This document shows positions 1 to 64,000 of a stretch of 64,000 bases of DNA, piece by piece. Positions within the stretch are counted from its first letter, which is position 1, and each line of letters begins with the position of its first letter. The translations under genes were made by a program, and so were the position numbers. This DNA is from Actinokineospora terrae (GTDB lineage: Bacteria > Actinomycetota > Actinomycetes > Mycobacteriales > Pseudonocardiaceae). Under the pieces are notes generated by a model. That model worked only from the letters and a program-made list of their open reading frames with translations, had not been told where the DNA came from and did no database searches. The DNA lies in assembly GCF_900111175.1 (NCBI RefSeq), contig NZ_FOGI01000002.1:480022-544021 (forward strand), read 5' to 3'.

Positions 1-2350
1 GCGGCCGGATCACCGCGACCCCGAACCGGCGGTCCACCGGCTTCCCCGCCGGGTCCACGCAGGCCACGGTCGCCCACGTGTCCCCCGCCTGCTGGTACGA
101 GACCAGGTACTGCCCGACACAGTGCCCCGGCGCCGACCCCATCGCCGTCGCCAGCAGGATGTCCCCACGTCGACCAACGCCCCGGAACCCCACTCGGTAC
201 AGTCCGGCTGACGCCCGCTCCACTGTCATGTACCCGTTGGCGCTGTTGAAGGAACGGTCCGGATCGACCGTCAGCCCGGGCGCGGCGCCTGCCATCTGCG
301 CGTACGCGCCCGGTACCGCAGCATCGTGGGTCAACGGCCCGCGTTCGACGTAACTGAGGTGCCAACCCGTGTCGACAGGCAGCCCACCGGTCGTCCAGCA
401 CGCCACCGACAACTCCCCGGCAGCGACGTCCTCATTCTGGCACTGCGCGGGCCCGCCACCATAGGCCGTGACCTGCGCGTACCCACGCCCGTTGAACGCG
501 GCCCCGTCCAACGACACCCGATACCGCCCCGCGCCAACACGCGTCACCACCGGCCGCCCACCCGTCGAGTCACCGACTTCCACAGTGGACTGTCCATTGT
601 GTCGCACGGTCACCATCGGCGCGCCACCGGTGCCAGGCACGACGAACAGCACCCCGAACGGCGCGTCCTTGGCCGCACCAGAAGCGTTGTGGCAGGCAAC
701 GGTGACGAACTGGTCCGCTGCCTCGGGATGGCTGTCCACCACACCGCAGGAACGAGCGTTGGCGCCCGCGTACACGGTCATGAAGTTGACCGACATCTGC
801 GCGACCCCGTGCTCGGAAGCCAATCCCGGTAATCGCACCCGGTACTGGCCAGGGCCGTCGTGCACGACGGTCGGCTTGCGTTGGCTCACCGAGGGATCAG
901 CGGCCGCGCGCCAGGTCCCCCAGGTGCTCTCGGTCGTCACCTGCTGCTCCACCCGAGGGTCCGGGTACGCGGCGGACTGCTGGTTGACCAGCACGTACCC
1001 CCACCGCGCAGGCTCCGGGACGACCACGGATGGACCAGACGTGGTTGTCGCCGTCGACGATGGCGTCGTCGCCACCGCCGGAGCCACCGCACCCGGCGCC
1101 TTCGTCCCAGCAGATCCAGACGCCGCAGGGGGTGTATCCGATGCTGTGGACCCAGCCACAACCGTGGAACCAGTGGACGCAGGTAGCGCAGACGTCCCAG
1201 TTTCAGGCACCCCCGTCTCGGACGGAGTGATAGTCGACGGCGGAGCACTGGTCGAGCTCACGGGTCCGGGAAGGCCGGTCGCCGCGTCGGTCTCCCCGTC
1301 TCCGCCGATCACCAGCGCGACGATCGCGGCCGCCACGAGCACCGTACCCGCGAGGACGGCCGCCACCACGCGCCGGAACGCGTCCGGGTTCTGCACCGCC
1401 AGGTCGGTCACCGCCCGCGGCATGCTCGCCATCCGCGTCGCGATCACCACCCGCGCCCGGTCGACGACCCCCAGCCTGGGCGCGAGCCCCAACGGCAGCC
1501 CCATCGGCACCGCCTCGGCGGGCACGCCGCGGCTGAACAGGGCGATCACCGCGCGGCGCCGTTCCTCGTCGTCCTCGGCGAGCCCGACCAGCCCCGGTCC
1601 CAGCGCCCACTTGCTGAACGCGTCGACCTGGTCCGCGTGCTGCCCGCACACCTCGCAGCTCCCGGCGTGCTTGGTCACCGCGCGGGATCGCACCGGGTCC
1701 AGGACGACCCCGGGAGTCTGTTCCCCGACGATCGCCGTCAGCCCGGGGCAGCTACTCCCCCGGGCCAGCACCAGGGCCACGATCGCCTCGGGTGTGCGCT
1801 CCCGTGCCCGCCCGAGCTGCCGGTTCAGGTCAGCGACCGGCATGTTCAGCGCCGAGGCGAGTTCGGTGCCGACGACCAGTTTCCGCGCGGCCCGGCTGAG
1901 CTGGACGTGTTCGCGCATCACCCGGGCCAGGGCGGGTGACAGGCCCACGATCGCGTCGTCGACCGCGGCCGACAGTTGCCGCTTGCCCATCAGGTGCTCG
2001 AGTTCGGCCGCGGTCTCCGGCGGGTGGTCGAGGTCGAGCACGGGCACCGAGGGCAGGTCGGGGAGCTCGCCGCTCACCCGGGCCCTGGCCTGGGTGGCCG
2101 CGTCGTAGCGTTCCTTGAGGACGTTGCGGGCGATCCCGCCGATCCAGGCGTCCAGGTCGTCGGGGCGCAGGCCGCGCCGGAAGCCCTCCAGCGCGCGGGT
2201 GACGACCTCGCTGACGCAGTCGTCGATGTCGTCGGTGGCGGGCAGCCTGCGCCGGAAGTAGGGCCGCAGGGTGCTTTGGCAGCGGCGGAAGAGTTGGCGG
2301 CGGGCGTCGTCGGTGCCGGTGTGGAGTCCGGCCAGCAGGTCGTCGGTCAT
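1..2350 (-). CDS. ECF sigma factor fused to zinc-binding anti-sigma motif, TM helix and extracellular repeats (3' end outside window)
   Basis: The reading frame is open from an ATG at 2350 to the left edge (about 783 residues visible). Residues ~8-85 look like sigma-70 region 2 and ~110-195 like region 4. HxxxCxxC follows at residues 228-235, resembling a zinc-containing anti-sigma motif. A hydrophobic helix lies at ~326-349, then a Pro/Ser/Thr-rich linker to ~445. Three repeats of roughly 100 residues follow, each with a G-x-Y-R-V strand and a later V-x-C segment ending in a G-x-P-x-D-type turn. Sigma factors that carry their own anti-sigma and membrane parts are known in Actinobacteria (ECF52/53-type groups). 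By inference this is a membrane-tethered sigma factor that senses an outside ligand and is released by proteolysis. The start is followed by a normal sigma N-terminus. It is divergent from the NACHT gene across 212 bp. Confidence 0.82.
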   Translation of the reverse strand, partial: MTDDLLAGLHTGTDDARRQLFRRCQSTLRPYFRRRLPATDDIDDCVSEVVTRALEGFRRGLRPDDLDAWIGGIARNVLKERYDAATQARARVSGELPDLPSVPVLDLDHPPETAAELEHLMGKRQLSAAVDDAIVGLSPALARVMREHVQLSRAARKLVVGTELASALNMPVADLNRQLGRARERTPEAIVALVLARGSSCPGLTAIVGEQTPGVVLDPVRSRAVTKHAGSCEVCGQHADQVDAFSKWALGPGLVGLAEDDEERRRAVIALFSRGVPAEAVPMGLPLGLAPRLGVVDRARVVIATRMASMPRAVTDLAVQNPDAFRRVVAAVLAGTVLVAAAIVALVIGGDGETDAATGLPGPVSSTSAPPSTITPSETGVPETGTSALPASTGSTVVAGSTASDTPPAASGSAGTKAPGAVAPAVATTPSSTATTTSGPSVVVPEPARWGYVLVNQQSAAYPDPRVEQQVTTESTWGTWRAAADPSVSQRKPTVVHDGPGQYRVRLPGLASEHGVAQMSVNFMTVYAGANARSCGVVDSHPEAADQFVTVACHNASGAAKDAPFGVLFVVPGTGGAPMVTVRHNGQSTVEVGDSTGGRPVVTRVGAGRYRVSLDGAAFNGRGYAQVTAYGGGPAQCQNEDVAAGELSVACWTTGGLPVDTGWHLSYVERGPLTHDAAVPGAYAQMAGAAPGLTVDPDRSFNSANGYMTVERASAGLYRVGFRGVGRRGDILLATAMGSAPGHCVGQYLVSYQQAGDTWATVACVDPAGKPVDRRFGVAVIRP

Positions 2351-2562
2351 CGAACCTCCCCGGAGGGCGGGTGGGCGGTGGCACCGGTTCCGTGGCGACC
2401 ACGGCCCGGTTCTCCCCGGCTCGCCCCCGGATTCTTCCCAAGGTCCCCCGGTCGGACGAGCGCCCGCGGCGGTCTGTCCTGGATCTGACCGGTGGGCGCG
2501 GCGGCCGTTGCGACGAACGGGTCAGCCGGGGGTGAGCCGTCCGGCACGGGCATGATCGGTCC

Positions 2563-5500
2563 ATGGAACGGCGGCGGGGCTGGTGGGTGGGCGGGGCTGT
2601 CGCGTTCGCCGTGGGTGTCGGCGGGCTCGTCTGGTTCCTGCTGACCAGGTCGGGCGACCGGCTGCAGCAACTGGACTCGACCGCGAGCGTGACCAGCCTC
2701 GTGGTGGGGATCGCCGCGTTGGTCGTGTCCGCTGTGAGCCTGGCGGCCGCCACGCGCGGCGGTGCGAGACGCGGCAGCCTCTCGTCAGCGCGGAACAGGC
2801 TGGCCAAGGCGGTGCGTCACCAGTGGAACCAGGAGATCGGGGCGCGCGGTCTACGGCAACCGCGACCGTTACGTCTGAGTTGGTCGCCCACGGCACGCGA
2901 GCGGGTGTCGGCCAAGGAGTCGGCGGTAGGGGCACCAGCACCGACAGGCAGTCTCACGCTGACGGCACACGAGCGGCCTACTTCGGAGTTGGTCACCGCG
3001 TTCCGGGACCTGCCGTCGAAGCAGTTGGTCGTGTTGGGACAACCTGGCGCAGGCAAGTCCGTCGTGGCGATGCTGTTCACCGTCGACTTGCTCGACACGC
3101 CCGAGTCAGACGCACCAGTCCCGGTACTGCTACCGGTGGCGGGCTGGGACCCGAGAGAGGACGTACGGGACTGGGTGGCACGGCGGGTGCACGAGGAGTA
3201 CCCGGACATCGTCACCGCGGCGACGGCCCGCGAGCTGGTCGCCGCCAACCTGGTCATGCCGGTGCTCGACGGTCTCGACGAGATGCCCAGGGCGCTGCTG
3301 CCCGCCGCCCTGACCGGCCTCGACAGGGTGACCGGCGACGGCCTGCGGCTCCTGGTCACCTGCCGCGGCCAGGTCTTCGAGCAGGCGGTGCGCGAGGACC
3401 ACACCCAGCTCAGCCGCGCCGCCGTCGTCGAGATCGAGCCCGTCGCCACCGAGGACGCCGCCGCCTACCTCGACGACGGCAGCGCCGAGGGCGACGACCG
3501 CTGGGCACCCGTGGTCGACGAGCTCCGCGCCCACCCGGACGCCCCACTCGCCCAAGCCCTGTCCACTCCCCTGATGCTGTCCCTGGCCCGAGCCGTCTAC
3601 CGCACCTCCGCCAGCGACCCCTCGACCCTGGTGCCCCTAGCCGCGAACGGCCCAGCCGCCGTCGAAGACCACCTCCTGGCCCGCTTCATCCCCGACACCT
3701 ACGCCGACTCCCCCTACCCACCGGCCAAGGCCGAACGCTGGCTGCGCACCCTCGCCCACCACCTCACCCACCCGGCCACGGACCGCGTGAACCTGAACTG
3801 GTGGCAGTTCGACCAGATGCTCCCCGCCCGCCTCATCGGCGCATTCGTCACCTCGGTCGTCACTGTCGGGGGGATGGCAGTCGGCGTGCTCGCCAAGGTC
3901 ATGGGATTTGCCGAAGGGCTCGCTGTGTTCACCGGGCTGGGGCTGGTCGGGGGCGTGCTGGCCGGGTTAGCGACCGGGCGCGCTGTCGTCGGGCGGACGA
4001 GCCGCCGCCTGGGACTCACAGTCGTGGGTGCTGCCCTGCGCGACGGCGCCGTCGCCACCGCGGCCGCCTGCCTGATCATCGCTTCCGCAGGCCGGTCGGC
4101 CACGATGACCCTCGACTACCTCGCGTACCTGTCCACTCCGGTGTTCCTCATCTTGATCAGCACCATCGCGTTGGCTCTGATGGGCAACGGTTTGGCGTTG
4201 GCGAGGTCGGCGGCGCCCGCGCGACCGTCATTGCACTGGGGTGGCCTGCTCCGAGAGGTCAAGGCCGGGATTGGCACGATGGTGCTCGTCGGCATCCCGA
4301 CCGGTGTAGCGATTGGCGTGTACTCGGGGCTGCGGGCGGACACCGCCACCACGGGACTCAGCGACGGAGTGCTGGCGACCGCGGTCGTCACGGTCGTGCT
4401 CGGGACCTTGGTGGGGATCGCGCGAGCGCTGGCCGCACCCGCCACCGAGGACCACATCCGATCACCCCGAACGGCGCTGAGCGACGACGGGACCGCCTTG
4501 AGCACGGTCACCCTGGTCAGCGGACTGTCGGTAAGCCTACTGGCTTCAGCCGCGGCTGCACTGCTCGACAGCAACTCCGATATCCCGGGACTGGCCTTCG
4601 CACTGGTCCCGGTGTCGATCTTGGTCATCGGATTCGGGTCCGGAGCGGCGTGGTTGCGCTATCACGCGGCACTGGCGCTCCTCGCACTGCGCAGGCGGTT
4701 GCCCTGGCACACCACGCGGTTCCTGGAGGACGCGCGTGGTCGCGGGGTGCTGCGGCAGTCCGGTGCCTCCTACCAGTTCCGGCACAAACGCCTGATGAGC
4801 CACCTCGCGCCGACTCCGGCCAAGGTGCGGGTCCACCGGTTCGCGGCCGTCCGGCGGGGGATCCACACTGGCATCGCCGTCGTGGTGCTTGCCGCGGTGA
4901 CCGCGACGGTCGCGGTACCGTCCGTGCGATCGGCTGTCGCGGATCGGAACCGTGCCAGCGCCGTGGGCAAGCTGCGGCTGGAGGCAAGCATGGTGGAGGC
5001 CACAGATCCGACCAAGGCAATCCGGCTGCTCATGGCGCTGGCCGCCATCGACAAGGAAGCAGAGGACACGGGCAGGCTGGACCTGATAGCACTACGGACG
5101 CGGACCAGGTCAGCTCCGACCCGAGTCGCCGTGGACAGCCTGGCCCCCGTTGTCCCCATCAAGAGGCTGCGCCTGGCCACGGGCCCGGAACCACTCCACA
5201 CGGGAACCGACCGCTTGGGTTCGATCACAGAGACCCGGGCGATGGTCACGGCACGCGGCGTCACGACCGTGTGGGACCTCAACAACGGGTGGCCGGAACG
5301 CGAGTTCGAACTCCCCTGGGCCAGCACGGAAGTAGCCGTTACCGCCGATGGAACACGTGCGGTTGCCGAGAAGACCGGGCGCGCTGTCGTGTGGGATGTG
5401 GCCGCGCGGCAGGCGATCCCCCTGCCCACCGCGCGTTCCGACAACCACGAGATCCGACTCGTGGCCGACCGGTACGCGTTCGTGTCCTCGGGCAACGCCA

Positions 5501-6189
5501 TCGCCGTGTTCGACATCGGCCAGTCCGTGCCCCAACTCCTGCGCACGGACATCAGCGTCCTGGTCGACAGCACCGTGAACGACCGCGTGCTCGTGATGAC
5601 CACCGCATGGACACCAGAGGTGTGGGACATCGCGACCGGGCAGCGGCGGACGCTGGGAGCCGTTTCCCTGAGCCACGACGGGCAGTGGGTCCTGACCCAG
5701 GCGAACGAGCGCCTGGAGTTGCGCTCACTGACCAGTGCGACAACGACCCCGTTACCCGACCACAGCAGCTTCACCATCGACGGCAACTACCTGGTTGTCC
5801 CCACAGAAGACAACCGCACCGAACTCCGCTCCCTCGACGGCACGACCCGCACACTGCTGCCATTTCCCTGGCGCGGGGTGGAGGTAAGCAAGGACGGCCG
5901 CGCCCTGATCACCTCCGTCGACAACGGCAAGGAGATCTGGGCGCTCGATCCCACACCTCGTCGCGTCACCCGGCTCAGCGATTTGCCATACGCCGCCTTC
6001 ACCCACGACGGCACCGGTGTCATCACCGTCAGGTCCACCGAGATGACCACCTGGAACCTCTCCCGGCTACTCGCCGCCGACATCGACCCAGGCCCGAAAG
6101 GCCTGCGCTGCACGGTCGCCGAGCGGGGCCTCACCGAGTCCGAATGGGCTCAGTACGCGCCAGGCGTCGACTTCGTGCAGACCTGCTGA
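2563..6189 (+). CDS. NACHT-family NTPase with membrane domain and C-terminal propeller-like repeats
   Basis: The product is 1208 residues. Two hydrophobic segments lie at ~8-28 and ~44-63. A NACHT-type P-loop follows: Walker A GQPGAGKS at 159-166, Walker B LVMPVLDGLDE at 230-240 with the acidic tail typical of the family, and a TCR sensor-like segment at ~266. Several hydrophobic helices occupy ~423-700 and another single helix ~765-785. From ~840 to the end, degenerate beta-propeller-like blades can be seen (repeated V-W-D/T-x-W-N strands). STAND/NACHT proteins with such architecture act as switch-like signalling ATPases, and some bacterial ones protect against phage; the role here is not shown by sequence. 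No effector enzyme domain is recognisable. There is no clear Shine-Dalgarno, so the ATG is chosen by length and membrane start. It converges with the peptidase gene 4 bp downstream. Confidence 0.85.
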   Translation: MERRRGWWVGGAVAFAVGVGGLVWFLLTRSGDRLQQLDSTASVTSLVVGIAALVVSAVSLAAATRGGARRGSLSSARNRLAKAVRHQWNQEIGARGLRQPRPLRLSWSPTARERVSAKESAVGAPAPTGSLTLTAHERPTSELVTAFRDLPSKQLVVLGQPGAGKSVVAMLFTVDLLDTPESDAPVPVLLPVAGWDPREDVRDWVARRVHEEYPDIVTAATARELVAANLVMPVLDGLDEMPRALLPAALTGLDRVTGDGLRLLVTCRGQVFEQAVREDHTQLSRAAVVEIEPVATEDAAAYLDDGSAEGDDRWAPVVDELRAHPDAPLAQALSTPLMLSLARAVYRTSASDPSTLVPLAANGPAAVEDHLLARFIPDTYADSPYPPAKAERWLRTLAHHLTHPATDRVNLNWWQFDQMLPARLIGAFVTSVVTVGGMAVGVLAKVMGFAEGLAVFTGLGLVGGVLAGLATGRAVVGRTSRRLGLTVVGAALRDGAVATAAACLIIASAGRSATMTLDYLAYLSTPVFLILISTIALALMGNGLALARSAAPARPSLHWGGLLREVKAGIGTMVLVGIPTGVAIGVYSGLRADTATTGLSDGVLATAVVTVVLGTLVGIARALAAPATEDHIRSPRTALSDDGTALSTVTLVSGLSVSLLASAAAALLDSNSDIPGLAFALVPVSILVIGFGSGAAWLRYHAALALLALRRRLPWHTTRFLEDARGRGVLRQSGASYQFRHKRLMSHLAPTPAKVRVHRFAAVRRGIHTGIAVVVLAAVTATVAVPSVRSAVADRNRASAVGKLRLEASMVEATDPTKAIRLLMALAAIDKEAEDTGRLDLIALRTRTRSAPTRVAVDSLAPVVPIKRLRLATGPEPLHTGTDRLGSITETRAMVTARGVTTVWDLNNGWPEREFELPWASTEVAVTADGTRAVAEKTGRAVVWDVAARQAIPLPTARSDNHEIRLVADRYAFVSSGNAIAVFDIGQSVPQLLRTDISVLVDSTVNDRVLVMTTAWTPEVWDIATGQRRTLGAVSLSHDGQWVLTQANERLELRSLTSATTTPLPDHSSFTIDGNYLVVPTEDNRTELRSLDGTTRTLLPFPWRGVEVSKDGRALITSVDNGKEIWALDPTPRRVTRLSDLPYAAFTHDGTGVITVRSTEMTTWNLSRLLAADIDPGPKGLRCTVAERGLTESEWAQYAPGVDFVQTC

Positions 6190-6193
6190 CCGC

Positions 6194-7267
6194 TCAGCGC
6201 CGCACCACCAGGTCCACAAGGCGGTCCACCGGGAGGGCGGGCGAGCGGCGGCCCAGTCGGCCGGTCATCGTCTCGGCGGCGACCAGGGCGTTCAGGACCG
6301 CTTCCTCGACGGAGTGCACGACGGCGGCGAAGAAGTCGTCCATGCGGTTCCACGGGATGTGCCGGAGGGTGTCGTAACCCGGGTCGCCCTTCGGGAACTC
6401 GGACGGGGTCAGGACGTTGCCGGTGGAGAAGGCCAGGAAGATGTCGCCGGAGAAGTGGGAGCCGGTGGTGCCGGTGCGGGCCAGTCCCAAGGGGACGCGG
6501 CGGGCCAGGGCGGTGCACTGGCCGGGGAGCAGGGGCGCGTCGGTGGCGATGACGGCGATCACCGAGCCCGCGCCGGGGGGCACGAGCCAGTCGTCGTCCT
6601 CCATCGGGTTGTCGTCGGCGAGCGCGGCCCCCACCGGCACGCCGCACACGGTGAGTTCCTTGCGGGACCCGAAGTTCGCCTGCACGAACGCGCCGACCGT
6701 GTACGAGTCCGGTCCGTACTGGACGATCCGGGACGAGGTGCCGCTGCCGCCCTTGAAGGCGTAGCAGTTCATCCCGGTCCCGCCACCGACCGACCCCTCC
6801 GTGACCGGACCGCCCGCGGCCGAGTCGATGGCGGCGATGGCGTGCCCGGCCTGGACGTGCGGTCCGTTGATGTCGTTGAGGTAGCCGTCCCAGGTCTCCG
6901 CGACCACGGGCAGCAGCCACTGCTCGGCCACCAGCGGCTTCTCGCGCGCGACCCAGTCGATCACACCCCGGTGGCACGGTCCGACCGCGTGGGTGTTGGT
7001 GATCAGCACCGGCAGCCGCACCGAGCCGATCTCGTCGACCAGCGCCGAGCCGGTCATCTCCCCGTTGCCGTTCAACGAGAACCGCCCCGCCGCGCACGGC
7101 AGGTGCACGTCCTCGCGGGCGCGCGGCAGGATCGCGGTGACGCCGGTGCGGACGTCGTCGCCCGCCACGAGGGTCGTGTAGCCGACCTCGACGCCGGGGA
7201 CATCGGTGATCGCGTTGTGCGGGCCGGTGTCTCCGGTCAGCGGCAGGCCGAGGTCACGGGCTCGCAT
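6194..7267 (-). CDS. P1 family self-cleaving aminopeptidase (DmpA-like)
   Basis: This 357-residue protein belongs to the DmpA/BapA (S58/P1) family of N-terminal nucleophile aminopeptidases, which release N-terminal D- or L-amino acids or beta-amino acids from small peptides. The diagnostic GGGTGM segment is at ~161-166 and the FKGGSGTSSR segment at ~171-180. The predicted autocleavage site is Gly234-Ser235 in GAGSVIAVIATDAPL, which frees Ser235 as the nucleophile of the beta chain. There is no signal peptide, so it is probably cytosolic. It lies 1 bp downstream of the TetR gene, so the two are likely co-transcribed and face a divergent amino-acid permease: import plus peptide trimming is plausible. 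The start chosen is the ATG directly after the TetR stop; a longer reading frame further upstream is an overlap artefact. Confidence 0.9.
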   Translation of the reverse strand: MRARDLGLPLTGDTGPHNAITDVPGVEVGYTTLVAGDDVRTGVTAILPRAREDVHLPCAAGRFSLNGNGEMTGSALVDEIGSVRLPVLITNTHAVGPCHRGVIDWVAREKPLVAEQWLLPVVAETWDGYLNDINGPHVQAGHAIAAIDSAAGGPVTEGSVGGGTGMNCYAFKGGSGTSSRIVQYGPDSYTVGAFVQANFGSRKELTVCGVPVGAALADDNPMEDDDWLVPPGAGSVIAVIATDAPLLPGQCTALARRVPLGLARTGTTGSHFSGDIFLAFSTGNVLTPSEFPKGDPGYDTLRHIPWNRMDDFFAAVVHSVEEAVLNALVAAETMTGRLGRRSPALPVDRLVDLVVRR

Positions 7268-7268
7268 G

Positions 7269-7874
7269 TCAGGCCTCCAGTTCGCAGCGGGTGGCATCGG
7301 TGGCGTAGGCGAGCAGGACCGCCTCGGCCTGGGGGACGGTGAAGGTGGGCACGGCCTGGGTGAGGTGCAGCCCGAGGCCGTCCTCCAGGGCGACGAGACC
7401 GCGCGCGATGGTGGTGGCGTCGCGGCCGAGGTCGAACACGCCGGTGGCCGCGCCCGTCTCCAGGATCGCGGTGTAGAGGGCGACCTGGCGCTCGCACAGG
7501 CGGATGTGCTGTGCGGCGTAGGCGGGGTCGCGGCGGGCGTAGGCGCCGAGTTCGTAGAGCAGCACGCACAACTCGTCGTCCTTGCCGCTGGGCAGGCCCG
7601 CGCGGATCGTCCTGACCAGCTTCCCGCGCGGGTCGGACTCCTGCCGCGCCGCTTCCTCGCGGTCGACGCAGAACCGTTCGACCGCCTCGCGCTGCACCTC
7701 GAAGAGCAGGTCGCCCAGCGAGGGGAAGTAGTACAGGACCGAGCCGGTGGACATCGAGGCCAGGTCGGCGACATCGCGCAGCCGCACGTCGAGCACGCCC
7801 CGGTCGAGGACGGCCTGGCGGGCGGCGGCGATCAGCTCGCCGCGGCGGTGGTGTGCGCGACTGGGTCTCGGCAT
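7269..7874 (-). CDS. TetR/AcrR family transcriptional regulator
   Basis: The protein has 201 residues. The N-terminal helix-turn-helix spans ~12-56 (LIAAARQAVLDRGVLDVRLRDVADLASMS) and runs into the family signature GSVLYYFPSLGDLL. The C-terminal part is the usual variable ligand-binding domain. It is the first gene of a two-gene unit with the P1 peptidase and is divergent from an amino-acid permease. The 140-bp gap between them holds a perfect inverted repeat and a third matching half-site, so repression of both directions with a peptide or amino acid as inducer is a reasonable inference. The ligand itself is not visible in the sequence. Confidence 0.92.
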   Translation of the reverse strand: MPRPSRAHHRRGELIAAARQAVLDRGVLDVRLRDVADLASMSTGSVLYYFPSLGDLLFEVQREAVERFCVDREEAARQESDPRGKLVRTIRAGLPSGKDDELCVLLYELGAYARRDPAYAAQHIRLCERQVALYTAILETGAATGVFDLGRDATTIARGLVALEDGLGLHLTQAVPTFTVPQAEAVLLAYATDATRCELEA

Positions 7875-7897
7875 GCCGGTGATTGTTCAACCGAGTG

Positions 7898-7906
7898 TCA
7901 AAGAAC
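7898..7906. promoter_or_regulatory. TetR operator half-site
   Basis: TCAAAGAAC is identical to the arm of the inverted repeat found 80 bp downstream. It lies 24 bp upstream of the TetR start, where it could serve autoregulation. Only a weak partner arm (GTTC) is visible on its left. Confidence 0.5.
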
Positions 7907-7951
7907 GCAAGTGTGTTGCTCGCCGTAACACAGCCTTTTCTAGACATGGTA

Positions 7952-7995
7952 TTGACGTGGCGGCCGCCGAGTTCTTTGATGACGACTCAAAGAAC
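7952..7995 (+). promoter_or_regulatory. Permease promoter with overlapping TetR-type operator
   Basis: A -35-like TTGACG (7952-7957) and a -10-like TTTGAT (7975-7980) are separated by 17 bp. The -10 lies inside a perfect inverted repeat with arms GTTCTTTGA (7971-7979) and TCAAAGAAC (7987-7995) and a 7-bp spacer. This is the expected geometry for a TetR-family dimer blocking RNA polymerase. The permease Shine-Dalgarno follows 8 bp later. Confidence 0.7.
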
Positions 7996-8014
7996 GCGCC
8001 GCAAGGAGACCGCC

Positions 8015-9463
8015 ATGCCGGATCCGTCGCCCACCCCACCCCCCGCTCCCCCCGGGAAGTCCACCGGGGACACCACCGCGAACACCACGCCCACGCTGCG
8101 CCGGGGCCTCAAGGTGCTCGGCACGCTGCTCATCACGCTCTCCGCGATCTCGCCTGCGTCCTCGGTGTTCATCATCGCGCCGGGCGTGGTGGCCCAGGCG
8201 GGCAGCGGCGCGTTCTGGAGCTTCGTGATCGCCGCGGTCGTCGGGGTGTTCATGGCGTTCGTCTACGCGGAGCTCGCCTCGGCGTACCCGCTCAGCGGCG
8301 GCGAGTACGCGATCGTCGCGCGCACCCTGGGCAGGCTGCCCGGGTTCGTCACCCTCGGCCTGCTGCTGGTCACCCAGCTGCTGATCATCGCGGTGATCGC
8401 GCTCGGCGTCGGCACCTACCTGGAGGTCCTGATCCCCGGCCTGCCCGGCCCGGTGGTGGCGGCGGTGACCACGGCGGGCGCGACGGTGCTCGCGGTGTTC
8501 GACATCAAGCTCAACGCCTGGATCACCGGTGTCTTCCTGGCCATCGAGATGGTCGCGCTGGTCGTGGTGAGCGCGCTCGGCCTGTTCGACCCGGCCCGCC
8601 CGCTCGGCGAGCTGATCTCCGCGCCGGTCGCGGCCGTGGACGGCGTCGTGGGTCCGGCCGCCGCCGGGTTGATCACCGCGGCCGCGGCGGTGGCCATCTT
8701 CTCCTACAACGGCTACGGCTCGGCGGTGTACTTCGGCGAGGAGACCACGAACGCGCACCGGGGCATCGCCCGCGCCATCCTGTGGGCGCTGGTGATCACC
8801 GTGATCGCGGAGCTCGTCCCGGTCACCGCCGTGCTGCTCGGCGCGCCCTCGCTGCCGGAGTTGTTCGCCGCGGACAACATGATGAGCTACTTCGTCACCG
8901 CCAAGGCGGGCTCGACGGTGAACACGGTGATCAGCCTGGCCATCGCGCTGGCCATCCTCAACGCGGTGCTGGCGATCATCCTGATCACCGCGCGGATGGT
9001 GTTCAGCACCGGCCGCGACGCCGCCTGGCCGGGCACGGTCAGCCGGGCGCTCGCCTCGGTCCACCCCACCGCGGGCACGCCGTGGATCGCGACGCTGGCC
9101 ACCGGCGCGTTCGCCACCGCGCTGTGCTTCGCCGACAAGGACTTCCTGCTCGTGGTGACCGCCACCTCGATCGTCGCGGTGTACGCGGCGCTGTGCCTGG
9201 CGGTGATCAACGGGCGGCGCACCGGGGCTACCGCGCACGCGGCGTACCGGATGCCGTGGTTCCCGGTCGCGCCGGTGGTCGCGTTGGCGGCACTGGTTTA
9301 CGTCATCTGGCAGAACGCGCTGGACCCGGTCATCGGACGGCCCAGTCTCGCCATCACGGTCGGTATCGGTGCCGCGGCGGCGCTTTACTACGTATTGGTT
9401 CTGCGCAGGCGCGGGCGGTGGGAACTGCGCGGGCCCGAAGAGGCGGAAAGCACACCGCTGTGA
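8015..9463 (+). CDS. APC superfamily amino-acid permease
   Basis: A 482-residue integral membrane protein of the amino acid-polyamine-organocation family with about 12 hydrophobic helices. The first carries the substrate-backbone loop ISPASSVFIIAPG, and the helix-3 region has YAELASAYPLSGGEY, both typical of the family. The start is the ATG preceded by AAGGAG (8003-8008) at 6-nt spacing; a longer in-frame start 44 codons upstream would cover the operator and lacks a ribosome site. It is divergent from TetR and the P1 peptidase, which suggests import of amino acids or small derivatives handled by that peptidase. Substrate is unknown. A perfect hairpin follows the stop codon. Confidence 0.9.
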   Translation: MPDPSPTPPPAPPGKSTGDTTANTTPTLRRGLKVLGTLLITLSAISPASSVFIIAPGVVAQAGSGAFWSFVIAAVVGVFMAFVYAELASAYPLSGGEYAIVARTLGRLPGFVTLGLLLVTQLLIIAVIALGVGTYLEVLIPGLPGPVVAAVTTAGATVLAVFDIKLNAWITGVFLAIEMVALVVVSALGLFDPARPLGELISAPVAAVDGVVGPAAAGLITAAAAVAIFSYNGYGSAVYFGEETTNAHRGIARAILWALVITVIAELVPVTAVLLGAPSLPELFAADNMMSYFVTAKAGSTVNTVISLAIALAILNAVLAIILITARMVFSTGRDAAWPGTVSRALASVHPTAGTPWIATLATGAFATALCFADKDFLLVVTATSIVAVYAALCLAVINGRRTGATAHAAYRMPWFPVAPVVALAALVYVIWQNALDPVIGRPSLAITVGIGAAAALYYVLVLRRRGRWELRGPEEAESTPL

Positions 9464-9470
9464 GCCGTCG

Positions 9471-9494
9471 GCCGGGTCCCACCGCGGACCCGGC
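9471..9494 (+). terminator. Stem-loop terminator after the permease
   Basis: A perfect 9-bp stem GCCGGGTCC/GGACCCGGC with a 6-nt loop starts 8 bp after the stop codon. There is no U-tract, as is common for high-G+C terminators. Confidence 0.6.
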
Positions 9495-9562
9495 CTGCTA
9501 CGGTGCGGTGATTGGGTGCCTTGGGCCTGGGGGGTCGCACGAGTGCTGATCAGTGTCGCGCG

Positions 9563-10750
9563 GTGAGCACAGCCAGCACACCCCCGAGGCAGGTGTTGAC
9601 ACCGGAGCTGGCGGTGCTGACGTTCTGCCAGTTCCTCTACTACGGCGGCCTTGCCGTCGACCTCACGCTCACCGCGCTGGTCGGGTTGCACCTCGCGCCG
9701 TCGACCGCGCTGGCCACCGTCCCGTTCACAGTCATGGCCGCGGTGGCCGTGTTCGCCTCGTTCTTCGCGGGCACGCTGTCGGCCAGGCACGGGCACCGCG
9801 CGATCCTGGTCGCGGGCGCGACAGCCGCCACGGCAGGCGGATTGGTGTCCATGTGGGCGGTGTTCGCGCACTCGTTCCTCCTGTTGTGCGTGGGCACGGC
9901 GTGCGTCGGGCTCTACAAGGCGACCGGTGGCTACTTCCGTTACATGGCAGCGGATCGGGCCCCGGAGGGCGGTCGGACCAGGGCGTTGAGCACGGTGCTG
10001 CTCGGGGGTGTCGCCGCGGCGCTGGTGGGGCCGTGGGCGGCGACCTGGAGCGGTGACCTGTTCGGCACCCCGTTCGCCGGGTCGTACCTGCTGGTCGCGG
10101 TGCTGGCGTTCGCGGTCGTGGTGCTGGTGCTGTTCCTGCGCGGCAACCCGGGCGGTGGATCCGGTGCGCCGCAACGGGAGGAGCCGGTCCCGATCCGGGC
10201 CGCGACCCGTACGGCGACGTTCCGGACCGCGATGGTGTTGCTGGGCGCGGCCTCGGGGCTGATGACGCTGCTGATGACGATGGGCCCGATCGCGGGCGCG
10301 CACCACGACCACACCCCCGGCGACGGCGCGCTGATCATCCAGTGGCACATGGTCGGGATGTTCGCGCCCGCGCTGATCAGCGGGCGGCTGGTCACGCGGT
10401 GGGGCGCGTCGAGGTGCGCGGCGCTGGGCGCGGCGACGCTGGCCGCGGGCGGGATCACCAGCGCGCTCGACGACTCCGTCACCGGCTACACGGTGGGTCT
10501 CTGCCTGGTGGGCGTCGCATGGAACCTGCTCTACGTGTCGGGCAGCCAGTACACGATCCGCAGCTACCCGCCCGGGCGCGGCGGCCGGGTGCAGGGCGCG
10601 ATCGAGGCCGCCGCGGGCGGGATCACCGTCGTCGCCTCGTTGGCCTCCGCCGAGGTCTTCCGCTCGCTCGGCTGGACCGGCGCCAACGTGGTGGTGGCGG
10701 TGATCAGCGGGCTGCTGCTGGTGTGGATCCTGGCCGTCGTCCGCGACTAG
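9563..10750 (+). CDS. Major facilitator superfamily transporter
   Basis: About 395 residues with 11-12 hydrophobic helices and the usual MFS layout. A short charged motif (SARHGHR, ~72-78) sits in the helix 2-3 loop, and a hydrophilic stretch in the centre (~195-210) joins the two six-helix halves. The substrate cannot be read from the sequence; exporters of this size often carry drugs or sugars. The GTG start is tentative because no Shine-Dalgarno precedes it. An in-frame TTG at 9512, 7 nt after a TACGGT hexamer, is an alternative leaderless start adding 17 residues. Its 3' end overlaps the convergent permease gene by 47 bp. Confidence 0.8.
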   Translation: MSTASTPPRQVLTPELAVLTFCQFLYYGGLAVDLTLTALVGLHLAPSTALATVPFTVMAAVAVFASFFAGTLSARHGHRAILVAGATAATAGGLVSMWAVFAHSFLLLCVGTACVGLYKATGGYFRYMAADRAPEGGRTRALSTVLLGGVAAALVGPWAATWSGDLFGTPFAGSYLLVAVLAFAVVVLVLFLRGNPGGGSGAPQREEPVPIRAATRTATFRTAMVLLGAASGLMTLLMTMGPIAGAHHDHTPGDGALIIQWHMVGMFAPALISGRLVTRWGASRCAALGAATLAAGGITSALDDSVTGYTVGLCLVGVAWNLLYVSGSQYTIRSYPPGRGGRVQGAIEAAAGGITVVASLASAEVFRSLGWTGANVVVAVISGLLLVWILAVVRD

Positions 10751-12167
10751 TGCCCACGGCGATGCCCGCGACCAGCGCGGCGGCCGGGATGAGGCCGAGG
10801 ACCACGCTCACGCCGACGCTGCCGCCGGTGACGAGGGTGAAGTTGGAGACGACCAGCCACAGACTCACCAGAAGCCCGACGACAGCGGCGATCGGGGCGA
10901 TCACGGCGGTCAGGACCCGGCCGCGGCGGGCTTGTGGGTCGCGTTGGAAGAAGGTGAACACCGCGACCGAGGTCAGCAGCATCAGCAGCACCATGCCGAC
11001 CGTCGAGACACCGGCCATCGACCCGAACACGCCGACCAGCGGGTCCAGCCCGACGAGGGCGAACACGACGACGAACACCAGCGCGGTCGTGGACTGCGTC
11101 AGCGACGAGACGGCGGGCGAGCCCTGGCCCGGGTGCACGCGGCCGAGCGCGGCCGGGAACGAGCCCTGGGTGGCCAGCGCGAACTGGTAGCGGGCGATGA
11201 CGTTGTGGAACGACAGCACGCAGGCGAAGACACTGGTGCACAACAGGACCTGCATGATGTCGCGCAGCACTGTGCCGAGGTAGGTGCCCGCGGAGTCGAG
11301 CAACATGTTGCCACCGCTGCCGAGCGCGGCGTTGGCGACCGCGTTGGCCTGGGACGCGCCGACGCCCTCGATGATCGCCCAGCACGACAGCGCGTAGAAC
11401 ACGCCGATGATGCCCACGGCGAGGTAGGTCGCGCGCGGGATGGTGCGCTCGGGATCGCGGGCCTCGTCGCGGAACACCGCGGTGGCCTCGAAGCCGATGA
11501 ACCCGGTGAGGGCGAACAGAACGGCGATGCCCAGCGGACCGGACCCGATGGCGTCCGGGGTGAAGGACGTGCCGGTGATCCCGTTCGGGCCACCGTCGGC
11601 GAAGATCGCGACGTCCAGCGCGACGACGACGGCGATCTCCAGGACCAGCGCGATCCCGAGCACCTTGGAGCTCAGCTCGATGTGCCGGTAGCCGAGCAGC
11701 CCGACCACGACCACGCCGCCGAGCGCGAACACCCACCACGGGACCGCCGGGCCGCCGTAGTGGGTGACCAGGTCACCGACCGCCCACCCGAAGTAGCCGT
11801 ACATCCCGACCTGGATGGCGGTGTAGGCCACCAGCGCCACGTACGCGGTGCCCATCCCGATCCGCCCGCCGAGGCCCCTGGTGACGTAGGAGTAGAACGC
11901 CCCCGCGTCCTTGACGTGCGGGGTCATCGTGACGAACCCGATCGAGAACACCAGCAGCACCAACGCCGCCAGCACGAACCCGACCGGTGCGCCCGCGCCG
12001 TTGCCCGACCCGATCGCCAGCGGCACGTTCCCGCCGATCACCGTCAGCGGCGCGGCCGCGGCGATGACCATGAACACGATGCTCCCGACCCCGAGCCGCC
12101 CGGAGAGCCGGGCCGTACCGCTCGCGTCCCCGGCCAGGTCCGGCCGTCCTACCTCGGATTGCGCCAT
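10704..12167 (-). CDS. APC superfamily amino-acid permease, likely for omega-amino acids
   Basis: A 487-residue membrane protein with about 12 helices. Helix 1 shows SIVFMVIAAAAPLTVIGG, the APC unwound substrate region, and FALTGFIGFEATAVFRDEARDPERTIPRA is the typical helix 6-7 signature of the amino-acid transporter branch. It lies directly downstream of and in the same direction as the PucR gene, which is itself divergent from an aldehyde dehydrogenase and an aminotransferase. That setting parallels the Pseudomonas beta-alanine locus, where a permease, a transaminase and a semialdehyde dehydrogenase are grouped, so import of beta-alanine or a similar omega-amino acid is inferred. The start is the ATG giving MAQSEVGRP; an upstream GTG at 12209 is possible. 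Confidence 0.88.
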   Translation of the reverse strand: MAQSEVGRPDLAGDASGTARLSGRLGVGSIVFMVIAAAAPLTVIGGNVPLAIGSGNGAGAPVGFVLAALVLLVFSIGFVTMTPHVKDAGAFYSYVTRGLGGRIGMGTAYVALVAYTAIQVGMYGYFGWAVGDLVTHYGGPAVPWWVFALGGVVVVGLLGYRHIELSSKVLGIALVLEIAVVVALDVAIFADGGPNGITGTSFTPDAIGSGPLGIAVLFALTGFIGFEATAVFRDEARDPERTIPRATYLAVGIIGVFYALSCWAIIEGVGASQANAVANAALGSGGNMLLDSAGTYLGTVLRDIMQVLLCTSVFACVLSFHNVIARYQFALATQGSFPAALGRVHPGQGSPAVSSLTQSTTALVFVVVFALVGLDPLVGVFGSMAGVSTVGMVLLMLLTSVAVFTFFQRDPQARRGRVLTAVIAPIAAVVGLLVSLWLVVSNFTLVTGGSVGVSVVLGLIPAAALVAGIAVGTSRGRRPGSTPAAAR

Positions 12168-12244
12168 GCCGCACTGTCGACCGTGGACAGTCCCGGCGAC
12201 AAGTGACACACCGTAAACCGGGCCCCGTCCGGGCCGACACAGTG

Positions 12245-13855
12245 TCAGCCCCTGGCGGCCAGGTCGTGGGCGATGACGGCCAGGTGCAGGGACACCCGGG
12301 TCTCGGCGTCGGCGATGTCACGGCCGAGGACGTCGGAGAGGCGCTTGAGCCTGGCGTACACGGCGGGTCGGCTCAGGTGCAGGGTGCGGGCGAGTACGGC
12401 GACGTTGCCGTTGCTGGCGAGGTAGGAGCGCAGCAGGTCCAAGAGGTCCTGCTCCTCCCCCGGCCGGTGCGCGCGGTGGTTGAGCAGGGGGTGCAGTTGC
12501 AGTTCGGCGAACTGGTGCAGCCGGGGGTCGGCGCGCAGCGACCAGAGCAGGCCCCGCGCGCCCAGGTCACGGGTGCGGTAGACCTGCCGCGCGTCGACTC
12601 GGTCCGGGTCGGCGGCCACGGCGTCGGCGATGTGGGACGCCTCTTCCAGCGCCGCGGACAGGCCGGAGAAGCGGGTCGCGGGGGTCGCGGCGGCGGCGAC
12701 CAGGCCCGCGGGCAGCCGTGGGTGGGTGGTCATCGCGGCGAGGAACGAGCGGACGGCGGCGGGTTCGTCGGTCTCGGCGGGGCAGGAGAACACGACCGCG
12801 ACCCGGCCGGGGGCGGTGATGCCGGTCAACGCGGCCCGGCCCTGGGTCCGCGCGGTCGCGGCGGCGGCGTCGAGCGCGGCGTGGTCGGCGTCGGCGGAGG
12901 GAGCACCCGCGGAGCCGACGGCCAGGACGAGCACGGCGTAGGCCCTGCCCACCCGCAGGCCGATCGCCCGCAGCCGGGCGCCCATCGCCTGCTCGTCGGT
13001 GATCTGGCCGGTGAGCAGGTCGCGCAGCATCCCGCCGTGCGCGTCGAGGGCGACGTCCTTGCCGTCGCCGTGCAGCATCCGGGTGATCGCGAGGGTCGCG
13101 GCGGCGCGCTCCAGCACGCCGGTCACCTGGTCCAGGTCGGTCACCGCGACGGGGACGACCAGCCTGCCCCAGCGACCCCGGCGCGGACCGACCGGCGTGC
13201 ACAGCCACCGCTCCGGCCCCGCGACCGCCGTCTCGCCGCCCGCGGCCGCCAACCGGGACCGGGATTCCCAGTCGCGCAGTACTTCCGCGGCCTTGGTGGT
13301 CCCGCTGAAGGCGACCGCGTGGTGCGCGAGGTCCTCCAGCACCACTGGGTGCCCGCTGAGCGCGCCCGCCTGCGCCAGCACTTCCTCGACCCGGGCGCCC
13401 TCCACGGTCAGCGTCGTGAACACCTCGTTGACCTGCTGGGTGAACCGCAGCCGGGCGTGCTGGACGTTGACGATCCTGGCGTGCACCGCCTCGGTGATCT
13501 CCACGAACCGGACCGTGCGGCGCAGCTCGACCAGCGGGAACCCGAGCCGCCGCGCGGTGCGGACCATCGGCTCCGGCAGCGCGGGCAGGTGCGGGCCCAG
13601 CTCGACGACCAGTCCCCTGGCGCCCGCGTCGCGCAGCGCGGCGATGTAGGCGGCGAGGTCGACACCGGGGTCGACCGCGACGATGCCGGTGGACAGCAGC
13701 AGTTCGCCGCCCTCCAGGGTGCCCGCGACGTTGGCGATCTCGCTGACGTGCACCCAGCGGACCGGCTCGCCGAGCGCCTGCTCGCCCGCGCGCACCCTCG
13801 GGTCACCCGCCTGGACGCTGGGCGTGGCGAGCACCTCCGCCACCGTGGGGTACAT
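12245..13855 (-). CDS. PucR family transcriptional regulator
   Basis: The protein has 536 residues in the PucR/CdaR layout. An N-terminal PucR domain (~5-125) carries the EPVRWVHVSEIAN start region and the GGELLLSTGI segment. A GAF/GGDEF-like middle part follows. The C-terminal helix-turn-helix (~470-525) includes LASNGNVAVLARTLHLSRPAVYARLKRL, the family's defining end. PucR-type proteins usually activate catabolic genes for purines, amines or amino acids. It is divergent from the dehydrogenase-aminotransferase pair across 124 bp containing an inverted repeat, and is followed by a permease, so it most likely controls all three. Confidence 0.93.
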   Translation of the reverse strand: MYPTVAEVLATPSVQAGDPRVRAGEQALGEPVRWVHVSEIANVAGTLEGGELLLSTGIVAVDPGVDLAAYIAALRDAGARGLVVELGPHLPALPEPMVRTARRLGFPLVELRRTVRFVEITEAVHARIVNVQHARLRFTQQVNEVFTTLTVEGARVEEVLAQAGALSGHPVVLEDLAHHAVAFSGTTKAAEVLRDWESRSRLAAAGGETAVAGPERWLCTPVGPRRGRWGRLVVPVAVTDLDQVTGVLERAAATLAITRMLHGDGKDVALDAHGGMLRDLLTGQITDEQAMGARLRAIGLRVGRAYAVLVLAVGSAGAPSADADHAALDAAAATARTQGRAALTGITAPGRVAVVFSCPAETDEPAAVRSFLAAMTTHPRLPAGLVAAAATPATRFSGLSAALEEASHIADAVAADPDRVDARQVYRTRDLGARGLLWSLRADPRLHQFAELQLHPLLNHRAHRPGEEQDLLDLLRSYLASNGNVAVLARTLHLSRPAVYARLKRLSDVLGRDIADAETRVSLHLAVIAHDLAARG

Positions 13856-13877
13856 GGGCCGACGCTAGCACGGCGTT

Positions 13878-13921
13878 TTACACATCGTCGGGCATCGATC
13901 CCGATCAGCTGCACTGTGTAA
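13878..13921. promoter_or_regulatory. Candidate PucR operator between divergent genes
   Basis: Inverted arms TTACACA (13878-13884) and TGTGTAA (13915-13921) flank a 30-bp spacer in the shared control region of the pucR-like and dehydrogenase genes. Inside the spacer a smaller dyad, CGGG/CCCG around CATCGAT, is seen. The assignment to PucR is by position only. Confidence 0.45.
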
Positions 13922-13979
13922 CTAGCCGGGGCCGGTCGGCTGGTCGAGGCTGGGAGGACCAGCGGGCGAAGGGGAGCGG

Positions 13980-15476
13980 ATGGGCGCGGAGATCGTGGGG
14001 CACTGGATCGGTGGCGCTGAGTCCGCCGGGGAGTCCGACCGGACGGCGGACGTGTTCGACCCGGCCACCGGCAAGGTCGCCAGGCAGGTGGCGCTGGCGG
14101 GCGCGGCCGATGTCGACCGCGCGGTGGCGGCGGCGGCCGGGGCGTTCCCCGGTTGGCGCGACACCCCGATCTCCCGGCGCACCCGGGTCCTGTTCGCCTT
14201 CCGCCAGCTGCTGGACGAGGCCAAGGACGAGCTGGCCGAGGTCATCACCGCCGAGCACGGCAAGGTCGTCTCCGACGCCCAGGGCGAGGTGGCGCGCGGG
14301 CTGGAGGTCGTCGAGTTCGCCTGCGGCATCGGGCACCTGCTCAAGGGCGGCCACACGGAGAACGCCTCGACCGGGGTCGACGTGCACGCCACCCGGCAGC
14401 CGCTGGGTCCGGTCGCGGTGATCAGCCCGTTCAACTTCCCGGTGATGGTGCCGCTGTGGTTCGTGCCGATCGCGATCGCGGCGGGCAACACGGTCGTGCT
14501 CAAGCCGAGCGAGAAGGACCCGTCGGCCGCGTTGCTGCTGGCCAGGCTCTGGCAGCGGGCGGGACTGCCGGACGGGGTGTTCACGGTCCTCAACGGCGAC
14601 AAGGAAGCCGTGGACGGCCTGCTCGACCACCCGGACATCAAGGCCGTGTCGTTCGTCGGGTCGACCCCGGTGGCGAGGTACGTCCACCAGCGGGCAGGCG
14701 CGGCGGGCAAGCGCGTGCAGGCACTGGGTGGGGCGAAGAACCACATGGTCGTGCTGCCCGACGCCGACGTGGACCTGACCGCGGACGCCGCGATCAACGC
14801 CGGGTTCGGCTCGGCGGGCGAGCGGTGCATGGCGATCAGCGTCGTGGTCGCCGTCGGCGCGGTGGCCGACCCGCTGGTGGCCGCGATCGCCGAGCGCGCG
14901 CGGGGACTGCGCACCGGGGACGGCAGGCGCGGCTGCGACATGGGTCCGCTGATCACCGGCGCGCACCGCGACAAGGTGGCGGGATACGTCGCCTCGGGCG
15001 AGCAGGCGGGCGCCACGGTGGTGGTGGACGGCCGGGACGTGGAGCCGGACGCGGACGGGTCCGGGTTCTTCCTCGGCCCGACGCTGCTCGACCACGTGAC
15101 CCCCGGGATGTCGGTCTACACCGACGAGATCTTCGGCCCGGTGCTGTCCGTGGTCCGCGTCGACACGTACGCCGAGGCGGTCGCGCTGGTCAACGGCAAC
15201 CCTTACGGCAACGGCACGGCGATCTTCACCAACGACGGCGGCGCGGCGCGGCGGTTCGCCAACGAGATCGAGGTCGGCATGGTCGGGGTGAACGTCCCGA
15301 TCCCGGTGCCGGTCGCGTACTACTCCTTCGGCGGCTGGAAGGACTCGCTGTTCGGCGACACCCACGCCCACGGCACCGACGGCGTGCATTTCTTCACCAG
15401 GGGCAAGGTCGTGACCTCCCGCTGGCCCGACGACGGCCACCGCGGCGTCGACCTCGGCTTCCCCCGCAACGACTGA
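13980..15476 (+). CDS. mmsA: CoA-acylating (methyl)malonate-semialdehyde dehydrogenase
   Basis: The product is 498 residues, the normal length for MMSDH. It oxidises malonate or methylmalonate semialdehyde to acetyl- or propionyl-CoA with NAD and CoA. The family-specific substrate and cofactor segments are visible: ISPFNFPVMVPLWFVPIAIA with LKPSEKDPSA nearby, the cofactor turn SFVGSTPVA, and the catalytic Cys in FGSAGERCMAIS. The MMSDH-type GGWKDSLFGDTHAHG end is also present. It is followed 20 bp later by a class III aminotransferase, giving a two-step omega-amino-acid pathway (transamination, then oxidation to acyl-CoA). The ATG start has AGGGGAGCGG upstream. Confidence 0.92.
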   Translation: MGAEIVGHWIGGAESAGESDRTADVFDPATGKVARQVALAGAADVDRAVAAAAGAFPGWRDTPISRRTRVLFAFRQLLDEAKDELAEVITAEHGKVVSDAQGEVARGLEVVEFACGIGHLLKGGHTENASTGVDVHATRQPLGPVAVISPFNFPVMVPLWFVPIAIAAGNTVVLKPSEKDPSAALLLARLWQRAGLPDGVFTVLNGDKEAVDGLLDHPDIKAVSFVGSTPVARYVHQRAGAAGKRVQALGGAKNHMVVLPDADVDLTADAAINAGFGSAGERCMAISVVVAVGAVADPLVAAIAERARGLRTGDGRRGCDMGPLITGAHRDKVAGYVASGEQAGATVVVDGRDVEPDADGSGFFLGPTLLDHVTPGMSVYTDEIFGPVLSVVRVDTYAEAVALVNGNPYGNGTAIFTNDGGAARRFANEIEVGMVGVNVPIPVPVAYYSFGGWKDSLFGDTHAHGTDGVHFFTRGKVVTSRWPDDGHRGVDLGFPRND

Positions 15477-15496
15477 CCTCCCGAGGAGCACCGGAC

Positions 15497-16873
15497 ATGA
15501 CCCTCACCGAGCACGGCCCCACCTCGACCGGCTCCGCCTCGGCGGGCTGGGGGAACCTGTGGCCGCACTTCACCAGGCTCTCCGCCGACCGCACCCCGGT
15601 GATCACCCGCGGCGAGGGCGCCTACATCTGGGACGACCGGGGCAGACGGGTGCTGGACGGGCTGTCCGGCCTGTTCGTCGTGCAGGCCGGGCACGGGCGC
15701 CGGGAACTGGCGTCGGTCATGGCGGCGCAGGCCGCCGAGTTGGCGTACTTCCCGGTGTGGGGCTACGCGACCCCGCCGGTGATCGAGCTGGCCGAGCGGC
15801 TCGCGGCGGCGGCACCCGGCGACCTGAACCGGGTCTTCTTCACCACCGGCGGCGGCGAGGCGGTGGAGAGCGCCTGGAAGGTGGCCAAGCAGTACTTCAA
15901 GCTGACCGGCCGCCCGCTCAAGCACAAGGTGATCAGCCGCGCGATCGCCTACCACGGCACCCCGCAGGGCGCGCTGGCGATCACCGGGCTGCCCGCGATG
16001 AAGCAGCAGTTCGAACCGCTGACCCCGGGCGGTTTCCGGGTGCCCAACACCAACATCTACCGGGCCACCGAGCACGCGGACGACCCGGTCGCGTTCGGCC
16101 GGTGGGCGGCGGACCGGATCGAGGAAGCGATCCTGTTCGAGGGCCCGGACACCGTCGCGGCGGTGGTCCTGGAACCGGTGCAGAACTCCGGCGGCTGCTT
16201 CACTCCCCCGCCCGGCTACTTCCAGCGGGTCCGCGAGATCTGCGACAAGCACGACGTGCTGCTGGTCTCCGACGAGGTCATCTGCGCGTTCGGCAGGCAC
16301 GGCAGCACCTTCGCCTGCGCGAAGTTCGGCTACCAGCCCGACATCGTGACCTGCGCCAAGGGCATGAGCTCCGGCTACGCCCCGATCGGCGCCATGATCA
16401 CCACCGACCGGGTGGTCGAGCCGTTCCTGCGCGACAAGACCGTCTTCCCACACGGCTACACCTTCGGCGGTCACCCGGTCGCCGCCGCCGTCGCCCTGGC
16501 CAACCTGGACATCTTCGACTCGGAACGCCTCAACGAGAACGTCCTGGCCAACGAGTCCGCCTTCGGCACCACCATGCGCCGCCTCCTCGACCTCCCCGTA
16601 GTCGGCGACGTCCGCGGCGACGGCTACTTCTGGGCCGTGGAACTGGTGAAGGACAAGAACACCAAGCAGACCCTCACCGCCGAGGAACGAGAAACCCTGA
16701 TCCGCGGCTACCTCCCCAAGGCCCTATTCGACAACGGCCTCTACTGCCGCCCTGACGACCGCGGCGACCCCGTCGTCCAGGTAGCCCCACCACTGATCTG
16801 CGGCCAGGCAGAGTTCGACGAGATCGAACGGATCCTCCGCCACACCCTCACCGAGGCCAGCACGCTCCTCTAA
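15497..16873 (+). CDS. Class III PLP aminotransferase (beta-alanine/omega-amino acid type)
   Basis: A 458-residue aminotransferase of the ornithine/GABA/beta-alanine group. Visible features are the GGGEAVESAWK cofactor-phosphate loop, the YHGTPQGALAITG segment, the LLVSDEVICAFGR motif with the Asp that contacts the pyridine nitrogen, and the Schiff-base Lys in TCAKGMSSGYAP. The partner dehydrogenase just upstream takes malonate semialdehyde, which makes beta-alanine:pyruvate (or alpha-ketoglutarate) transamination the best guess. GABA or putrescine are alternatives. The ATG follows GAGGAG at about 8 nt, and the pair is likely co-transcribed. Confidence 0.88.
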   Translation: MTLTEHGPTSTGSASAGWGNLWPHFTRLSADRTPVITRGEGAYIWDDRGRRVLDGLSGLFVVQAGHGRRELASVMAAQAAELAYFPVWGYATPPVIELAERLAAAAPGDLNRVFFTTGGGEAVESAWKVAKQYFKLTGRPLKHKVISRAIAYHGTPQGALAITGLPAMKQQFEPLTPGGFRVPNTNIYRATEHADDPVAFGRWAADRIEEAILFEGPDTVAAVVLEPVQNSGGCFTPPPGYFQRVREICDKHDVLLVSDEVICAFGRHGSTFACAKFGYQPDIVTCAKGMSSGYAPIGAMITTDRVVEPFLRDKTVFPHGYTFGGHPVAAAVALANLDIFDSERLNENVLANESAFGTTMRRLLDLPVVGDVRGDGYFWAVELVKDKNTKQTLTAEERETLIRGYLPKALFDNGLYCRPDDRGDPVVQVAPPLICGQAEFDEIERILRHTLTEASTLL

Positions 16874-16964
16874 CCCCCGGCACCCGCCAGCCCTAGGTTC
16901 CGACACGGCCAGCGTCGGTTTTGGTGTGGTCGGGGTTCTCGTCGAATCGAGTCGTGGTGGGGGT

Positions 16965-18362
16965 TTAGACGGACTTGGGTTCGGGGTGGGTGGGGGTGTG
17001 GGCTTGGCGTTGGCTTGGTAGGTCGGTGGTGTTGGGGTGGGCGGTGACGCGGAGGCGGAGGCCGCGGGGGCGCAGGGTCGCGGTGGGAGACGCGCGGACT
17101 TCGGTGCCGGCGACGGGCTCGATGTGCCATCGGGTGGTGATGGCGGCTAGGACGATGCTGATCTCGGTCAGGGCGAAGGTGTTGGCGACGCACTTGCGCG
17201 GGCCCCCGCCGAACGGCAGGTACGGCGAGCGGGGCGTCGGCGCCGAGGTCCACCGGTCGAGGTCGAACCGGTGCGGGTCCGGGTAGCGGTCCGGGCGGTG
17301 GTGCACCAGGTGCGGGCTGATGATCACCGCCGTGTCGGCCGGGATCTCGTGGTCGCCGAGCCGGGTGGCCATGGTGGTGGTGCGGGTGAACATCCACACC
17401 GGCGGCCACCGGCGCATCGTCTCCGTGATCAACCTCCCGGTGGTCGTGTCGTGGCCCGCCGCCACCCGCGTGGCCAGGATCCCCGCCGCCTCGGCCCGGA
17501 CCCGCGCCTGCAACTCGGCGTCGGTGCCCAGCACGTGCAGCGCCCACGCCAGCGTGCTGGCGGCGGTCTCCGACCCCGCGATGAAGAACGTGATCAGCTG
17601 GTCGGTCAACTCGACATCGGTCGACCGCCCCCTGGTCTGCGGGTCCTGCGCCGCGAGCAACGCCGAGAGCAGGTCGCCGTTGTCGGAACCGTCGCCCGCG
17701 ACGGTGCGCCTGCGCTCCACCACGATCTGGTGCAGCGTCTGCCGCAGCCGCACCGTCGCCTTCCGGTAGGCCCGGTTGCCCGGCGTCGGCACGTTGTCCA
17801 GGATCGGCGGCGTCATCATCCGCCGGTACATCCCGGTGAGCAGGACCGTGGTGTCGGCCAGCACCTGGTCCAGCCCGGCCTCGGACAGCGTGTCGGAGAA
17901 CATGGTCGCCGCCACGATGCGGGACGTGATCGCCACCAACCGCGGCAACACGTCGAGCACCTCACCGTCGCCCCAGCTCCCCGCCGCGGCCGCCGCCTCC
18001 CGCGCCATCACCCGCGCGTAGTCCGGCAGCCTGCTCGCGTGGAACGCGGGCTGCACCAGCCGACGCTGCCGCCGGTGCAGGTGGTGCGGACACGAGGACA
18101 GGCCGTCCCCCGCGAACTCCCGAACCCGATCCCCGAACGGACCTCCCTTGTCGAAGACGTGGTCGTCCCGCAGCACCACGTCGGTCAGCTCCACCCCGCA
18201 CACCACGACCGCCCGCATCGGCCCCAGCCGCACCCGCACCAGATCGCCCAGCGCGGGCAACGACTCCAGGAACCCCAACGGATCACGCACCAATCGCGGC
18301 GCGTGCCCCAACACCGGCACCGCCCCCGGCGCGGACGGGATGGTGCTGAACGGGTTCGCCAT
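16965..18362 (-). CDS. Cytochrome P450
   Basis: A 465-residue soluble bacterial P450. The oxygen-binding I-helix has FFIAGSETAAST (AGxET), the K-helix ETMRRW (ExxR), and the heme loop FGGGPRKC with Cys391 as axial ligand. The ATG is preceded by GGAGG at about 8 nt; the longer frame upstream runs through a simple repeat and is unlikely to be coding. The general look resembles terpene- or fatty-acid-type actinomycete P450s such as pentalenene oxygenases, but the substrate cannot be told. No ferredoxin or reductase gene is adjacent, so electron partners are elsewhere. The C-terminal 25 residues are a basic, Pro/His/Thr-rich tail beyond the fold. Confidence 0.9.
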   Translation of the reverse strand: MANPFSTIPSAPGAVPVLGHAPRLVRDPLGFLESLPALGDLVRVRLGPMRAVVVCGVELTDVVLRDDHVFDKGGPFGDRVREFAGDGLSSCPHHLHRRQRRLVQPAFHASRLPDYARVMAREAAAAAGSWGDGEVLDVLPRLVAITSRIVAATMFSDTLSEAGLDQVLADTTVLLTGMYRRMMTPPILDNVPTPGNRAYRKATVRLRQTLHQIVVERRRTVAGDGSDNGDLLSALLAAQDPQTRGRSTDVELTDQLITFFIAGSETAASTLAWALHVLGTDAELQARVRAEAAGILATRVAAGHDTTTGRLITETMRRWPPVWMFTRTTTMATRLGDHEIPADTAVIISPHLVHHRPDRYPDPHRFDLDRWTSAPTPRSPYLPFGGGPRKCVANTFALTEISIVLAAITTRWHIEPVAGTEVRASPTATLRPRGLRLRVTAHPNTTDLPSQRQAHTPTHPEPKSV

Positions 18363-18847
18363 CGCTGGGTGCCTCCGATGCGGTGCGGACCTGAGGTCCA
18401 CGCGGGCAATCCACAAGCCGGTCACAACAACCGCGTCCACCGTAGGCGCCGCCAAGATGACCTTCCAAGGAAGATCACTCGTACCGGTGATCCCGCACCG
18501 AACCCCACACCACCGACCCCGCACCCCGGCGGAGAACCCCGCCGGCACTCGGGCACTCTGGCACTCGGGCACTCGGGCACTCGGGCCGGAGAACCACCTC
18601 CTTCGACAACGTGGCAACGATCAGGACGACGCACACCATCTGCTCGGGCGGACGGCAGAGATCAGGACACCTCCCCCGGGTAGCGGATCCGACGACATGC
18701 GGTGGCGGAACAGGATTGTCAGTGCTGGGCGGCGACCACACCGGGTTGACAGCGACATCGACGTTGGCGGCACGGTCGGTGCGAGTAGCGAGGTCGGCAT
18801 GGCGGCAAGGCTCGGTTCCAGTGTCGGTGTCGGTGTCGGCGGCGGTG
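18363..18847. other. 485-bp intergenic region
   Basis: Lies between the P450 start and the end of the DHA2 exporter. It holds an 8-bp tandem repeat (listed separately) and low-complexity GGTGTC repeats at its right end, and must contain the P450 promoter. No convincing gene was found on either strand. Confidence 0.6.
18544..18583. repeat. Five tandem copies of GGCACTCG
   Basis: An exact 8-bp unit occurs five times head to tail; only the second copy differs (last base T). It lies about 180 bp upstream of the P450 start. Confidence 0.9.
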
Positions 18848-20314
18848 TCAGTGTTGGCGGGTGCGGCGGCGGGCCAGGGGGACGAGGTTCAGCAGGAGTC
18901 CCGCGACAGCGACGCCGGTGACCAGGTTGAGGCCGGGGCGGAACGCGCTGAGGTCGGTGGCCGTCGAGCCCGCGAGGACGGCGGTGACCACGGCGAGGAC
19001 CAGCGCGGAGCCGACCTGGCCCGAGGTCTGCAGCAGCCCGGCCGCCAGGCCCTGTTCGGCGTCGTCGATGCCGTCGGTGCCCTGGGCCATGATGGCGCTG
19101 AACCCGAACCCGAACCCGCCGCCGAGTAAGAGCATCGTGGGCAGGATGGCCAGTGGGTAGTCCGGCGTGGTGCCCGCGGACACGAGGAACCACACGTACC
19201 CGAGGCTCAGCGACACCATCGAGGCCAGGATCAGCCGCTCGGTGCCGTACCGGTCGATCAACCTGCCGACCAGCGGCGAGCCGAGCACGACCACGATGCC
19301 CGCGGGCAGCAGGGCGAGCGCCATCGTCAGCGGTGCCCAGCCGAGGACGTTCTGCAGGTAGATCGTCATCATGAACTGGAAGCTGATGTAGGACCCCATC
19401 AGCGCGACCACGCTCAGGTTCGCCCGCACCACCGAGCCGATGCGCAGGATGCCCAGCCGGATCAGCGGGTGCGCGATGCGGTTCTCGATCAGGACGAAGG
19501 TGGTCAGCAGCGCGACGACCGCGGCCACCGACGCCAGCGTGATCGGTGACAGCCACCCGCGTTCCGGTGCGGTGACGACGGTGTAGACCGCGAGCAGCGT
19601 GCCCCCGGTGAGCGTGACGGCGCCCCAGATGTCGTGGCCGCCTTCGGCTCGCGCGGTGTCTCGCGGGATCAGCCGCATGCCGACCACCAGTGCCGCGAGC
19701 GCGATGGGCACCGGCGTGAGGAACGTCCAGCGCCACCCGGCGCTGGTGAGCAGGCCACCCAGGATCAGGCCGGAGGAGTACCCGCTGGCGCCGAACACGG
19801 TGAAGATCGACAGCGCCCGGTTGCGGGCGGGCCCCTCGGCGAAGGTCGTGGTCAGGATGGACATGGCGGTCGGCGCGGTGAAGGCGGCGGCGAGGCCCTT
19901 GATGAACCGGGTGACCACGAGCAGCACCCCGTCGTCGACGAGGCCGCCGACGAGGGAGGCCACCGCGAAGGCGGCCAGGGCGACGAGGAACACCCGGCGG
20001 CGGCCGAGCAGGTCGGCGGTGCGGCCGCCGAGCAGCAGCAGCCCGCCGTAGCCGAGGACGTAACCGTTCACCAGCCATTGCAGCGAGGACTCGGACATGC
20101 CGAGTTCGGCGCCGATGGACGGCAGCGCAACGCCGACCATGGACACGTCCATGCCGTCGAGGAAGAGCACGACGCACAGGACGGCCAGCACGCCCCAGAG
20201 GCGGGCGGGCCAGGCGGCGGCGGTCGGGTCGGGGAGGGGACCGGTGGTGGCACCGGGTCCGGGGACAGGGCCTGCGGCCGAGGCAGGGGCCGTGGGCGTT
20301 TCGAGGAAAGGCAC
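18848..20314 (-). CDS. DHA2-family (14-TM) MFS drug exporter
   Basis: A 488-residue membrane protein with about 14 helices. The N-terminal half shows FLDGMDVSMVGVALPSI with the WLVNGYVLGYG segment (motif D/C region of DHA2 pumps), LGRRR in the helix 2-3 loop, and GWRWTFLTPVPIA, the helix 5-6 hallmark of EmrB/QacA exporters. It is divergent from a MarR regulator with 100 bp between the starts, the usual setting of a drug-inducible efflux pump. The start is GTG with no strong ribosome site; a Gly/Pro-rich cytosolic leader of about 35 residues precedes helix 1. Confidence 0.92.
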   Translation of the reverse strand: MPFLETPTAPASAAGPVPGPGATTGPLPDPTAAAWPARLWGVLAVLCVVLFLDGMDVSMVGVALPSIGAELGMSESSLQWLVNGYVLGYGGLLLLGGRTADLLGRRRVFLVALAAFAVASLVGGLVDDGVLLVVTRFIKGLAAAFTAPTAMSILTTTFAEGPARNRALSIFTVFGASGYSSGLILGGLLTSAGWRWTFLTPVPIALAALVVGMRLIPRDTARAEGGHDIWGAVTLTGGTLLAVYTVVTAPERGWLSPITLASVAAVVALLTTFVLIENRIAHPLIRLGILRIGSVVRANLSVVALMGSYISFQFMMTIYLQNVLGWAPLTMALALLPAGIVVVLGSPLVGRLIDRYGTERLILASMVSLSLGYVWFLVSAGTTPDYPLAILPTMLLLGGGFGFGFSAIMAQGTDGIDDAEQGLAAGLLQTSGQVGSALVLAVVTAVLAGSTATDLSAFRPGLNLVTGVAVAGLLLNLVPLARRRTRQH

Positions 20315-20344
20315 ACTCGAAAACTACATGCGCTCGCATCTAAT

Positions 20345-20407
20345 GCGCCAACATAATATGCCAACGGGTAAGATGCTTTGACATAAGTTGTTGGCGCGTG
20401 GTAGGGT
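20345..20407. promoter_or_regulatory. MarR promoter with GCCAAC half-sites
   Basis: Arms GCGCCAAC (20345-20352) and GTTGGCGC (20390-20397) form an inverted pair; a further GCCAAC lies at 20360-20365. A -35-like TTGACA (20378-20383) and -10-like TAGGGT (20402-20407) are spaced by 18 bp, and the ATG of the MarR gene comes 7 nt later, so the mRNA is probably leaderless. The right arm lies in the promoter spacer, a position suited to autorepression. Confidence 0.6.
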
Positions 20408-20414
20408 GCCCGCC

Positions 20415-20795
20415 ATGGCGCAGGGACCGGAGCTCGTCGACCAGTGGCGGTCGATGACCGCGCGCTACAACGAGATCGCCTGCAGGCTCGACCGGGAGCT
20501 CGAGGAGTCCCACGGCGTCAGCATGAACGAGTTCGAGACCCTCGACCGGCTCGCCGCGCACGACGCGGACAAACTCCGGATGCTGGACCTCGCCGCAGCC
20601 ATGTACCTCAGCCAGAGCGCGCTCTCCCGCACCGTCGCCCGCCTGGAACGCGCGGGCCTGGTCGAACGCGCCCTGTGCGAGGCCGACCGCCGCGGCGTCT
20701 TCGTCCGCATCACCGACGCGGGCCGCGACCGCTACCGCGCCGCCAGCGAGACGCACCGCAACATCCTGGCCGAGCACCTGTCCGCGGCGGACTAG
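20415..20795 (+). CDS. MarR family transcriptional regulator
   Basis: A 126-residue winged-helix protein. The MarR core spans ~20-115: recognition helix in YLSQSALSRTVARLERAGLV and the wing RALCEADRRGVFVRIT, with the D-R-R turn typical of the family. It faces a DHA2 exporter and presumably represses both. The ATG at 20415 is preferred over an upstream TTG because it lies 7 nt after TAGGGT in a promoter with a good -35, the spacing seen in leaderless actinobacterial genes. Confidence 0.92.
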   Translation: MAQGPELVDQWRSMTARYNEIACRLDRELEESHGVSMNEFETLDRLAAHDADKLRMLDLAAAMYLSQSALSRTVARLERAGLVERALCEADRRGVFVRITDAGRDRYRAASETHRNILAEHLSAAD

Positions 20796-21142
20796 CCCGG
20801 ATCGAGGCCTGGATCAGTCGAGGATCCGAGCTTCACGTAGATGTGCAGCAGGTGGGTCTTCACCGTCGCCTCGCTGATGCAGAGCTCTGCCGGGAGCACA
20901 TCGGAATCCGTGTCGTGCCGACTCGACCTCCACGAACCCCGCCAGCGACCGGACCCGCTCCCGCAACGCGGTGAGCCCGAACCCGGGGCGGCCGAGGTCT
21001 CGATCCCCGCCCCGTCGTCGCGGACGTCCAGGACGATCACGTCCTCCATGTAGGACACACGAACCACCAGTGCCAGATGGCGAGCACGGCAGCGATAACC
21101 ACGGTGATCAGATGGACGTTGGTCGCCACGGACACATTGCAC
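20792..21142 (-). pseudogene. Remnant of a histidine kinase / LuxR response-regulator pair
   Basis: Read leftwards, the segment starts with a kinase ATPase-domain G box (VLDVRDDGAGIET). It continues in a second frame with RPGFGLTALRERVRSLAGFVEVES, the normal NarL-type kinase end, and returns to the first frame as the start of a LuxR helix-turn-helix (CISEATVKTHLLHIYVKLG). A frameshift and an internal deletion have thus joined the end of a sensor kinase to the end of its regulator. An open frame of 116 codons crosses the scar but has no intact domain. The intact two-component pair at 27.1-29.0 kb is a different copy. Confidence 0.75.
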
Positions 21143-21205
21143 GCCAACGCAAGTAGGGCGCTAGAGCCCAGATCTGGTCCCAGCGTTGTTGTTCGTGTGC
21201 GGAGT

Positions 21206-21962
21206 TCACCGCGCTGCCGTCCGGTAGGTGAGGCGGCGGAGCAGCACCTCGGCTGGACCTCTTACGCCCGCTTGGCGCAACAGGTCGGCGAGCAGCACTG
21301 AGACAACCCACGTCGCGAGTGCAATCACCGCCACTTCTGCCGTACCGAGCGTCTCGCCCGGTCCGAGGGTGTAGGACGACAGGAGTGCCACGAAGACCAC
21401 GGATTGGAACAGGTAGCAGCTAAACGATCGTTCCCCGCACGCGGTGATGGCGAGCACCACCGGTCCACGCCGATTCCCGATGCGCAGTGCGACCAAGCCG
21501 ATCAGCGCCGCATAGCCCAACCGCCCGCGATGCCGGTAACACGCGCAACGCCGATGTGATCCAGAGCGCGGCCATGCCCTCTGGTTCCCAGAACCCGCCA
21601 ACCGCAAGGCCAGCCGATAATCCACCTAGCAGACTCAGACCGATGGCGGCCGTCAGGGGCAGCAACGCGCGATGCCATGCGGGATCGGAGATCACCCCGC
21701 GCCGAGCGGCCCACGTACCGACCAAGGCAGCGCAACCGACACAGAGCATGCCCAGCGGTGTCATGAGCCACTCCACTGGGCGTAACGCCATCGCCTCAAG
21801 TGGATCGGTGGTCTCGAAGGAGAAGAAGAGCGACCGCGCACCACCGAGCGCCCCTATCCACCGGTCGGCCACTCGGATCGACCGATCAGTTGATGCGCCC
21901 GTCCCCGTCCGCCACAAGAGAGCCACCGCCCCGGACCGCGAAGCCATCCACAGTAGACACAA
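21206..21962 (-). pseudogene. Frameshifted DUF418 (YeiB-like) membrane protein remnant
   Basis: Two overlapping frames together give the C-terminal half of a DUF418 protein. The first carries membrane helices and ends near SALRVLP. The second resumes with GRLGYAALIGLVALRIG and contains the family signature CGERSFSCYLFQSVVF, ending RGPAEVLLRRLTY. One frameshift around 21515-21530 separates them, and the N-terminal half of the family is missing. Together with the neighbouring kinase remnant this marks a 1.2-kb region of decay. Confidence 0.75.
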
Positions 21963-21963
21963 A

Positions 21964-21994
21964 GCTGCCCGGGCCAGATGGTGGCCCGGGCAGC
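21964..21994 (-). terminator. Strong terminator of the chitinase gene
   Basis: A perfect 13-bp stem GCTGCCCGGGCCA/TGGCCCGGGCAGC with a 5-nt loop lies 14 bp beyond the chitinase stop and is followed by a short T run on the minus strand. Confidence 0.85.
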
Positions 21995-22008
21995 GGAAGA
22001 GCAGCGGA

Positions 22009-23631
22009 TCAGCCGGTGAAGCCCGCGGTGATGGCGGTGAACTCCCAGTTCGGGCGGTCGCGGTTGACCGCCCAGAAGGAGAACCTGCCGATGTGGTTGG
22101 CGTTGGACCAGTCGCGGATCCGGGTCCAGATCTGCGGGGTGGTGTTCTCGCCCGCGTCGCTGGCGTTGTTCATGCCGGAGATGCCGACGTGGGCGTAGGC
22201 CTCGGCGTCGGTCCAGCCGAAGGTGGACTTGAGCTTGTTCTTCAGGCCCTCGGTGGAGTTGACGGTGGCGGCGTACATGTCGGCGGCGCCGCCGAAGTTG
22301 AAGGGCATGATGGTGAAGTTGTCGATGTTGGCGTTGAGCGCCTTGGCCTGCTCGATGAGCCGGTTGCCCCAGGAGTTCGGGCCGGTGTTGAGGGTCGGGA
22401 AGGTGAGGATGGTGCGCAGGCCGGGGTTGTTGGTCTTGACGATCTTGAGCGCGGTGAGGATCCGGTCCTGCACGGCGGCGCTCTCGAACTCGTCGGTGTT
22501 CTCGATGTCGACGTCGATGGCCTTGAGGCCGTAGGCGTCGATCACCTTCTGGTAGGCGCCCGCCAGCAGTTCGGCGGTGGCGCAGTTCGGGCCGAGCTTG
22601 TTGCCGCTCCACCCGCCGATCGACGGGACGATGTCACCGCCCGCCGCGCGGATGGCCTTGACGTTGTTCTCGTCCACGCCGCCCTTGAGCGGGCGCTGGC
22701 TGTCCCAGGTCGGGTTGCAGCCGTTCTGGGCGAGGATGAACGCCATGGTGAACCACTTGACGCCGGTCGCGCGCATCACGTCCGCCGCGGCAGGCGGGTT
22801 GCCCCACCCGAGGTAGAGGTACGGCGCGGCCTGGATGAAGCGCGGGCCGGGGTTGCCGTCGTCCTTACCGGTGGTCGCGGTGACCGCGGCCGACGCGGGA
22901 GAGGTGTTGCCAGCGGCGTCCTTGGCCCGAACCGTGAAGCTGTAAGAGGTGCTGGGCGAGAGACCGGTGACGGTAGCGCTAGTGCCGGTGGCCGGGGTTA
23001 CCTGCCCGGACCGGACGACCTCGTAACCGGTGACGCCCACGTTGTCCGTCGAGGCATCCCAAGCGAGCGAGACGCTGTTCGCGGTGACACTGGTGACCCG
23101 GGGGTTCGCGGGCGCGGTCGGCGCCTGCGTGTCGTTACCGCCACCGCCACCAGGACCGTCGAGCGCGATGTCGTCCGCGTTGTAGGTGCCCTGGCCGTAC
23201 CAACCGTGCAGGTAGACCTCCGCACTGGTCTGACTCGCGGTGGTCGTGAACGAGATACTGAGCTGGGTGTAGCCGGAAGCCGAGTTGGCCCACTTGACCG
23301 CGCCGCCGGTGACACCGAGGTGCACGTAGTTGCCGCGCACCCACCCGGACAGCGTGTACGCGGTGCTCGGCTTGACCGCCACCGTCTGGGCGCAGCGGGC
23401 GTTGTTGCTCGCCGACGCGGCACCGGCGAGGGCCTTGCTCCCGCCGTGCACGGGGGTGCCGACCACGGAGCCGGTGCCACCCGCGCAGGTCCAGCCGGAC
23501 AGCGTGCCGGACTCGAAGCCGGGGTTGGTGAGCAGGTTGTCGGCGTGGGCGGCGATCGGGGTGATCACCAACCCCGCGGCGATGAGCGCTGCGGCGCCCA
23601 AGCCGGTGAACAAGCGATGTCGGGTACGCAC
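22009..23631 (-). CDS. Secreted GH18 chitinase with carbohydrate-binding and fibronectin III domains
   Basis: The product is 540 residues. A Sec signal peptide ends at about AHA-DN (residue ~27). A beta-sandwich carbohydrate-binding module (~28-155, NLLTNPGFESG start), a Gly-rich linker, one FnIII domain (~165-255) and a GH18 catalytic barrel (~262-540) follow. The catalytic strand reads KAIDVDIE at 370-377: the acid/base Glu377 and Asp375/Asp373 are present, while the first Asp of the DxxDxDxE motif is Lys. This is seen in some ChiA-like branches with divergent first position. The GTG start has GGGAGG upstream. A DasR-type site lies ~70 bp upstream, linking expression to N-acetylglucosamine. 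Role: extracellular chitin breakdown. Confidence 0.93.
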   Translation of the reverse strand: MRTRHRLFTGLGAAALIAAGLVITPIAAHADNLLTNPGFESGTLSGWTCAGGTGSVVGTPVHGGSKALAGAASASNNARCAQTVAVKPSTAYTLSGWVRGNYVHLGVTGGAVKWANSASGYTQLSISFTTTASQTSAEVYLHGWYGQGTYNADDIALDGPGGGGGNDTQAPTAPANPRVTSVTANSVSLAWDASTDNVGVTGYEVVRSGQVTPATGTSATVTGLSPSTSYSFTVRAKDAAGNTSPASAAVTATTGKDDGNPGPRFIQAAPYLYLGWGNPPAAADVMRATGVKWFTMAFILAQNGCNPTWDSQRPLKGGVDENNVKAIRAAGGDIVPSIGGWSGNKLGPNCATAELLAGAYQKVIDAYGLKAIDVDIENTDEFESAAVQDRILTALKIVKTNNPGLRTILTFPTLNTGPNSWGNRLIEQAKALNANIDNFTIMPFNFGGAADMYAATVNSTEGLKNKLKSTFGWTDAEAYAHVGISGMNNASDAGENTTPQIWTRIRDWSNANHIGRFSFWAVNRDRPNWEFTAITAGFTG

Positions 23632-23697
23632 GGGACCTCCCGGGTGAGGTGGGCTGACGGGGAGTGCAGGGGATGCGTCGGCCGGACCGATCAGGGA

Positions 23698-23713
23698 ATT
23701 GGTCTGGACCATA
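23698..23713. promoter_or_regulatory. DasR-responsive element (dre) upstream of the chitinase
   Basis: The core TGGTCTGGACCA (23700-23711) matches the known DasR consensus core TGGTCTAGACCA at 11 of 12 positions, with dyad arms GGTC/GACC intact. DasR is the GntR-type regulator of chitin and aminosugar genes in actinomycetes, and chitinase promoters are its classic targets. Confidence 0.8.
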
Positions 23714-23825
23714 TGTCGGATTGAAGTGCAGTGCCGGGAAGGTGTCAATAGTGGGGAAATCGCGGTCCACCGGGTGATTCCGATATCCGGACACCGGCGT
23801 GCGGCCGACCGCGCGCCGCCAATCA

Positions 23826-23836
23826 TCCACTGTGGA
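23826..23836. repeat. Interspersed near-palindrome TCCACTGTGGA (intergenic copy)
   Basis: One of seven exact TCCAC(A/T)GTGGA copies in the window (others start at 579, 33982, 35946, 40138, 44906 and 45978). One-mismatch copies lie near 21947, 45449 and 57686. This copy lies between the chitinase and the downstream hypothetical gene. Confidence 0.8.
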
Positions 23837-23853
23837 CGTCACAGGTCACTCGG

Positions 23854-23879
23854 ATGGCGTAACGATCATGGCGTAACGA
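23854..23879. promoter_or_regulatory. Direct repeat ATGGCGTAACGA x2
   Basis: Two identical 12-mers (23854-23865 and 23868-23879), with a 14-bp period, lie 65-90 bp upstream of the hypothetical gene start. Each contains GCGTAAC, the same heptamer that forms the arms of the ArsR operator at 25421-25440. Confidence 0.55.
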
Positions 23880-23943
23880 GCCGCGTACGTCGCACGAAGA
23901 GCGTGGTGTCAACACCCCCCCATACCGGAAACGAAGGTGGCCG

Positions 23944-24384
23944 ATGCCGTCCGCGAGCGAGACCGTCACGAAGTGGCCCAACATCCACCACACGCTGACC
24001 ACCATGGTGCAGATCGACTTCGGCACGCCGTCAGTGGACTACGAGGGCAAGTCCGACGGTGGTTGGATCTACCTCAACGGCCTCAAGGTCACCCTCGGCG
24101 ACACGGTGGTCGACGCGCACATCACCATCACCAAGCCCAGCAAGAAGGGCGCGGGCACCGACACCTGGAACCTGTGCCACCTCACCCTCACCCGCAAGGA
24201 GAACCCGCACGTGTTCTACGAGGTGAGCGACGACGGTGAGGTCAAGACCACCGACAAGCTCATCGACATGGCGGGCAAGAACCGCAAGGCCTCCGAGCAC
24301 TACGTGGGCAACCAGATCAACGACGCGAAGGTCGTCAACGCCGTCAAGAGCGACATCGCGCAGCTGTTCGCGCACCTGGCCTAG
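23944..24384 (+). CDS. Hypothetical protein, 146 residues
   Basis: Not recognised. The product is soluble, mixed in charge, with no signal peptide or helix long enough to cross a membrane. It looks like an all-beta N-terminal part (DFGTPSVDYEGKSDGGWIYL, TVVDAHITITKPSKK) with short alternating strands, then a helical C-terminal third. ATG is preceded by GAAGG. A strong hairpin follows, so it is probably monocistronic. Because a direct repeat containing the ArsR-type heptamer lies upstream, control by the nearby ArsR protein is possible. Confidence 0.7.
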   Translation: MPSASETVTKWPNIHHTLTTMVQIDFGTPSVDYEGKSDGGWIYLNGLKVTLGDTVVDAHITITKPSKKGAGTDTWNLCHLTLTRKENPHVFYEVSDDGEVKTTDKLIDMAGKNRKASEHYVGNQINDAKVVNAVKSDIAQLFAHLA

Positions 24385-24393
24385 CCGCGGGCG

Positions 24394-24419
24394 GCACTGG
24401 GACCGCCCGGTCCCAGTGC
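24394..24419 (+). terminator. Stem-loop terminator
   Basis: A perfect 11-bp stem GCACTGGGACC/GGTCCCAGTGC with loop GCCC lies 10 bp after the hypothetical gene's stop. Confidence 0.75.
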
Positions 24420-24587
24420 GACCCGACCTCACAGCCGCACTCCTCTCATGCCCGCCGCGCCGGGGCCGATTCACCCCTGTACCGCCCTGGCGCGTTGCAC
24501 CCGTCGCACTCCCGAACGACGACCTGTCCCGCTCCCGCCCCGGCTGACTCTTGTGTCATCCAGCCAGGAGCCGAAGGGGACGCACAC

Positions 24588-25367
24588 ATGGGTCGCAACC
24601 GGATCGCCGCTCTCGTCGCCACCGCCATCGCGGCATCCGCCGTGATCGTGACCCAGCTCCCGGTCGCCAACGCCACCGCCGACGAGCAGATCTACGTCGT
24701 CAGCGAGGCCTTCACCTTCGACGAGCCCACCGGTGACGCCAATGTGACCACCGCCGCCAAGGCCACCGCGGACACCTCTTGCTCCGACGCCACCTACGCG
24801 CTCAAGACCTGGAAGGTCGGCTCACTGACCTGGCTCTACAACAGCGCGGGTGTCCCGTCCAACATCGCGGGCACCGCTCTTAACACCATCACGGCCTCTA
24901 CGAACACCGTCGCCAAGGGCGCCAACCGCTGCGGTCAGGCCGCCCTCACCACCTCGACCTACACCTACGGCGGCACCACCACCCTCAAGCCGCAGGTCAG
25001 CTCCAACGGCACCTGCACCGGCAACGACGGCAAGTCGGTCACCGGCTGGGGTGCGCTGCCCACCAAGGTCCTGGCCTACACCTGCACGTTCTACAACGCG
25101 CGCGGCGTCGTCGTCGCCTCTGACACCCTCATCGACAACGTGGCCTACACCTGGTTCACCACCAAGCCCGCCAACTGCACCGGTCAGCAGTACGACTTGG
25201 AGACCACCCTGACCCACGAGCGCCTGCACACCGCCGGCCTCGGCCACGTCGACCAGGCCAAGAACGCCGCCCAGACCATGACCCCGGCCAGCTCCCCCTG
25301 TGACACCTCGCGCCGCCTGCTCGGCGCCGGTGACTACGCGGGCCTCAAGGCCCTGGCGGGCAAGTAG
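24588..25367 (+). CDS. Secreted metzincin-type metalloprotease, paralogue 1
   Basis: The protein has 259 residues. A signal peptide covers ~1-30 (cleavage near ANA-TAD). The zinc site HERLHTAGLGH (210-220) fits HExxHxxGxxH, and a Met at 231 (TMTPASSPC) is suited to be the Met-turn, so this is a metzincin resembling matrixin/M10-like proteases. Six cysteines in the mature part suggest disulfides. The region between ~65 and 195 is strongly conserved in a second copy at 29.2 kb (roughly 80% identity overall by eye), including the zinc site. No prodomain cysteine switch is evident. GAAGGGG precedes the ATG, and a terminator follows. The substrate is unknown. Confidence 0.82.
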   Translation: MGRNRIAALVATAIAASAVIVTQLPVANATADEQIYVVSEAFTFDEPTGDANVTTAAKATADTSCSDATYALKTWKVGSLTWLYNSAGVPSNIAGTALNTITASTNTVAKGANRCGQAALTTSTYTYGGTTTLKPQVSSNGTCTGNDGKSVTGWGALPTKVLAYTCTFYNARGVVVASDTLIDNVAYTWFTTKPANCTGQQYDLETTLTHERLHTAGLGHVDQAKNAAQTMTPASSPCDTSRRLLGAGDYAGLKALAGK

Positions 25368-25378
25368 GCAGCTCGAAG

Positions 25379-25409
25379 AGCCCCCGTGCCACTCGGCGCG
25401 GGGGCTTTT
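25379..25409 (+). terminator. Rho-independent terminator
   Basis: Stem AGCCCCCG/CGGGGGCT followed by TTTT, 12 bp after the metalloprotease stop. Confidence 0.85.
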
Positions 25410-25420
25410 CGCTGGCCAAC

Positions 25421-25440
25421 GCGTAACACATCAGTTACGC
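25421..25440. promoter_or_regulatory. ArsR-type operator overlapping a leaderless promoter
   Basis: A perfect inverted repeat GCGTAAC (25421-25427) / GTTACGC (25434-25440) with a 6-bp spacer. A -10-like TACGCT (25436-25441) overlaps the right arm and lies 6 nt before the GTG of the ArsR gene, so binding would block transcription start: simple autorepression. Confidence 0.75.
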
Positions 25441-25447
25441 TTCTGCC

Positions 25448-25789
25448 GTGGACGAGGTGGCGGGGGCGATCGCCGACCCGGTGCGGCGGCGGATCCTGCT
25501 GATGCTCCGGGACGGGGACCTGGCCGCGGGCGACATCGCCGGGCGGTTCGAGATCAGCAGGCCCGCGGTGAGCCGCCACCTGCGCGTGCTGCGCGAGGCA
25601 GGCCTGGTCAGCGACCAGGTCATCGGTCGGCAGCGCGTCTACCGGCTCGTCCCCGCGCCGCTGACCGAGCTGGCGCGGTGGCTGACCGGGTTCGAGCGGG
25701 CGGCCGGGGTGAACCTGGCGGCATTGGACACCGAGGTGCGCAGGGCGCGGCGGGACCGCCTGGCCCGGCGGGAAGAGGACACAGGGTGA
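25448..25789 (+). CDS. ArsR family winged-helix regulator
   Basis: A 113-residue ArsR/SmtB-type repressor. The helix-turn-helix is clear: DPVRRRILLMLRDGDLAAGDIAGRF, then SRPAVSRHLRVLREAGLV and the wing VIGRQRVYRL. There is no metal-binding ELCVCD motif, so this is the subgroup usually paired with SRPBCC proteins. Its stop overlaps the start of such a gene (GTGA), implying translational coupling. The GTG start directly follows a -10-like box and is likely leaderless. Confidence 0.93.
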   Translation: MDEVAGAIADPVRRRILLMLRDGDLAAGDIAGRFEISRPAVSRHLRVLREAGLVSDQVIGRQRVYRLVPAPLTELARWLTGFERAAGVNLAALDTEVRRARRDRLARREEDTG

Positions 25790-26307
25790 GTGGAGAGTTG
25801 TTCCGGACGGCCGTGGGCAGCGAGCTCGTGGTGGGCCGCACGTTCCGGGGGTCGCCGGAGGACGTGTGGGCGAGCATCACCGAACCGGAGCGCACGGCAC
25901 GGTGGTTCGGGCCGTGGGAGGGGAACGGGGCGCCGGGCAACACCATCCGGGTGCAGATGGTGTTCGAGGAGGGCGAGCCGTGGTTCGACGCGCGGATCGA
26001 GGCGTGCGACCCGCCCCGGCGGCTGGGCCTGTCCGTGCTCGACGAGAACGGTTCGTGGCGGATGGACCTGCTGGTGTCGCCGGTCGCGGACGGCACGAGG
26101 CTGCGGTTGGTCCACCACCTGCAGAACCTCGACGCCATCGGTGAGATGGGCCCGGGGTGGGAGTACTACCTCGACCTGCTGGTCGCGGCGCGGGAGGGCA
26201 CCCCGCAGCCGTCGTTCGACGACTACTACCCACGCCTGAAGCCCTACTACCTCGGCCTGGTAGACCCCGATGGAGCGAGCACGGGACTCGACCAGCCAAG
26301 CGTGTGA
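25786..26307 (+). CDS. SRPBCC (AHSA1-like) ligand-binding protein
   Basis: The product has 173 residues with the START/Bet v1-like fold of the AHSA1 branch. The N-terminal strand runs VGRTFRGSPEDVWASITEPERTARWFGPW, the family's opening strand, helix and W-F-G-P signature. Later strands are TRLRLVHHLQNL and the helix GPGWEYYLDLLVAA. Such proteins bind hydrophobic ligands and commonly sit in an operon with an ArsR regulator, as here with a 4-bp overlap. No catalytic role can be assigned. Confidence 0.9.
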   Translation: MSGELFRTAVGSELVVGRTFRGSPEDVWASITEPERTARWFGPWEGNGAPGNTIRVQMVFEEGEPWFDARIEACDPPRRLGLSVLDENGSWRMDLLVSPVADGTRLRLVHHLQNLDAIGEMGPGWEYYLDLLVAAREGTPQPSFDDYYPRLKPYYLGLVDPDGASTGLDQPSV

Positions 26308-26358
26308 GTCAGTGGGGACTCCTACGGTAAGAGGGTCACCTCTGAGAGGAGCACCGCT

Positions 26359-27108
26359 GTGCAGATCGTCCACCTCGCCTCGGCGCTGCGCGACCAGACC
26401 GCCGCCCTCGCCGCGGCACTGGTCGGCATCGACCCGCACGCCCCCGTCCCCACCTGCCCGCAGTGGCAGGTGCGGCACCTCGTCGGGCACGCCGACCAGG
26501 CGTTGCGCTGGAGCGCGGAGATCGCGCGGACCGGGCAGGTCACCCAGATCCCGAACTCGATGGAGTCCGACCCCGGCGACCCCGCGACCTGGGTGGGGAC
26601 GATGCGCGCGGACGCGGAGGGCCTGATCGACGCCGTCGGTGACGGGTCGGCGCTGGTGTGGACGTTCTTCGGCACGCTGCCCTCGGTGTTCTGGCTGCGG
26701 CGCATGGTCGCCGACATGACCATCCACCGCGCGGACGCCGCCATCGCCGCGGGCAAGGAGTACGCCGTGGGGGCGGAGTTGGCGGAGGAGGTCATCACCG
26801 AGGGGTTGGAGTTGCTGACCTCGCCTGAGGCCGCAGCCGTGAAGCCCTCCCTGCTCAAGCTGCACGGCAACGGCGAGACTGTCCTGCTGCTGGCGACCTC
26901 GGGGCGGGGCTGGCTGATCACTCGCAAGCCGGATGGGCTTGCCTTCGAGCACACCACCACCCAGGTCGAGGCGACTGTGACCGCGTCCGGCCGCGTAGAG
27001 GACCTGCTGTGGCTGTTCGCCCGCCGTCTGACTCCCGACGACCAGGGAATCACCGTCACAGGCGACCGGGCCGAGCTGGACCACTGGCTGGCGCACACGG
27101 CCTTCTAG
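26359..27108 (+). CDS. Maleylpyruvate isomerase-family (DinB-like) mycothiol-dependent protein
   Basis: A 249-residue protein of the actinobacterial maleylpyruvate isomerase family. The N-terminal DinB-like four-helix domain includes CPQWQVRHLVGHADQALRW and MVADMTIHRADAA, whose histidines are the usual metal ligands. The C-terminal alpha/beta domain runs from ~165 and ends ITVTGDRAELDHWLA. Members are thiol (mycothiol) dependent transferases or isomerases; the substrate is unknown. GTG start with GAGAGGA upstream, 51 bp after the SRPBCC gene and perhaps in the same transcript. Confidence 0.88.
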   Translation: MQIVHLASALRDQTAALAAALVGIDPHAPVPTCPQWQVRHLVGHADQALRWSAEIARTGQVTQIPNSMESDPGDPATWVGTMRADAEGLIDAVGDGSALVWTFFGTLPSVFWLRRMVADMTIHRADAAIAAGKEYAVGAELAEEVITEGLELLTSPEAAAVKPSLLKLHGNGETVLLLATSGRGWLITRKPDGLAFEHTTTQVEATVTASGRVEDLLWLFARRLTPDDQGITVTGDRAELDHWLAHTAF

Positions 27109-27129
27109 GCCCCGAGGCACAATCGCACC

Positions 27130-28359
27130 GTGAAGGTGATGCTGGGGCGGATCTGGCGGGCAGTGCGCTACCTCGTGGTCGGGGGTGCGACGTCGATGCT
27201 GGCGCTGCTCGCGCTGTGCGGTCTGGTCCTGCTGACAGCCCTGTGCGCCGTGTTCGGGTTGGGTCTACCGGTGGTGCCGGAAGCCATGCGGTTCATCCGT
27301 CGTGTGCCCGACATCGAGCGGCGGCGCGCAGCCCGGGCCTTGGGCGTATCGGTGCCGGAGGCGTATCGACCGCTGACGGGGTCTATAGGTCGGCAGGTCC
27401 ACACAGTCCTGTTCGATCCGGCTACCAGGCGGGATATCGCCTGGATAGTGCTCCACGCCTTTACAGGCGTAATCGCGGCAGGTATGGCGGTAGGTCTACC
27501 GCTGGCCACAATCAACCAGGCCCTCATCCCGACCTACTGGTACCTGTTGCCGAACGGTGCGCCAAGCGGGTTCGACTACCAGGTGACGTCCTGGCGACTG
27601 GCGATGGTGAGCTTGCTCGTCGCAGCCCTCTATGGGGGCCTGACGTTGCTCCTACCTGCTGCTGCGAAGCGCCAGGCGCAGTTCGCCCGATGGCTGCTCA
27701 AGCCGACCGAGGGTGTGTTGCTGCAAGACCGCGTGGCCGAGCTCACCGCGACCAGGGCCGCGGCGCTCGACGCGCACGGTGCCGAGCTGCGCCGGATCGA
27801 ACGCGACTTGCACGACGGGACGCAGGCACGCATCGCCGCCGTCATCATGCAACTGGGCATCGCGGAGCAGCTGCGCGACCGGGACACCGGCGCCGCGTTC
27901 GACCTGGTGCGCAAGGCCCAGGACACCGCGGTCTCCGCGCTCGCCGAACTCCGCGACGTCGTGCGCAGCATCTACCCGCCGGTGCTGTCCGACCGCGGCC
28001 TCGACGGGGCGGTGACCGCGCTGGCCGCCCGCTGCCCGATCCCGTGTGAGCTGGACCTCGCCCAGGTCGGCAGGCGACCGGCCGCGGTGGAGGCGGCGGC
28101 ATACTTCATCATCGCCGAGGCGTTGACCAACGTCACCAAGCACTCCGGCGCCGGACAGGTCTCGATCGGGCTCGACGCCGCGGAGGACAGGTTGCTGATC
28201 ACGGTCGACGACGACGGTCGCGGCGGTGCCGACGAGGCGCTGGGCAGCGGGCTGGTGGGCATCCGGCGCCGGGTCGACGCCCTGGACGGCAGCACCGTGC
28301 TGACCAGCCCGGTCGGCGGCCCCACCACGTTGCGGGTGGAGCTGCCATGCGGGTCGTGA
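27130..28359 (+). CDS. Two-component sensor histidine kinase (NarL/DesK type)
   Basis: A 409-residue membrane kinase. Hydrophobic helices lie at ~15-48, ~103-128 and ~157-180. The HisKA_3 box LRRIERDLHDGTQARI has the phospho-acceptor at His228. The ATPase domain (~300-405) shows the N box EALTNVTKHSGA and the G boxes VDDDGRGGAD and GLVGIRRRV. It overlaps the response regulator gene by 13 bp. GTG start is probably leaderless: CACAAT ends 6 nt upstream. The gene lies between the two metzincin paralogues, so control of secreted proteases is an inference only. Confidence 0.93.
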   Translation: MKVMLGRIWRAVRYLVVGGATSMLALLALCGLVLLTALCAVFGLGLPVVPEAMRFIRRVPDIERRRAARALGVSVPEAYRPLTGSIGRQVHTVLFDPATRRDIAWIVLHAFTGVIAAGMAVGLPLATINQALIPTYWYLLPNGAPSGFDYQVTSWRLAMVSLLVAALYGGLTLLLPAAAKRQAQFARWLLKPTEGVLLQDRVAELTATRAAALDAHGAELRRIERDLHDGTQARIAAVIMQLGIAEQLRDRDTGAAFDLVRKAQDTAVSALAELRDVVRSIYPPVLSDRGLDGAVTALAARCPIPCELDLAQVGRRPAAVEAAAYFIIAEALTNVTKHSGAGQVSIGLDAAEDRLLITVDDDGRGGADEALGSGLVGIRRRVDALDGSTVLTSPVGGPTTLRVELPCGS

Positions 28360-28994
28360 TCGCCGAGGACGACGCCCTGTTGCGCGAGGGCCTCGTACTG
28401 CTGCTGAGCACCGCGGGTATAGAGGTGCGCGCGGCCGTGGACAACGCGACGGACTTCCTGGCGGCGGTCACCGCCGAGCGACCGGACGCGGTCGTAGTCG
28501 ACGTGCGGCTGCCCCCGACCTTCACCGACGACGGCTTGCGTGCGGCCGTCGCGGCCCGGAAGGTGCATCCTGGCCTGCCGGTGTTGGTGCTATCCGCGTT
28601 CGTTGAGGACAGCTACGCCTCAGAACTGCTCGCGGACGGCGCGGGAGGGGTCGGTTACCTGCTCAAGGAGCGCGTCGGGCGGGTGGACAAGTTCCTCGAC
28701 GCCCTGCGCCGGGTCGCCGCGGGCGGGACCGCGATGGATCCCGAGGTCATCGCCCAGCTGCTGGTCCGGCACCGGGCGGACGACCCGCTGGTGACGCTGA
28801 CCAGCCGGGAGCGCGAGGTGCTGGGGCTGATGGCCGAGGGGCACGACAACACCACGATCGGCGCCCTGCTCGTGGTCAGTGACGGCGCGGTGCAGAAGCA
28901 CATCCGCAACATCTTCAGCAAGCTCAACCTGACCAGCGACGAGGCGGGCCACCGCAGGGTGCTGGCGGTCCTGGCGTACCTGAACGCCTCCTGA
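28347..28994 (+). CDS. NarL/FixJ family response regulator
   Basis: The protein has 215 residues. The receiver domain (~1-120) has the acidic pair at Glu7-Asp8-Asp9, phospho-acceptor Asp52 in VVVDVRLPP, Ser in VLSAF and Lys in YLLKE. The LuxR helix-turn-helix (~150-212) reads LTSREREVLGLMAEGHDNTTIG then GAVQKHIRNIFSKL. It overlaps the kinase gene and forms a cognate pair with it. The second metzincin gene begins 249 bp downstream and is a candidate target. Confidence 0.95.
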   Translation: MRVVIAEDDALLREGLVLLLSTAGIEVRAAVDNATDFLAAVTAERPDAVVVDVRLPPTFTDDGLRAAVAARKVHPGLPVLVLSAFVEDSYASELLADGAGGVGYLLKERVGRVDKFLDALRRVAAGGTAMDPEVIAQLLVRHRADDPLVTLTSREREVLGLMAEGHDNTTIGALLVVSDGAVQKHIRNIFSKLNLTSDEAGHRRVLAVLAYLNAS

Positions 28995-29243
28995 CGCTCC
29001 TGGCTCTCCTCAGGTTCGGGTGACGGTCTCGTCCCCCGACCGGTGCCTGCCCGGTCACTGGTGCCACATTCCGTTGGCGTGGCTCCGTTGTGGGGGACAT
29101 CCCGCGAGGGGCAACCCCCTGCTGTCGGCTGCGGTCCGTGGGTTCTGAGGCGTGCACCCGGTTCGCACCCGCGCGCGCACCCGACCCACTCCCCCGGCAC
29201 CGGAGTCTTGGTCTCAGCAAGCCAGAACCGAAGGAGACCAGAG

Positions 29244-30017
29244 ATGATCCGCTCGATCACCACCATCGCCGCCACTGTCCTGGCCGCCACCGCGGTGATC
29301 GTCGCCGGGCAGCCGGTCTCCTCCACCGCCCCGGCGAGCGACGAGCTGTTCCTGGTCGCCGAGGCGTTCACCTACGACGAGGGCGACGCCGTCACCGCGG
29401 CCGTGACCGCCGCCTCCGCCGCCAGCGCCTGCGAGGACACCACCTATGCGCTGAAGACCTGGAAGGTCGGCTCGCTGACCTGGCTCTACAACGGCGCGGG
29501 TGTCCCGGCCAACATCGCCTCGACCGCGCTGGACTCGATCACCACTTCCACCAACACCGTCGCCAAGGGCACCAACCGCTGCGGCCTGGCCGCGCTGACC
29601 ACCTCCACCTACACCTACGGCGGCACCACCACCGTCAAGCCCCAGGTGTCCTCCACCGCCACCTGCACCGGCAACGACAACAAGTCGGTCACCGGCTGGG
29701 GCACCCTGCCCGCGAAGGTTCTGGCCTACACCTGCACCTACTACAACGCCAAGGGCGTCGTCATCGCCTCCGACACCCTCATCGACAACGTCGCCTACAC
29801 CTGGTTCACCACCAAGCCGGCGAACTGCACCGGTCAGCAGTACGACCTGGAGACCACCCTCACCCACGAGCGCCTGCACACCGCGGGCCTGGGCCACGTC
29901 GACCAGACCACCAACGCCACCCAGACCATGACTCCGGCCAGCTCGCCGTGCGACACCTCCCGCCGCCTGCTCGGCGCCGGTGACTACGCCGGTCTGAAGG
30001 CTCTGGCCGGCAAGTAG
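29244..30017 (+). CDS. Secreted metzincin-type metalloprotease, paralogue 2
   Basis: The protein has 257 residues and is paralogous to the gene at 24.6 kb. It has a signal peptide of ~27 residues, HERLHTAGLGH at 208-218, a candidate Met-turn at residue 229 and the same cysteine pattern. The C-terminal ~190 residues are nearly superimposable with paralogue 1, while signal peptide and first 40 mature residues differ. AAGGAG precedes the ATG. The leader resembles that of paralogue 1 (GTCTTGGT..AGCCAGAACCGAAGG versus CTCTTGTGT..AGCCAGGAGCCGAAGG), so promoter and gene were duplicated together. A terminator follows. The function is probably extracellular proteolysis of an unknown target. Confidence 0.82.
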   Translation: MIRSITTIAATVLAATAVIVAGQPVSSTAPASDELFLVAEAFTYDEGDAVTAAVTAASAASACEDTTYALKTWKVGSLTWLYNGAGVPANIASTALDSITTSTNTVAKGTNRCGLAALTTSTYTYGGTTTVKPQVSSTATCTGNDNKSVTGWGTLPAKVLAYTCTYYNAKGVVIASDTLIDNVAYTWFTTKPANCTGQQYDLETTLTHERLHTAGLGHVDQTTNATQTMTPASSPCDTSRRLLGAGDYAGLKALAGK

Positions 30018-30033
30018 TCGAAGTCCGGACCAG

Positions 30034-30068
30034 ATCCCTCTCGGCCTCAAGGCCGGGAGGGATTTCCC
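30034..30068 (+). terminator. Stem-loop terminator
   Basis: Stem ATCCCTC-TCGGCC / GGCCGG-GAGGGAT with a TCAA loop, followed by a short T-rich stretch, 16 bp after the second metalloprotease. Confidence 0.85.
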
Positions 30069-30238
30069 TTGTCCTGGGCCAGTTGCCCGATCGGGGGTAG
30101 TGCCAGGACTACCCCCGCACTACAGACAAGTAGACCCCGAAGACTAGTGCTAGCACCATGGGAAGCGACGGAAAACCCTTGTAGCTTGGATTTCACCGGG
30201 AGAACTCACCAAACCCGGTTCACCAAGGGGGAAATCCG

Positions 30239-31357
30239 ATGCGATCAACAGTGCGCAAGCGCGCCCTGGTCGGCGCCGCGGTCGTGGCGGGACTCGTGGC
30301 CGGTTCGACAACGGCCGTCGCCGAACCGGCAGGCGTCTCCACACGAGGCGCCGTGACCCGGGCGCTCGACCAGGTCGTCCGAACAGGGGTGCCGGGCGCG
30401 CAAGCGGTGGTCAGCGACCGAGGCCGGTCCTGGGAAGTGTCCAGAGGAGCCGGTGACCTGCGCACCGGGCGGCCTTTCCCGCCCCGGGCCAGAGTCCGGA
30501 TCGGCAGCAACACCAAGACGTTCGTCGCGGTCGTGGTGCTGGGGCTGGTCGGCGAGGGGCGGGTCGAGCTGGACGCCCCGGTGCAGCGGTACCTGCCGGG
30601 CGTGGTCCGCGGCAACGGCAACGACGGCACGCGGATCACGGTTCGCCAGCTGTTGCAGCACACCAGCGGTCTGGCTGATTACCTGGCGGCGATCGATCCG
30701 CTGTCGAACCGGTGGAAGCACGTCGAGCCCGCCGAGGTGGTCCGGATCGCGATGGGCCTGGCGCCGCACTTCGCGCCGGGCAGCAGGTGGGAGTACTCCA
30801 ACACGAACTACGTGCTGGCCGGGATGCTGGTCGAGCGGGTGACCGGACGCTCGGTCGCGGCCGAGGTCGAGCGCCGGATCACCGGCCCGCTCGGCCTGAG
30901 ATCGACCTACTTCCCGCGCGACCACGAGACCGGGATCCGCGGGCCGCACCCGCGCGGGTACGCCGAGATCGACGGCAAGCGCGTCGACTACACCCGGCAA
31001 GATCCGTCCTGGGGTGGGGCTGCCGGTGCCATGGTGTCCACAGGGGAGGAACTCAACACGTTCTTCGCCGCCCTGCTGGGTGGTCGCCTGCTCCCGGCGG
31101 CGCAGTTGGCGGAGATGAAGCGGACCGTCCCGGCGGACGTGGCACCCGGCGCGAGCTACGGCCTCGGCCTGATCCGGTACGGCACCACCTGCGGCAGGGA
31201 CCTGTGGGGTCACGGCGGCAGCATCCCCGGTTACCGCACCCGAGGCGGTATCACCACCACCGGTCGGGCCGTGACCGTCACGGTCAACCAGCTCGTGGAC
31301 ACGCACGAGAGCACCACCGCCCTCGACCAGGCCGTCGACACCGCCGCCTGCTCGTAG
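30239..31357 (+). CDS. Secreted serine hydrolase, class C beta-lactamase / D-Ala-D-Ala carboxypeptidase family
   Basis: The product has 372 residues. A signal peptide ends near AVA-EPA (residue ~29). Penicillin-binding fold motifs are in order: SxxK (Ser90-Asn-Thr-Lys93 in RIGSNTKTF), YxN (Tyr186-Ser-Asn188 in WEYSNTNYVL) and HGG in LWGHGGSIPGY replacing KTG, as in R61-type DD-peptidases and related esterases. Acts outside the membrane, with peptidoglycan peptides, D-amino peptides or esters as possible substrates. ATG with AAGGGGG upstream. It is followed 57 bp later by an S33 peptidase, so the two may be co-expressed. Confidence 0.9.
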   Translation: MRSTVRKRALVGAAVVAGLVAGSTTAVAEPAGVSTRGAVTRALDQVVRTGVPGAQAVVSDRGRSWEVSRGAGDLRTGRPFPPRARVRIGSNTKTFVAVVVLGLVGEGRVELDAPVQRYLPGVVRGNGNDGTRITVRQLLQHTSGLADYLAAIDPLSNRWKHVEPAEVVRIAMGLAPHFAPGSRWEYSNTNYVLAGMLVERVTGRSVAAEVERRITGPLGLRSTYFPRDHETGIRGPHPRGYAEIDGKRVDYTRQDPSWGGAAGAMVSTGEELNTFFAALLGGRLLPAAQLAEMKRTVPADVAPGASYGLGLIRYGTTCGRDLWGHGGSIPGYRTRGGITTTGRAVTVTVNQLVDTHESTTALDQAVDTAACS

Positions 31358-31414
31358 TACCAGCGCCTGTGGGGCGCTGCACCATTCACTTCGACTGACC
31401 TTGTGGAGATCGAC

Positions 31415-32917
31415 ATGAAACGCATGACCGCACTCGTGGCGGCCGTGACCGCTGGAGCTGGGCTGATGGTGGGGGTGGGCTCCGCAGGCGCGAGCGAGTC
31501 CAGTGTGGAGGGACTCACGCGGTACCACCATCAGCGGCTGGCGTGGAAGGACTGTCAGCACAGCGATTTGGACGCCGCAGGCGCGCAGTGCGCGGATGTG
31601 CGGGTTCCGCTGGACTACGCGCGACCACAGGGGCGGAGCATCACCGTGGCCATCTCCCGGATCAAGGCCACCGACCCGGCGAAACGCCGAGGCGTGATGT
31701 TGTCCAATCCCGGCGGGCCCGGTGGTTCGGGGTTAGACCTGATGGTGACGGTCCGGAAGGCGATGACCGCGGATGTCCAGGCGCGGTACGACCTGATCGG
31801 ACTGGATCCGCGCGGAATCGGGCGGTCGACACCCGTCGACTGCCAGTGGCCGGTGGGGATCATGTTGCGGTCCGCCGGCGTGGACCGGGCCGCGTTCGAC
31901 CGGACTGTCGCGGTGCAGGCCGACCTGGCCAGGCGGTGCGCCGCGACGGAGGGCGAGTACCTGCGGCACATCTCGACGCGGAACACGGCGCGGGACATGG
32001 ACGTGGTGCGCGCGGTGCTGGGCGAGCAGCGGATCAGCTACTTCGGTTGGTCGTACGGGACCTACCTGGGCGCGGTCTATACCCAGATGTTCCCTGGGCG
32101 CAGCGACCGGTTCGTGCTCGACAGCGCGGCCAACCCCGCGGACTGGTTCACCGGTACGATGGCGGCGATGGCCGCGCCGAACGAGGCCGCCCTGGACAGC
32201 TGGTCCGCCTGGGCCGCGACCCGCGACGGCGAGTTCCACCTGGGCACGACCGGGCGACAGGTGCGTTCCCTGGTGGAGGGTCTGGTGCGGCGGGCGGCGC
32301 GGGAGCCGATCCGGATCGGCGAGTACCAGGTGGACCAGCACGTCTTACCGATGGTGCTGTTCGTCCGGTTCGACTCGGCGCGCAACGACGTCGCATTGGC
32401 CGGTGACATCCGGCAGCTCGTCGACGCCGCTGACGGCAAGGTCGTGACGCCGAACCCGGGGTTGGAGCAGATCCTGCGCGTGTTCTACCGGCCGACCGCG
32501 CAGATCCAGAACTCCGGTCAGGCGGCGGTGGTCTGCGGTGACTCGTCCGCGCCGCGGGATCCGGAGTGGTACTGGCGCCGCATCCAGCGGGTCCGCTCGA
32601 CCTACCCGGTCTTCGGGTCGTTCACCCACAGCCTGACCGCCTGCGCGTTCTGGGCACCACCGGCGGAGCCGAAGACCGTCGTGCGCAACTCGGTCCCGGC
32701 CCTGATCGTCCAGGCCACCGGGGACACCCGCACCTCCTACGACGGCGCGGTCCAGCTGCACCGGGCCATGACCGGCTCCCGGCTCGTCACCCTCCGGGAC
32801 GTCCGCATCCACGCCGTCTTCGGCAACTACCCCAACCGCTGCGTCGAGGACGCCGTCAACACCTACTTCCGCGACGGGACACTCCCCCGCGCCGACACCA
32901 CCTGCCATGACGACTGA
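31415..32917 (+). CDS. Secreted alpha/beta-hydrolase, tripeptidyl-aminopeptidase type (S33)
   Basis: A 500-residue exported hydrolase. It has a signal peptide (~1-27, ends GASES), the oxyanion strand NPGGPGGSG (98-106), the DPRGIGRS segment, and the nucleophile elbow GWSYGT with Ser213. An Asp lies in QATGDTRTSY and the putative catalytic His in DVRIHAVFGNYPNRC near the C-terminus. This is the layout of Streptomyces SlpD/E and TAP-type peptidases that remove tripeptides from secreted proteins. The ATG with GGAG 7 nt upstream is preferred over an in-frame GTG four codons earlier. It may process products of the neighbouring secreted proteases, an inference from context. Confidence 0.9.
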   Translation: MKRMTALVAAVTAGAGLMVGVGSAGASESSVEGLTRYHHQRLAWKDCQHSDLDAAGAQCADVRVPLDYARPQGRSITVAISRIKATDPAKRRGVMLSNPGGPGGSGLDLMVTVRKAMTADVQARYDLIGLDPRGIGRSTPVDCQWPVGIMLRSAGVDRAAFDRTVAVQADLARRCAATEGEYLRHISTRNTARDMDVVRAVLGEQRISYFGWSYGTYLGAVYTQMFPGRSDRFVLDSAANPADWFTGTMAAMAAPNEAALDSWSAWAATRDGEFHLGTTGRQVRSLVEGLVRRAAREPIRIGEYQVDQHVLPMVLFVRFDSARNDVALAGDIRQLVDAADGKVVTPNPGLEQILRVFYRPTAQIQNSGQAAVVCGDSSAPRDPEWYWRRIQRVRSTYPVFGSFTHSLTACAFWAPPAEPKTVVRNSVPALIVQATGDTRTSYDGAVQLHRAMTGSRLVTLRDVRIHAVFGNYPNRCVEDAVNTYFRDGTLPRADTTCHDD

Positions 32918-33087
32918 TCCACTCGTCGGTGGCGGGCTCGGTCGAACGCGGCAAGGCCCGTCACCACACCAACCCGGACCGGAGCACCAGCCATGGCACG
33001 GACGCCACCATCACCAGAACGGGCACGGGCACGGGCAGCCGCGGCCGGTGGCTGGCCGGGCGGAGGGGGCGGCCGTAGATTGGTGGG

Positions 33088-33894
33088 ATGTCTGCGCTGC
33101 TGCTTGTTTCCGATCTGACCTACCCGGCTCGTGGACGGCGTTACGGCGACGAGGACGCGTACCTGGCGTCGCGGCTGCGGGCGCACTTCGACGTCGCGCT
33201 GTGCCACCCGGCGGACGCGGTGGCGCTGATGGACCGGTTCGACGTGGTGCTGGTGCGCAACAGCGGACCTGTCCTGCACTACCCGGCCGAGTACGCGGCG
33301 TTCCGGGCGCACGCGCTGGCGAACGGGACAGCCGTGTTCAACCCGCTGCACGGGCGTGGGGACATGGCGGGCAAGCAGTACCTGGTGGACCTGTCGGCGG
33401 CGGGGTATCCGGTGATCCCCACGGTCGACCGGGTCGAGGACGTCGATCGGCTGCCCGATGTGGCCGGCTACGTGGTCAAGCCCAAGGCGGGCGCCGACTC
33501 GGTGGGGCTGCTGCGCACCGACCGCGCGGGCATCCCCGCCGGGGGCGACATCCTGATCCAGCCGGAGGTCGACTTCGAGTACGAGGTGTCGTTCTACTTC
33601 GTCGACCACCAGTTCCACTACGCCCTCCACGCCCCCGACCCCGGCAAGCGCTGGGAACTGCGGCCGTACGAACCGAACGGCGACGACCTGGCCTTCGCCG
33701 AGCGGTTCGTGCGGTGGAACACCCTCGACCACGGCATCCAGCGGGTCGACGCCTGCCGGACCGCGGCGGGGTTGCTGCTGGTGGAATTGGAGGACCTCAA
33801 CCCGTACCTGTCCCTGGATCTGGTCGACGAGTCCACCCGGGACACCTTCGTCGAGGCGGTCGCTGCGTCGCTGCGGGACCTGAGCGGCCACTAG
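33088..33894 (+). CDS. ATP-grasp domain protein
   Basis: A 268-residue protein with a glutathione-synthetase/RimK-like ATP-grasp fold: an N-terminal Rossmann-like part (LLLVSDLTYPARG, FDVVLVRNSG) and AGKQYLVDLSAAGYPVIPT. Next come the ATP lysine strand GYVVKPKAGADSVGL, the ILIQPEVDFEYEVSFYFVD strand, and VELEDLNPYLSLD with the Glu/Asn Mg ligands. The family ligates a carboxylate to an amine or thiol through an acylphosphate; the substrate is unknown. The ATG lies 6 nt after TAGATT, so translation is probably leaderless. Two exact GGGCAC hexamers and one GGGCAG occur ~65 bp upstream. Confidence 0.85.
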   Translation: MSALLLVSDLTYPARGRRYGDEDAYLASRLRAHFDVALCHPADAVALMDRFDVVLVRNSGPVLHYPAEYAAFRAHALANGTAVFNPLHGRGDMAGKQYLVDLSAAGYPVIPTVDRVEDVDRLPDVAGYVVKPKAGADSVGLLRTDRAGIPAGGDILIQPEVDFEYEVSFYFVDHQFHYALHAPDPGKRWELRPYEPNGDDLAFAERFVRWNTLDHGIQRVDACRTAAGLLLVELEDLNPYLSLDLVDESTRDTFVEAVAASLRDLSGH

Positions 33895-33981
33895 CGGTCC
33901 AGATACACCGGCGAGCACGCGGGCACCGGTACCACACGGATACCCTCCCATCAGGTGATGGTCGACAGCGCGCCGGCCCAT

Positions 33982-33992
33982 TCCACAGTGGA
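33982..33992. repeat. Interspersed near-palindrome TCCACAGTGGA (intergenic copy)
   Basis: Exact 11-bp copy of the motif described at 23826, here in the gene-poor region 88 bp after the ATP-grasp stop codon. Confidence 0.8.
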
Positions 33993-34403
33993 CGCTTCAG
34001 CCGTCCAGGGACTGGGCAGCCACCCCGGCGCGTTCGTAGGCTTCAACCGTTCGCCTCGCTAGCACCGCCGCTACCGACGAGCACCTATGGACGGACCATC
34101 CGCACCGGACAGTCCGGGACCCGAGCCGCGGGTCCCCCCACCTGACGCCAAGCCAGGCGAGGGGACCCGCTCCAGGTCACCGGTGACGTGCGCGCGGGAC
34201 CGCCGCGAGGGCCCGCCGGGATCTCGGTGATCCGGATCCCGAAGGGCGCGCACAGATTCGCGGCGAGCGCGGTAGGCGCGGGTTCTGGTCTGGCCGACGC
34301 GCGTGGGCGCGGTGCGGTCTGGCCGTTCTGCCCGCCGGGCAGGGCACCGATCCGCACACGGGCAGCAGTGCGCGCGCCAGCCAGGGCGATCCGCGCCGCG
34401 GAC

Positions 34404-34457
34404 GGGCATGGGCATGGGCACGGGCACGGGCACGGGCACGGGCACGGGCACGGGCAC
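34404..34457. repeat. Nine-unit hexamer microsatellite GGGCA(T/C)
   Basis: Two GGGCAT units followed by seven GGGCAC units in perfect register (54 bp). Three related units (two GGGCAC, one GGGCAG) occur at 33021-33038. It would encode Pro-Val or Gly-His runs; no gene uses it. Confidence 0.95.
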
Positions 34458-34688
34458 GGAAGGATCCTCGCCGAGGAACCCGTTACCGAAGCCGGGTTCG
34501 GTCGGCGTCTGGCGCGCGGCAGCCCGACCGCGAATCCGACCGGTCCACCGCTGCCATTCTGCGTGTGCGGGGCTTGCGCACCTACGGCGGCCGGAGTGTC
34601 CGCTGGGTACTCAGTCGCTCAGGTGCTCGACCGTTCGGGCAGCCCGCCGCTCAGCCGGGTGGGCGTGATCCGCCCGGCGAGGCGGGGG

Positions 34689-35147
34689 CTAGCGGGAGCG
34701 GCGCGGAGCCACCTTGCGGACGTTGCCTGCCTTGTCGACCTTGGGGGGCTTGGGTGCGCGGGTGGGCTTCGGTTCCGCGGGCTGGTTCTTGACCCGCTCG
34801 GACTCCTTGCGGAACTCGGCCTGGGTGGCGCGTTCCTGCCGCAGCCACTCCGGGTTGTCCGCCTTGATGGCCTCGATCTGCTCGGTGGTGAGCGGGTCCG
34901 CGTACCCGGCCCTGGTGAGGCCGCCGATGGACACGCGCAGCTTCGCGGCGACGACCGTGCGGGGGTGCGGGCCGTCGCGGCGCAGGTCGCGCAGCCAGGT
35001 GGGTGGGTCGGCCTGCAGCGCGTTGAGCTCGTCGCGGGAGATGGGGCCGTCCTGGAACTCGGCGGGGGTGGCCTCCAGGTACACGCCCAGCTTCTTCGCC
35101 GCGGTCGCGGGCTTCATCGTCTGGGGCGTCTTGTGCGGCGAGGTCAT
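34689..35147 (-). CDS. DUF5997 family protein with basic tail
   Basis: A 152-residue soluble protein of the actinobacterial DUF5997 family. The core (~8-110) includes MKPATAAKKLGVYLEATPAEFQ, ELNALQADPPTWLRDLRRDGPHPR and AKLRVSIGGLTRAGY, with helical segments like a small DNA-binding-type fold. Residues ~120-152 form a Lys/Arg/Pro/Ala tail. It is divergent from a LysR-effector-like gene that also ends in a basic tail, an arrangement often seen in actinobacteria. The ATG lies 7 nt after TACGCT on its strand, so it is probably leaderless. The function is unknown. Confidence 0.85.
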   Translation of the reverse strand: MTSPHKTPQTMKPATAAKKLGVYLEATPAEFQDGPISRDELNALQADPPTWLRDLRRDGPHPRTVVAAKLRVSIGGLTRAGYADPLTTEQIEAIKADNPEWLRQERATQAEFRKESERVKNQPAEPKPTRAPKPPKVDKAGNVRKVAPRRSR

Positions 35148-35154
35148 GGGGGCA

Positions 35155-35186
35155 AGCGTAGCGGGGGCGTTCACCGCCGGTAGTCT
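35155..35186. promoter_or_regulatory. Divergent leaderless promoters
   Basis: The 45-bp gap between the divergent starts has TACGCT on the minus strand (35155-35160, 7 nt before the ATG at 35147). On the plus strand, TAGTCT (35181-35186) lies 6 nt before the GTG at 35193. No -35 matches are evident. Confidence 0.5.
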
Positions 35187-35192
35187 GGCCTG

Positions 35193-35942
35193 GTGACAGG
35201 GCCGGACCCAGCTGCACCCTTCAGGCTCGCCTATGTGCCGGGGGTGATCCCCGCCAAGTGGACCCGGATGTGGGCCGAGCGCTCCCCCGAGGTACCGCTC
35301 GACCTGGTGCAGGTGACCGCGGGCGAGGCCGCCGACCAGGTGCGCGAGCGCGGGGTGCACGCGGCGCTGCTGCGGGTGGGCGGCGACCGGGACGGGCTGC
35401 ACGCCATCCCGCTCTACACCGAGGTGTCGGTCGTGGTCGTCCCCAAGGACCACGTCATCGCCGCCGCCGACGAGGTCACCCCGGGTGACCTGGCCGACGA
35501 GATCGTGCTGCACCCGCTCGACGACACGCTCGACTGGGTGTCCCCGCCGGGCCGCCCGGCGTTGCAGCGACCGGACACGACCGGTGACGCGGTCGAACTG
35601 GTGGCCGCCGGGATCGGGCTGCTCGTCGTCCCGCAGTCGCTGGCCCGACTGCACCACCGCAAGGACCTCACCTACCGGACGATCACCGATGTCCCCCAGT
35701 CCCAGGTGGCGCTGTCCTGGCTGGAGGACGAGACGACCGACGAGGTCGAGCAGTTGATCGGGATCGTCCGCGGTCGCACCGTCAACAGCACCCGGGGCCG
35801 CCAGCCGGAACCCGCGCAGGCGACCAAGTCCGAGCCCGCGCCAGCTAAAGCCCAGGCCGCCAAGCCCCGCCGCAAACCCGCAGCCCCCGCCCGCCGCACC
35901 CAGGCCGCGCCCAAACGCGGGAAGCCCCGCCGCCGCGGTTGA
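35193..35942 (+). CDS. LysR substrate-binding-domain protein lacking the HTH, with basic tail
   Basis: The product has 249 residues. Residues ~10-190 match the periplasmic-binding-like effector domain of LysR regulators: FRLAYVPGVIPAKWTRMWAER, VHAALLRVGGDRDGLHAIPLYTE, VVVPKDHVIAAADEVTPGDLAD and VELVAAGIGLLVVPQSLARL. The N-terminal winged helix is absent. Residues ~200-249 form a Lys/Arg/Ala/Pro-rich histone-like tail that may bind DNA non-specifically or mediate partner contact. It is divergent from DUF5997 across 45 bp. A ligand-sensing partner for DUF5997 is a reasonable inference. GTG start, probably leaderless. Confidence 0.83.
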   Translation: MTGPDPAAPFRLAYVPGVIPAKWTRMWAERSPEVPLDLVQVTAGEAADQVRERGVHAALLRVGGDRDGLHAIPLYTEVSVVVVPKDHVIAAADEVTPGDLADEIVLHPLDDTLDWVSPPGRPALQRPDTTGDAVELVAAGIGLLVVPQSLARLHHRKDLTYRTITDVPQSQVALSWLEDETTDEVEQLIGIVRGRTVNSTRGRQPEPAQATKSEPAPAKAQAAKPRRKPAAPARRTQAAPKRGKPRRRG

Positions 35943-35945
35943 TCG

Positions 35946-35956
35946 TCCACTGTGGA
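35946..35956. repeat. Interspersed near-palindrome, 13-bp form GTCCACTGTGGAC
   Basis: Exact copy of the repeated motif with one extra matching base pair on each side (35945-35957), 4 bp after the stop of the LysR-effector-like gene. Confidence 0.8.
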
Positions 35957-36018
35957 CACAAGGTCCGCGCGGGGAAACTCGGTGGACACGACGGCCGTGG
36001 GCGTTCCAGGGTGGTCGT

Positions 36019-36756
36019 ATGGGTCAGGATGACGTCTGGAACACCGAGGTCGCCGGTCGGTACGACACGCCGGGGGTGGGGATGTTCGCACCCGAGGTGC
36101 TCGGGCCGACCCTGGACCGGCTGGTGGAGCTCGCCGATGGCGGGGCCGCGCTGGAGTTCGCGATCGGCACCGGGCGGGTCGGGATCCCGTTGGCCGAGCG
36201 CGGGGTGCCGGTGACCGGGATCGAGTTGTCCGAGCCGATGCTGGCGCGGTTGCGCGCCAAGGCCGACGCGGCCACCGTCCCGGTCGTGCTGGGTGACATG
36301 GCGACCGCCACCGCGCCGGGTGAGTTCAGCCTGGTGTACCTGGTCTACAACACGATCTCCAACCTGCTCACCCAGGCCGAGCAGGTCGAGTGCTTCCGCA
36401 ACGCCTTCCGCCACCTGCGCCCCGGCGGTCGGTTCGTGCTCGAACTCGGCGTCCCCGAGCTGCGCAAGCTCCCGCCCGGCCAGGACGCGGTCGTGTTCGC
36501 GCACACCGAGGGCTACACCGGGTACGACACCTACGACGTGGTCGCCCAGCGCCTCACCTCCCACCACTACCGGGAACTGGCGCCCGGCGAGCACCGGCTC
36601 TTGCGCAGCCACCACCGGTTCCTGTGGCCCGCCGAGATGGACCTCATGGGGCTGGTCGCGGGGTTCACCCTGGAGTCCCGGCACGCCGACTGGGCAGGCG
36701 CCGCGTTCACCGCGGACTCCCCGTCGCACGTCTCCGTGTACCGCCGACCCGACTGA
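36019..36756 (+). CDS. Class I SAM-dependent methyltransferase
   Basis: A 245-residue Rossmann-fold methyltransferase. Motif I is ALEFAIGTGRVGIPLAERG, the acidic ribose-binding residue lies in VTGIELSEPML, and post-I and motif II/III segments are VVLGDMATA and FRHLRPGGRFVLEL. The acceptor is unknown. It stands alone between the LysR-effector-like gene and the vWA gene. CAGGGT ends 6 nt before the ATG, so translation is probably leaderless. Confidence 0.9.
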   Translation: MGQDDVWNTEVAGRYDTPGVGMFAPEVLGPTLDRLVELADGGAALEFAIGTGRVGIPLAERGVPVTGIELSEPMLARLRAKADAATVPVVLGDMATATAPGEFSLVYLVYNTISNLLTQAEQVECFRNAFRHLRPGGRFVLELGVPELRKLPPGQDAVVFAHTEGYTGYDTYDVVAQRLTSHHYRELAPGEHRLLRSHHRFLWPAEMDLMGLVAGFTLESRHADWAGAAFTADSPSHVSVYRRPD

Positions 36757-36843
36757 GGGCCGCGAGAGCCACGAAAGCGTGTCCGGTCGAGCACTGAGCG
36801 TGCGATAGTGGCGGCTCTGGTCCGGTGGGGTGGAGGGCAGGTC

Positions 36844-37521
36844 GTGGCGGAGAACCTGGGCAACGTGCTCCCGGTGTACGTGGTCGCGGACGAGTCGGCG
36901 TCGATGGCGGGGGTGGTCGGCGAGCTGAACGCGGGGCTGGCCGAGCTGCACCGGGCGTTGCTGCGGGAGCCGATGGCCGCCGCGAAGGTGCGGTTCACCA
37001 TCCTGGGGTTCTCCGACGACGTGCGGACCCGGTTGTCGCTGGCGGACCTGCGCACCGAGGCGACGCTGCCGGTGCTGGGCACCAGGTCGACCACGAACTA
37101 CGGCGCCGCGTTCGAGGCGTTGTCGCGGCAGATCCCGACCGATGTCGCCGCGCTCAAGGAGCAGGGGCACGCGGTGTACCGGCCCGCGGTGTTCTTCCTG
37201 ACCGACGGCCAGCCCACCGACGAGCCGGGGTGGCGGGCCGCCTACGACCGGTTGGTGGACAAGGAGGCCACGCCCGCGGCGCCGAACATCATCGCCTGCG
37301 GGATCGGCGGCGCGCGGGCGCGGACCATCCTGGACGTGGCGACCAGGCCGGAGTTCGCGTTCGTGGCCACGCCGGGGGTCGAGCTGGGTCTGGCGATCGC
37401 GGAGTTCAGCGTGGCGCTGACCAAGAGCATCGTCGCCTCGGCGCGCGCGGTGGCCGCAGACAAGACCGAGTTGGTGGTGGAGCGGCCGAACAGCTTCGTG
37501 ATGGCCGTCGACGTTGTCTAG
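36844..37521 (+). CDS. TerY-like von Willebrand factor A domain protein
   Basis: A 225-residue single-domain vWA protein. The metal-ion-dependent adhesion site is intact: DxSxS at Asp16-Glu-Ser18-Ala-Ser20, a Thr in GTRSTTNYGAAF and Asp in FFLTDGQPTD. It ends with a short basic/acidic extension. It is the first gene of a three-gene unit with a PP2C phosphatase and a protein kinase, the combination described as the TerY-P triad in tellurite-resistance/stress-linked systems. GGAGGG lies 6 nt before this GTG, which fixes the start 12 codons downstream of the longest frame. It overlaps the next gene by 8 bp. Confidence 0.88.
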   Translation: MAENLGNVLPVYVVADESASMAGVVGELNAGLAELHRALLREPMAAAKVRFTILGFSDDVRTRLSLADLRTEATLPVLGTRSTTNYGAAFEALSRQIPTDVAALKEQGHAVYRPAVFFLTDGQPTDEPGWRAAYDRLVDKEATPAAPNIIACGIGGARARTILDVATRPEFAFVATPGVELGLAIAEFSVALTKSIVASARAVAADKTELVVERPNSFVMAVDVV

Positions 37522-38389
37522 CAACCAGTCCGCCCCGGGGTTGGGCAGGCCGCTGGTGATCGGCACCCCGGTCGCCGAGTTCGAGCCGCGGCCGCCGAGG
37601 CGGGTGGGCGGGTACCGGCCGGACACAGCGGTCGACGGCTGGTCGAGCGCCGCGTTCACCGTGCGGGCCGCGTCGGTGCGGGGCTACCAGCACCGCCACG
37701 ACGGCACGCCGCGGCAGGACGACTTCGCCGTGTCGTGGCACGAGGGCACCGGGGCCGTGGTCGCGGCCGTCGCGGACGGGGTGTCGAGCGTGGAGCTGGC
37801 GCACCTGGGGGCCACCCTGGCGTGCCGCAGCGCCACCGACCAGCTGGTCAGGGTGCTGGACGCGGGCGAGGAGCCGGACTGGCCGGACGTGATGCGCTGC
37901 GCGGGCTGGGCGTTGGTCGAGTTCGCCAGGGGCCAGGCAGGCGCCGACAACCCGTCGGCGCGGGCGGAGCGCCTGCTGTCCACCACGCTGCTCGTTGCCC
38001 TGGTGCGGCCGCGCGAGGACGGGTCGGCCCGCGCGCAGGTGTGCCGGGTCGGTGACTCGACCGGCTGGGTGCTCGACGGCGGGACGTGGACGTGCCTGAC
38101 GGAGGAGTCCCCCGGGATCGCCGAGGTCGCGACCGTCGCGCTCCCCCACCTGCCCCGCGAGCTGCGGGCCGAGTCGGTCGACCTGCCCGTGGGGTCGGTG
38201 CTGCTGCTGGGAACCGATGGCGTCGGTGGCGCGCTCGGGGACGGCGCGGGCCTGGTCGGTGCCGCGTTCGCCGGGGCGCTGGGCAGCCCGCCGCCGCCGT
38301 TGGAGTTCGCCCGGTTGCTGGACTTCTCCCGGGAGACCTTCGACGACGACCGGACGATGTTGGGGGTATGGCCCAAGGGGGCGCCGTGA
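37514..38389 (+). CDS. PP2C-type protein phosphatase of the TerY-P triad
   Basis: A 291-residue Ser/Thr phosphatase. The metal-binding aspartates are seen in RQDDFAVS, AVADGVSS (the DG motif), LLGTDGVGGAL and DDDRTMLGVW, the PP2C order. It lacks membrane segments. A TTG start overlaps the vWA stop, and its own stop overlaps the kinase start (GTGA), so the three proteins are translationally coupled and presumably act together. It would reverse phosphorylation by the kinase or on the vWA protein. Confidence 0.88.
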   Translation: MSSNQSAPGLGRPLVIGTPVAEFEPRPPRRVGGYRPDTAVDGWSSAAFTVRAASVRGYQHRHDGTPRQDDFAVSWHEGTGAVVAAVADGVSSVELAHLGATLACRSATDQLVRVLDAGEEPDWPDVMRCAGWALVEFARGQAGADNPSARAERLLSTTLLVALVRPREDGSARAQVCRVGDSTGWVLDGGTWTCLTEESPGIAEVATVALPHLPRELRAESVDLPVGSVLLLGTDGVGGALGDGAGLVGAAFAGALGSPPPPLEFARLLDFSRETFDDDRTMLGVWPKGAP

Positions 38390-39969
38390 ACGACGTCCCC
38401 GAGGTCGACGCCAGGGCGCTGGGCCGGTTGCGGCTGCTCGGCACCGGTGGGCAGGGCAAGGTGCTGCGGCTGCTCGACCACGCCGACGGCCCGGACGCGG
38501 TGGTGTACAAGGAGTACAGCCCGCGGGTGGTCGACGACGTGGACGTCGACGCGCTGCGCAACTTCGTGGGGTTCGCGCACGGGCTCGCCCCGGGGGTGCG
38601 CGCGAAGCTGCTGGCGACGACCGCGTGGCCGGAGGCGGTGGTGCGCAAGGACGGCGTGGTCGTCGGGTTCCTGATGCGCAAGGCGCCCGCCGCGTACACG
38701 GCCGCCATGCGCTTCGGCGAGGAGACCAGCACCGAGCCCGCGCTGGTGCAGTTCCTGCTCAACCCGCCCGAGTACCTCGCGGCGCGCGGTCTGCGGCTCA
38801 GCCCCCGGTTCCGGTACGAGTTCCTGCACGACACCGCCACGGCGCTCGACCTGCTGCACGGCCTGGGGGTGGGCGTCGGCGACCTGTCGCCCAACAACAT
38901 GCTGTTCAGCCTGACCGCCCGACCGCGGGTCTTCTTCCTCGACTGCGACGCGATGCGGTTGGCCGGGGAGAGCGTGCTGCCGCAGGTGGAGACCCCGGAC
39001 TGGCGGATCAGCGATGTCGGGCCCGAGGAGCTTGCCACCCCGGGCAGCGACACCTACAAGCTGGGTCTGCTGGCGGTCCGGCTCTTCGCCAACGACCAGC
39101 AGAGCAGCGACCCGCGCCGGGTGCCGATCCGGTTGCGCGCCAAGGTGACCGCGAGCCTGCGCCGGGACCCCGACAAGCGGCCCAGCGCCCGGTCGTGGAT
39201 CGACGCGCTGGCCACGGCGGCCCGGGACGCGACCGACACGTCGGACACCCCTGAGCCCAAGCCTTCCCCGCCTCCACCGGAACCCGACGACGAGGTCGTC
39301 GAGCAGCCTCCCGCGCGGCAGCGGCCGCGGGTCGGCGTCGCCGGGGCTGTCGTGCTGGCCGTGGTGGCGCTCGGTGTCATCACGATGCTCAACCAGGCGT
39401 TCCCCGCCAAGCAGCCACGCGATCCGAGCCTGGGTCTGACGACCCTGGGGGTGTCGACCCCGGGGTACGACATCTACCGGTCCGTGTTGGCCCCACCGAC
39501 CGGCGGTGCCCGGATCCCCACCGCCGGGCTGCCCGGCGCCGCGACACCGCTCACGGGGTTGCCCGGGATCGGCCTGCCGGACTCGCCCCTGCGGCCCACC
39601 TACTGGCCCAGCAACCGGCCCACGTTCCTGCTCGACCCGGAAGACTTCCTGGTGTGCAGGCCCATCGTGCGGGCCGACCAGGGCGTCCGGGGTGGCGCTG
39701 GGCTGGACCTGGCCAAGATCGCCGTCGGCACGGTGGTGTGCGAGATCAACGCCGCGACCAGGACCCGGATCACCCGGATCGGGCTCGAGTCGCTGACCGA
39801 CCAGGGACCGGTCAGCGCGCCGCGGGTCGTCGGCTTCTGGGGTGAGGGCACCTCCTCGCCTCGGGTCGTGGCCGCGCTGACCACGAAGTCGGGTGGCTGC
39901 GTCCGGGTGTCGCTCCAGCTGACCGCGGCCTACAAGGTCTCCGCCGCGGGCGTCGCCGGGACCTGCTGA
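38386..39969 (+). CDS. Membrane-anchored protein kinase-like protein of the TerY-P triad
   Basis: The product has 527 residues. The N-terminal kinase fold has a Gly loop GTGGQGKV (19-26), VAIK-like Lys42 in VVYKEY, catalytic loop GDLSPNN (165-171, with Asp166 in place of the HRD Asp) and DCD at 186-188 instead of DFG. It belongs to the divergent RIO/Bud32-like bacterial kinases but keeps the catalytic residues. A Pro-rich linker (~288-312), one TM helix (~316-335) and an extracytoplasmic part of ~190 residues with two cysteines in the last third follow. The GTG overlapping the PP2C stop is preferred; an ATG at 38368 is possible. The stop codon lies in the first unit of a 15-bp tandem repeat shared with the convergent membrane gene. 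Confidence 0.85.
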   Translation: MNDVPEVDARALGRLRLLGTGGQGKVLRLLDHADGPDAVVYKEYSPRVVDDVDVDALRNFVGFAHGLAPGVRAKLLATTAWPEAVVRKDGVVVGFLMRKAPAAYTAAMRFGEETSTEPALVQFLLNPPEYLAARGLRLSPRFRYEFLHDTATALDLLHGLGVGVGDLSPNNMLFSLTARPRVFFLDCDAMRLAGESVLPQVETPDWRISDVGPEELATPGSDTYKLGLLAVRLFANDQQSSDPRRVPIRLRAKVTASLRRDPDKRPSARSWIDALATAARDATDTSDTPEPKPSPPPPEPDDEVVEQPPARQRPRVGVAGAVVLAVVALGVITMLNQAFPAKQPRDPSLGLTTLGVSTPGYDIYRSVLAPPTGGARIPTAGLPGAATPLTGLPGIGLPDSPLRPTYWPSNRPTFLLDPEDFLVCRPIVRADQGVRGGAGLDLAKIAVGTVVCEINAATRTRITRIGLESLTDQGPVSAPRVVGFWGEGTSSPRVVAALTTKSGGCVRVSLQLTAAYKVSAAGVAGTC

Positions 39970-40856
39970 GTCGGGACCTGCTGAGTCGAGACCTGCTGAG
40001 TGGGAGCCTTCTGAGTGGGCAGGTGCTGGGGGCTCGCGCCCTTGTGCAGCTGGTCGTTGACGGCGTCGGCGATCCGGGGTGTCAAGCCTGCTGCCACGTC
40101 GTGTCCCAGTGCCTCGGCCAGCCCGAGGTGCCCTAGGTCCACAGTGGACTCCACGGCGGCGCCGAACACCTCGGCGGCCACCCGTCCCCTGCGCCACCCG
40201 ACGATGCCGACACCGAGCGCGATGATCGACGACGGCCACCAGAACCAGACCGGCGCCAGGTACAGCACGCCCCACCCGACCAGCGTGGCCGCCAGGTCGA
40301 GCCTGCCCCGCGCCTGGGCGACCACGACCCGGGTGTCCGCGTCGAGCCGGTGCCAGAGCCGGGGCCAGATGAGGGCGAGCACCAGGCCGTACTGGGCGTC
40401 GACGCGGACGTCCACCAGGCGCAGCCGGTCGCCGATCCAGGTCGGCAGGGCGGGCAGGTACCGCTCGGGCAGTCGGCTGCCCGAGCGTTCCAGCGCGCGA
40501 CGGGCCCGGTGGGCGCGCAGCCGGGTGATCAGGCGCCCCGGCAGCGCCAGCGGTCCACGCCACCGGCCCCACCACAGCGACCGGACCGCGCCGCCGAGAC
40601 CCCGGGCGGCCAGGCTGGTCAGCATCGCGGCACCCACCGCGAAGCCGCCCCAGGCCAGTGCCTCGGTGGGCCGGTCGCGGACCAGGGTGCCGATCGCCCT
40701 GGCGGTGCCGGTGACCGCGCCGGGGTCGAACGGGTGGCCGTGGCCCTGGCGCACGGCGATGGCGAGGACGGCGAGCCAGAGCAGGCCGGGCAGCAGCGTG
40801 CCGACCAGCCAGCGGTCGGGCAGCCGCTTGGTCACCTCACCCAGGAGCGCGGTCAC
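39930..40856 (-). CDS. Multi-pass membrane protein of unknown function
   Basis: The product has 308 residues. Hydrophobic helices lie near ~17-35, ~67-90 and ~195-230, separated by Arg-rich loops. The C-terminal ~25 residues are Gln/Thr/Pro repeats (PTQQV) generated by the 15-bp tandem repeat it shares with the end of the convergent kinase gene (40-bp overlap). No family is recognised. It is the second gene of a small unit with a 119-residue Cys-rich protein 8 bp upstream. The pair is enclosed between the TerY-P triad and the TPR-CHAT gene, suggesting a membrane component of the same system. One copy of the TCCACAGTGGA motif lies in its coding sequence. GTG start. Confidence 0.7.
   Translation of the reverse strand: MTALLGEVTKRLPDRWLVGTLLPGLLWLAVLAIAVRQGHGHPFDPGAVTGTARAIGTLVRDRPTEALAWGGFAVGAAMLTSLAARGLGGAVRSLWWGRWRGPLALPGRLITRLRAHRARRALERSGSRLPERYLPALPTWIGDRLRLVDVRVDAQYGLVLALIWPRLWHRLDADTRVVVAQARGRLDLAATLVGWGVLYLAPVWFWWPSSIIALGVGIVGWRRGRVAAEVFGAAVESTVDLGHLGLAEALGHDVAAGLTPRIADAVNDQLHKGASPQHLPTQKAPTQQVSTQQVPTQQVPATPAAETL
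39958..40017. repeat. Four tandem 15-bp units at overlapping 3' gene ends
   Basis: Units GGGACCTGCTGAGTC (x2), GAGACCTGCTGAGTG and GGAGCCTTCTGAGTG lie head to tail. The first contains the kinase stop codon, and on the other strand the array encodes the Q-Q-V-x-T repeats of the membrane protein. Confidence 0.95.
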
Positions 40857-40864
40857 GGGTGCCC

Positions 40865-41224
40865 TCAGCAGCGCACGAAGCGCATCTGCTCGTCGAACAC
40901 CGCGCACCGCGGCGGGCGGGCCTGCTCGTCGCGGTCGGCGCGGCGGGGGCACCGCTTGCCGGGGCAGACGTAGGCGCCGACCAGGCTCGGGGCGGCCAGC
41001 CAGTCCGTGCGGGCCCCCACGCCGTCGTCGCGGTTGGGCGGCGGTGCCACGGAGAGGTCGAGTTCGCGGCAGGCCGACACGGCTGACCCGCCCGCGGCCA
41101 CCTCCGCCACGTGCATCTCCAGGGTGTCCTCCCAGAAGTTGCGGACCGCGCGGGCCCGCAACTCGGGCACCGCGGCGCAGAAGACCGCCAGTGCGTGCTG
41201 CTCGCCGTCGACCGGTGCGGGCAC
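40865..41224 (-). CDS. Small Cys-rich protein, 119 residues
   Basis: Not recognised. It has five cysteines, four of them in the last 35 residues (YVCPGKRCPRR, RCAVFDEQMRFVRC), which could bind zinc or form disulfides. The N-terminal half is helical (HALAVFCAAVPELRARAVRNFW). There is no signal peptide. It is divergent from the TPR-CHAT gene (77 bp between starts) and directly upstream of the membrane protein gene. Context suggests it belongs to the CHAT/TerY-P neighbourhood, perhaps as a substrate or regulator of the CHAT protease. GTG start; no strong ribosome site. Confidence 0.65.
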   Translation of the reverse strand: MPAPVDGEQHALAVFCAAVPELRARAVRNFWEDTLEMHVAEVAAGGSAVSACRELDLSVAPPPNRDDGVGARTDWLAAPSLVGAYVCPGKRCPRRADRDEQARPPRCAVFDEQMRFVRC

Positions 41225-41301
41225 CCTCGTTCCCTTCCCGAGCCCGGCGCGCCCGGGCTACCGTGGCGGTGATCGACTCTACCCGAGGGGGCTGGGCTGG
41301 G

Positions 41302-44300
41302 ATGGCCGATCCGGGTGGGTCGCCGCTGGACGACCTGGTCGCGCGGATGGCGCGGTTCGACCGCGACGGGGACCACTCTGCGGTGCTCGACGCCGCGGCG
41401 CACCAGGCCGCGCTCGACCAGTACGCGCGGGCGGTGGCCGACCGGACCACCGGGGCCGAGGTCGTTCGGGTGCTGGGCCAGTGGTTCCTCCGCCACCACA
41501 ACGCGCTGCCGCCCGGGGTGGGCGCGGCGTCGTTGCGGATGGCGCGGCTGTGCGCCGGGTTGGCGCGCGACGCCGATCCCGGGTCCCTCCCGCACGACCT
41601 GGACGCCCTGCTGACCGGCGACTCCGATCCGGCGCACGCCGCGCACGCCACCGCGGTCGTCCTGCTCGGCCAGTTCGAGGAGACCGGGGACCCGAGCAGG
41701 GTGGCGGCGGCGCGCGAGGTGCTGCGGTCGATGACCGACGACCTGGACGCCGACCACCCGCTGCGGACCGGGTTGAGCGAGGCCGCCCTGCAGCTGTCGT
41801 CGGCGCTGCTGACCATGAAGGCCGATCCGGCGGACGCCGAGGCGCTGGTGCGGTCGGCGCGGGCCGCGGTGCACGCCGTGCCGGACTCGAACGACATGGT
41901 GAACGCGCTGGCCTGGGCGTTGCTCGTGCGCCACCAGCTCACGGGCGGTCAGCAGGACCTGGTGGAGGCGCTGGAGCTGACCGAGCGCTTCCTGCGCGAC
42001 GGCCAGGGCGCGATCGTCGCGCACATCGCCGCGCAGCGCGCCGAGGCGTTGCGGGTGCGGTTCGAGAACACCCACGACATCGCCGATCTCGACCAGGCGG
42101 TCGCGTTGGTCCGGGAGGCGGTCGCCGCCACGGCGACCGGTCACCCCGTTGCCGACGCGCTGCGGCAGGTGCTCGCGACGTGCCTGATCCGGCGGGTCGA
42201 GCACCTGGACCGGGCCGACGACCTCGCGGAGGCGCTCGCGCTGTGCGCGGTGATCCGGCCGCGCCTGGCGAAGGCCGGGCCGTCGCGCGCGCACTGGCTG
42301 GCCACGGAGGCCGCGTTGATCACCCGACGTGCGCAGCGGAGTTCCGACCTGGCCGATGTGGACAACGCGGTGGCGTTGGCCGAGGAGGCACTACGACTGG
42401 CGCACGGACTTGACGGCGTGCGGCCGATAGCGCTGACGAACCTCGGTAGCGCGCTGGCGACCCGGTACTTCCTCCGCCGCGACCGAGACGACCTGGCCAC
42501 GGCCGTCCAACGGATCCGTGACGCCATCGAGGCGACCCGACCGCAGGACACGCGGCTGCCGCTGCTGCACGCGCAGCTCACCACGTTGACCGCGCTGGCC
42601 GCCGAGGACGGGGTGCGCGGCGCCGGGGTCGACGACGCCATCCGGCTCGGCGAGCAGGCGGTGGCCAGGCTGGAACCGGGTCGCGCCAAGCGGGTGTCCG
42701 CGCTCATCGCGCTCGGCCACGCGCACCGCCAGCGCTACGCCACCGAGGGCGCGGAGGCCGATCTGCTCAAGGCGGTCGCGTTGTGGCGGTCGGCGGCCGA
42801 GCAGCCGACCGGGGACGCGGGCGAGCGGATGACCGCGGCCCGGGCCTGGCTCGGGTCGGCGTTGCGGCTGCGGGACCTGCCCGCCGCGGTGGAGGCGGCG
42901 ACGGCGGCGATCCGGCTGTTGCCGGTGCTGGCCGAGCGGGGGCTCGACCGGGCGGCCCAGGAGCGCAGGTTGGCCGGGGTCGCGGGGCTCGCCGGTGAGG
43001 CCGCCGCGTTGGCCGTGCACGTGGGGCGGCCGGAGCACGCGGTGGAGTTGGCCGAGCAGGGCCGGACCGTGTTGTGGCGGCAGGCGGTGCAGACCCGGGG
43101 CGACCTGTCCGCGTTGCGCGCGGTCGCCCCGGACCTGGCCGACCGGCTGGAGGGCACCCGGCGCGCCCTGGTCGCCTCGGCCGACATCCCGGGCGAGGCC
43201 GAGCGCCACCGCCGACTCGCGCAGCGGTGGGACGTGCTGCTCGCCGAGGTGCGCCGGGTACCGGGGTTCGGCACGTTCCTCGGCGCGCGGCCGTTCGCGG
43301 AACTGCGGCACGCGGCGACCGGCGGGACGGTGGTGCTGGTCAACCTGGGGGTGGGGCGGAGCGACGCGCTGCTGGTGCGCCCGGACGGGGTCACCGTGGT
43401 GCCGCTGCCGTGGCTGCGCCCCGCGGACGTCCGGCGGCGGGCCGACGCGCTGTTCGCCGCGGCCGGTGAGCCGGTGGACCTGCGGCAGACGCTGGTGTCG
43501 ATGCTGCGGTGGCTGTGGGACACGGCGGCCGGGCCGGTCATCACGGCGCTCGACTCGCTCGACGGTCCGGTGCGGCACCGGGTCTGGTGGTGCCCGACGG
43601 GTCCGCTGGCGATGCTGCCGTTGCACGCGGCCGGGCGCTACGGCTCGTCGACCCCCGCGGGCAAGCGGCGCCCCACGGTCCCGGACCGGACCCTGTCGTC
43701 GTACACCACGGATCTCGGCGCGCTGATCCGGAGCAGGCGCGCGGGTACCGGTGACGTGTCGCGGTTGCTGGCCGTGGGGGTGCCGGAACGCGCCGGTCGT
43801 GCGCCGCTTCCCGCGGTGGTGGACGAGCTGAAGCGGATCGCGGCGACCGTGCCGGGGACGCGGACGCTGCTGGGCGCCGACGCGACACCGGCCGCCGTGC
43901 TGGCGGAACTGCCCGCGCACCCGTGGGTCCACTTCGCCTGCCACGCGACGCAGGACCTGGACCACCCCGGTGACAGCGCGCTGCACCTGCACGACGGCGA
44001 CCTGTCGGTGCTGCGGCTGGCCGCGCACGACCTGACCGGCGCGGAACTGGCCTACCTGTCGGCGTGCCACACCGCGGGCGGGTCGGTGCGGTTGGCCGAC
44101 GAGACGGTGCACCTCGCCGCGGCGTTGCAGCTGGCGGGGTTCCGGCACGTGATCGCGACCCAGTGGCCGGTGTCCGACCCGGTCGCGGCGGCCGCGGCCG
44201 ACTCGGTGTACCGGCACCTGGTGGTCGACGGTCGGCCGCGCTCGGCCGACGCGGCCCTGGCACTGGCGGCGACCACGGCGGCGCTGCGGGCGCGACACCC

Positions 44301-44346
44301 GGACCAGCCGGACAAGTGGGCGCCGTTCGTCCACATCGGACCCTAG
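41302..44346 (+). CDS. TPR-CHAT caspase-like protein
   Basis: The product has 1014 residues. The N-terminal ~700 residues are helical repeats of the TPR type (DADHPLRTGLSEAALQLSSALL, many A-L-A and L-x-x-A-L segments spaced about 34-40 apart). The C-terminal ~300 residues form a CHAT domain. The catalytic dyad is clear: His881 in WVHFACHAT and Cys922 in LSACHTAGG, followed by the ATQWPVSDPVAA strand-helix. CHAT proteases (separase/caspase-like) cleave partner proteins in bacterial immunity and signalling. The ATG starting MADPGGSPLDD is chosen; the open frame continues far upstream but is anti-sense to the neighbouring genes. It overlaps a convergent gene by 4 bp. Confidence 0.88.
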   Translation: MADPGGSPLDDLVARMARFDRDGDHSAVLDAAAHQAALDQYARAVADRTTGAEVVRVLGQWFLRHHNALPPGVGAASLRMARLCAGLARDADPGSLPHDLDALLTGDSDPAHAAHATAVVLLGQFEETGDPSRVAAAREVLRSMTDDLDADHPLRTGLSEAALQLSSALLTMKADPADAEALVRSARAAVHAVPDSNDMVNALAWALLVRHQLTGGQQDLVEALELTERFLRDGQGAIVAHIAAQRAEALRVRFENTHDIADLDQAVALVREAVAATATGHPVADALRQVLATCLIRRVEHLDRADDLAEALALCAVIRPRLAKAGPSRAHWLATEAALITRRAQRSSDLADVDNAVALAEEALRLAHGLDGVRPIALTNLGSALATRYFLRRDRDDLATAVQRIRDAIEATRPQDTRLPLLHAQLTTLTALAAEDGVRGAGVDDAIRLGEQAVARLEPGRAKRVSALIALGHAHRQRYATEGAEADLLKAVALWRSAAEQPTGDAGERMTAARAWLGSALRLRDLPAAVEAATAAIRLLPVLAERGLDRAAQERRLAGVAGLAGEAAALAVHVGRPEHAVELAEQGRTVLWRQAVQTRGDLSALRAVAPDLADRLEGTRRALVASADIPGEAERHRRLAQRWDVLLAEVRRVPGFGTFLGARPFAELRHAATGGTVVLVNLGVGRSDALLVRPDGVTVVPLPWLRPADVRRRADALFAAAGEPVDLRQTLVSMLRWLWDTAAGPVITALDSLDGPVRHRVWWCPTGPLAMLPLHAAGRYGSSTPAGKRRPTVPDRTLSSYTTDLGALIRSRRAGTGDVSRLLAVGVPERAGRAPLPAVVDELKRIAATVPGTRTLLGADATPAAVLAELPAHPWVHFACHATQDLDHPGDSALHLHDGDLSVLRLAAHDLTGAELAYLSACHTAGGSVRLADETVHLAAALQLAGFRHVIATQWPVSDPVAAAAADSVYRHLVVDGRPRSADAALALAATTAALRARHPDQPDKWAPFVHIGP

Positions 44347-44834
44347 TAGGCGGACGCGCCCACCAACCGCTCGGCGAGCACGTCCAGGACGTACCGCCGC
44401 TGCCTGGACGTCGTCACGGCGTCCTCGCGGTCGAGCAGCTCCCGGTACCGGCGCAGGCCGTCCTGCCCGAGGATCTGCCCGTACTCCGGCAACGCCTCGA
44501 CGAAGACCCCGTTCTCGCTGTCCAGGGCCAGGGTCACCAGGCTCTCGGCCAGCGCCGCCGGATCCGGCGTTCCCGCCGCGCAGGCGTCGAGGTGGATCTC
44601 CTGCGCCCGGTCGAGCACGTCGACCAGGGCGCCGTCGACATCGTCGATCTCCACCCGCTCCAACGCGGTGATGGCGTACTCGGTCAAGGCGATCGCCTCG
44701 TTCGGGGAGCCCGCGCGGATCAACCGCTCCACCTCGCGCAGCGCCTCGCGAACACCGGACAGGTACGCGTCGACCCCGTCCTCATCGATGTAGTCGTCCG
44801 CCTCGACGACCTCCCGCAGCCGCGCCTGGTCCAC
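44343..44834 (-). CDS. Helical acidic protein of unknown function
   Basis: A 163-residue, all-helical, strongly acidic protein (DDYIDEDGVDAYL, SENGVFVEAL). It resembles the helical-repeat C-terminal part found in some SWIM zinc-finger proteins (IALTEYAITALERV, DRAQEIHLDACAAGTPDPAALAESLV). There is no zinc finger here, so it is either a stand-alone relative or a remnant. GGGAGG lies before the GTG start. It is convergent with the TPR-CHAT gene with a 4-bp overlap. Confidence 0.7.
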   Translation of the reverse strand: MDQARLREVVEADDYIDEDGVDAYLSGVREALREVERLIRAGSPNEAIALTEYAITALERVEIDDVDGALVDVLDRAQEIHLDACAAGTPDPAALAESLVTLALDSENGVFVEALPEYGQILGQDGLRRYRELLDREDAVTTSRQRRYVLDVLAERLVGASAY

Positions 44835-44880
44835 TGCCGCCCCTCCCGCTCCTGTGCCGCGGGCATTCTGCCAGAGGGGA

Positions 44881-45336
44881 TCAGCCCGCTGCCACGACTC
44901 GATCCTCCACAGTGGACCTGCGGTCGAGGCCGAGGATGGCGATGGCGGCGCAGACCAGGACCAGGTTCTTGAGCACGAACTCGCCGGTGGCGGTCAGCAG
45001 CAGGGGGTTGCCGTCGTGGATGGCCATGGCGGGGGCCTGGAAGAAGACGAGGAAGGTGCCCGCCAGGTGGGCGGCGACCGCGGCCGGGGCGAGCCTGCGG
45101 GGGGCGCCGAACAGCAGGGCGAGGCCGAGGGCTATCTCCACCCAGCCGAGCGCGGGTAACAGCCACGGTCCGTGGACCCAGGGCATGGTCGCCCGCACCA
45201 GGTCGGCCACCGGGGACTGGCCGATCACCTTGAGCAGGCCGAACCACAGGTACACCAGCGCCAGCGAGATCCGCAGTCCCGGCAGCGCCAACCTGCGCGC
45301 CCAGTCCGCCTCGACACGGTCGAGCACCGCCTTCAT
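44881..45336 (-). CDS. DoxX family membrane protein
   Basis: A 151-residue protein with four predicted helices of the DoxX/SURF4 type: GLRISLALVYLWFGLLKV, LLPALGWVEIALGLALLF, APAAVAAHLAGTFLVFF and FVLKNLVLVCAAIAILGL. Members are linked to thiol/oxidative stress or act as small quinone-type membrane proteins; the role is not settled. The ATG has AGGGGGAA upstream. A perfect DasR-type palindrome lies ~58 bp upstream, which is unusual for this family and hints at control by aminosugar status. One TCCACAGTGGA copy lies near its 3' end. Confidence 0.88.
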   Translation of the reverse strand: MKAVLDRVEADWARRLALPGLRISLALVYLWFGLLKVIGQSPVADLVRATMPWVHGPWLLPALGWVEIALGLALLFGAPRRLAPAAVAAHLAGTFLVFFQAPAMAIHDGNPLLLTATGEFVLKNLVLVCAAIAILGLDRRSTVEDRVVAAG

Positions 45337-45393
45337 CGCGTTCCCCCTGGTCAGCCGGGTCAGGTCGTCCCAGGGTAGACCGGAGTCGTCAAT

Positions 45394-45407
45394 ATGGTCT
45401 AGACCAT
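45394..45407. promoter_or_regulatory. Perfect DasR-type element upstream of the DoxX-like gene
   Basis: ATGGTCTAGACCAT is a perfect 14-bp palindrome containing the full 12-bp DasR core TGGTCTAGACCA. It lies 58 bp before the DoxX ATG and just downstream of the amidase stop, so the DoxX-like gene is the likely target. Confidence 0.75.
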
Positions 45408-45433
45408 TGCCGGTGCCGGGCGTTCCCAGTGGA

Positions 45434-46726
45434 TCACCCCAACTGGTGACCACTGTGGAGGGTCAGCGCGGTCGCGAGCAGCCGGGCGTCGGCGAACGGG
45501 CGGGCCTCCAGGCAGATGCCGACCGGGAGGCCCGCAGCGGTCGTCCCGGCCGGTACGGAGATCATCGGCAGGCCCGCGACCGTGCCGGGGGTGACGTTGC
45601 GGGTGACGGTCGGGAAGGTGGGCAGGAGCCGACCGTTGAGGCTGATGACATCGTCAGCGCCGAGCAGCGGAGGCGGGACGGGCGATGTCGGGAACAGGAG
45701 GACATCCACCTGCGTGAACAGGTCGAGGTAGCGCTTACGCAACTGCCAGCGGTCTGCCCGCGAGGCCTCGTAGTGCTCGACAGGGACCGGTTCGGCCATT
45801 CCCTCGACGAGCGAACGGACATCGGGCGACGCGATGTGGTCCGGCCAGTCTCTTACGGCGTGGTCGGTGCGACAGGCCAGCAGCCGCGGGGCTTCGTGGA
45901 AGACGAGGACGTTGCCGGAGTGCGCCAGGTGGTCCAGTTCCGTGAGGTCCAGGTCGATGAGCGCGGCACCGCTCTGCTCCACAGTGGACACAAAGGTGGC
46001 GATCGCGTCCTCGATGTCCGGGTTGAGGTCCCGGAACCGGTTGCCGGGCAGGCCGATCCGCAGTCCCGCAAGCGATTGCGCTACCGCAGGCTCCCCGGTG
46101 ATGATCCCGTCCACGGTCCGCACATCCCGCACGGTGCGGGCATGTACGCCGACGGTGTCCCGGGTGGTCGAGAGGTTGACGACGCCATCGCCCGGGTAGC
46201 GGCCGGTGGTGGGGCGGAACCCGACCACCCCGCAGTACGCGGCCGGGATCGTGACGGATCCACCCGTGTCGGTCCCCAACCCGAACGGCACCGCGCCCGC
46301 CGCGACACTCACCGCGCTGCCGCCACTCGACCCGCCCGCCGACCTGCTGGGGTCGGCCGGGTTGCGCACGGGGCCGAAGGCCTTGTTGTTGCTCGTGATG
46401 CCGAACGCGAGCTCGTGCAGGTTCGTCTTGCCGAGCACCACCGCCCCTTCTTGGCGGATCGCACTCACGACGGACGCGTCGACCTCGGCGGGGGTCGCGC
46501 GGAGGAGAGGACTACCAGCCGTGGTGGCATACCCCCGGACGTCGATGTTGTCCTTGACCGAGAAGGGAATTCCCGCCAGCAGACCACCACCGTGCGTAGT
46601 CGCCGAGGCTCGTTCGATCCACTCCCCCAGCTCGGAACCTCCGACCCTCGCGACGGCGTCGGCGAGGCATCGAGCGCGGTCGCGCTGGTCAAGGGCAAGC
46701 CAGTCGGACAGGGTGGTCGGCACCAC
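45434..46726 (-). CDS. Amidase signature (AS) family amidase
   Basis: The product has 430 residues. The AS catalytic triad is complete: Lys in FSVKDNIDV, cis-Ser and nucleophile region in SAGGSSGGSAVSVAAG and GLGTDTGGSVTIPAAYCG. The order and spacing match the family. It hydrolyses an amide or ureido bond; acylamides or allophanate-like compounds are possible substrates. AGGAGG 6 nt before the GTG decides this start over a frame extending 39 codons upstream. Contains one TCCACAGTGGA copy. There is no signal peptide. Neighbouring genes give no clue to the substrate. Confidence 0.9.
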   Translation of the reverse strand: MVPTTLSDWLALDQRDRARCLADAVARVGGSELGEWIERASATTHGGGLLAGIPFSVKDNIDVRGYATTAGSPLLRATPAEVDASVVSAIRQEGAVVLGKTNLHELAFGITSNNKAFGPVRNPADPSRSAGGSSGGSAVSVAAGAVPFGLGTDTGGSVTIPAAYCGVVGFRPTTGRYPGDGVVNLSTTRDTVGVHARTVRDVRTVDGIITGEPAVAQSLAGLRIGLPGNRFRDLNPDIEDAIATFVSTVEQSGAALIDLDLTELDHLAHSGNVLVFHEAPRLLACRTDHAVRDWPDHIASPDVRSLVEGMAEPVPVEHYEASRADRWQLRKRYLDLFTQVDVLLFPTSPVPPPLLGADDVISLNGRLLPTFPTVTRNVTPGTVAGLPMISVPAGTTAAGLPVGICLEARPFADARLLATALTLHSGHQLG

Positions 46727-46876
46727 GGTCAACCTCCTGCGAACACGAGTCGAGCACGCACCGTAAGTTCCCCTTGTCTCAACGGTCAATGACCTGGCGC
46801 GTACACCTGTAGACGACCCGCGCACACCCCCGTCTGTCCACAACCCCGCGAACTGTCCACAGCCCCTGCCACTCCC

Positions 46877-46962
46877 CTATTGACAAGCCACCGGGTTCGC
46901 TACGTTCAGAGATGGGCCCCCGGCCCCCGGGAGGGAGGGCCCCGGCCGCAGAGTGGATCTTG
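46877..46962 (+). repeat. 86-bp block, copy 1
   Basis: Starts CTATTGACA and runs through GGTTCGCTACGTTCAGAGATGGG to GATCTTG. About 79 of 86 positions match copy 2, which lies 417 bp away. It holds TTGACA and TACGTT promoter-like hexamers (15-bp spacing) followed by ATG and a GC-rich self-complementary stretch. CTGTCCACA boxes lie 20-45 bp upstream. Confidence 0.85.
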
Positions 46963-47132
46963 GTCGGCGGAAGCGGCAGCAAGGCGGCGGGCCGCGTCGA
47001 GGGCGGACAGCTCCGGGCGGTTGGCGGGGTGCGGGCCGTTGGTGGGGTGGGGTGTGCCGGGGGCGAGTTCGCCTGCGCCTCGGCTCCGTTGGCTGTCTCG
47101 GACGCCAGTGTGCGTCGGAAGACCTGACGCCA

Positions 47133-47220
47133 GTGCGAGTCGAGAAAGGCCTTGGGCCTGTCGAGCGCGGTCGCCGGTGCGCGTCGAGGAAGACCTTGGA
47201 CTCGTCGAACGCGGTCGCCC
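47133..47220 (+). repeat. 44-bp tandem duplication
   Basis: Two adjacent 44-bp units (47133-47176, 47177-47220) share GTGCGxGTCGAG and end TCGAxCGCGGTCGCC, with about 8 differences. A weaker partial third unit lies just upstream (from ~47109). Confidence 0.8.
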
Positions 47221-47293
47221 GTTGGTCTCCCTCGCCGGTCTGCGCCACCCTTTATCCCCAACCCCTTGAGCTATCCACAGCGTTTCCGCGGGC

Positions 47294-47379
47294 CTATTGA
47301 CAGGCCGCCGGGTTCGCTACGTTCAGAGATGGGGCCCCGGGCCCCGGGAGGGAGGGCCCCGGGCGCGGAGTTGATCTTG
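47294..47379 (+). repeat. 86-bp block, copy 2
   Basis: Partner of the block at 46877 with equal length and no gaps. Upstream lie TTATCCCCA and CTATCCACA, which parallel the CTGTCCACA pair of copy 1, so the duplicated module is nearer 130 bp. Confidence 0.85.
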
Positions 47380-47751
47380 AGGGAGCGGTGTCGAGGCGGG
47401 CGGTGGGCGGGGCGCGCCGGGGGTGGGTTCGCGGTGGGCGAACGGGTGTCGGGTGTCGGGTGTCGGACCGATAGTCGTCGAGGTGTGTCGGGGTCGTGGA
47501 GGCACTCGCGGGGGGACTGGATTCGGCCATGGGCGAGGGGCGGGTAGCCGCGCAGGCTTCGGTGATCGGTGGAGGCGCTCGCGGGCTGGATTCGCCGCGA
47601 GCGGGCGGTGGCCTGGCTCGACGTGGTGGCGGGCTGTGGCCTGGCCGGGGGGAGGGGGCTCGCCTACGCTCGGTAGCAGGCGTCTTGGGTGTGTCAAGGG
47701 TGGGGCGGTGTGGTGTGGTCCGCCGGACACGGGGGTGGTTGCTTGCTATTA

Positions 47752-47765
47752 TTGGTCTATACCAA
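47752..47765. promoter_or_regulatory. DasR-responsive element upstream of nagB
   Basis: TTGGTCTATACCAA contains TGGTCTATACCA, 11 of 12 matches to the DasR core, ending 26 bp before the nagB ATG. nagB is a known DasR target in Streptomyces. Confidence 0.85.
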
Positions 47766-47791
47766 ACGGGTGGCTTGAGGACAGGACGGAC

Positions 47792-48574
47792 ATGGAGATC
47801 GTGATCGTTGCCGACCGTGCGGCGGTGGGTGAGGTTGCCGCCGGGGCGATCGCCGACCTGGTCGCGGTGAAGCCGGACGCGTTGTTGGGGGTGGCGACCG
47901 GGTCCAGTCCGCTGCCGGTCTACACCGCGCTCGCCGCGCGGGTGGCTGCCGGGGCGCTCGACGTGGGTCGGTTGCGGATCTGCCAGCTCGACGAGTACGT
48001 CGGGCTGCCGCCCGGGCACCCGGAGAGCTACCGGGCGGTCATCGAGCGCGAGGTGCTGACCCCGCTCGGCCTGACCCCGGCGTCCTTCCTCGGCCCGGAC
48101 GGCGCCGCCGAGGACCTGCCCGCCGCGTGCGCCGCCTACGAGCGCGAGCTCCAGGAGGCCGGTGGCGTCGACCTGCAGCTGCTCGGGGTCGGCTCCGACG
48201 GGCACATCGGGTTCAACGAGCCGTGCTCGTCGTTCAGCTCCCGGACCAGGGTCAAGACCCTCACCCACCGCACCAGGCTGGACAACGCCCGCTTCTTCGG
48301 CAGCCTCGACGAGGTCCCCTGGCACGTGCTGACCCAGGGCATCGCCACCATCAGCGACGCCCGCCACCTGGTGCTCGTGGCCGCGGGCGAGGCCAAGGCC
48401 GAGGCGATCGCGCTGACCGTGGAGGGACCGCTGGCCGCCGTCACGCCCGCCTCCGCGCTGCAGCTGCACCCGCACGCGACCGTGATCGTCGACGAGGCCG
48501 CCGCCAGCAGGCTCAAGCACGCCGACTACTTCCGGGCCACCTACGCGGCGAAGCCGTCCTGGCAGAAGCTCTGA
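47792..48574 (+). CDS. nagB: Glucosamine-6-phosphate deaminase
   Basis: The product has 260 residues, the usual NagB length. It converts glucosamine 6-phosphate to fructose 6-phosphate and ammonia, the last step of chitin-derived aminosugar use. Signatures seen: LLGVATGSSPLPVY (phosphate loop), ICQLDEYVGLPPGHPESY (catalytic Asp region) and LGVGSDGHIGFNEPCSSFSSRTRV (the NagB signature with catalytic Asp/His/Glu). The ATG start is preferred over the longer open frame, which runs through repeats. A DasR site overlaps the promoter and a strong terminator follows. It works with the chitinase at 22-23.6 kb. Confidence 0.96.
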   Translation: MEIVIVADRAAVGEVAAGAIADLVAVKPDALLGVATGSSPLPVYTALAARVAAGALDVGRLRICQLDEYVGLPPGHPESYRAVIEREVLTPLGLTPASFLGPDGAAEDLPAACAAYERELQEAGGVDLQLLGVGSDGHIGFNEPCSSFSSRTRVKTLTHRTRLDNARFFGSLDEVPWHVLTQGIATISDARHLVLVAAGEAKAEAIALTVEGPLAAVTPASALQLHPHATVIVDEAAASRLKHADYFRATYAAKPSWQKL

Positions 48575-48582
48575 CGCGCCCT

Positions 48583-48614
48583 GGGGCGCCGCCCTCCCCC
48601 GAGGGCGGCGCCCC
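48583..48614. terminator. Bidirectional terminator between nagB and the NlpC/P60 gene
   Basis: A perfect 14-bp stem GGGGCGCCGCCCTC/GAGGGCGGCGCCCC with a CCCC loop lies between two convergent genes, 8 bp after the nagB stop and 12 bp beyond the other stop. Confidence 0.85.
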
Positions 48615-48626
48615 ACCCTCGCGCGG

Positions 48627-50348
48627 TCAGAACCGGCGCACGATGCGCAGCGACGTCGCGTAGGTGCCGGTGCCGTCGAGGGTGGACGCACCGCCGAGGT
48701 CGGAGATGGTCGGCCCGTTGACGGTCTTGCGGCTGGAGACGAACCGGTACCGGCCGTTGCTGTCCTGCCCGACGTAGAAGCCCACGTGGTCCAGCTCGCC
48801 CACCGCGTCCGGGTCGGCGTCGAAGCAGACCACGTCGCCGATCTGGATGTTCGGGTACGCGGGCGGCGCCAGGTCGTCGCGGTGGATCACCACGCCGGGA
48901 CCCTGCGGACCGATGTCGCGGGAGCGCCGCGGCATGTTGACCCCGTTGAAGCCGGTCGGGTTGTCGTAGACCATCGGGATGCCCAGGTGGTAGCCGAACA
49001 CCATCCGGACCATGCCGGAGCAGTCCAGGGTGCGCAGCCACTGCGGGCCGGGCACCGGCTTGGTCTCCCCGCTGGGGAACGTCCACGCGATGCCCATGTA
49101 CTCGTGGAAGTCCGCGCCCTCGATCCGGGTGCCGTCCGGGTTGAGCGGGCCGTAGCCGGACTCGCCGAGCACCTGGGCGCCGCCCTGCGCGGGCGAGTTG
49201 TACGGCGCGGCACCGGTCTGCAGCATCGCGGCCAGGGCGATGGCGTCCGGGGAGATGTCGTTGGGCCAGGCCCGCACGCGCGCCTCGATGTCGGAGGTCC
49301 AGGTGCCGTTGAACGCCGTGGGCAGCAGCCGCACCCAGGTGTCGTGGGTGACCACCGGCGGCGCGGCCCACACGCCGGTCGCCGCGAACTCGTGCACGCC
49401 CGCCTTGGTCGGCAGGGCGGTGCTGAACTTCGACGCGAGCGCCCGGATGCCGAGCTTGCCCGCGCCGAAGGTGGCATCGTCGAGCACGTGCGTCCAGGTG
49501 CCCGGCTCGGCGAGGTCGGAGCGCCACGCGCGGGCCCGCAGGGTGATGCCGGTGCGCTCGACCCGGATCCGCCACTTCTGGTTGGCGACGTACCCGGTGC
49601 CCAGCTGCACGCCCGCGGCCAGGGTCGTGACGACGTCGGCCTGCTCCTTCTCGACGCTGAGCTTCACGGTGCCGGTGGTGCTGAACGCGAGGCGGGCGCG
49701 GTAGTGGTTGTCGTAGCCCTGGTAGCCGAAGGTCAGCGCGATGGAGCTGTCCGCGCCCGCGGGCATCGTGTCCAGGCTGACCAGCGCGGTCGCGGAGAAG
49801 TCGGCGATGTTGGGGTCGTTGAGGGTGGCGAAGTAGCTGGAGTTGTTCTGCGAGATGTGGATGACGCCGCGGCCGGGCTCGACGTAGTAGTTCGCGGGCG
49901 CGCCGTTGGACGTGGTCCAGTTGCCGCCGCCGGGGGACATCCCCCAGTCGCCGGTGAAGGTGCGGGCGAAGGTGTCGGTGAACGGGCGCTTCTGCTCGGT
50001 GAAGGTGCGCTGCGGGCCGCGCACGGCGACGGTGCGGGCGCCGGTGGTGAGCACGGCGAGGGTGCCGTGCGAGTCGGAGACCTTGGTGCGGGCGGGCGTC
50101 CCGGCCAGCACCTGGACGGTGAGCGATTCCCGGACGGCGTCGGGGAACCAGGTCGGGTCACCCAGCGACACCATGCCCGGGATGCGGTTCTGCGCGAAGC
50201 TGATCCCCGGCGGGGCGGTCAGCGCGGCCGGTGTCGCTTTCACGGGTGCGGCCGCGGGCGCGGCCTTGGCGGTGGTGCTCCCGACCAGCGGAATGGCAGC
50301 GGTCGAGGCGATGGCGGCCAGCACTGATCTGCGGCGCAACGAAGACAT
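48627..50348 (-). CDS. Secreted protein with concanavalin-like and NlpC/P60-type domains
   Basis: The product has 573 residues. The signal peptide carries RRRSVLAAIAST, a twin-arginine-like motif, with cleavage near AKA-APA. Residues ~120-330 look like a jelly-roll laminin-G/DUF1080-like module (DTFARTFTGDWGMSPGGGNW, DNHYRARLAFSTTGTV). The C-terminal part is NlpC/P60-like: Cys443 in TLDCSGMVRMVFGYHLG and His521 in GELDHVGFYVG form the probable catalytic pair. This suggests a cell-wall or amide hydrolase acting outside the cell, with a sugar-binding module. It lacks the usual SH3 or coiled-coil N-terminus of endopeptidases. It is convergent with nagB. Confidence 0.82.
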   Translation of the reverse strand: MSSLRRRSVLAAIASTAAIPLVGSTTAKAAPAAAPVKATPAALTAPPGISFAQNRIPGMVSLGDPTWFPDAVRESLTVQVLAGTPARTKVSDSHGTLAVLTTGARTVAVRGPQRTFTEQKRPFTDTFARTFTGDWGMSPGGGNWTTSNGAPANYYVEPGRGVIHISQNNSSYFATLNDPNIADFSATALVSLDTMPAGADSSIALTFGYQGYDNHYRARLAFSTTGTVKLSVEKEQADVVTTLAAGVQLGTGYVANQKWRIRVERTGITLRARAWRSDLAEPGTWTHVLDDATFGAGKLGIRALASKFSTALPTKAGVHEFAATGVWAAPPVVTHDTWVRLLPTAFNGTWTSDIEARVRAWPNDISPDAIALAAMLQTGAAPYNSPAQGGAQVLGESGYGPLNPDGTRIEGADFHEYMGIAWTFPSGETKPVPGPQWLRTLDCSGMVRMVFGYHLGIPMVYDNPTGFNGVNMPRRSRDIGPQGPGVVIHRDDLAPPAYPNIQIGDVVCFDADPDAVGELDHVGFYVGQDSNGRYRFVSSRKTVNGPTISDLGGASTLDGTGTYATSLRIVRRF

Positions 50349-50474
50349 GGCGAACTCCCCCAGAGAGTCACGGCGTTTCCGGCCAGAACACTAGGCGACT
50401 GGCGATCTTCGGACAATGGGCCAACCAGGGGTCCCACCGGAGGTGTCCTGGATCACCGCGGCGCGTCTCGGCGG

Positions 50475-52109
50475 TCAGCAGTCGAGGGTGGGGGTGGTGG
50501 GGTCGGGGCGGCAGAGGGTGCCGTCGCCGTGGAGGGAGAGGGGGGTGGGGAGGCGGGTGGGGGTGTCGACGCGGTCGCCGGTGGTGGGGTCGAAGGAGAA
50601 GTCGCCGCTCGCGCCCTGGTAGGGGGTGGCTCGGGTGAAGCGCTTCTCGGCGGAGACGCGCATCTGGCGCAGGTACACCCCGGGGTCGTCGCTGGTCTCG
50701 TCGCGGGCGTCCCTGGCCCAGGCGGTGGCCACGTGCAGCGCGTCCCAGGACATCACCGCCCAGCCGGTGTCCAGTTCGGACTCCCGGCCCGCGAACGCCG
50801 CCCGCAGCTCGGCGAACTTCTCGCGGTCGGCGAGCGAGTCCGGCTCGGCGAGCGAGGTGAAGTACAGCGACACCTTGCCCCCGGCGATCGACGCGAGCAC
50901 CTTGTCGTACCCCCAGGCCGTCGCGGCGACGGGATCGGTGCGGCCCATCCGGAAGATCGCCGCGTCCGAGGCGCTGACCACGAGCACCCGCCCCTGGCCG
51001 CACTCGCGCCCCGCGAGCTTCTCCATCAGGCTCGACAGGTGCCGCGCCCGCCCCGCGTAGAACACCAGCGCCGGTTTGGCCGGGTTGGTGCGCAGCACCG
51101 GGCACAGCGCGTCGGTGATGCGGCGGAACTGGCTGCCCAGCACCCGGTTCAGCTGCTCCGGGTCGGTGTCGGCGGCACCGAATGTCCAGTCCTCCCCCGA
51201 GCCGAGCAGTTCCCGCACCGACTCGGCCGAGGTGCGCGAGTAGGTGTCGCCCGGGTCGTCGTTGCGCACCACGAAGGCGCCCGCGGTGTCGATCCCCTTG
51301 GCGCGCAACAGGCCTATCGATGCCTCGAACTGGACCCGGTTGGCCCAGGGGACGCGGTGGAAGTTGGGGATCTCGCCGGTCGGGTCGAGTTTGGCGGCGG
51401 TGACCACATCGGACACCATCGGGATGCCCGCCTCGCCCAGCCGCCTGGCCGCGAGCCTGGTCTCCTCCTGGCTCAGGCCCAACCCGACCACCGCGACCAG
51501 CGGCGGGTCGTCCTGCGACAGCGCGATGAGGTCCTCGACCACCGGCTCCCAGTGCGCCGCCCCGGCACCGGTGTTGGCGAGCACCAACTCGACCTGCGGG
51601 TTGTCGTCCTGGGCGTTGAGGGCGCGCTGCGCCTGGGCGAGCCCGGCGAGCTCGTGCACGATCCGGGGACCGGCCAGCGGCGAGGTCAGCGACGCCATGA
51701 ACCCGATGCGCACCCGCGGACCGGTGACGTTGTCGTTCTGGTCGCCGATCTGCGTCATGACCTCGTCGTAGCGCAGGCGCGTCTGGTCCGAGACGTCGGT
51801 CAGGGCACCGGAGAAGCTGTGGTCGCCGTCGGTGAGCCCGACGCACTCCGGCTTGGTGAACCACCCGCGGACGGTGACGCCGAGGTCGATGCCGCCGCCG
51901 AAGCACAGCACGACGGGCGCCGCGGTGGTGACGGCGACCAGCGGCAGCGCCACCACGCCGACGGCCAGCAGCACCCGGCCGCGCCGCGACAGCGTCGAGT
52001 CGGGGCGGATCTCGGCGGCGGAGCGCTGGATCCGGCGCCGGGCGAGGGCCAGGCGCAGCACCCACGCCCACCCCAGCAGCACCACCAGGGCGACGAGCAG
52101 GTACGTCAT
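50475..52109 (-). CDS. Membrane-anchored type 1 periplasmic-binding (ABC substrate-binding-like) protein
   Basis: The product has 544 residues. Two N-terminal TM helices (~3-23 and ~47-70) flank a strongly basic loop (RRRIQRSAAEIRPD), which puts that loop in the cytosol and both termini outside. Residues ~110-500 have the Leu/Ile/Val-binding-protein-like fold: RVRIGFMASLTSPLAG, LVAVVGLGLSQEETRLAARRL, IPMVSDVVTAAK, FVVRNDDPGDTYS and AWGYDKVLASI. It is not a lipoprotein and no permease genes are near, so it is likely a receptor, not a transporter part. The ATG overlaps the stop of the P-loop gene (ATGA) with GAGGAG before it. Confidence 0.82.
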   Translation of the reverse strand: MTYLLVALVVLLGWAWVLRLALARRRIQRSAAEIRPDSTLSRRGRVLLAVGVVALPLVAVTTAAPVVLCFGGGIDLGVTVRGWFTKPECVGLTDGDHSFSGALTDVSDQTRLRYDEVMTQIGDQNDNVTGPRVRIGFMASLTSPLAGPRIVHELAGLAQAQRALNAQDDNPQVELVLANTGAGAAHWEPVVEDLIALSQDDPPLVAVVGLGLSQEETRLAARRLGEAGIPMVSDVVTAAKLDPTGEIPNFHRVPWANRVQFEASIGLLRAKGIDTAGAFVVRNDDPGDTYSRTSAESVRELLGSGEDWTFGAADTDPEQLNRVLGSQFRRITDALCPVLRTNPAKPALVFYAGRARHLSSLMEKLAGRECGQGRVLVVSASDAAIFRMGRTDPVAATAWGYDKVLASIAGGKVSLYFTSLAEPDSLADREKFAELRAAFAGRESELDTGWAVMSWDALHVATAWARDARDETSDDPGVYLRQMRVSAEKRFTRATPYQGASGDFSFDPTTGDRVDTPTRLPTPLSLHGDGTLCRPDPTTPTLDC

Positions 52110-53968
52110 GGGTTCTCCTCGACCGGGTCGGCGCACGTGACGTCGCGCCAGAGCTCGGCCTGGTCGCGGTGGTGGGCGGCGACGGAGACGAACTCGCCGT
52201 GGTCGGTGCCCGCGGCGACGGCGAGCGCGGGGATCCCGGTCGCGACCTCGCCGTGGGCGTCCGCCCTGCGCTCGACCAGGCACGGGTCCACGCTGGCCCG
52301 CCACGCGGTCAGCACCGCGGCGACGGCAGCGGTGGTGGCGTCCGGGTAGGCCTCGACCGCCCGGACCGCGGGCGGCGGCGGACAGTCGGCCAGCGCGCGG
52401 ACCAGCGCGAGCCACTCCCGGCCGCGCAGCGTGGTCAGCAGTTCCTTGAGCTGGGCCGCGACCACGCCGATGTCGCCCTGCGCGAACAGCGGGTACAGGT
52501 CGTCGTCGCCGGTGGCGTCCTTCGCGAGCAGTTGGAAGACCGTGTCCCAGGTCGTCTCCCCGGTGCGCGCGGCGAGCCTGCGCAGCAACAGCAGCCGGAG
52601 CAGCGGGTGCATCGCCCGGAGGGTGTCCGGGTCCGGCGGCTCGCCGTCGACCGGTTCGGGGGCGTCGCGTGGTGCCCAGAACGCGTTCGACACCAAGGGT
52701 CCCCGGTCCTCGAACCGGGTCTTCACGTGGCCGGTCGCGAGGATCTTGTTGGCCTCGGCGAAGTGCCTGGCGGGCGCGCAGGTGACCAGGTCCTCGCGCA
52801 GCGGGCCGGGGACGCCGTCGAGGAACTGGTCGAGCACCTGGTCGGCGACCGACCTGGGGTCGCTTGTGGACAGTCGGGCGGTGAGCATGGCCTCGGGGCA
52901 CGCGGTGGCCGGGTCGATGTGGTTGGCGGCCAGGATCAGCTGCCGCGTGCCGCCGGGGTGGCCCCGGGTGACGTCGTGGACCAGCCGCACGACCCGGTGC
53001 CGTTGCAGGACCGGGACGTTCAGGTCGCCCGCGAGCGCGTGGGCCTCCAGCTCGGTGAGGTCCCGCAGCGCCACCGGCAACCACGGCCCCACGCCGGGGT
53101 AGGTGCCCGCGCGGACCAGGTCCACGGCGTCCTGTTCGGACAGTTCGGTGCCCGCGGACAGCTTGTCCGGCAGGGTCGGCGCGCCCGCGGCGATCACCAC
53201 GCAGCGGTCCGGTTCCCGGCGGCCGCCCGGGGTGAACCGCGCGTCGCGCACCGCCTTGAGGAACTCGACGGCCACCTCGCGCTCGGCGTTGTCGAGCAGG
53301 ATCACCGGGTCGACGGTCTTGGCGGAGGCGGCGTCGCGGGTGTCGGCGAGGAACGCGGCGACGAGGACCCGGTGGTAGGCGGCCCGGCCCGCGCGGCCGC
53401 CGAACTTGCTGGTCTGGTTGAGCACCACCAGCTCGCCTGCCCAGTCGCCGGGGTGGCCGCTGTCGCGGTGGCCGTACCACTCGCGGGCGGCCTTGCGGGT
53501 GCCGCGCCCGCCGAGGCCGCGCACCAGCGCGTCGACCGCGGCGCCGACGTCGGGCAGGGCGCCCATCGAGGCGCGGACCTGCCTGGCCAGGACGTCGGCG
53601 TCGCCCTCCAGCCCGCGCCTGACCTGGTCCTCCAGCTGCTCGGTTGGCAGGGTCAGCTCGGCGACGACCTTGCCGACGGTGAACCGGGGGAACTGCCAGC
53701 GCCGGGAGTCCTGGCCGACCAGCCGCAGCACCACCGAGGTGAGCAGGTCGACCACGGTCGGCCGCTGCCCCACCCGGACCAGGTCGGCCCGGTCCACCAG
53801 CACGTGCGGCTGGTCGCCCAGCCTGCGGGCGATCTCCGCGAGCAGCGCCGAGCGCCCGGAACCCCCCACGCCGGTGACCAGGAGCGTGGGCGGTGCCCCG
53901 GCCGCCGCCCGACCACCCCGCACGATCAGCGTGCTCGCGATCTCCAGCAGCACATCTCGCCCGCGCAC
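52106..53968 (-). CDS. Large P-loop ATPase coupled to the membrane receptor gene
   Basis: The product has 620 residues. The P-loop GVGGSGRS (33-40) has Arg in place of the invariant Lys, and a Walker B-like VDPVILLDNAE lies near 230, giving a STAND/AAA-like ATPase of uncertain activity. The C-terminal half is helical (LLRLLLLRRLAARTG, VVAAQLKELLTTLRGREWLALV) and could be a scaffold. There are no membrane helices. GGAGGGGG lies 5 nt before this GTG, favouring it over a start 68 codons upstream. It overlaps the receptor gene by 4 bp, so the two products are made together and probably form one sensing complex. No characterised system with this pairing comes to mind. Confidence 0.75.
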   Translation of the reverse strand: MRGRDVLLEIASTLIVRGGRAAAGAPPTLLVTGVGGSGRSALLAEIARRLGDQPHVLVDRADLVRVGQRPTVVDLLTSVVLRLVGQDSRRWQFPRFTVGKVVAELTLPTEQLEDQVRRGLEGDADVLARQVRASMGALPDVGAAVDALVRGLGGRGTRKAAREWYGHRDSGHPGDWAGELVVLNQTSKFGGRAGRAAYHRVLVAAFLADTRDAASAKTVDPVILLDNAEREVAVEFLKAVRDARFTPGGRREPDRCVVIAAGAPTLPDKLSAGTELSEQDAVDLVRAGTYPGVGPWLPVALRDLTELEAHALAGDLNVPVLQRHRVVRLVHDVTRGHPGGTRQLILAANHIDPATACPEAMLTARLSTSDPRSVADQVLDQFLDGVPGPLREDLVTCAPARHFAEANKILATGHVKTRFEDRGPLVSNAFWAPRDAPEPVDGEPPDPDTLRAMHPLLRLLLLRRLAARTGETTWDTVFQLLAKDATGDDDLYPLFAQGDIGVVAAQLKELLTTLRGREWLALVRALADCPPPPAVRAVEAYPDATTAAVAAVLTAWRASVDPCLVERRADAHGEVATGIPALAVAAGTDHGEFVSVAAHHRDQAELWRDVTCADPVEENP

Positions 53969-54195
53969 CGCACCCCCTCCGAATCCACCGTTCAGCCGAA
54001 TATCGACTTGGGTCGACCCGCGCAGGACGAGCGTGACGCGACCGTGACCGCCCGGGGGCGTGATCCACTCGTTCGGCCCAACGACCCAGCCGATGACGGG
54101 ATGGCCGCGGCGGGTGACGGGTCCGGCACCGTTTCGCTCCCTTGTGGATCCTCGGGGAGGCGCCCCGGCCACCGGGCTGAACTACCCTGCCTGGC

Positions 54196-55296
54196 ATGGT
54201 TCACCGACTCTCCCAGCGCGACGCCCGCCGGGTCGCGGTGTCGGCGCAGCTGTTGACCCGGGACCGGCCGACCGACCTGCTCGACGTGGTGCGCGGGCTG
54301 ACCCTGCTGCAGCTGGACCCGACGAACGCGGTCGCGCCCAGCGCCGACCTGGTGGCGTGGAGCAGGCTCGGGTCGGCCTACTCCCCCGCCGACCTGCGCG
54401 CGGCGCTGGACGCGGGCGAGGTGGTCGAGCTGCGGGCGTTCGTGCGCCCGGCGGCGGACATGGCCCTGTACCGGGCGGACATGGACCGGCGGGTGCGGGG
54501 TGAGGGCCTGAGCGAGTGGCAGGAGTACCGCAGGCGCTGGGTGCGGACAAACGACCGCTGCCGCCGGGAGATCCTGGGCAGGCTGAGCGCCGAGGGTCCG
54601 CTGCCGTCGCGGGAGTTCCCGGACACGTGCGTGCAGGCGTGGGGGTCGACGGGGTGGACGAACAACAAGAACGTCACCCAGATGCTGGAGCTCCTGGTGC
54701 AGCGCGGTGAGGTCGCCGTCGCGGGCCGCAAGGGCCGGGACCGGTTGTGGGACCTCGCTTCCCGCGTCTACCGCGACGACCCGGTCGTCCCGTCGCCGGA
54801 GGCCGAGCTCGAACGCGACCGCCGCCGCCTGCGCGCGCTGGGGTTGGCCCGGTCCAAGGGGCCGGAGTGCCCGGTGGAGCCCGCGGTGGTCGGCGAGGCC
54901 GGTGAACCCGCGGTGATCGACGGCGTCCGCGGCGAGTGGCGGGTGGACCCCGCGTTGCTCGACCGGCCGTTCACCGGCCGCACCGCGCTGCTGTCGCCGT
55001 TCGACCGGCTGGTGCACGACCGGGCCCGCGCCCTGGAGATCTTCGACTTCGACTACCAGTTGGAGATCTACAAGCCCGCCGCCAAGCGCCGCTGGGGCTA
55101 CTACGCCCTGCCCATCCTGCACAACGACCGCCTGGTCGGGAAGCTCGACGCCACCGCCGACCGCAAGGCGGGCCTGCTGGTGGTCGACGCCATCCACCAG
55201 GACATCCCCTTCACCAAGACCCTGACGGCGGCGGTCACCCGGGAGATCACCGCCCTCGCCCACTGGCAGGGCCTGGAGCCGCACTACCCCTCATGA
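54196..55296 (+). CDS. YcaQ-like (HTH_42) DNA glycosylase family protein
   Basis: A 366-residue winged-helix protein of the YcaQ/AlkX family, glycosylases that unhook DNA interstrand crosslinks and alkylated bases. The N-terminal part has LTLLQLDPTNAV, containing the QxD motif used for catalysis, and later TALLSPFDRLVHDRARALEIFDFDYQLEIY with the KRRWGYYALPILHNDRLVGKLD signature. The length is standard. The ATG is 7 nt after TACCCT and probably leaderless. It overlaps the next gene by 4 bp (ATGA). Confidence 0.88.
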   Translation: MVHRLSQRDARRVAVSAQLLTRDRPTDLLDVVRGLTLLQLDPTNAVAPSADLVAWSRLGSAYSPADLRAALDAGEVVELRAFVRPAADMALYRADMDRRVRGEGLSEWQEYRRRWVRTNDRCRREILGRLSAEGPLPSREFPDTCVQAWGSTGWTNNKNVTQMLELLVQRGEVAVAGRKGRDRLWDLASRVYRDDPVVPSPEAELERDRRRLRALGLARSKGPECPVEPAVVGEAGEPAVIDGVRGEWRVDPALLDRPFTGRTALLSPFDRLVHDRARALEIFDFDYQLEIYKPAAKRRWGYYALPILHNDRLVGKLDATADRKAGLLVVDAIHQDIPFTKTLTAAVTREITALAHWQGLEPHYPS

Positions 55297-56138
55297 CCAC
55301 CAGGTGGGGCGGTAGGGTCCTGGGCCGGTCGTGGGTGGAAGGCCTTGTTGTGGTGGTCGATGGCTTGGTGGTCGATGACGTGGTGATCGATGGCGTGGTG
55401 GCCAGGTTGCGGGCCGCCGGGTGCGTGTTCGCGGAGGACGAGGCCCGGTTGTTGACCGAGGCGGCGGGGTCGGCCGGGGAGTTGGCGGACCTGGTGGCGG
55501 CCCGGGTCGACGGGGAGCCGTTGGAGCACCTGCTCGGGTGGGCCGAGTTCGCGGGCGCGCGGGTCGTGGTCGCGCCCGGGGTGTTCGTGCCGCGGCGGCG
55601 GACCGAGTTCCTGGCGGAGCAGGCGGCGGGGTTGGCCCGGGCCGGGTCGGTCGTGGTGGACCTGTGCTGCGGCTGCGGGGCGATCGGGGCCGCGATATCG
55701 GCGGCGGTCCCCGGGGTCGAGCTGCACGCCGCGGACATCGACCCGGTCGCCCTCGACTGTGCTCGTCAGAACCTGCCGCGTGCGCAGGTGCACGAGGGCA
55801 ACATGTACGACGCCCTGCCGCCCCACCTGCGCGGCGGGATCGACGTCGTCGTCGCCAACGTGCCCTATGTGCCGACCGCCGAGATCGCCCACATGCCCCC
55901 CGAGGCCCGCCTGCACGAACCCCACACCGCCCTCAACGGCGGCTCGGACGGCCTCGACCTCCAACGGGCCTTGGCCGAGGGCGCCGCCGACTGGCTCCGC
56001 CCCAGCGGCCACCTCTTGGTCGAGACCAGCGACGAGCAGTCCGCCACCTCGGTGGCCCTCTTCGCCGCCGCTGGCTTCACCGCCACCGTCCTGACCTGCC
56101 CCGACCGCTACGCCACCATCGTCATCGGCTCCCGCTGA
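55293..56138 (+). CDS. PrmC/HemK-like protein N5-glutamine methyltransferase
   Basis: The product has 281 residues. An N-terminal helical domain (~1-85) and a Rossmann domain follow the PrmC layout: EPLEHLLGWAEFAG, the FVPRRRTEFLAE linker, motif I VVDLCCGCGAIGAAI and the catalytic NVPY (usually NPPY) in VVVANVPYVP. It ends with the HEPHTALNGGSDGLD and LLVETSDEQ segments. Proteins of this subgroup are annotated as putative glutamine methyltransferases; the release-factor role is usually held by a separate prmC. It is translationally coupled to the glycosylase gene. The 3' end overlaps the convergent sigma gene by 17 bp. Confidence 0.86.
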   Translation: MTTRWGGRVLGRSWVEGLVVVVDGLVVDDVVIDGVVARLRAAGCVFAEDEARLLTEAAGSAGELADLVAARVDGEPLEHLLGWAEFAGARVVVAPGVFVPRRRTEFLAEQAAGLARAGSVVVDLCCGCGAIGAAISAAVPGVELHAADIDPVALDCARQNLPRAQVHEGNMYDALPPHLRGGIDVVVANVPYVPTAEIAHMPPEARLHEPHTALNGGSDGLDLQRALAEGAADWLRPSGHLLVETSDEQSATSVALFAAAGFTATVLTCPDRYATIVIGSR

Positions 56139-57324
56139 GCTGATCGGCGCGGCTCTCCAGGTAGCGGCGCTCGGGCAGGCTCAGGGTGCCCCGAGCGGCC
56201 GTCCGGAAGGCCTCGCGGGCTCCGTCGAGATCGCCCAGCAGCTCCAGCAGGTGCGCCCGGACAGCCGCCACCCGGTGATGCCCGCCGATCCGCTTGTCCC
56301 CCGCCAGCGAGTCCACCAACGCCAACCCCGCGGCCGGCCCCAACACCTCCGAGACGGCCACCGCGCGGTTGAGCGTCACGACCGGGTTCGGCGCGATGCG
56401 GTCGAGGATGTCGTAGAGCACCAGGATCTGCGCCCAGTCGGTGTGCCCGGACACCGAGTCGGCGTGGACGGCGGCGATGGCCGACTGGAGCTGGTACGGG
56501 CCGAGCGGGGCGCGCGACAGGGTGTCGGTCACCAGGGCGATGCCCTCGTCGATGAGGGCGCGGTCCCACAGCGCGCGGTCCTGCTCCGCCAGCGGGATCA
56601 TCGCGCCGTCCGCGGTGGTCCTGGCGGCGCGGCGAGACTCGGTGAGCAGCATGAGCGCCAGCAGCCCGGTGACCTCGCCGTCGTCGGGGAGCAGGTGGTG
56701 GGCCAGGCGGGTGAGGCGGATGGCCTCGGTGGTCAGGTCGGCGCGGTTGAGGTCGGGACCGGAGCTGGCGGTGTGGCCCTCGGTGAAGATCAGGTACAGC
56801 ACGTGCAGCACGACGGCGACTCGGGAGCTGTCAGCGCCGCGGGGGAAGCCCGCGCCGCGGAGGCGGGACTTGGCGCGGCTGATGCGCTGGGCCATGGTCG
56901 CCTCGGGCACCAGGAACGCGGCGGCGATCTGGGCCGTGGTGAGACCGCCGACCGCGCGCAGCGTCAGGGCTACCTGGGACGGCGCGCTGAGGTCCGGGTG
57001 GCAGCAGAGGAAGAACAGCTCCAGCGTGTCGTCGACGGCCACGGCCTCCGGCGCGACCAGCTCGGCCTGCGCGGCGACGACGTCCTCGCGGCGGCGGCGG
57101 GCGTTCTCGGCGCGCCAGTGGTCGGTGAGCTTGCGGCCCGCGGTGGTGACCAGCCAGCCGGTCGGGTTGTCCGGGACTCCCTCGCGCGGCCAGGTCGTCG
57201 CCGCGGCGAGCATGGCCTCCTGCACGGCGTCCTCGCAGGCGTCGAAGCGGCCGTGGTGGCGCACGAGGACCCCGAGGACCCGCGGCGCGCACTCGCGCAG
57301 CAGGTCCTCGACGGCCCCGCTCAC
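56122..57324 (-). CDS. ECF42-type RNA polymerase sigma factor with C-terminal extension
   Basis: The product has 400 residues. Region 2 is at ~8-75 (FDACEDAVQEAMLAAATTWP) and region 4 at ~110-165 (LTTAQIAAAFLVPEATMAQRISRAK), followed by the long TPR-like extension typical of ECF42 (~180-400, NRAVAVSEVLGPAAGLALVDSL, HRVAAVRAHLLELLGD). ECF42 factors have no anti-sigma and are found with DGPF-domain proteins, as here: the DGPF gene directly upstream overlaps its GTG start by 4 bp. Regulation probably acts through that partner or the extension. Confidence 0.93.
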   Translation of the reverse strand: MSGAVEDLLRECAPRVLGVLVRHHGRFDACEDAVQEAMLAAATTWPREGVPDNPTGWLVTTAGRKLTDHWRAENARRRREDVVAAQAELVAPEAVAVDDTLELFFLCCHPDLSAPSQVALTLRAVGGLTTAQIAAAFLVPEATMAQRISRAKSRLRGAGFPRGADSSRVAVVLHVLYLIFTEGHTASSGPDLNRADLTTEAIRLTRLAHHLLPDDGEVTGLLALMLLTESRRAARTTADGAMIPLAEQDRALWDRALIDEGIALVTDTLSRAPLGPYQLQSAIAAVHADSVSGHTDWAQILVLYDILDRIAPNPVVTLNRAVAVSEVLGPAAGLALVDSLAGDKRIGGHHRVAAVRAHLLELLGDLDGAREAFRTAARGTLSLPERRYLESRADQLSGSR

Positions 57325-57689
57325 ATGTCCGACCCGGCGGAGAACATCACCGGCCGCACCTCGACCGCGAGGCCCTCGATGCGGCTGTCGGGGATCATCC
57401 GCGCCAGCTCGACCGCGCGCTCCTTGCTCTCGCAGTCGACCAGGTAGTAGCCGCCCATGTACTCCTTGGCCTCGACGAACGGCCCGTCGGTCACCACGGT
57501 CTCGCCGCCGCGGGTGGTCACCGTGACGCTGGTGCCGGGGTCGCCGAGCGCGTGGGTGCTGATCATCTCCCCGGACTCCTGGATGGTCTTGAGGAACGCC
57601 TGGTGGCCGGTCATCACGACCTCGCGCTCCTGCTCGGTCAGCGCGTCCAGGATGGCGTTGTTGATCTGCATCAGCAGCAGGTACTTCAC
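57321..57689 (-). CDS. DGPF/YCII-domain protein, partner of ECF42
   Basis: A 122-residue YCII-related protein with the TDGPFVEAKEYMGGYYLVDC signature that names DGPF. It is coupled to the ECF42 gene by a GTGA overlap, matching the well-known gene pair. The function is not firmly known; a sensing or modulating role is assumed. The GTG giving VKYLLLMQI is chosen because GGAG lies about 7 nt upstream and DGPF proteins start with MKYLLL. A one-mismatch copy of the TCCACAGTGGA motif spans the start codon. Confidence 0.92.
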   Translation of the reverse strand: MKYLLLMQINNAILDALTEQEREVVMTGHQAFLKTIQESGEMISTHALGDPGTSVTVTTRGGETVVTDGPFVEAKEYMGGYYLVDCESKERAVELARMIPDSRIEGLAVEVRPVMFSAGSDM

Positions 57690-57774
57690 TGTGGACTCCG
57701 GTGGGTTCCGCGCGGCGCCGTCGGCCGCTTGCGCCCCCATGACGAAGCCGCCGCCGAGTTCTCTACATCCTCAT

Positions 57775-58374
57775 TCACCGAAGCCTGGAAGTCGCGGTGG
57801 GCTCCAGGAACAGGTGCTCGGGCTCCTGGACCGCGCGCCGCGCCCAGGCCTCGGGCGTCGGCGGGATGGCGGTGTCCAGGGAGAGGGTGACGAGCACGTG
57901 CTCACCCTCGCGGACCGGCAGCGCCGGGAACTCGTTCGGCCCGGGGTGGGTGGCCAGCACCAGCGGGTCGACGCCCTCGCCAGCCAGGTCGTCCGCCGGA
58001 CCGTCGAAGTAGTGGATGCTGATCCGCACCGGACCCGCCTCGTCGCGGGGCTCCGGGAAGGACCCGCGCACCGGCCGCAGCAGCAGCACGTCCCGGAAGT
58101 CCACCATGGTCGCGTTGGCCGCGGCGCTGTGCTCGGCCCACACCGGTCCCGAGTAGAACGCGGTCAGCGACGGCCCGCGCCCGGCCAGGTCCGGGAAGCC
58201 GCGCAGCCAGATGAACCGGTCCGGCTCGGACGGCCGGCGGAAGGTGCCCAGGATCGGCATCCCGACCGCGGCCTGCGAGTCGACGAACTCGCGCTCGAAC
58301 AGCTCGACCAACTCGTCGCGCCGCCCCGGGTGCAGCGTGTACCGGCGCAGCTCGACGATCCCCAGCGCTGACAT
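57775..58374 (-). CDS. NIPSNAP family protein
   Basis: A 199-residue protein of two ferredoxin-like NIPSNAP halves: IVELRRYTLHPGRRDELVELFEREF and GTFRRPSEPDRFIWLRGFPDLAGR in the first, GPVRISIHYFDG in the second. No catalytic residues are defined for the family; a monooxygenase-like or binding role is possible. Monocistronic by spacing, in the same direction as the sigma/DGPF pair. Confidence 0.88.
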   Translation of the reverse strand: MSALGIVELRRYTLHPGRRDELVELFEREFVDSQAAVGMPILGTFRRPSEPDRFIWLRGFPDLAGRGPSLTAFYSGPVWAEHSAAANATMVDFRDVLLLRPVRGSFPEPRDEAGPVRISIHYFDGPADDLAGEGVDPLVLATHPGPNEFPALPVREGEHVLVTLSLDTAIPPTPEAWARRAVQEPEHLFLEPTATSRLR

Positions 58375-58414
58375 GTGCCGTCCTCCCCCTGTGGCCCGGT
58401 TGCCGGGGGCAAGG

Positions 58415-60328
58415 TTACGGGCGGTCCCTGGTCTGGGCGGCGAGGGTCGAGTCGGTCATCAGCGTCGGCCTGCGCATCCACGCCCCGTGCGGGCGGGCGA
58501 GCAGCGCGTCGAGCGGCTCGGGCTCGCCGAGGTGGAAGCCCTGGGCGACCCGGACCCCCAGCCGCGAGAGCGCCTCGACCTGGGTGGCGCGCTCCACCCA
58601 CTCGGCGACCACGGACAGCCCGAGGCCGCGGGCGATGTCGACGATGCCCTGCACCAGGACGGTGTCGCGGCTGCCGTAGTCGATGCCGTGGATGAACTCG
58701 CCGTCGATCTTCAGGCCGGTGATGGGCAGCTGCTTGAGGTGCACGAACGAGCCGAAGCCGGAGCCGAAGTCGTCCAGGGTGATCCGGCAGCCGCTGGCCC
58801 GCAGCTGCTGGGCGAGGCTGCGCGCGGCGTCGAGGTTGGTCACCGCGGCGGTCTCGGTGATCTCGAAGCCGAGCCTGCCGGGGGCAACGCCCGCCGCTGT
58901 CAGCCGGTCGAGCACGAACCCGCCGAAGCCCTCGTCCTCCAGCGTGCGGCCGGAGACGTTGACGTTGAACCGCAGCCCCGGGTACGGGTGCTCGACCAGC
59001 GCCTCGATGGCCTTGTCGGCCACCCACCGGTCGATCTCGAAGACCAGGTCGCTGCGCTCGGCGGCGAGCAGGAACTCCCCCGGGCCCAGCCGGGGCTCGC
59101 GGCCGTCCTCCAGCCGCAGCAGCAGCTCGTGGCCGATCACCCGGCCGCTGCCCAGCTTCACCATCGGCATCGCGTTGAGCACGAACCCGCCGTGCTTGAG
59201 CGCCGCGCGGACCCGCTCGATGACGGTGACCCGCAGCGCGGTGTCCTTGTAGTGGCCCTGCTCGTACACGGTGACCCGGTTGCGGCCCGCCGCCTTCGAC
59301 GCGTAGAGCGCCATGTCGGCGTTGGCCAGCACCTCCTGCCAGCCCACGCCGGAGTCGAACGTCGCGATGCCGACGCTGACGGTGATCCGGCTGGCCCCGG
59401 CGACCCCGCTCATCGGGATCGCGGCGATGGCGTTGCGCAGCCGGTCGGCGACCGCCACGGCCTCGCGCTCGTCGGTGTCGGCCAGCACGGCGGCGAACTC
59501 GTCGCCGGAGAGCCTGCCCAGCACCTGACCCCGCACTCCGCCGAGGCGGTCGCGTAAGAGTGAGGCGAGGGTGCACATGACCCGGTCGCCGGTGGGGTGG
59601 CCGTGCAGGTCGTTGATGTCCTTGAAGTGGTCGAGGTCGAGCAAGAGGAACGCCCCGCGCGCGCCCAGCGCCAGTTGGCGTTCCAGTTCCCTGGTCAGCG
59701 CGCGCCGGTTGGGCAGCCCGGTCAGCGGGTCCTCGTCGACCATGCGCAGCAGCTCGTCCTGGTGCCCGGCCAGGCCCGCGGCGTCGAGTTCGCGGGCACG
59801 CCAGCGGGACACGTCGGACACCCGGTAGAGCAACCTGCCCTGGCGGGCCTGGGTGCAGCGGATCTCCAGCCAGCGGTGCCCGGCGCCCTCGGGCAGCGGG
59901 ATGGACACGACCACGTCGGTGCCGCGCGGGCCGTCCGGGGCGCCCGCGAGCAACGCGGTCAGCGCCCGGCCGATGCTCTGCCGCGCGGTCAGGCCGAGCA
60001 GCGCGGACATCGCGGGGTTCAGCCAGCTGATGTGGCCGCGGTGGTCGGTCAGCGCGAAGGCGGTGTCGGTGGTCGCCAGGACCGCGGCGATGTCGGCGCC
60101 GACCAGGTCGTCCGGGGCCTCGTCCTGCGCCTCGTCCCGAGCTCCGCCCGGGGTGGTGCCGTTGGGCGCGGTGCCGTTCGCGGGGCCCGGCTCGGTGTCC
60201 GAGTTGTCCGGGACGCGGTCGGCACTGTCGGCGACGCTGCCGGTACTCTCGGCGAGAGCCGACCCCGGGTCCGCGACCACGACCTCGGTCACTGACTGGT
60301 GAACGCTGTCACACTCGGTGTCACTCAT
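58415..60328 (-). CDS. PAS-GGDEF-EAL cyclic-di-GMP signalling protein
   Basis: The product has 637 residues. A low-complexity acidic leader (~1-75) precedes a PAS domain (~78-175). The GGDEF domain (~198-355) has DPLTGLPNRRAL and the site SGDEF (274-278), a variant of GGDEF. The EAL domain (~365-625) has ELL (401-403) instead of EAL but keeps the Glu, plus NVSGRTLED, EITET, DDFGSGFGS (519-527) and KIDGEF with the catalytic Lys540. Both activities are therefore possible. There are no TM helices, so it is a cytosolic sensor. ATG is chosen; a GTG one codon upstream is equal. Confidence 0.92.
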   Translation of the reverse strand: MSDTECDSVHQSVTEVVVADPGSALAESTGSVADSADRVPDNSDTEPGPANGTAPNGTTPGGARDEAQDEAPDDLVGADIAAVLATTDTAFALTDHRGHISWLNPAMSALLGLTARQSIGRALTALLAGAPDGPRGTDVVVSIPLPEGAGHRWLEIRCTQARQGRLLYRVSDVSRWRARELDAAGLAGHQDELLRMVDEDPLTGLPNRRALTRELERQLALGARGAFLLLDLDHFKDINDLHGHPTGDRVMCTLASLLRDRLGGVRGQVLGRLSGDEFAAVLADTDEREAVAVADRLRNAIAAIPMSGVAGASRITVSVGIATFDSGVGWQEVLANADMALYASKAAGRNRVTVYEQGHYKDTALRVTVIERVRAALKHGGFVLNAMPMVKLGSGRVIGHELLLRLEDGREPRLGPGEFLLAAERSDLVFEIDRWVADKAIEALVEHPYPGLRFNVNVSGRTLEDEGFGGFVLDRLTAAGVAPGRLGFEITETAAVTNLDAARSLAQQLRASGCRITLDDFGSGFGSFVHLKQLPITGLKIDGEFIHGIDYGSRDTVLVQGIVDIARGLGLSVVAEWVERATQVEALSRLGVRVAQGFHLGEPEPLDALLARPHGAWMRRPTLMTDSTLAAQTRDRP

Positions 60329-60391
60329 CACCCCAACCCCTCACCCGTTCTCGTGGGGACACGAGCACGAAGCGTAGTGGACCGGTGATGT

Positions 60392-60775
60392 TCAGCGCAG
60401 GCGCTCAAGGCCTTTCGCGCCCTCGCGCACCCGCTCGGCGAGTTCACCCAGCTCAGCGGGGGTGGCCCCGTCCTCGGCGGCGGTGAGCACGTCCTCGGCG
60501 GCGCAGCGCAGCTGGAAGAGCCGATCCTGCAGGTCGGCGAACTCGGCGGTGGACAGGACCACCGCGTCCTCCGGCAACCCGCCGCGCTGGACCGCGGTGC
60601 GCCGCTCGTAGGCCCGCTGCCTGCACGCTTGGGCGCAGTACCGGCGACGGCGGCCGGTGCCGGTCTCGTCCGGCAGTTGCGCCCCGCACCACCCACACGG
60701 GTTAGCCCGACCGGGTCGGCGCCTGCCGTGGCCGAAGGGGTCTGCCGCCGCGGCCTGGGTTGTGGTCGAGGACAT
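60392..60775 (-). CDS. Small zinc-finger-like protein
   Basis: A 127-residue protein. CGWCGAQLP followed by RRYCAQACRQRAYERR gives a CxxC...CxxxC zinc-finger-like arrangement at ~27-56. The rest is a helical region with LQDRLFQLRCAAEDVL and ELAERVREGAKGLERL, probably a coiled coil. The family is common in actinobacteria without known function; DNA or RNA binding is likely. TAGCGT lies 8 nt before the ATG on its strand and no Shine-Dalgarno is visible, so it is probably leaderless. Confidence 0.82.
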   Translation of the reverse strand: MSSTTTQAAAADPFGHGRRRPGRANPCGWCGAQLPDETGTGRRRRYCAQACRQRAYERRTAVQRGGLPEDAVVLSTAEFADLQDRLFQLRCAAEDVLTAAEDGATPAELGELAERVREGAKGLERLR

Positions 60776-60842
60776 GGCCGGTGACGCTATCCGGACACCC
60801 GGAGTGCACCGCCGCGCCACGCCGCTGGGGCACACTCGAGGG

Positions 60843-61637
60843 GTGAGCCCCACGTCACCGCCCCGCCACGGCTTCCTCGAAGGCCCTTACCCGCGCGCGT
60901 TCGTCCACCGTGGCTGGCACTACGGCGACCTCGCGGGCATGGAGAACTCGCTCACCGCGTTCCGCCGCGCCGCCGCGGAGGGCTTCACCTACCTGGAGAC
61001 CGACGTCCACGCCACCAGCGACGGCGTCGTCGTCGTGCACCACGACAGCACCCTGGACCGCACCACCGACGCGACGGGCCCGGTGGCGGCCAGGCCGTGG
61101 CGGGAGGTGTCCCAGGCGAAGATCAACGGCGTCGAGCCGGTCAGCACGCTGGCCGACCTGCTGGAGGAGCTGCCTGCCGCGCGGATCAACATCGACGTGA
61201 AGGCCGAGTCGGCGATCGCCCCGGTGCTGGAGCTGCTGCGCCGCACGGGCGCGGCCGACCGGGTGTGCCTGGCGTCGTTCTCCGAGGGGCGGCTGGCCCG
61301 GATCCGCAAGCTGGCCGGTCCCGGGGTGCTGACCTCGATGGGCATGCGCGCGATGGTCGGCTTCTGGGCGGCCAGGCGGTTGCCGTCGGCGCTGCTGAGG
61401 CCGGGACCGCGCCCGCTGGTGGCCCAGGTGCCCGTCCGCCACGGCCCGCTGCGCGTGGTCGACGCCGCCCTGATCGCCGCGGCGAAGCGGCGGGCGGCCG
61501 AGGTCCACGTCTGGACCATCGACGACCCGGCCGAGATGCGCACCCTCCTGGACCTGGGCGTCGACGGCCTGATGACGGACAAACCCGGCGTCCTCAAGGA
61601 CGTGCTCGTCGAACGCGACCTCTGGCAGCACGCCTGA
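60843..61637 (+). CDS. Glycerophosphodiester phosphodiesterase
   Basis: A 264-residue GDPD-family enzyme that hydrolyses glycerophosphodiesters to glycerol 3-phosphate and an alcohol. The TIM-barrel signature is intact: FVHRGWHYGDLAGMENSL (HRG and EN), YLETDVHATSDGVVVVHHDSTLDRTT (E-x-D Mg ligands, catalytic His), VEPVSTLADLLEEL, INIDVKAE and VHVWTIDDPAEM. No signal peptide, so cytosolic. GTG start, 6 nt after CACACT, is probably leaderless. It lies divergent to the zinc-finger gene. Confidence 0.93.
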   Translation: MSPTSPPRHGFLEGPYPRAFVHRGWHYGDLAGMENSLTAFRRAAAEGFTYLETDVHATSDGVVVVHHDSTLDRTTDATGPVAARPWREVSQAKINGVEPVSTLADLLEELPAARINIDVKAESAIAPVLELLRRTGAADRVCLASFSEGRLARIRKLAGPGVLTSMGMRAMVGFWAARRLPSALLRPGPRPLVAQVPVRHGPLRVVDAALIAAAKRRAAEVHVWTIDDPAEMRTLLDLGVDGLMTDKPGVLKDVLVERDLWQHA

Positions 61638-61734
61638 GCACACGCGCCCCGGGGGCGGCGAAGGTCACGACGGCGCGGGCGGGAATCGGCGCCGGGTGCT
61701 CCCGAAACGGCCCGGGACCGGGCATCCTTGCCGG

Positions 61735-62442
61735 GTGAGCACCCCACCCGCGACGGACACCGGTACGACGACCTCGACGGCGGCGGGCGAGTCGGTGGAT
61801 CTCGTGACGGCGGTGGTGGCCGCGCTCGGCCCGGTGGGGTCCGGGGTGACCGTGCTGGTGGGCGAGGACCGGGAGGTCCTGTCCGCGTTGCGCGCCCGCG
61901 GGCCGGTCGTCGCGGTCGGGTCCGCGGTGCGGGCGGCGACCGACGCGTTGCCGTTGGTCGACGACGCGGCCGAGGCGCTGGTGGCGGTGCACGCGCTGCG
62001 GGAGGTCGAGGACCTCGACGCCGCGATCGCCGGGTTCGCGCGGGTCGTGGGCGACGGCGGCCGGGTGGTGATCGCGGCGAACGCGCTGGCGCACCGCCGG
62101 GAGCTGCGCGGGGTGTGGGCGACGGCGGCCCGGGACTGCGGCGTGGTCGACCCGCCGCCGCTGCTGGACATCGACGAGCGGTTCCCGCTCGACCACGCGC
62201 GGGCCTGGATGCAGCGCCACCTCGCCGACGTCACCGTCACCCCCGTGCGCGGCGCCACGACACTCGACACCGCCCAGGTCCTCGCGCTGCTGCGGGCGGA
62301 GCGCCCGGACACCGCCGGGGTCACCTGGGACCTGTTGGCGTCGGTGGCGGAGAGCCGGGTCCGGGACGTGGTCGCCGAGCACGGCGGCTTCACGCTGTCC
62401 ACGTTGACCGGCATCGCGACCGGCGTCGTCCGGGGGGCGTGA
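61735..62442 (+). CDS. Methyltransferase-like protein with degenerate SAM motifs
   Basis: A 235-residue protein that shows the strand order of class I methyltransferases (VTVLVGEDREVL, VVAVGSAVRAATDALP, ALREVEDLDAAIAGFARVVGDGGRVVIAANAL) but lacks the glycine-rich motif I. It keeps the G-D-G-G-R-V-V-I post-motif region. It may be a pseudo-enzyme or bind another ligand. GTG start 6 nt after CATCCT without Shine-Dalgarno. Function unknown. Confidence 0.75.
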   Translation: MSTPPATDTGTTTSTAAGESVDLVTAVVAALGPVGSGVTVLVGEDREVLSALRARGPVVAVGSAVRAATDALPLVDDAAEALVAVHALREVEDLDAAIAGFARVVGDGGRVVIAANALAHRRELRGVWATAARDCGVVDPPPLLDIDERFPLDHARAWMQRHLADVTVTPVRGATTLDTAQVLALLRAERPDTAGVTWDLLASVAESRVRDVVAEHGGFTLSTLTGIATGVVRGA

Positions 62443-62556
62443 CCCCGCCACGTGTCTGTTTGGACTCGACCGATCCGCAGGCCAGGTAAGGCAAGTACGC
62501 TGCCGCCTGCGTGATCGGCGTTACCCCTGACGGCAGTTCCCCGCACGGAGGCGGTC

Positions 62557-63975
62557 TTGAGCACGGTGGACGACAGCCAGACAGCCGAGGCCAGGAAGCG
62601 GGAGCAACGGGGGTGGTGTTGGTACGACTGGGCGAACTCCGTGTTCCCCACGTCGGTCACGACCGTCTTCGGTTCGCTCTACCTCACCGAGGTAGCCGCA
62701 TCGGCCGCGATGGCCGACAAGACGCTCAACGGCCCCAACCCCTGCCCGGCTGACGGCGCGGGCAACACCGACAAGCTGCAGAACTGCGACATCAGCCTGT
62801 TCGGCCTGGACTTCCCCGCGGGCTCGCTCTGGGGCTACCTGCTCTCGATCGCGACCGTGATCCAGGTGCTGGTGGTGCCGCTGATGGGCGCGATCGCGGA
62901 CCGCTCGACGAACAAGAAGCCGATGCTGGCCGCGTTCGCGTTCGGCGGTTCGCTGGCCACGGTGGCGATGGCGCTGGTCAGCGGCACGAACTGGGAGCTG
63001 GGGGTGGTGCTGTTCATCCTCGGCAACATCGGCTACGGCACCTCGGTGGTCGTGTACTACTCGTACCTGACCGAGATCAGCACGGCCGACGAGCGCGACG
63101 GGCTCTCCGCGCGCGGCTGGGCGTTCGGGTACCTGGGCGGTGGCTGCGCGCTGGCCATCCAGCTGGTGATCTACCTGTTCCGCGACAGCATCGGCATCAC
63201 CTCGGGCAACGCCGCGCAGATCGCGTTCGTGCTCTCCGGCATCTGGTGGGCGCTGTTCACCATCATCCCGCTCAAGCGGCTGCGCGGGCACCACGACCGG
63301 CCGCCCGGCGAGGCCGCGCGAGGCTCCGTGCTGACCGCGGGCTTCCGCGAGCTGCGCACGACGCTGCGCGAGGCGAAGGCGTACCCGCTGACGCTGGCGT
63401 TCCTGGGCACGTACCTGATCTACACCGACGGCATCGCCACCGTCGCCAACGTCTCCGCCCAGTACGGCCGCGAGGAGCTCAAGTTCGAGGCGGACGTGCT
63501 GATCACCACGATCCTCATCGTGCAGTTCGTGGCGTTCTTCGGCGGCGTGCTGCACGGGCTGGTGGCGCGCAGGCTCGGCGCCAAGAAGACGATCATGGGC
63601 AGCCTGGCGGTGTGGGTCGTGGTGATCGGCGCCGCCTACTTCGTGCAGGCAGGCCAGGCGACCCAGTTCTACCTGCTGGCAGGCGGCATCGGGCTGGTGC
63701 TCGGCGGCACGAACGCGCTGTCGCGGTCGCTGTTCAGCCAGCTGGTGCCCGCGGGCAAGGAGGCCCAGTACTTCTCGGTGTACGAGATGGGCGAGCGGGC
63801 CACCTCGTGGCTGGGCCCGCTGCTGTTCGCGGTGATGGCGAGCAGCACCGGCTCCTACCGCTACGCGATCATCTCGCTGGTGGTCTTCTTCGCCGTCGGC
63901 CTGGTGCTCATGTCCTTCGTGCCGGTCCGCAGAGCCATCCGGGCGGCGGGCAACCCGGAGCCCGCCCTGCTGTGA
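62557..63975 (+). CDS. UMF1/Atg22-like MFS transporter
   Basis: The product has 472 residues and about 12 helices. The N-terminal WCWYDWANSVFPTSVTTVF is the UMF1/Atg22-type signature, followed by MGAIADRSTNKKPML (motif A-like loop), YYSYLTEISTADERDGLSARGWAFGYLGGG and SRSLFSQLVPAGKEAQYFSVYEMGER. Yeast Atg22 exports amino acids from vacuoles; bacterial substrates are unknown. The TTG start is fixed by GGAGG 6 nt upstream. The window ends 25 bp after the stop. Confidence 0.92.
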   Translation: MSTVDDSQTAEARKREQRGWCWYDWANSVFPTSVTTVFGSLYLTEVAASAAMADKTLNGPNPCPADGAGNTDKLQNCDISLFGLDFPAGSLWGYLLSIATVIQVLVVPLMGAIADRSTNKKPMLAAFAFGGSLATVAMALVSGTNWELGVVLFILGNIGYGTSVVVYYSYLTEISTADERDGLSARGWAFGYLGGGCALAIQLVIYLFRDSIGITSGNAAQIAFVLSGIWWALFTIIPLKRLRGHHDRPPGEAARGSVLTAGFRELRTTLREAKAYPLTLAFLGTYLIYTDGIATVANVSAQYGREELKFEADVLITTILIVQFVAFFGGVLHGLVARRLGAKKTIMGSLAVWVVVIGAAYFVQAGQATQFYLLAGGIGLVLGGTNALSRSLFSQLVPAGKEAQYFSVYEMGERATSWLGPLLFAVMASSTGSYRYAIISLVVFFAVGLVLMSFVPVRRAIRAAGNPEPALL

Positions 63976-64000
63976 GGCCGGTGCTCTAGGGTTGCCGCCC

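What the first reader, a model, noticed from the sequence alone, without database searches (positions are those of the whole stretch)
36844..44834. TerY-P-like triad next to a TPR-CHAT caspase-like protein, membrane protein and Cys-rich protein: candidate new signalling or defence island
A vWA protein, a PP2C phosphatase and a TM-anchored kinase are translationally coupled, the combination known as the TerY-P triad (Anantharaman, Iyer and Aravind's Ter system work). The usual TerD/TerC genes are absent. Instead the triad faces an undescribed membrane protein plus 119-residue Cys-rich protein, which is divergent from a 1014-residue TPR-CHAT protein with an intact His881/Cys922 dyad. CHAT proteases act in immunity and cell death. 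Inference: the kinase/phosphatase switch and vWA adaptor relay a signal that licenses the protease, with the Cys-rich or membrane protein as target.
Basis: partly seen in the sequence, partly recalled or inferred. Interest (0 to 1): 0.8.

Follow-up and report, generated by a model that had tools for sequence, protein, structure and literature searches.

The report
CHAT protease cassette with kinase switch
Six neighbouring genes, a caspase-like protease with a small cysteine-rich helper and a membrane partner, plus a receptor kinase with its phosphatase and a scaffold protein, stay together as one cassette in a few soil actinomycetes, and the first three recur as a protease module whose job (perhaps controlled self-damage or stress control) still has to be tested.

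Summary
The six genes are really there and form two parts. (1) A core of three: TPR-CHAT protease (intact His/Cys), a 119-aa protein with four conserved Cys (CYS), and a membrane protein of an unnamed family (MEM). It recurs in several gene orders in 67 of 80 named actinomycete loci read and in 25 of 40 loci fetched from the window's family; flanks vary. (2) A vWA-PP2C-kinase triad whose kinase is a one-TM receptor with a four-Cys outer domain. The trio is usually without the triad (0 of 80 named loci). But near-orthologues of this triad are nearly always with the trio: six complete six-gene cassettes in two families, three of them away from the window's flanks, with CHAT domains in one clade (0.996). 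So the trio is independent of the triad, while this triad subfamily is not independent of the trio. Triad and CHAT proteins are each known from published conflict systems; I found neither trio nor cassette in the papers I could search. Defence is unproven: no PADLOC fit, no defence enrichment among neighbours. Best reading: a membrane-linked CHAT protease module to which one lineage added a receptor-kinase switch.

The parts
36844..37521 (+). vWA protein (225 aa) with DESAS, T and LTDGQ motifs; the most conserved cassette protein
   Evidence: PF00092 2.8e-5; 67-92% identity in the five other complete cassettes
37514..38389 (+). PP2C phosphatase (291 aa with the TTG start at 37514; a start at 37556 is possible)
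   Evidence: (PF13672 2.3e-23)
38386..39969 (+). Receptor kinase (527 aa): kinase domain, one TM helix, outer domain with four invariant Cys
   Evidence: motifs and four Cys in 7 of 7 orthologues aligned
39331..39387 (+). Kinase TM helix (residues 316-334)
   Evidence: hydropathy
39930..40856 (-). MEM: unnamed membrane protein (308 aa), nearly all helix, three or four membrane helices, conserved WPRLW, R225, E236, D240, K272
   Evidence: (pLDDT 89.7)
40865..41224 (-). CYS: 119-aa protein, helical N-terminus plus C-terminal Cys cluster; C16, C87, C92, C107 in 93 of 93 profile-found trio members; probable zinc site (inferred)
   Evidence: (pLDDT 81.3)
41225..41301 (.). 77-nt region between the divergent CYS and CHAT starts
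41302..44346 (+). TPR-CHAT protein (1014 aa)
43501..44340 (+). CHAT protease domain (residues 734-1013) with His881 and Cys922

Best explanation
The core is a three-protein module: a caspase-like TPR-CHAT protease, a small four-Cys (probably zinc-binding) adaptor, and a membrane protein that anchors it. CYS and MEM are encoded next to each other and most likely form a complex at the inner face of the membrane that docks the TPR region of the protease and keeps it quiet. In the window's lineage a receptor-kinase switch was added once: the outer four-Cys domain of the kinase senses a change at the cell envelope, the kinase phosphorylates cassette proteins with the vWA protein as scaffold, PP2C resets the switch, and the protease is licensed. 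Once active it cuts the CYS-MEM complex and/or other proteins, giving a membrane-linked response such as growth arrest or death. Shown: gene content, motifs, co-conservation, one clade. Inferred: complex, zinc, direction of the signal, substrate and outcome.
For: Trio in 67 of 80 named loci; in each of the 67 CYS directly precedes MEM on the same strand, with CHAT divergent upstream (49), downstream (14), upstream same strand (3) or convergent downstream (1), so the link is not one shared promoter. 26 of 32 CYS-profile places in 140 family genomes adjoin a MEM match (matched by eye). Distances of MEM, CYS and CHAT correlate (r 0.79, 0.82, 0.77; 0 of 2000 permutations each; no species-tree control). 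Four Cys in 93 of 93 CYS; W164-W168, W195, P208, R225, E236, D240, K272 at 98% or more in MEM. CHAT His/Cys kept in 104 of 104. In nine of ten distant MEM loci with a CHAT gene but no CYS-profile match, the gene directly upstream of MEM ends in a Cys/His cluster (read by eye). Six complete cassettes, three of them (L036, L206, L209) without the window's flanking genes; CHAT clade 0.996. Kinase: one TM and four outer Cys in 7 of 7.
Against: No experiment. No usable solved-structure match for the MEM or CYS models, so anchor and effector cannot be told apart. L207 keeps triad plus CHAT without CYS or MEM. L100, inside the cassette clade in the MEM, CYS and joined trees, has the trio and no triad. 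Three named loci with about 9 kb on both sides have CYS-MEM and no recognisable CHAT (L154, L160, L170, the last with a broken MEM). Four distant CYS relatives have no MEM match (L182-L185). CYS members were collected by profile, so members lacking a Cys may have been missed. Neighbours show no defence enrichment.
Confidence: 0.45

Rival explanations
1. Toxin-restraint reading: CHAT is a toxic protease and CYS-MEM its antitoxin-like inhibitor rather than its effector; loss or modification of CYS-MEM frees it.
For: CYS-MEM is a fixed pair beside CHAT in all four gene orders; a small partner beside a toxic enzyme is often its restrainer (recalled, general).
Against: CYS-MEM without recognisable CHAT exists (L154, L160), odd for an inhibitor without its toxin, and L207 has a cassette CHAT without the pair.
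Confidence: 0.2
2. Ordinary envelope-stress or developmental signalling: a regulated protease for differentiation or cell-wall homeostasis, not immunity.
For: Found under actinomycete titles in all 80 loci listed, many of them genera known as filamentous (recalled); no PADLOC model fits and neighbours are not defence-enriched; receptor kinase with an outer domain.
Against: Patchy: 43 of 140 family genomes have a MEM-profile match, weak ones included, and 3 of the 6 sampled genomes of the own genus; 3 of 396 across the phylum at E<=1e-30, the window's own included. MEM relatives occur on 10 Streptomyces/Embleya plasmid records, some of megabase size and only one covering 80% of the query. Distant CYS relatives sit beside TCAD9, caspase-helicase, Sa_NUDIX and pPIWI-RE genes.
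Confidence: 0.25
3. Two unrelated modules that happen to lie side by side; the triad does not act on the CHAT trio.
For: Trio mostly triad-free (0 of 80 named loci); L100 has lost or never had the triad.
Against: Six complete cassettes with the same order and orientation, in two families, three without the window's flanks, down to 38-50% identity for most proteins in the farthest; a seventh kinase orthologue lies directly before a CHAT gene (L207). Other triad subfamilies lie near CHAT genes in 2 of 14 stretches.
Confidence: 0.1

Closest known systems
Actinobacterial kinase-PP2C-vWA set in GAP1-N2 GTPase conflict systems (Kaur et al. 2020, PMC7159879; passages read)
   Same: Kinase fused to a zinc ribbon or to TM helices, PP2C and a stand-alone vWA protein encoded together, in actinobacteria
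   Different: No GAP1 or GTPase named among the ten window proteins scanned; instead linked to CHAT-CYS-MEM
TerY-P triad (definition as quoted in PMC11090510; passages read)
   Same: vWA, PP2C, Ser/Thr kinase set
   Different: Kinase has a TM helix and an outer four-Cys domain instead of a C-terminal zinc ribbon; no PADLOC model matches the vWA or PP2C protein
TPR-CHAT protease Csx29 of type III-E CRISPR (Craspase; listing and abstract starts)
   Same: TPR plus CHAT layout, His/Cys dyad
   Different: NCBIfam Csx29 model scores 20.8 bits against a cut-off of 300; no Cas protein named among the ten window proteins scanned; other partners
EACC1-caspase systems (Kaur et al. 2020; passages read)
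   Same: Small membrane component beside a caspase-superfamily protease, strongly tied to multicellular bacteria
   Different: EACC1 is a single-TM domain; here a Cys protein with no predicted TM plus a multi-helix membrane protein
CATRA caspase-dependent ternary systems (named in PMC8195603, passage; primary paper not held)
   Same: By its name, caspase and TPR parts in a ternary system (details recalled)
   Different: CATASP model (PF20271) matches none of 26 CYS members at E<=0.1; the own genome's CATASP matches lie on other contigs with no CHAT in the 17.5-kb stretches read

Membership tests
TerY-P triad | vWA + PP2C + Ser/Thr kinase encoded together | tested here: met
TerY-P triad | Kinase with C-terminal zinc ribbon | tested here: not met
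   TM helix and outer four-Cys domain in 7 of 7 orthologues; definition
TerY-P triad | Ter genes (TerC/TerD) nearby | not tested
   only ten window proteins between 35193 and 45453 were scanned; none was named a Ter protein
Actinobacterial GAP1-N2 kinase-PP2C-vWA theme | TM-fused kinase, PP2C, stand-alone vWA | tested here: met
   definition
Actinobacterial GAP1-N2 kinase-PP2C-vWA theme | GAP1 and GTPase genes in the neighbourhood | tested here: inconclusive
   none named among the ten window proteins scanned; genes farther out and the other five cassettes were not scanned
Csx29/Craspase | Match to the Csx29 model over its cut-off | tested here: not met
   20.8 bits against 300
CATRA ternary system | CATRA-associated small protein (CATASP, PF20271) | tested here: not met
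   0 of 26 CYS members at E<=0.1; own-genome matches are elsewhere
CATRA ternary system | CATRA domain protein as published | tested here: inconclusive
   no CATRA-named Pfam match in the window's proteins or 25 MEM members; the defining paper could not be read
EACC1-caspase system | Single-TM EACC1 domain protein | tested here: not met
   MEM has three or more hydrophobic segments in 92 of 93 members and CYS none at the usual cut-off in 93; no EACC1-named Pfam match
Known anti-phage systems (PADLOC-DB 2.0.0) | Strong match of system proteins | tested here: not met
   six of seven proteins no match at E<=1; kinase only weak hits, best 1e-4

The most novel reading that the evidence does not exclude
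CHAT-CYS-MEM is the founding subtype of a new class of bacterial protease system in which a TPR-CHAT protease, a zinc adaptor and a dedicated membrane protein form a membrane-bound death or arrest machine, and in one lineage it is fired by a transmembrane receptor kinase: a bacterial counterpart of receptor-controlled caspase signalling.
Probability: 0.3. Interest if true: 0.85.

Novelty: new variant of a known kind. Interest (0 to 1): 0.6.

Why it matters
CHAT proteases are known to act under an RNA-guided complex (Craspase, abstracts) and, as recalled, beside bacterial gasdermins. Here a CHAT protease has two dedicated partners of unnamed families in many actinomycetes and, in one clade, a complete phosphorylation switch with an outer sensor. 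If they act together, this is a compact, six-gene, testable case of a receptor kinase controlling a caspase-like protease in bacteria, and two new protein families (CYS, MEM) to place in the conflict-system network.

Tried and rejected
Rejected: (a) 'the triad is irrelevant to the trio': my first reading, overturned when kinase near-orthologues were fetched. (b) DUF6880 (44343-44834) as a part: not found beside the five other complete cassettes. (c) Csx29, CATRA and EACC1 membership: see table. (d) Defence-island test: 75 genes next to named trio loci (75 drawn from 126 candidates) and 75 far ones (all 75 candidates); at E<=1e-10 PADLOC gave 10 models with 11 member matches near and 5 models with 5 member matches far; four of the near models are IetA and two Csa3, so the near proteins hit may be as few as about six; no clear enrichment. 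The far set lies in the same stretches, so a broad island would be missed. (e) Fold look-up: MEM best Foldseek E 0.28 and VIA Z 5.1 (4clv, rmsd 7.3, 129 aligned); CYS best Foldseek E 3.1 and VIA Z 2.6; nothing usable, and a fold that Foldseek missed is not excluded. (f) CHAT protein against PDB sequences: none at E<=1. (g) Empty site: six stretches around homologues of the flanking methyltransferase (from 12 matches in 11 of 16 genus genomes) showed none of the window's right-hand neighbours except an amidase hit in L211, so no clean empty site. (h) A second CHAT/Cys-rich/membrane layout in the own genome (L219): its membrane protein matched 6 of 140 genomes; one of the six other matches has a CHAT domain within the roughly 3.5-kb stretch held (L223).

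Literature: searches (listings and abstract starts) showed no paper on the trio or the six-gene cassette; passages only were read in PMC8195603, PMC7159879 and PMC11090510. The primary CATRA paper was not held and the primary Ter paper was not looked up, so 'not in print' cannot be claimed. The name MIDAS for the vWA motif, the gasdermin link and toxin-antitoxin lore are recalled.
Full report
What is there. Kinase and MEM ends overlap convergently by 40 nt. Pfam names vWA, PP2C and CHAT; the kinase is below cut-off but has its catalytic motifs; MEM and CYS, alone or as sets of 25 and 26 members, reach no Pfam cut-off. The DUF6880 gene at the right edge looks like a bystander.

The core trio. 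A search of 140 genomes of the window's family with MEM gave matches in 36. I fetched 40 loci around matches. By profile 25 have CHAT, CYS and MEM; one (L056) has CHAT and MEM; six have a more distant MEM with CHAT but no CYS-profile match; eight have no CHAT in the stretch, one of them (L062) at a contig start, whose missing half, CHAT and CYS at the end of another contig of that genome, was found (L186). The CYS profile found 32 places in 30 of 140 genomes: 26 directly beside a MEM match, one the split trio of L186, four in L182-L185 without MEM, and one weak match with stops (G014) that the re-search did not recover. The MEM profile matched 43 of 140, weak matches included. A scan of the GTDB genome collection gave 197 loci encoding a MEM relative; the best 80 were returned and read, all with actinomycete titles. 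Of these 67 have all three genes, six CYS and MEM only, five CHAT and MEM without a CYS-profile match, two MEM only at a contig edge. Three of those five (L120, L135, L169) have a CYS-like Cys cluster in the expected place on inspection. Gene order varies, but in each of the 67 CYS precedes MEM on the same strand. Flanking genes vary: apart from the trio genes and one CYS-sized cluster in the CYS position, the commonest neighbour cluster occurs in 10 of 80 loci.

Anatomy of the partners. CYS: four Cys (window C16, C87, C92, C107) are kept in all 93 distinct trios aligned (99 of 111 loci passed the length and adjacency filter, 93 distinct); members were found by profile, so exceptions may be missed. 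The model has helices at the N-terminus and a small C-terminal cluster (pLDDT 81.3); no TM segment is predicted. MEM: nearly all helix, pLDDT 89.7, three hydrophobic segments in 69 and four in 22 of 93 members, with W164-P-R-L-W168, W195, P208, R225, E236, D240 and K272 conserved at 98% or more. Neither model has a useful PDB match. CHAT His and Cys are kept in 104 of 104 proteins collected with the window's CHAT domain. Distances of the three proteins correlate; without a species-tree control this is only consistent with co-inheritance.

Wider relatives. Distant MEMs keep the theme: ten loci have such a MEM with CHAT but no CYS-profile match, and in nine (L067, L069, L070, L071, L075, L188, L190, L194, L196; not L064) the gene directly upstream of MEM ends in a Cys/His cluster (read by eye). 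Pfam supports a zinc ribbon only weakly: of the four scanned, L190 at 0.011 and L069 at 0.076 (Zn_ribbon_8), L188 and L075 nothing. Other distant MEMs (for example L065, L066, L068, L072-L074) have no CHAT in the stretch. Four distant CYS relatives without MEM lie in other settings: beside TCAD9 proteins (L182, L184, L185), Sa_NUDIX (L182), a caspase-helicase protein (L184) and pPIWI-RE (L185); L183 has a NUDIX-like neighbour by eye only. That is the company of predicted conflict systems.

The triad. The kinase matched 22 of 140 family genomes at E<=0.001. Fourteen stretches with distant kinases were read: 13 have vWA, PP2C and kinase together, one (L097) the kinase alone; they sit in several partly recurrent settings, seven with a protein cluster whose one scanned member is DUF4407, and two with another CHAT gene nearby (L086, L091). 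At E<=1e-40, 7 of 297 family genomes matched. Five of them, the window, G623, G631, G562 and G066, have the complete six-gene cassette; G574 has triad and CHAT without CYS and MEM; G586 cannot be read on the relevant side because its contig ends there. G343, from another family of the same order and met through MEM in a phylum survey (3 of 396 genomes with MEM at E<=1e-30, the window's own included), is a sixth complete cassette; the third genome of that survey, G162, has CHAT and MEM without triad. The window, G623 and G631 share flanking genes; G562, G066 and G343 show none of the window's flanks. In the CHAT tree the six form exactly one clade (0.996); MEM (0.993), CYS (0.918) and joined (1.0) trees add L100, a Streptomyces trio without triad. 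The simplest history is one joining of triad and trio, later transfer or rearrangement as a unit, and one loss. The named scan showed none of this, probably because its output may leave out near relatives of the window and only 80 of 197 loci were returned.

How it may work. The kinase has one TM helix and an outer domain with four invariant Cys in 7 of 7 orthologues; vWA is the most conserved protein (67-92%), the kinase the least or tied for least in each cassette. I infer a receptor kinase, PP2C reset and vWA scaffold acting on a membrane-linked CHAT protease. What is cut, and whether CYS-MEM is anchor, restrainer or effector, is open; L207 shows that the switch can go with a CHAT protein lacking the pair.

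What is known. A TM- or zinc-ribbon-fused kinase with PP2C and vWA in actinobacteria is described in GAP1-N2 systems (PMC7159879, passages), TerY-P and an antiphage OB-fold relative in PMC11090510 (passages). CHAT proteases are known from Craspase (abstract starts). Eight searches showed no paper on the trio or the cassette, but the library lacks most subscription papers, the primary CATRA paper among them.

Against a defence role: no PADLOC fit, no clear defence enrichment among neighbours. For it: patchiness, MEM relatives on 10 plasmid records (surroundings not read), conflict-system company of CYS relatives, and the CHAT protease itself. I leave immunity at roughly even odds and score the finding 0.6.

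Noticed in passing
L182:9631-9990, L184:9564-9917, L185:9583-10002, L183:4372-4771: Distant CYS relatives without MEM, three of them beside TCAD9 proteins, with Sa_NUDIX, caspase-DEAD and pPIWI-RE neighbours; the CYS family may be a shared adaptor of several predicted conflict systems.
   Followed up: partly
L219:3725-7878 (own genome, C11) and L223: Another TPR-CHAT gene divergent from a 113-aa Cys/His-rich protein and a 197-aa putative membrane protein, unrelated to CYS/MEM by profile; same layout, different families.
   Followed up: partly
L086:9107-18347 and L091: Triads of another kinase subfamily lie near other CHAT genes.
   Followed up: partly
L065, L066, L068: Distant MEM relatives without CHAT in a shared block of neighbours (clusters c4, c7, c9, c11).
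   Followed up: no
L160:6273-8510: A 745-aa protein divergent from CYS-MEM in the place of CHAT, with no CHAT match; perhaps a CHAT-less TPR partner.
   Followed up: no
window 44343-44834: DUF6880 gene overlapping the CHAT stop; not found beside the five other complete cassettes.
   Followed up: yes
L217, L218 (own genome): CATASP-like proteins in two parallel loci with a TIR-like and a ParA-like gene and a 1023-1024-aa protein, no CHAT in the stretch (TIR and ParA read by eye).
   Followed up: no
plasmid records H1-H10: MEM relatives on Streptomyces and Embleya plasmids, six of ten annotated hypothetical protein; surroundings not read.
   Followed up: no
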